From an uncultured Parasphingopyxis sp. (GTDB lineage Bacteria > Pseudomonadota > Alphaproteobacteria > Sphingomonadales > Sphingomonadaceae), in contig CAJQMX010000131.1 in the NCBI GenBank assembly GCA_905479515.1, forward strand, positions 1 through 11,062: 11,062 nt of DNA, written 5' to 3'. The notes under the pieces are model-generated. The model ran no database searches. It worked only from the letters and a program-made list of their open reading frames with translations, and was not told where the DNA came from. The position numbers were made by a program, and so were the translations under genes. Each line of letters begins with the position of its first letter. The stretch's first letter is position 1. This document shows, piece by piece, positions 1 to 11,062 of the stretch.

Positions 1-507
1 GGCTGCAAATTTGCTGGCTTCGTAGGGATTGGCGAACCGGTCTGGCTTTGACGCATCGGCTTCGCTGATCGGGCCATCCCGCTCTCCGCAGACATAGGCC
101 GTGCTGACCGAAACAAGGGCTGCAGGCCCAGCGGGACGCGCCCGCGCGAAATCGATCACATGGCCGGTGCCGTTGACGTTCACCGCTTCGTATACTTGCG
201 GATCGGCATCGAACTGCACAATCGCCGCGCAATGGATGATACGGTCCACCTGCCCGGCCAACCGGGCATAGGCGTTTTCGTCCAGACCCAGATGCGGATC
301 CCGAACATCTCCCTGCACGAGCAGTATCTCACCAGCCTCGGGCGGAGCGCCCTGCCAGTCACCCGTCGGCATCTGTTCGCCATTACCGCGCATCACAGCC
401 CTGTTCTTGCGGACAAGACCGATCACGCCATGGCCTTTATCAGCCAGCGCAGCCGCTATCTCGCCCCCAAGCAGCCCTGCTGCTCCCGTCACCAGAAAAC
501 AGGTCAA
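1..507 (-). CDS. Extended SDR, thioester/fatty-acyl reductase-like (NAD_binding_4 type), partial
   Basis: The visible 169 codons are the N-terminal part of an NAD(P)-binding Rossmann protein; the gene runs off the left edge. Residues 6-13 read TGAAGLLG, the nucleotide-binding glycine motif. They are followed by a GDVRDPHLGL segment, IIHCAAIVQF, the VNVNGTG segment, STAYVCGER and finally YEASK, the YxxxK catalytic motif. This order and wording fit the male-sterility/thioester-reductase branch of extended SDRs, which reduce acyl thioesters or act as epimerase-like dehydrogenases; the substrate cannot be told. The start is inferred as TTG, because an in-frame TGA lies a short way upstream and no ATG or GTG occurs between it and the Rossmann motif. 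The TTG sits one base after the arsM stop codon, so the two genes are probably translationally coupled. The C-terminal half, which would define the subfamily, is missing. Confidence 0.8.
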   Translation of the reverse strand, partial: MTCFLVTGAAGLLGGEIAAALADKGHGVIGLVRKNRAVMRGNGEQMPTGDWQGAPPEAGEILLVQGDVRDPHLGLDENAYARLAGQVDRIIHCAAIVQFDADPQVYEAVNVNGTGHVIDFARARPAGPAALVSVSTAYVCGERDGPISEADASKPDRFANPYEASKFAA

Positions 508-508
508 A

Positions 509-1552
509 TCAGCAACAGCCCGAAATATCGTCGCTCACCGGCGCGGCGTTGAATGGCATCAGCTCACCGCAGCCCGGGAAAATTCCGTAATGCGTTGAAA
601 AATCTCCAAAAAACTCGAAATGCTCGGCAAAGCGCGTCTCGGCAAGCATCCGCCATGTATTGCCACACACGGCGAACATCCGGCCCTTCTCGATAAAGTG
701 ATGCCCGTCGAGCGTGAAAGCGCGTTCGTGCCCCGGGATCGTGCCCTTGTAGCGTACCGCCTGGCCATAATCCTCACAGCGCGGCTCCAGTGCGTCGAGC
801 CGGAACAGGCGATAGGTGGCGGAGAAAAAACGAATACCGTCAGTCTTGGCCGCCACGGCAGGGTCACCAATCGCAAGCGGACGATCCGTCACAAGGCGGG
901 GATCATGAAAGCCGGCTTGCTTCGCCAGCATATCGAAATCCCCCCAATATAATGCGCCTGACAGACACTCACCATGTAGCACCGGATCGGCCAGCAATTC
1001 ATCGGGAACCCGGCGCTCGGCATAGACATCGGAGAAATAAAACTCGCCGCCGGGTTTCAACAGCGCATGCGCATCGCGAAACACCTTGGCCTTGTCCGCA
1101 ACCAGATTGATCACGCAGTTGGAGACAATGAGATCAAAGCTGGCCGGTTCGAGGCCCAGCGTGTCCAACTGTTCGATATCGCCCTCGACGAATTCGACAT
1201 TGCGATACCCGAACCGCTCGGCATGCCAATCGAGATGATCACGCGCGATCGCGAGCTGTTCTGGCGTCGTATCAACCCCGACGACACTGCCCTCTGCACC
1301 CACCAGCTGCGCCAGCAGATAAGAGTCCTGACCAGAGCCGCTGCCCAGATCGAGGATGCGCATGCCTTTCGCAGCTTCTGGCGCGATCAGGCCGCAGCCA
1401 TAATAGCGCGCCTTCACATCGGGATGAACATGGGCCAGCGCCTCGCGAATTTCGGGCGTAGGGGCCTCCATCGTGCAGCAGGCATCTGTCTTGAGATCAA
1501 CAGAGCCTTGCAAAACCTGGCCATAATAGTCGCGGCTATTTTCGATATTCAC
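509..1552 (-). CDS. arsM: Arsenite S-adenosylmethionine methyltransferase (ArsM/AS3MT family)
   Basis: This 347-residue protein should transfer methyl groups from SAM to trivalent arsenic in the cytoplasm. It begins DYYGQVL, carries RYYGCG at about 49-54, the SAM-binding DLGSGSGQD at about 68-76, VSNCVINLV at about 143-151, FSDVY, GECLSGALYW at about 194-203 and RFFSATYRLF at about 241-250. All of these match animal AS3MT and bacterial ArsM segment by segment. The cysteines known to bind As(III) in the family have counterparts at Cys25/26, Cys53, Cys146 and Cys196. The C-terminus ends in a CC pair, as in many ArsM proteins. Length is close to the family norm of about 350-375. The start is GTG with GGAG six bases upstream. 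It is divergent from the flavoprotein gene and coupled to the downstream SDR gene. No arsR, arsC or arsenic efflux gene is visible in the window. Confidence 0.93.
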   Translation of the reverse strand: MNIENSRDYYGQVLQGSVDLKTDACCTMEAPTPEIREALAHVHPDVKARYYGCGLIAPEAAKGMRILDLGSGSGQDSYLLAQLVGAEGSVVGVDTTPEQLAIARDHLDWHAERFGYRNVEFVEGDIEQLDTLGLEPASFDLIVSNCVINLVADKAKVFRDAHALLKPGGEFYFSDVYAERRVPDELLADPVLHGECLSGALYWGDFDMLAKQAGFHDPRLVTDRPLAIGDPAVAAKTDGIRFFSATYRLFRLDALEPRCEDYGQAVRYKGTIPGHERAFTLDGHHFIEKGRMFAVCGNTWRMLAETRFAEHFEFFGDFSTHYGIFPGCGELMPFNAAPVSDDISGCC

Positions 1553-1607
1553 TTCGGTCTCCGGCGGGATGGATGTTGAGATGAGCTTCGTATTGTTGCA
1601 CCATCCG

Positions 1608-1634
1608 GTTACACAAATGCACCGGCATTGTAAC
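1608..1634. promoter_or_regulatory. Inverted repeat in divergent promoter region, candidate operator
   Basis: The arms GTTACA (1608-1613) and TGTAAC (1629-1634) are perfect inverted repeats. An inner ATGC/GCAT pair flanks an ACCG centre, so the two halves match with a three-base bulge. The site lies 55 bases upstream of the arsM GTG and 88 bases upstream of the flavoprotein GTG, a position suited to a shared regulator. It does not match an ArsR site that I can name, and no regulator gene is in view. I saw no convincing -35/-10 pair. Confidence 0.35.
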
Positions 1635-1722
1635 TTTCATCGGACTCGTCACGAAAATCCTGATCAAGGCATCGCGGCATCGGGCGGCGACAGGCCCAGA
1701 CAATGGCAAGGAATGAACCGAC

Positions 1723-3138
1723 GTGAAACGCACACATGACCTGATCGTAATTGGCGCGGGCTCCGCTGGGCTGACTGCTGCGGGGGGCTGCGCGCAATTC
1801 GGCCTGAAGGTTGCGCTTATCGAGAAAGGTCCGATGGGCGGCGATTGCCTGAATACGTGCTGCGTCCCTTCCAAGGCCTTGATCACAGCCGCGCGGCGCG
1901 CACAGGAAATGCGCGAAAATGCGAAATACGGAATCGCCGATGCCGATCCCGTGATCGATTTTCAGGCCGTGCATGATCATGTGCAGGCAGCCATCGCATC
2001 GATTGCCGTCGATGACTCCCAGGAACGCTTTGAAGAAGAATTCGGCGTGGAGGTCATTCGCGGCGCAGCGAAGATGATCGATGGATCGACTATCGAAGTG
2101 AACGGGCAGACGCTGAAAGCGCCCCGCATCTGCCTCGCCCTCGGCTCCAAGCCCTTCATCCCGCCCGTCAAAGGCATTGAAGATGTGCCCTATCTGACCA
2201 ACGAGACGATCTTCGGCCTCACCGAACGCCCGGATCATCTGGCGATCATGGGCGGCGGCCCCATCGGCATGGAGATGGCGCAGAGCTTTCGCCGGCTGGG
2301 TAGCAAGGTGACGGTGATCGAGCGCAACACCGTTTTCGGCAAGGACGATCCCGAAGCCGTGGCGCTTGTCCGCCAGACACTGCTCGACGAGGGCGTGGTC
2401 ATGCATGAGAAAACCGATGTCATGAAAGTTTCAGCTTCGGATCAGGGCATTGCCATCGAAACCGGAGGCGGCCCGACTATTATGGCCAGCCATTTGCTGG
2501 TCGCCACGGGGCGGACCTGTGATTTCACTGGCTTTGGCCTTGAAAATGCAGGCATCGCATGGAGCGCGCGCGGGATTGAAGTCGATGCCCGCCGCCGCAC
2601 CGCAAACAAGAAGGTTTATGCCATCGGCGATTGCCGCGTCGGCCCGCGTTTCACACATGTTTCAGGCTATGAAGGGTCGCTCATCGTACTTCAGGTCGCA
2701 CTCGGCCTGCCGAGCAAAGCCGATTACAAAGCGCTGCCCTGGGTCACCTATAGCGATCCCGAACTCGGCCATGTCGGCATGACGGAAACGGATGCGCGCG
2801 AGAAATATGGCGACCGGATAGAAATCACGAAACAGGAATTCGCCGAGAATGATCGCGCACGGGCCGAAAATGATACAGAGGGTTTCCTCAAGATCATTCG
2901 CAAGGGCAAGAAGGTGCTGGGCGTGACAATTGTCGGCCCGCATGCCGGGGAACTTCTCCTGCCATGGAGCCTGGCGATTGGCGGCAAGGCCAATGCCTTT
3001 GCCATTGGCGGCGCGATTGTCCCCTACCCGACCCGCTCGGACATCTCCAAGCAAGCCGGTTTTGCGATCTGGGAGCCGACGATTTTCGGCAACACCGCGA
3101 AACGCTGGGCCCGCTTTCGCGCGAAATATCTGCTGTGA
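1723..3138 (+). CDS. FAD-dependent pyridine nucleotide-disulfide oxidoreductase (MerA/Lpd-like)
   Basis: A 471-residue class I flavoprotein reductase. GAGSAG at 11-16 binds FAD, GGDCLNTCC at about 39-47 is the redox-active disulfide region, GGGPIG near 175 is the NAD(P)H-binding motif, and VYAIGD near 297 is the second FAD contact. A dimerisation domain fills the C-terminal third. It resembles mercuric reductase and lipoamide dehydrogenase, but it lacks the MerA C-terminal Cys pair and the N-terminal heavy-metal domain. The usual catalytic His before the PYPT segment is replaced by Val (IVPYPT), as in a MerA-like subgroup often linked to TVP38-type proteins. It is therefore unlikely to be a true lipoamide dehydrogenase or Hg(II) reductase; the electron acceptor is unknown. 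The start is GTG, with AAGGAA (1708-1713) upstream. It is divergent from arsM and followed after 99 bases by the radical SAM gene, probably in one transcript. Confidence 0.88.
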   Translation: MKRTHDLIVIGAGSAGLTAAGGCAQFGLKVALIEKGPMGGDCLNTCCVPSKALITAARRAQEMRENAKYGIADADPVIDFQAVHDHVQAAIASIAVDDSQERFEEEFGVEVIRGAAKMIDGSTIEVNGQTLKAPRICLALGSKPFIPPVKGIEDVPYLTNETIFGLTERPDHLAIMGGGPIGMEMAQSFRRLGSKVTVIERNTVFGKDDPEAVALVRQTLLDEGVVMHEKTDVMKVSASDQGIAIETGGGPTIMASHLLVATGRTCDFTGFGLENAGIAWSARGIEVDARRRTANKKVYAIGDCRVGPRFTHVSGYEGSLIVLQVALGLPSKADYKALPWVTYSDPELGHVGMTETDAREKYGDRIEITKQEFAENDRARAENDTEGFLKIIRKGKKVLGVTIVGPHAGELLLPWSLAIGGKANAFAIGGAIVPYPTRSDISKQAGFAIWEPTIFGNTAKRWARFRAKYLL

Positions 3139-3174
3139 TCATCTGGAAGCCCGTTTTTTTCAAATCGAGAAACA

Positions 3175-3202
3175 CCCTTCGACAAGCTCTGGGCTAACGG
3201 TT
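3175..3202. repeat. Single copy of a sphingomonad-type dispersed repeat arm
   Basis: The sequence CCCTTCGACAAGCTC followed by TGGGCTAACGGTT resembles the short interspersed repeat common in sphingomonad and related genomes (consensus recalled as CTTCGACAAGCTCAGGGCGAACGG). Only one arm is present and I see no inverted partner nearby. It lies in the gap between the flavoprotein and the radical SAM gene, and ends just before an in-frame TAG (3205-3207) that limits how far upstream the radical SAM gene can begin. The identification rests on memory of the repeat, not on a second copy in this window. Confidence 0.5.
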
Positions 3203-3224
3203 CATAGAGCAATCAAACGAATTC

Positions 3225-3230
3225 AAAGGA
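3225..3230 (+). promoter_or_regulatory. Shine-Dalgarno AAAGGA for the radical SAM gene
   Basis: AAAGGA is followed by seven bases and then ATC at 3238-3240. The spacing is ideal, and no ATG, GTG or TTG is available in the frame upstream of the conserved N-terminal region. The site therefore decides the unusual start proposed for the radical SAM gene. Confidence 0.6.
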
Positions 3231-3237
3231 CAGCCCC

Positions 3238-4218
3238 ATCGCCACAAAGCCCCTTCCCGGCCCTTCGCCATTTGAAATCGCCGACGCCGTTCCTCTGGAT
3301 ACCACAAAGTTCCAGGATCCGGCGGTAACGGCGCAAGGTGAAGCACGGGCGCATGTTGCACTCGCCCAACTCGAAACGCTCTGGTTCAACACCGGAACGC
3401 TGTGCAACCTTGCCTGCAAGAGCTGCTATATCGAAAGCTCGCCGACCAATGATGCGCTCGTCTATCTGACCGCCGCAGAGGTCGATGCGTATCTCGACGA
3501 GATTGCGCAAGACGGGCTGGGCACGCGTGAGATCGGCTTTACCGGCGGCGAACCCTTCATGAACCGCGACATGATCCCGATGCTCGAAAGCTGCCTCGCG
3601 CGGGGTTTCGAGGCGCTCGTGCTGACCAATGCGATGCGCCCGATGCGGCGTTTCGAAGCGGCGCTGCTTGATCTCAACGCGCGATTTGGCGAGCGGATGA
3701 CGTTTCGCGTCAGTCTCGACCATTATACGCAAACCGCCCATGAAGCCGAGCGCGGCGGAGATAGCTGGGACATAGCTATTGCCGGGCTGCAATGGCTATC
3801 CACCAACGGCCTGTCCATTGCCGTTGCCGGGCGCCACCTGGCGCACGAGGATGATGCGATGGCGCGCAAGGGCTATGCAGCGCTATTCGCCGCAACCGGC
3901 ATCGATATCGACGCCAATGATGCGGCCCGCCTCGTGCTCTTTCCGGAGATGGATGCGACGCTCGATGTTGCCGAAATCACCACCGCCTGTTGGGGTATTC
4001 TGGACGTCGACCCGAACGCCATGATGTGTGCCTCGAGCCGGATGGTGGTCAAGCATAAGGGCGCAGACCGGCCAATGGTCACGGCCTGCACATTGCTACC
4101 CTATGGCGATGATTTTCAGATGGGCGAAACATTGGCGGAAGCGAGCCGCGATGTGTCGCTCAACCACCCGCATTGTTCGCGCTTCTGCGTGCTTGGCGGG
4201 GCGAGCTGTTCAGGCTAG
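3238..4218 (+). CDS. Radical SAM protein with C-terminal auxiliary-cluster cysteines; apparent ATC start
   Basis: The cluster motif CNLACKSC (Cys56, Cys60, Cys63, CxxxCxxC) follows LWFNTG and precedes YIESSPTND. FTGGEPF, the GGE motif that holds the SAM methionine, follows about 45 residues later. The C-terminal third has cysteines at 251, 264, 284, 313, 317 and 324, ending HCSRFCVLGGASCSG, which suggests a SPASM/twitch-like auxiliary iron-sulfur cluster. The reaction is unknown. It does not look like ArsS of arsenosugar synthesis, whose motif I recall as CNxxCxHCH. The frame opens at 3208, after TAG, and contains no ATG, GTG or TTG before the conserved PFEIADAVPLD segment. ATC at 3238, seven bases after AAAGGA, is the best start; an ATG lost by mutation or read error is the alternative. 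An internal ATG at 3559 would remove the cluster motif and is rejected. The length is 326 residues. Confidence 0.82.
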   Translation: MATKPLPGPSPFEIADAVPLDTTKFQDPAVTAQGEARAHVALAQLETLWFNTGTLCNLACKSCYIESSPTNDALVYLTAAEVDAYLDEIAQDGLGTREIGFTGGEPFMNRDMIPMLESCLARGFEALVLTNAMRPMRRFEAALLDLNARFGERMTFRVSLDHYTQTAHEAERGGDSWDIAIAGLQWLSTNGLSIAVAGRHLAHEDDAMARKGYAALFAATGIDIDANDAARLVLFPEMDATLDVAEITTACWGILDVDPNAMMCASSRMVVKHKGADRPMVTACTLLPYGDDFQMGETLAEASRDVSLNHPHCSRFCVLGGASCSG

Positions 4219-4223
4219 TTTAG

Positions 4224-4356
4224 GTCAGAATTTCCTTTGCAGGAAATCGCCGCACCAGCCCACTCCCCCTCCCGACCTCCCAATCAGGGTACACTCATGG
4301 GAGGTCGGGAGGGGGAGCGGGCCGGTGCGGCGCTCAACCGATAGGTTGAGTCTGAC
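4224..4356. repeat. Four-way cloverleaf repeat, long form, between convergent genes
   Basis: The element divides into contiguous parts with no unpaired base at the junction. A closing stem is formed by GTCAGA (4224-4229) and TCTGAC (4351-4356). Arm 1 is ATTTCCT-TTGC-AGGAAAT (4230-4247). Arm 2 is a 35-bp stem (4248-4282 with 4298-4332) with two mismatches and a 15-base loop. Arm 3 is CTCAACC-GATA-GGTTGAG (4333-4350). It begins 5 bases after the radical SAM stop codon and ends 2 bases before the mtnP stop codon, so it fills the convergent gap. It probably stops transcription from both sides, although no T-run follows the hairpins. Its outer parts recur at 5785-5828. It may be a non-autonomous mobile or REP-like repeat. 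Confidence 0.85.
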
Positions 4357-4358
4357 AA

Positions 4359-5243
4359 TCAACCTTTTCGCGCAGCAAACACCCGTTTTCCAACCGCATC
4401 CAGTTTCGCCATCAACCCGTGATCCGCAACCGCCAGATCCGTCAGCAGCGAATAATCGAGCACGGTATCAATTGGGTTGGCCGGCCGCTCATCAGGCAGA
4501 GCCTTGGCGAATTCGACAAGCGTCTGCGCCGCTGTCGCGGCATTGGCGCGCATCTGTTCGAGGACATTATGGACCTCGACATTGTCCGTGCCATCGCGCC
4601 AGCAATCATAATCCGTGACCATCGCGATCAGCGCATAGGGAAGCTCCGCCTCCCGCGCCAGTTTGGCCTCGGGCATTGCCGTCATGCCGATCACATCGCA
4701 GCCCCATTGGCGATAGAGCTCGCTTTCGGCGCGGGAGGAGAATTGCGGGCCTTCCATCGCCAGATAGGTCGCACCGCGATGCACATCCGCGCCAGCCGCT
4801 CTCGCCGCTGCCTCTGCCTGATCAGACAGGCCGGGACAGACGGGGTCAGCCATTGAAACATGGGCGACCAGCCCGGCCCCGAAAAAGCTCTTCTCGCGCG
4901 CAAAGGTGCGGTCGATAAACTGGTCAACGACAACGAATTTGCCGGGAGGGAGGTCCTCACGCAGCGAACCACAGGCGGAGATCGAGACAAGATCTGTGCA
5001 GCCAGCACGCTTCAGCGCATCAATATTGGCGCGGAAATTCAGGGCGCTTGGCGGGATGCGATGGCCTTTGCCGTGGCGCGGCAGGAAGACGAAGCGTTTG
5101 CCGGCAATCTCGCCCAGGACAAGCTCATCCGATGCCTCGCCCCAGGGGCTTTCGACCCGGATCGACTGGGCATTTTCCAGCGCATCAATCGAATAAAGCC
5201 CCGAACCGCCGACAACGCCGATTACCCATTCCTTATCGCTCAT
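4359..5243 (-). CDS. mtnP: S-methyl-5'-thioadenosine phosphorylase
   Basis: A 294-residue cytoplasmic phosphorylase that splits 5'-methylthioadenosine with phosphate into adenine and 5-methylthioribose-1-phosphate, for methionine and adenine salvage. Visible family motifs are GGSG at 12-15 (phosphate loop), LPRHGKGH near 54-61, the IDRTFAREKSFF segment near 110-121, AMEGPQFSSRAE near 162-173, GMTAMPEAKLARE near 186-198 and TDYDCW near 210-215, whose two Asp residues contact adenine. The length is normal. The start ATG has GGAG/AAGG close upstream. The stop lies 2 bases from the cloverleaf repeat. The gene reads toward the radical SAM gene. Most bacteria with this enzyme use it in general metabolism. 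Its place beside two SAM-consuming enzymes also allows a role in removing 5'-deoxyadenosine or processing an adenosylated product; that is inference. Confidence 0.93.
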   Translation of the reverse strand: MSDKEWVIGVVGGSGLYSIDALENAQSIRVESPWGEASDELVLGEIAGKRFVFLPRHGKGHRIPPSALNFRANIDALKRAGCTDLVSISACGSLREDLPPGKFVVVDQFIDRTFAREKSFFGAGLVAHVSMADPVCPGLSDQAEAAARAAGADVHRGATYLAMEGPQFSSRAESELYRQWGCDVIGMTAMPEAKLAREAELPYALIAMVTDYDCWRDGTDNVEVHNVLEQMRANAATAAQTLVEFAKALPDERPANPIDTVLDYSLLTDLAVADHGLMAKLDAVGKRVFAARKG

Positions 5244-5337
5244 CCAGCCTTACTCCGTTCAGCGGCAATGCAGATATGCGGGTCTAGTGCAGCGAAGGGA
5301 ATCACGCTAGGTGCGATTGCAAGTGGTTCAAATCATT

Positions 5338-5344
5338 GGAGAGG
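5338..5344 (+). promoter_or_regulatory. Shine-Dalgarno GGAGAGG for the DUF2147 gene
   Basis: GGAG (5338-5341) stands six bases before ATG at 5348 and supports that start. The in-frame TTG at 5336 would overlap this site and is therefore rejected as the start. Confidence 0.7.
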
Positions 5345-5347
5345 TTG

Positions 5348-5782
5348 ATGCATTTCATTCGGCGGCTGGCGACAGCATGCATTGCGATACTGGCGATCCA
5401 GTCGGTCCCGGCCTCTGCCCAATCGAGCATCACCGGCAACTGGCTGTCCGAAGGCGGCAAGGCGATTGTCGCGATTTCGCGCTGTGGCAGCAATATTTGC
5501 GGACGGATTACGCGCGTCCTTGTGCGCACTCCCGATGCGGACCAGCGCGACGTCAATAATCCGGACGCCAGCCTGCGCAGCCGCCCAATCGAGGGTCTGC
5601 GCATATTGTCAGGCTTCCGGCTCGATGGCGACCAGTATCGCCACGGCCAGATCTACGACCCCGAAAGCGGACGCAGCTACAATGCGCGGCTAAGGCTGAA
5701 CAGCAACGGCTCCCTGCGCGTCACGGGCTGCCTGTCGATAGGCTGGCCCTGTCAGTCACAGACATGGACCCGGCGGCGCTGA
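5348..5782 (+). CDS. Secreted DUF2147 domain protein
   Basis: A 144-residue protein with a clear signal peptide: positively charged MHFIRR, a hydrophobic core ATACIAILAIQSV, and cleavage likely after PASA. The mature part has the DUF2147 pattern: ITGNWLSEGGKAIVAI, two cysteines in CGSNICGRI, a D..NPD..LRSRP segment, a GQIYDPESG motif, and a C-terminal GCLSIGWPCQSQTWTR. The family is small, periplasmic and of uncertain function; a lipocalin-like beta fold is plausible. The gene stands alone, divergent from mtnP across 104 bases and convergent with the hydrolase gene. Its stop codon is 2 to 3 bases from the short copy of the structured repeat. I saw no clear promoter box in the divergent gap. 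Confidence 0.88.
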   Translation: MHFIRRLATACIAILAIQSVPASAQSSITGNWLSEGGKAIVAISRCGSNICGRITRVLVRTPDADQRDVNNPDASLRSRPIEGLRILSGFRLDGDQYRHGQIYDPESGRSYNARLRLNSNGSLRVTGCLSIGWPCQSQTWTRRR

Positions 5783-5784
5783 TT

Positions 5785-5828
5785 TGTCAGAATTTCCTTG
5801 GCAGGAAATCGCCAGGTTGAGTCTGACA
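5785..5828. repeat. Short form of the structured repeat, between convergent genes
   Basis: TGTCAGA (5785-5791) and TCTGACA (5822-5828) form a 7-bp closing stem around ATTTCCT-TGGC-AGGAAAT (5792-5809), then CGCC and AGGTTGAG. Compared with 4224-4357 the first 28 bases differ at one loop position and the last 15 are identical. The large central arm and the left half of arm 3 (91 bases, corresponding to 4252-4342) are missing. It fills the gap between the DUF2147 stop and the hydrolase stop, with about 2 bases to spare on each side, and may act as a two-way terminator. Confidence 0.82.
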
Positions 5829-5830
5829 GA

Positions 5831-6835
5831 CTAAGCCTTCACCACTTCCTGTTCGATAGTGCCAAACGTGGGATGGCCATGCTCGTCTTCCATCCAGATG
5901 CGCACCGTATCGCCATGGGAGAGGAAGGGTGTTTTCATCTCGCCTTCAAGGATCTTCTCAACCATCCGCACTTCGGCGAGGCAGCTATACCCCTTGCCGC
6001 CCTGATCGATCGGCTTGCCCGGTCCGCCATCCGCATCGCGGTTTGAAACCGTCCCCGAACCGATGATCGAACCGGCAACCAGAGCCCGCGTCTTGGCGAG
6101 ATGGGCGACGAGCGTGCCGAAATCGAAGGTCATATCCTCGCCCGCATCTGCACGGCCAAAAGGCTTGCCATTCAGGTCGACATTGAGCGCACCGTGCAGC
6201 TTGCCGTCTTTCCAGTTCGGCAGCGTTTCAGGCGTCACGAACACCGGCGAAAAGGCGCTGGCCGGTTTGGACTGGACGAAGCCAAAGCCCTTGCCGAGTT
6301 CGGCCGGGATCAGGTTGCGCAAAGACACATCATTGACGAGGCCGATCAGCCGGATCGCGCCCAGCGCCTCGTCACGGCTCGCACCCTGCGGCACATCGCC
6401 GGTGACAACGACAATCTCTGCCTCGAGATCGCAGCCCCATGCTTCATCCGGTAGGGGGATGGCGTCGCGCGGACCGATAAAGCCGTCCGAACCGCCCTGA
6501 TACATTAGCGGGTCTTCCCAGAAACTGTCAGGAATCTCCGCGCCGCGCGCTTTGCGCACCAGCTCGACATGATTCACATAGGCCGAGCCATCCGCCCATT
6601 GATAGGCGCGCGGCAGAGGCGATGCGGCATCATGTTCGTGAAACCGTTCCTTGGGGATCGCTTCATGCGCAAGGTCCGTCGCCAGAAGCTCAAGCTGCGG
6701 CGCGACCGTATCCCAGTCATCAAGCGCGGCCTGCAAGGTCGGGGCGATGTGCGATGCATCCGCACACCAGGCGAGATCATGGCTGACAACAACAAGTTTT
6801 CCATCACGGCCAGCCTTGAGCGATCCCAGTTTCAT
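5831..6835 (-). CDS. Fumarylacetoacetate hydrolase family protein (fumarylacetoacetase-like)
   Basis: A 334-residue metal-dependent C-C bond hydrolase of the FAH fold. The N-terminal MKLGSLKAGRDGKLVVVS opens an accessory domain typical of the short bacterial fumarylacetoacetase group. The catalytic domain shows WGCDLEAEIVVVTGD, with Glu138 and Glu140 as metal ligands, LVNDVSLR with Asp169, FVQSKPASAFSPVFVTPE, and GSGTVSN near 260-266. In this group the enzyme ends tyrosine or homogentisate breakdown by splitting fumarylacetoacetate; related acyl-pyruvate substrates are possible. No other tyrosine-degradation gene is in view, so the substrate is uncertain. The ATG at 6835 is chosen because AGGAG lies six bases upstream. 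A longer frame reaching 6892 adds 19 residues unlike the family. It may be cotranscribed with the membrane protein gene that ends 69 bases upstream. Confidence 0.88.
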   Translation of the reverse strand: MKLGSLKAGRDGKLVVVSHDLAWCADASHIAPTLQAALDDWDTVAPQLELLATDLAHEAIPKERFHEHDAASPLPRAYQWADGSAYVNHVELVRKARGAEIPDSFWEDPLMYQGGSDGFIGPRDAIPLPDEAWGCDLEAEIVVVTGDVPQGASRDEALGAIRLIGLVNDVSLRNLIPAELGKGFGFVQSKPASAFSPVFVTPETLPNWKDGKLHGALNVDLNGKPFGRADAGEDMTFDFGTLVAHLAKTRALVAGSIIGSGTVSNRDADGGPGKPIDQGGKGYSCLAEVRMVEKILEGEMKTPFLSHGDTVRIWMEDEHGHPTFGTIEQEVVKA

Positions 6836-6841
6836 CTGTGT

Positions 6842-6846
6842 CTCCT
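6842..6846 (-). promoter_or_regulatory. Shine-Dalgarno AGGAG for the FAH-family gene
   Basis: Read on the minus strand, AGGAG is followed by six bases (ACACAG) and the ATG at 6835. It fixes the start of the hydrolase and argues against the upstream in-frame ATG at 6892. Confidence 0.75.
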
Positions 6847-6904
6847 GAATGAATAGACGCCCTTCATAGCCCGGCTGAGCCCGTGGGTCCAAAAGCGTTT
6901 TTAT

Positions 6905-7828
6905 CTATTCGAAAATGTTGCGCACAGCGTCATCGGTAACGCCCTCCCGAGCAATCCGGAGATTGGTGTAGGTCGCCGTGAGGGCCGGATAGGTGATGAC
7001 CAGGGTAAGCGCCCCGAGCAGGGATTGGAAAGCCGAGGCCAGAGATATGCCGGAAAAAGGGCTGCCGCCACCCGACATGTCGATCGCCATCATCGGCATT
7101 GTCACTGCGCTCAGCGCTCCGGAAACCATCATCAGGACGAAAAAGAAGATGAGCACCATGGCCAGCAATTTCCACCGGTGGCCGCTGGTCAGAGACCAGC
7201 TGCGCCCCAGAGCTTTGAGTGGCCCTAGCCCTTCCTGAATTGCCGCAGGCACGGCGGCAATCCAGACGACGATCAGAAACAGCATGATCGGAAATATCAC
7301 AAAAATCATCAGGACAAAAATTGAAAGCCCCGCCCCAACCAGCTGATTGGGGTTGGAGAAACCATCCGCCATCGAAACCCCAACCAGCCCGAATATCGCC
7401 GCCGACGGCACTGCCACAAGGATGACGAGGGCAACAAAATAGATCAGCGTTATGCCAAGCACCGGGAAAAAATAGCGCAGACCTGCAGCCAATGCCCGTC
7501 CAAAAGAGGGGGGTGCGTCACGTGGCCCCTGCAAGGCAACCCAGGACACCGCTGTCTGCGCAAGCACGCCGCACAACATAGTCACCAGCCATCCCAGCAC
7601 AAAAAACAGCCCGAAGCTGGTCAGGAGGCTCGTGAACTCGGGTGTGCCACCGGTGAACATGCTGCCTATGGTCTGAAATGTAACCACTGAATAAATGGCA
7701 CTTGGCAAACCCGAGAGGAGAACCGCCAATGCCGCCATCAGCAGGAAATTTCGGCCAATAGTGGAAAACATGTCGCTGACGGTCTTGCCGAAACTGAACC
7801 GTGGATACGCTTGCGGTTGGGTTGCCAT
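6905..7828 (-). CDS. Multi-pass membrane protein, glycerophosphodiesterase membrane-domain-like
   Basis: A 307-residue inner-membrane protein with about six hydrophobic segments, near residues 27-50, 70-97, 119-150, 166-195, 221-245 and 262-288. The ALGRSWSLTSGHRWKL stretch near 206-221 and the C-terminal TATYTNLRIAREGV resemble the signature of the GPDPase membrane domain/YciC-like group, whose members often have no catalytic domain; none is seen here. Its role is unknown; such proteins are proposed to act in envelope or lipid processes. The start ATG has AAGAAAG a few bases upstream. It is divergent from the DUF4129-DUF4350-MoxR-DUF58 operon across 128 bases, which hints at shared regulation or function. 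The hydrolase gene follows after 69 bases. Confidence 0.75.
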   Translation of the reverse strand: MATQPQAYPRFSFGKTVSDMFSTIGRNFLLMAALAVLLSGLPSAIYSVVTFQTIGSMFTGGTPEFTSLLTSFGLFFVLGWLVTMLCGVLAQTAVSWVALQGPRDAPPSFGRALAAGLRYFFPVLGITLIYFVALVILVAVPSAAIFGLVGVSMADGFSNPNQLVGAGLSIFVLMIFVIFPIMLFLIVVWIAAVPAAIQEGLGPLKALGRSWSLTSGHRWKLLAMVLIFFFVLMMVSGALSAVTMPMMAIDMSGGGSPFSGISLASAFQSLLGALTLVITYPALTATYTNLRIAREGVTDDAVRNIFE

Positions 7829-7956
7829 TATCTTTCTTCCCCACGCCAGAAAGTCCGATCAGTGTTTCCTGTTGGCCAAGAAATGTCCAGCCTTGCCTCG
7901 CCAAGGAACGAAAGGCGCGATATGCTGGCGATGGTCGCAAGGGGAACTGACAGCGT

Positions 7957-8601
7957 ATGACGGCAGCGGCACCGCCGATCACGAAGGGTAACGAACAGGA
8001 TTTCGATCAGGTCTATCGCGAGCTGATCGAGAGCGATCGTTTTCAGACGGAGATGGCGCAGTTCGAACCGCCTGTGCCCCGCGAGCCGCCAAACTGGCTT
8101 GCCGATTTATTGCGATGGCTCGAAGCGCTTGGTCCGGTTTGGCAGGCGCTGTTCTGGATTGTCGTGGGGGGTGTGGCCGCGATCATTCTCTACAGCATCG
8201 GACGCGCCCTGTATCGCCGCTTTTCGGATCCGCCAGTCAAAAGCGCAAAAGACGAGCAGGACCCCGAATATTGGCGTCCCGAAGCGAGAACCGCGCATGG
8301 GCTGCTTGGCGAAGCCGACGCGCTGGCCAAACAGGGGCGCTATGCAGAAGCCGCGCATCTGTTGTTGTTCCGCAGCATAGCAGACATCGAACAACGGCTG
8401 CCCGATTTCATGCGCCCGGCCCTGACCAGCCGTGATATCTCCGATGCCGCCGCCCTGCCCGTACCGGCACGCACGGCCTTTTCTTCCATCGCCCGGATCG
8501 TCGAGCGCGGCATTTTCGCGGTCCGCCCGGTCGATGAACAGGGCTGGACGGAAGCGCGTTCGGCCTATGAACAATTCGCTTTCGGCAAAAGCTGGGCATG
8601 A
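7957..8601 (+). CDS. DUF4129 domain membrane protein
   Basis: A 214-residue protein with one membrane segment near residues 62-82 (WQALFWIVVGG onward), preceded by a short N-terminal part that lacks a signal peptide. A C-terminal DUF4129 domain spans about 110-212. There the pattern is an alpha-helical AKQGRYAEAAHLLLFRSI, then EQRLPDF, LTSRDISD, and a final acidic or aromatic helix (the WTEARSAYEQFAF segment). DUF4129 domains also occur at the end of membrane transglutaminases and in MoxR operons. AAGGGGA lies 11 bases before the ATG, slightly far. The stop codon overlaps the next start in an ATGA arrangement. It is the first gene of the operon; its biochemical role is unknown. Confidence 0.85.
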   Translation: MTAAAPPITKGNEQDFDQVYRELIESDRFQTEMAQFEPPVPREPPNWLADLLRWLEALGPVWQALFWIVVGGVAAIILYSIGRALYRRFSDPPVKSAKDEQDPEYWRPEARTAHGLLGEADALAKQGRYAEAAHLLLFRSIADIEQRLPDFMRPALTSRDISDAAALPVPARTAFSSIARIVERGIFAVRPVDEQGWTEARSAYEQFAFGKSWA

Positions 8602-9786
8602 CCGAGAACGCCTCCCCCTTCAGCGCGCGGACCGTTATCCTGCTTGTCATCGCGGGCATTGTCGGATTTGGGGCGTTTCTCCTCCTGTCTGCCTATGCCC
8701 CCGATATCCGCAGTGGCCGTGACGGGCGCGCGCATGGCCTTTCGACTTCGGCCGTTGGCTTCCGGGGCGTCTATATGCTGCTCGAGGAGACTGGCGCGGA
8801 TGTCGGCTTTATCCGGGACGAGAATATACTCGACTATGAAGGCCTGATAATCCTGACACTGGAGCCGAACAGCGATCCCGACCGGGTGAATGCGCTGCTC
8901 ACCGAGGGCAGGGGCCCGATGCTGATCGTGCTGCCCAAATGGGGAACCCTGCCGGTCGAAGGTGAGACGGACCGCGTGCAATGGTTCCAAACGGGCATCG
9001 GGGAAACTGTTACGCGCCTGCTTACCGATATCGGGGACATCTCGGTCCAGACCAGCAATATTGCCGCTGGATCACGGCTGCAGAGCGGCATGCTCAATAC
9101 TGTGGAATTTCTGACTCCGGAACGCCTGCAAACCATTTCAGGCGATGATCTCACCCCGTTGATGGAAACGGCCAAGGGTGAATATGTGCTCGTCAATGTC
9201 TATGACACCGATACCTATATCCTGTCAGACCCTGACTTTCTCAACAATCAGGTGTTGTCCGATCCCGAGCGTGCCCGGGCAGCATTATTATTGCTTGAGG
9301 AACTGAACGAAGATCAACAGCCCATTCGCTTCGAACTGGTTGCCAATGGCTTTGGCGGCTCCCGCAACCTGTTGACGCTCGCCTTTGAGCCCCCGTTTCT
9401 CGCGCTGACATTGTGCCTGCTTGCCGCTGCGCTGCTGGCCGGTGTGCAGGCCATGTATCGTTTCGGCCCGGCGCTCAGGCCGCAGCGTGCGATCGCCTTT
9501 GGCAAGCGCGCGCTCGTTGACAACAGCGCAGAGCTGCTGCGCCTCGCCCGGCGTGAACATCTGTCGAGCGAGCGTTATGTCGTCATGACGCGCGAGGCGG
9601 CGGTTGCGGCGATCGGCAATCCGCGCAAGCTGGTCGGGGAAGCGCTGGACCGCTGGCTCGACGGGCTCGGACCATCCACCATGCCCCCATTCTCAACGCT
9701 CGCCCTCGCGGCCGAGCGCGCACATAACCGCCAAGACATACGCGACGCCGCAAGGGCGCTTTACGACTGGAGAAAGGCCGTAACCC

Positions 9787-9797
<11 letters not shown>
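8598..9797 (+). CDS. DUF4350 domain membrane protein
   Basis: A 399-residue protein with a membrane segment at about 12-33, a periplasmic domain to about residue 265, a second membrane segment at about 266-286, and a cytoplasmic tail of about 110 residues. The N-terminal periplasmic part has the DUF4350 features: [13 protein letters not shown] near 54-66, a beta-strand run [18 protein letters not shown], and the [16 protein letters not shown] segment near 207-222, which resembles ABC-type GldG/DUF4350 folds lacking enzymatic residues. The tail is helical and charged. Translation starts at ATGA overlapping the DUF4129 stop, and the end overlaps the MoxR gene by 11 bases, so all are coupled. 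Function is unknown; a scaffold for the MoxR ATPase complex is an inference from the operon. Confidence 0.85.
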
Positions 9798-10743
<946 letters not shown>

Positions 10744-10750
10744 GAAACGC

Positions 10751-11062
10751 ATGATCTATCCGACCGCCCGTTCGATTATCCTCACGGCAATGGGAGCGCC
10801 GGTAGCGCTCGTTATTGGCGTGGTCGTGCCGCACTATTGGTATTTCGGGCTGATCTGGATCGCGATCATGGGCGCCCTGATCCTGCTCGATGCGCTGAGC
10901 GCAAAACGCGGACGCCAGCTTGATGTCGAAATGGACAAGCCGGGAACGTTCGGAGTTGGCGATCCCTTTACGGTGACAAGCCGGCTGAGCTTTCGCAAAA
11001 CCAATGGCGAAATAGCGAGGCGCGGCACACCCCGGTATATCCAGATTGCCATGAGTGTCGAT
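10751..11062 (+). CDS. DUF58 domain membrane protein, partial
   Basis: The first 104 codons of a protein cut by the right edge. Two hydrophobic segments lie near residues 8-26 and 31-49, separated by PHYWYF. They are followed by KRGRQLDVEMDKPGTFGVGD and a beta-strand pattern, as at the beginning of DUF58 proteins, in which two N-terminal membrane helices precede a beta-sandwich and then a vWA-like domain. The diagnostic DUF58 core lies outside the window, so the call rests on this N-terminus and on the position seven bases after a moxR-type gene. DUF58 proteins are usual partners of MoxR ATPases. The frame is open to the last base. Confidence 0.8.
   Translation, partial: MIYPTARSIILTAMGAPVALVIGVVVPHYWYFGLIWIAIMGALILLDALSAKRGRQLDVEMDKPGTFGVGDPFTVTSRLSFRKTNGEIARRGTPRYIQIAMSVD

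Follow-up and report, generated by a model that had tools for sequence, protein, structure and literature searches.

The 133-bp element at positions 4224-4356 of the window, i.e., of the whole 11,062-nucleotide stretch of DNA analyzed here, is one member of a dispersed family of cloverleaf repeats. With a probability of roughly 0.6, we consider it to be a REP-like, non-autonomous dispersed DNA repeat of the Sphingomonadaceae that is kept as a DNA structure. An earlier note, made from the letters of the window alone, had left the choice between a structure recognized as DNA, a structure recognized as RNA and a non-autonomous mobile repeat; the existence of the family and the two-sided changes in its stems favor a DNA structure and mobile repeat as the best reading. 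The 133 bp delimited in that note are a real copy, but they do not represent the elementary unit, because the cloverleaf is built from two 33-bp units and a core and can be nested in further units.

The Element and Its Surroundings

The features of the window are as follows:

3559-4218, plus strand: left neighbor, radical SAM-like open reading frame, stop codon 5 bases from the element
4224-4229: GTCAGA, the 5' half of the closing stem, where the left unit ends; base-paired to 4351-4356 in the minimum-free-energy (MFE) fold of both strands
4230-4247: hairpin A, ATTTCC class (class name coined here), 7 bp with a TTGC loop of 4 nt
4248-4282: arm B, 5' side, C-rich, inverted repeat of 35 nt with 94% complementarity; the left 33-bp unit extends through its first 9 bases, CGCCGCACC
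4283-4297: loop of arm B, 15 nt, ATCAGGGTACACTCA
4298-4332: arm B, 3' side, G-rich, inverted repeat; its last 9 bases, GGTGCGGCG, are part of the right unit
4333-4350: hairpin C, CTCGACC class (class name coined here), 7 bp with a GATA loop (read inward: TATC)
4351-4356: TCTGAC, the 3' half of the closing stem, where the right unit ends; MFE pairing with 4224-4229
4359-5243, minus strand: right neighbor, S-methyl-5'-thioadenosine phosphorylase (MTAP), TIGR01694 above cut-off, stop codon 2 bases from the element
5786-5828: partial copy, 43 bp, two direct-repeat blocks that are 96% and 86% identical to the element

The element thus occupies the gap between two convergent genes. The left open reading frame has a weak match to NF049973 that stays below the cut-off, and no Pfam match. 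Its frame is open further upstream (3208-3558) without an ATG, GTG or TTG start, which reflects either an unusual start or a sequence error; this upstream part contains a CxxxCxxC stretch that we take to be the radical SAM motif.

On either strand, the 133 bases have as their MFE DNA fold exactly the gap-free four-way cloverleaf claimed in the earlier note (-60.2 and -64.5 kcal/mol), with zero unpaired bases at the junction. Arm B as a whole (4248-4332) contributes 35 pairs, including two A.C mismatches on the plus strand. Shuffled sequences reach mean energies of only -21.8 and -21.2 kcal/mol, and none of the 200 shuffles folds as well as the element on either strand, which corresponds to z values of -13.7 and -15.8 and confirms that the fold stands out from shuffled sequence. 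When folded as RNA together with its flanks, the element is also very stable (z -11.7).

The note had further concluded that the element is not a tRNA, and in agreement with this, no structured-RNA family reaches its gathering score in the window. A tRNA-like or otherwise known structured RNA was therefore rejected; the matches below threshold are mostly hairpins of microRNA precursors.

Units, Hairpin Classes and Composites

The cloverleaf consists of two inward-facing units of 33 bp around a conserved core arm of 35 bp. Each unit is composed of GTCAGA, a hairpin of 17-20 nt (typically 18 nt) and the sequence CGCSGCACC. Searching for this exact pattern, which undercounts diverged units, yielded 155 units in G249, 46 in G087, 5 in G155 and 6 in G208, while the reversed pattern had no match in any of these four genomes. 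A looser unit finder, run on 800 kb from G249 and G087, recovered 142 units, compared with none on one strand of a single shuffled 360-kb stretch. By nearest reference, the stems were assigned to five classes, named here ATTTCC, ACGTTGC, AACTTC, CCTTCG and CTCGACC. Read inward, the 4-nt loop has the form T..C (on the opposite strand, G..A) in 115 of the 126 hairpins that are 18 nt long, and in 111 of the 134 hairpins of 67 full copies.

The 800 kb contain 59 composites, namely 11 single units and 48 assemblies with between two and five units. Every one of the 48 multi-unit composites has its units facing inward, with left units pointing rightward and right units leftward, and further units nest outside the core cloverleaf in the same inward sense. 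Neighboring units on the same strand are mostly spaced by 44-45 bp (25 of 34). A T-rich border of about 7 bases outside the outermost GTCAGA is conserved as well, and conservation fades beyond it (107 flanks). Fourteen unit sequences are each found in identical form at 2-5 positions, and identical imperfect units occur at several positions of one genome with different partners, which suggests an exchange of halves by way of the shared core. Of the 109 TTGTCAGA words in the 800 kb, 16 lie outside recognized units (10.7 expected by chance), and several of these are degenerate units. This count bears on a possible MITE of a DDE transposase, which would share its terminal inverted repeats with an autonomous element and would produce a target duplication.

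Some copies carry an extra hairpin module (approximately GATGGCA...TGCCATC) inside the core arm, as observed at G249:C1 2706398 and 2711705 and at G087:C1 1955396 and 1998628. A G-quadruplex pattern was also noticed: of the 67 genus copies, 61 match it in the 3' core arm (window 4298-4332) and 65 in the 5' core arm read on the opposite strand. Among 38 copies from outside the genus, a set chosen with a GC-rich pattern, both arms match it in 36. The adjacent C-rich arm is expected to outcompete a G-quadruplex in the core arm.

Distribution of the Family

A covariance model was built from 67 copies, 66 of them from nine genomes of the genus plus the copy in the window, where the model recognizes one full copy (4224-4356) on both strands. 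It matches all ten genus genomes, with full-length places in nine; for G384, the presence of matches is recorded without their extent. Among 397 genomes sampled from the Sphingomonadaceae, 170 contain matches (eight candidates scored per genome, strict filters, both strands counted), and a plain DNA search with two candidates scored per genome detected 131 of the 397. In a class-wide draw that includes the Sphingomonadaceae, 30 of 385 genomes are matched. Copies from outside the genus frequently lack one or both side hairpins and so form an incomplete cloverleaf, as seen on inspection rather than by counting. An AGGRTAC-like motif in the loop of arm B is recurrent in many copies, including those from outside the genus.

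Annotated phages did not contain a match to the element. Core copies are present in eight IMG/VR contigs (L006-L013); by eye, some of them are located just upstream of a start codon, and those in L010 and L012 apparently occupy the same site in front of a similar gene. Three viral contigs retrieved by the initial pattern were discarded, because they share one unrelated sequence and are not copies of the element. Two plasmid records match the element and none matches the 55-bp sequence surrounding the partial copy. Sequence and keyword searches of the literature, with partial coverage, did not retrieve an earlier description of this repeat family.

Maintenance of Pairing by Two-Sided Changes

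Across the 67 distinct copies, 96.9% of 3,683 cells are paired, compared with 84.1% after column shuffles and with 37.7-46.1% when the partners are slid by one to three columns. The closing stem is paired in 99.8% and arm B in 97.5% of cases. Changes on both sides affect 24 pairs (shuffle mean 19.2) and 463 cells (shuffle mean 156), including all 14 pairs of hairpins A and C (7 each), and covariation amounts to 0.323 versus 0.097 in shuffles. A weaker measure of covariation, counting further standard pair types, gives 61 versus 56.3 in shuffles and is reached by 21 of 500 shuffles. Further copies and compensatory stem changes, by which the earlier note expected a selected family to be recognized, are both present: copies in the 170 matched genomes, and two-sided changes in these 24 pairs and 463 cells. 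Neither of the outcomes that the note had set against its own reading, an absence of copies in relatives or a decay of stems without compensation, was observed.

Departures on one side only comprise 31 G.T, 38 A.C and 77 other combinations. For 17 copies in tandem contexts, the strand that is transcribed shows 12 G.T, 12 A.C and 20 other departures; the G.T and A.C numbers are low throughout, and related copies do not count as independent observations. As judged from these alignments, the lack of a wobble preference speaks for a structure that would be maintained as DNA, or by arm-to-arm correction, rather than as RNA.

Placement at Gene Ends

The enrichment at convergent gene ends that the earlier note had anticipated is apparent from the gene contexts determined with a home-made gene finder in the 800 kb of G249 and G087. 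The 59 composites are located in 31 convergent, 25 tandem and 3 divergent contexts, compared with 140, 501 and 139 of the 780 background gene junctions. Composites lie at a median distance of 19 bp from the neighboring stop codon, with a range of 2-827 bp, and only 1 of 142 units extends more than 10 bp into a predicted gene.

This proximity to stop codons and the enrichment between convergent genes, together with the very stable RNA fold, would be in line with an RNA element that spread because it is useful, i.e., a bidirectional 3'-end structure that stabilizes mRNA or stops convergent transcription. We regard this possibility as unlikely, since G.U pairs are not preferred over A.C, even when the strand transcribed in tandem contexts is considered, where the cells are few, and since no Rfam family is matched at gathering score. 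In addition, positions 4100-4500 of the window do not contain a terminator-like site with a hairpin and a T tract, and an intrinsic terminator (GC hairpin and T tract) was rejected on the same basis. Other kinds of REP occupy the same positions, and the authors of that work see a hint of RNA roles in this (PMC3733652, in part).

Site History and Remnants

The site next to MTAP can be followed through the genus, because matches to this protein are present in 9 of 10 genomes with 78-91% identity to the protein of the window. In G249, the 3' end of the gene is followed by a complete element whose two hairpin classes are those of the window copy but whose stems have changed (ATTTCGC/GCGAAAT versus ATTTCCT/AGGAAAT, and CTCGACC versus CTCAACC). 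Most of the core is lost in G315, and a decayed stump is left in G087. By eye, no element is seen 3' of MTAP in G364, G285, G155 and G343; the gene has a different neighbor in G208, and the contig ends at this place in G403. Sites such as this one can stay filled across species, which suggests a slow turnover.

Filled and empty orthologous sites are seen between species, as would be expected for the mobile repeat proposed in the earlier note. Among 41 comparable gaps of G249 and G087, units are present only in G249 in 9 cases, only in G087 in 2, in both in 2 and in neither in 28, with decayed remnants, including those at the MTAP site and at 2583064, being scored as empty. At site 2994285, the flanking alignments directly abut in G087. 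No target duplication is readable at the filled and empty sites of G249 and G087, where the aligned DNA of the two species is mostly 70-89% identical. Because each species is represented by one genome, movement is deduced from such comparisons between species.

At G249:C1 ~2583064-2583254 and G087:C1 1950979-1951064, the same two classes were observed in opposite order, as if by inversion or fresh insertion, and the copy in G087 is decayed. Another repeat-like stretch, GAGCCTGTCGAAG / GAGCTTGTCGAAGG, was noticed at gene ends, namely 3' of MTAP in G364 and at G087:C1 1987942-1988066.

The partial copy in the window (5786-5828), which is not mentioned in the earlier note, consists of GTCAGA, hairpin A, CGCC, AGGTTGAG and TCTGAC. 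It is devoid of arm B, retains one half of hairpin C and is a probable deletion remnant. It is flanked by convergent open reading frames for a DUF2147 protein and an FAA-hydrolase family protein, and the fold of the surrounding positions 5780-5834 has a z of -2.8. Similar remnants with a deleted core arm are present at several places in relatives. A bare palindrome, TTTGTCAGA-CTCGACC hairpin-TCTGACAAA, was observed at G249:C1 ~2912954-2912983 and is probably a minimal deletion product.

Remnants of this kind would also be expected from a fossil repeat, which has neither mobility nor function at present and whose palindromes persist only through arm-to-arm repair (hairpin gene conversion) until deletions remove them. 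The predominance of two-sided over one-sided changes is compatible with such a correction between arms. Nevertheless, a fossil appears quite improbable when the unit counts are considered (155 exact units in G249 versus 5 in G155 and 6 in G208, obtained with a pattern that undercounts diverged units). This contrast and the identical imperfect units at several positions argue for amplification within a lineage.

Unlike Partners in Paired Units

Not a single one of the 67 distinct full copies combines left and right hairpins of the same class, compared with 16.2 expected and a minimum of 5 in 20,000 permutations. These copies remained from 69 that were found, after two had been dropped from the pair test for their length (120 and 126 bp). 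The result is independent of the classes, because none of the 67 copies has two or fewer mismatches between its left and right stems (about 16 expected, minimum 4 in 5,000 permutations). For adjacent inner pairs of G249 and G087, a set that overlaps with the 67 distinct copies, 0 of 45 are of the same class; 10.0 are expected, and none of 20,000 permutations gave this result. Neighbors on the same side are also rarely alike (2 of 34 versus 7.2 expected), and when units 100-200 bp apart are loosely paired with the outer units included, 9 of 66 are of the same class versus 15.8 expected.

Exceptions exist. The composite at 1955396 of G087, which contains the extra hairpin inside its core, has two units of the ATTTCC class. 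Outside the genus, 2 of 38 distinct core copies, taken from 59 loci including viral contigs, have fully matching flanks; both are located at contig ends and could thus be assembly artefacts.

A like pair would form one near-perfect uninterrupted palindrome of about 130 bp. For the dimers of REP-like sequences, the literature offers no settled reason for the preference for unlike partners; it is said to have "no obvious explanation", and an escape from SbcCD was suggested (PMC3733652, in part). We searched ten genomes of the genus (G285, G249, G087, G208, G343, G155, G384, G403, G315 and G364) for both subunits. SbcC was not detected in any of them, with 12 of 14 controls being positive, and SbcD was not detected above cut-off, with one weak match and 13 of 14 positive controls (8 above cut-off). 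Caulobacter vibrioides, a control genome of the Y1 transposase search described below, is not among the positive controls, and genomes of the class may commonly lack SbcCD. It seems that a genus in which large palindromes abound is devoid of the SbcCD hairpin nuclease.

As SbcC and SbcD were not found above cut-off in the ten genomes, purging of same-class pairs by SbcCD is disfavored. The rule of unlike partners holds for 67 of 67 copies in this genus, and protection from SbcCD may therefore not suffice as an explanation.

Possible Mobilizers and Proposed Mechanism

The earlier note had named a REP transposase among the proteins that could recognize the structure, which is not borne out by its distribution. 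The Y1 transposase domain PF01797 is present in 2 of 10 genus genomes, namely G315 and G403, and was not found in the copy-rich G249 or in G087. A reverse transcriptase was detected in 4 of 10 genus genomes, G249 not being among them. Because both enzymes are patchy in the genus and were not found in G249, they were rejected as the source of spread. The search for a Y2 transposase had no match in the ten genus genomes, and its control likewise gave no match.

This distribution also bears on the possibility that the family is a REPIN-type element dependent for its movement on a RAYT (Y1) transposase, which most genomes have lost or which acts from outside. The layout is similar, with an inverted palindromic pair, an extragenic location and compensatory changes (PMC3116915, in part), and a few genus genomes (the 2 of 10 mentioned above) do encode PF01797. 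Such an origin is nonetheless very doubtful, considering that PF01797 was not found in the genomes with 155 (G249) and 46 units (G087), that the foot of the hairpin carries no GTAG tag, and that the units of full copies are unlike, whereas REPINs are REP doublets that form one hairpin (PMC3116915, in part).

According to the preferred reading of a REP-like DNA repeat, the structure would be kept and copied as DNA, possibly as a single-strand hairpin or a cruciform. Half-elements would be shuffled via the shared core, either by recombination or by a trans-acting enzyme yet to be identified, and copies would persist at 3' ends, where they may do little harm. Pairs of the same class would be lost, possibly because they produce a single palindrome of about 130 bp with no interruption, or because the element requires the four-way junction as such. 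Deletion of the core arm would give rise to the remnants.

A bolder proposal is that the extruded four-way junction, with its obligatorily different side hairpins and its conserved core loop, serves as the substrate of a novel recombination or replication enzyme. The family would then constitute a new class of mobile DNA that grows by inward-facing units into a nested cloverleaf, an idea that we consider speculative and unlikely to hold.

The family represents a repeat for which a RAYT was not found in the copy-rich genomes and whose mobilizer is yet to be named. It also offers many natural variants for testing how palindromes are copied, purged and used.

Comparison with Known Repeat Systems

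The RIME and ABC elements of rhizobia are mosaics of palindromic units between genes and resemble the present composites in this respect. The attC sites of integrons keep their structure while their sequence varies, and they are recognized as a folded single strand. Different from attC sites, the present copies are dispersed at gene ends and no integron array was seen. Composite mosaics of intergenic palindromic units are also typical of the BIMEs of enterobacteria. The units of BIMEs, however, alternate (PMC2817692, in part), whereas the present units face inward around one core, and right-facing units are followed by left-facing ones in 48 of 48 multi-unit composites.

With GTAG REPs and REPINs, the family shares inverted pairs, single-strand hairpins and compensatory changes, and also composite clusters, some of which are formed by insertion into or beside existing ones (PMC3116915 and PMC8266576, both in part). 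The conserved flanks of the hairpin are GTCAGA and CGCSGCACC in place of GTAG. Because the paired units are unlike (same-class pairs 0 of 67), the fold is a four-way cloverleaf and not a single long hairpin as in REPINs. The Y1 gene that characterizes RAYT systems is limited to 2 of 10 genus genomes, with neither G249 nor G087 among them.

The family also resembles in its organization the CGTC REPs of alphaproteobacteria, which consist of short palindromic units, mostly in head-to-head dimers with conserved and sometimes structured spacers. They are extragenic, lie near 3' ends, have no dedicated transposase and have been reported in sphingomonads (PMC3733652, in part). An excess of heterodimers was already reported for several CGTC REP families (Di Nocera et al. 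2013, PMC3733652, in part). In these REPs, CGTC (or TGTC/CCTC) is found at one end of a stem of 8-9 bp, almost always with A and T at its start, and with a CCA tail (PMC3733652, in part). The present unit instead has TGTCAGA, followed by a 7-bp stem of several classes and then CGC; TGTC is present within TGTCAGA, but not at the stem. As far as the available part of PMC3733652 allows the comparison, the family further differs by GTCAGA before and CGCSGCACC after the stem, by a spacer that is a conserved 35-bp arm, by unlike pairs in 67 of 67 copies, and by units that nest facing inward. The 33-bp unit itself agrees with the broad definition of REPs as palindromic, high-copy and extragenic sequences of 20-40 bp. 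The family is a REP in the broad sense, which lies outside the definitions of GTAG and CGTC REPs, REPINs and BIMEs.
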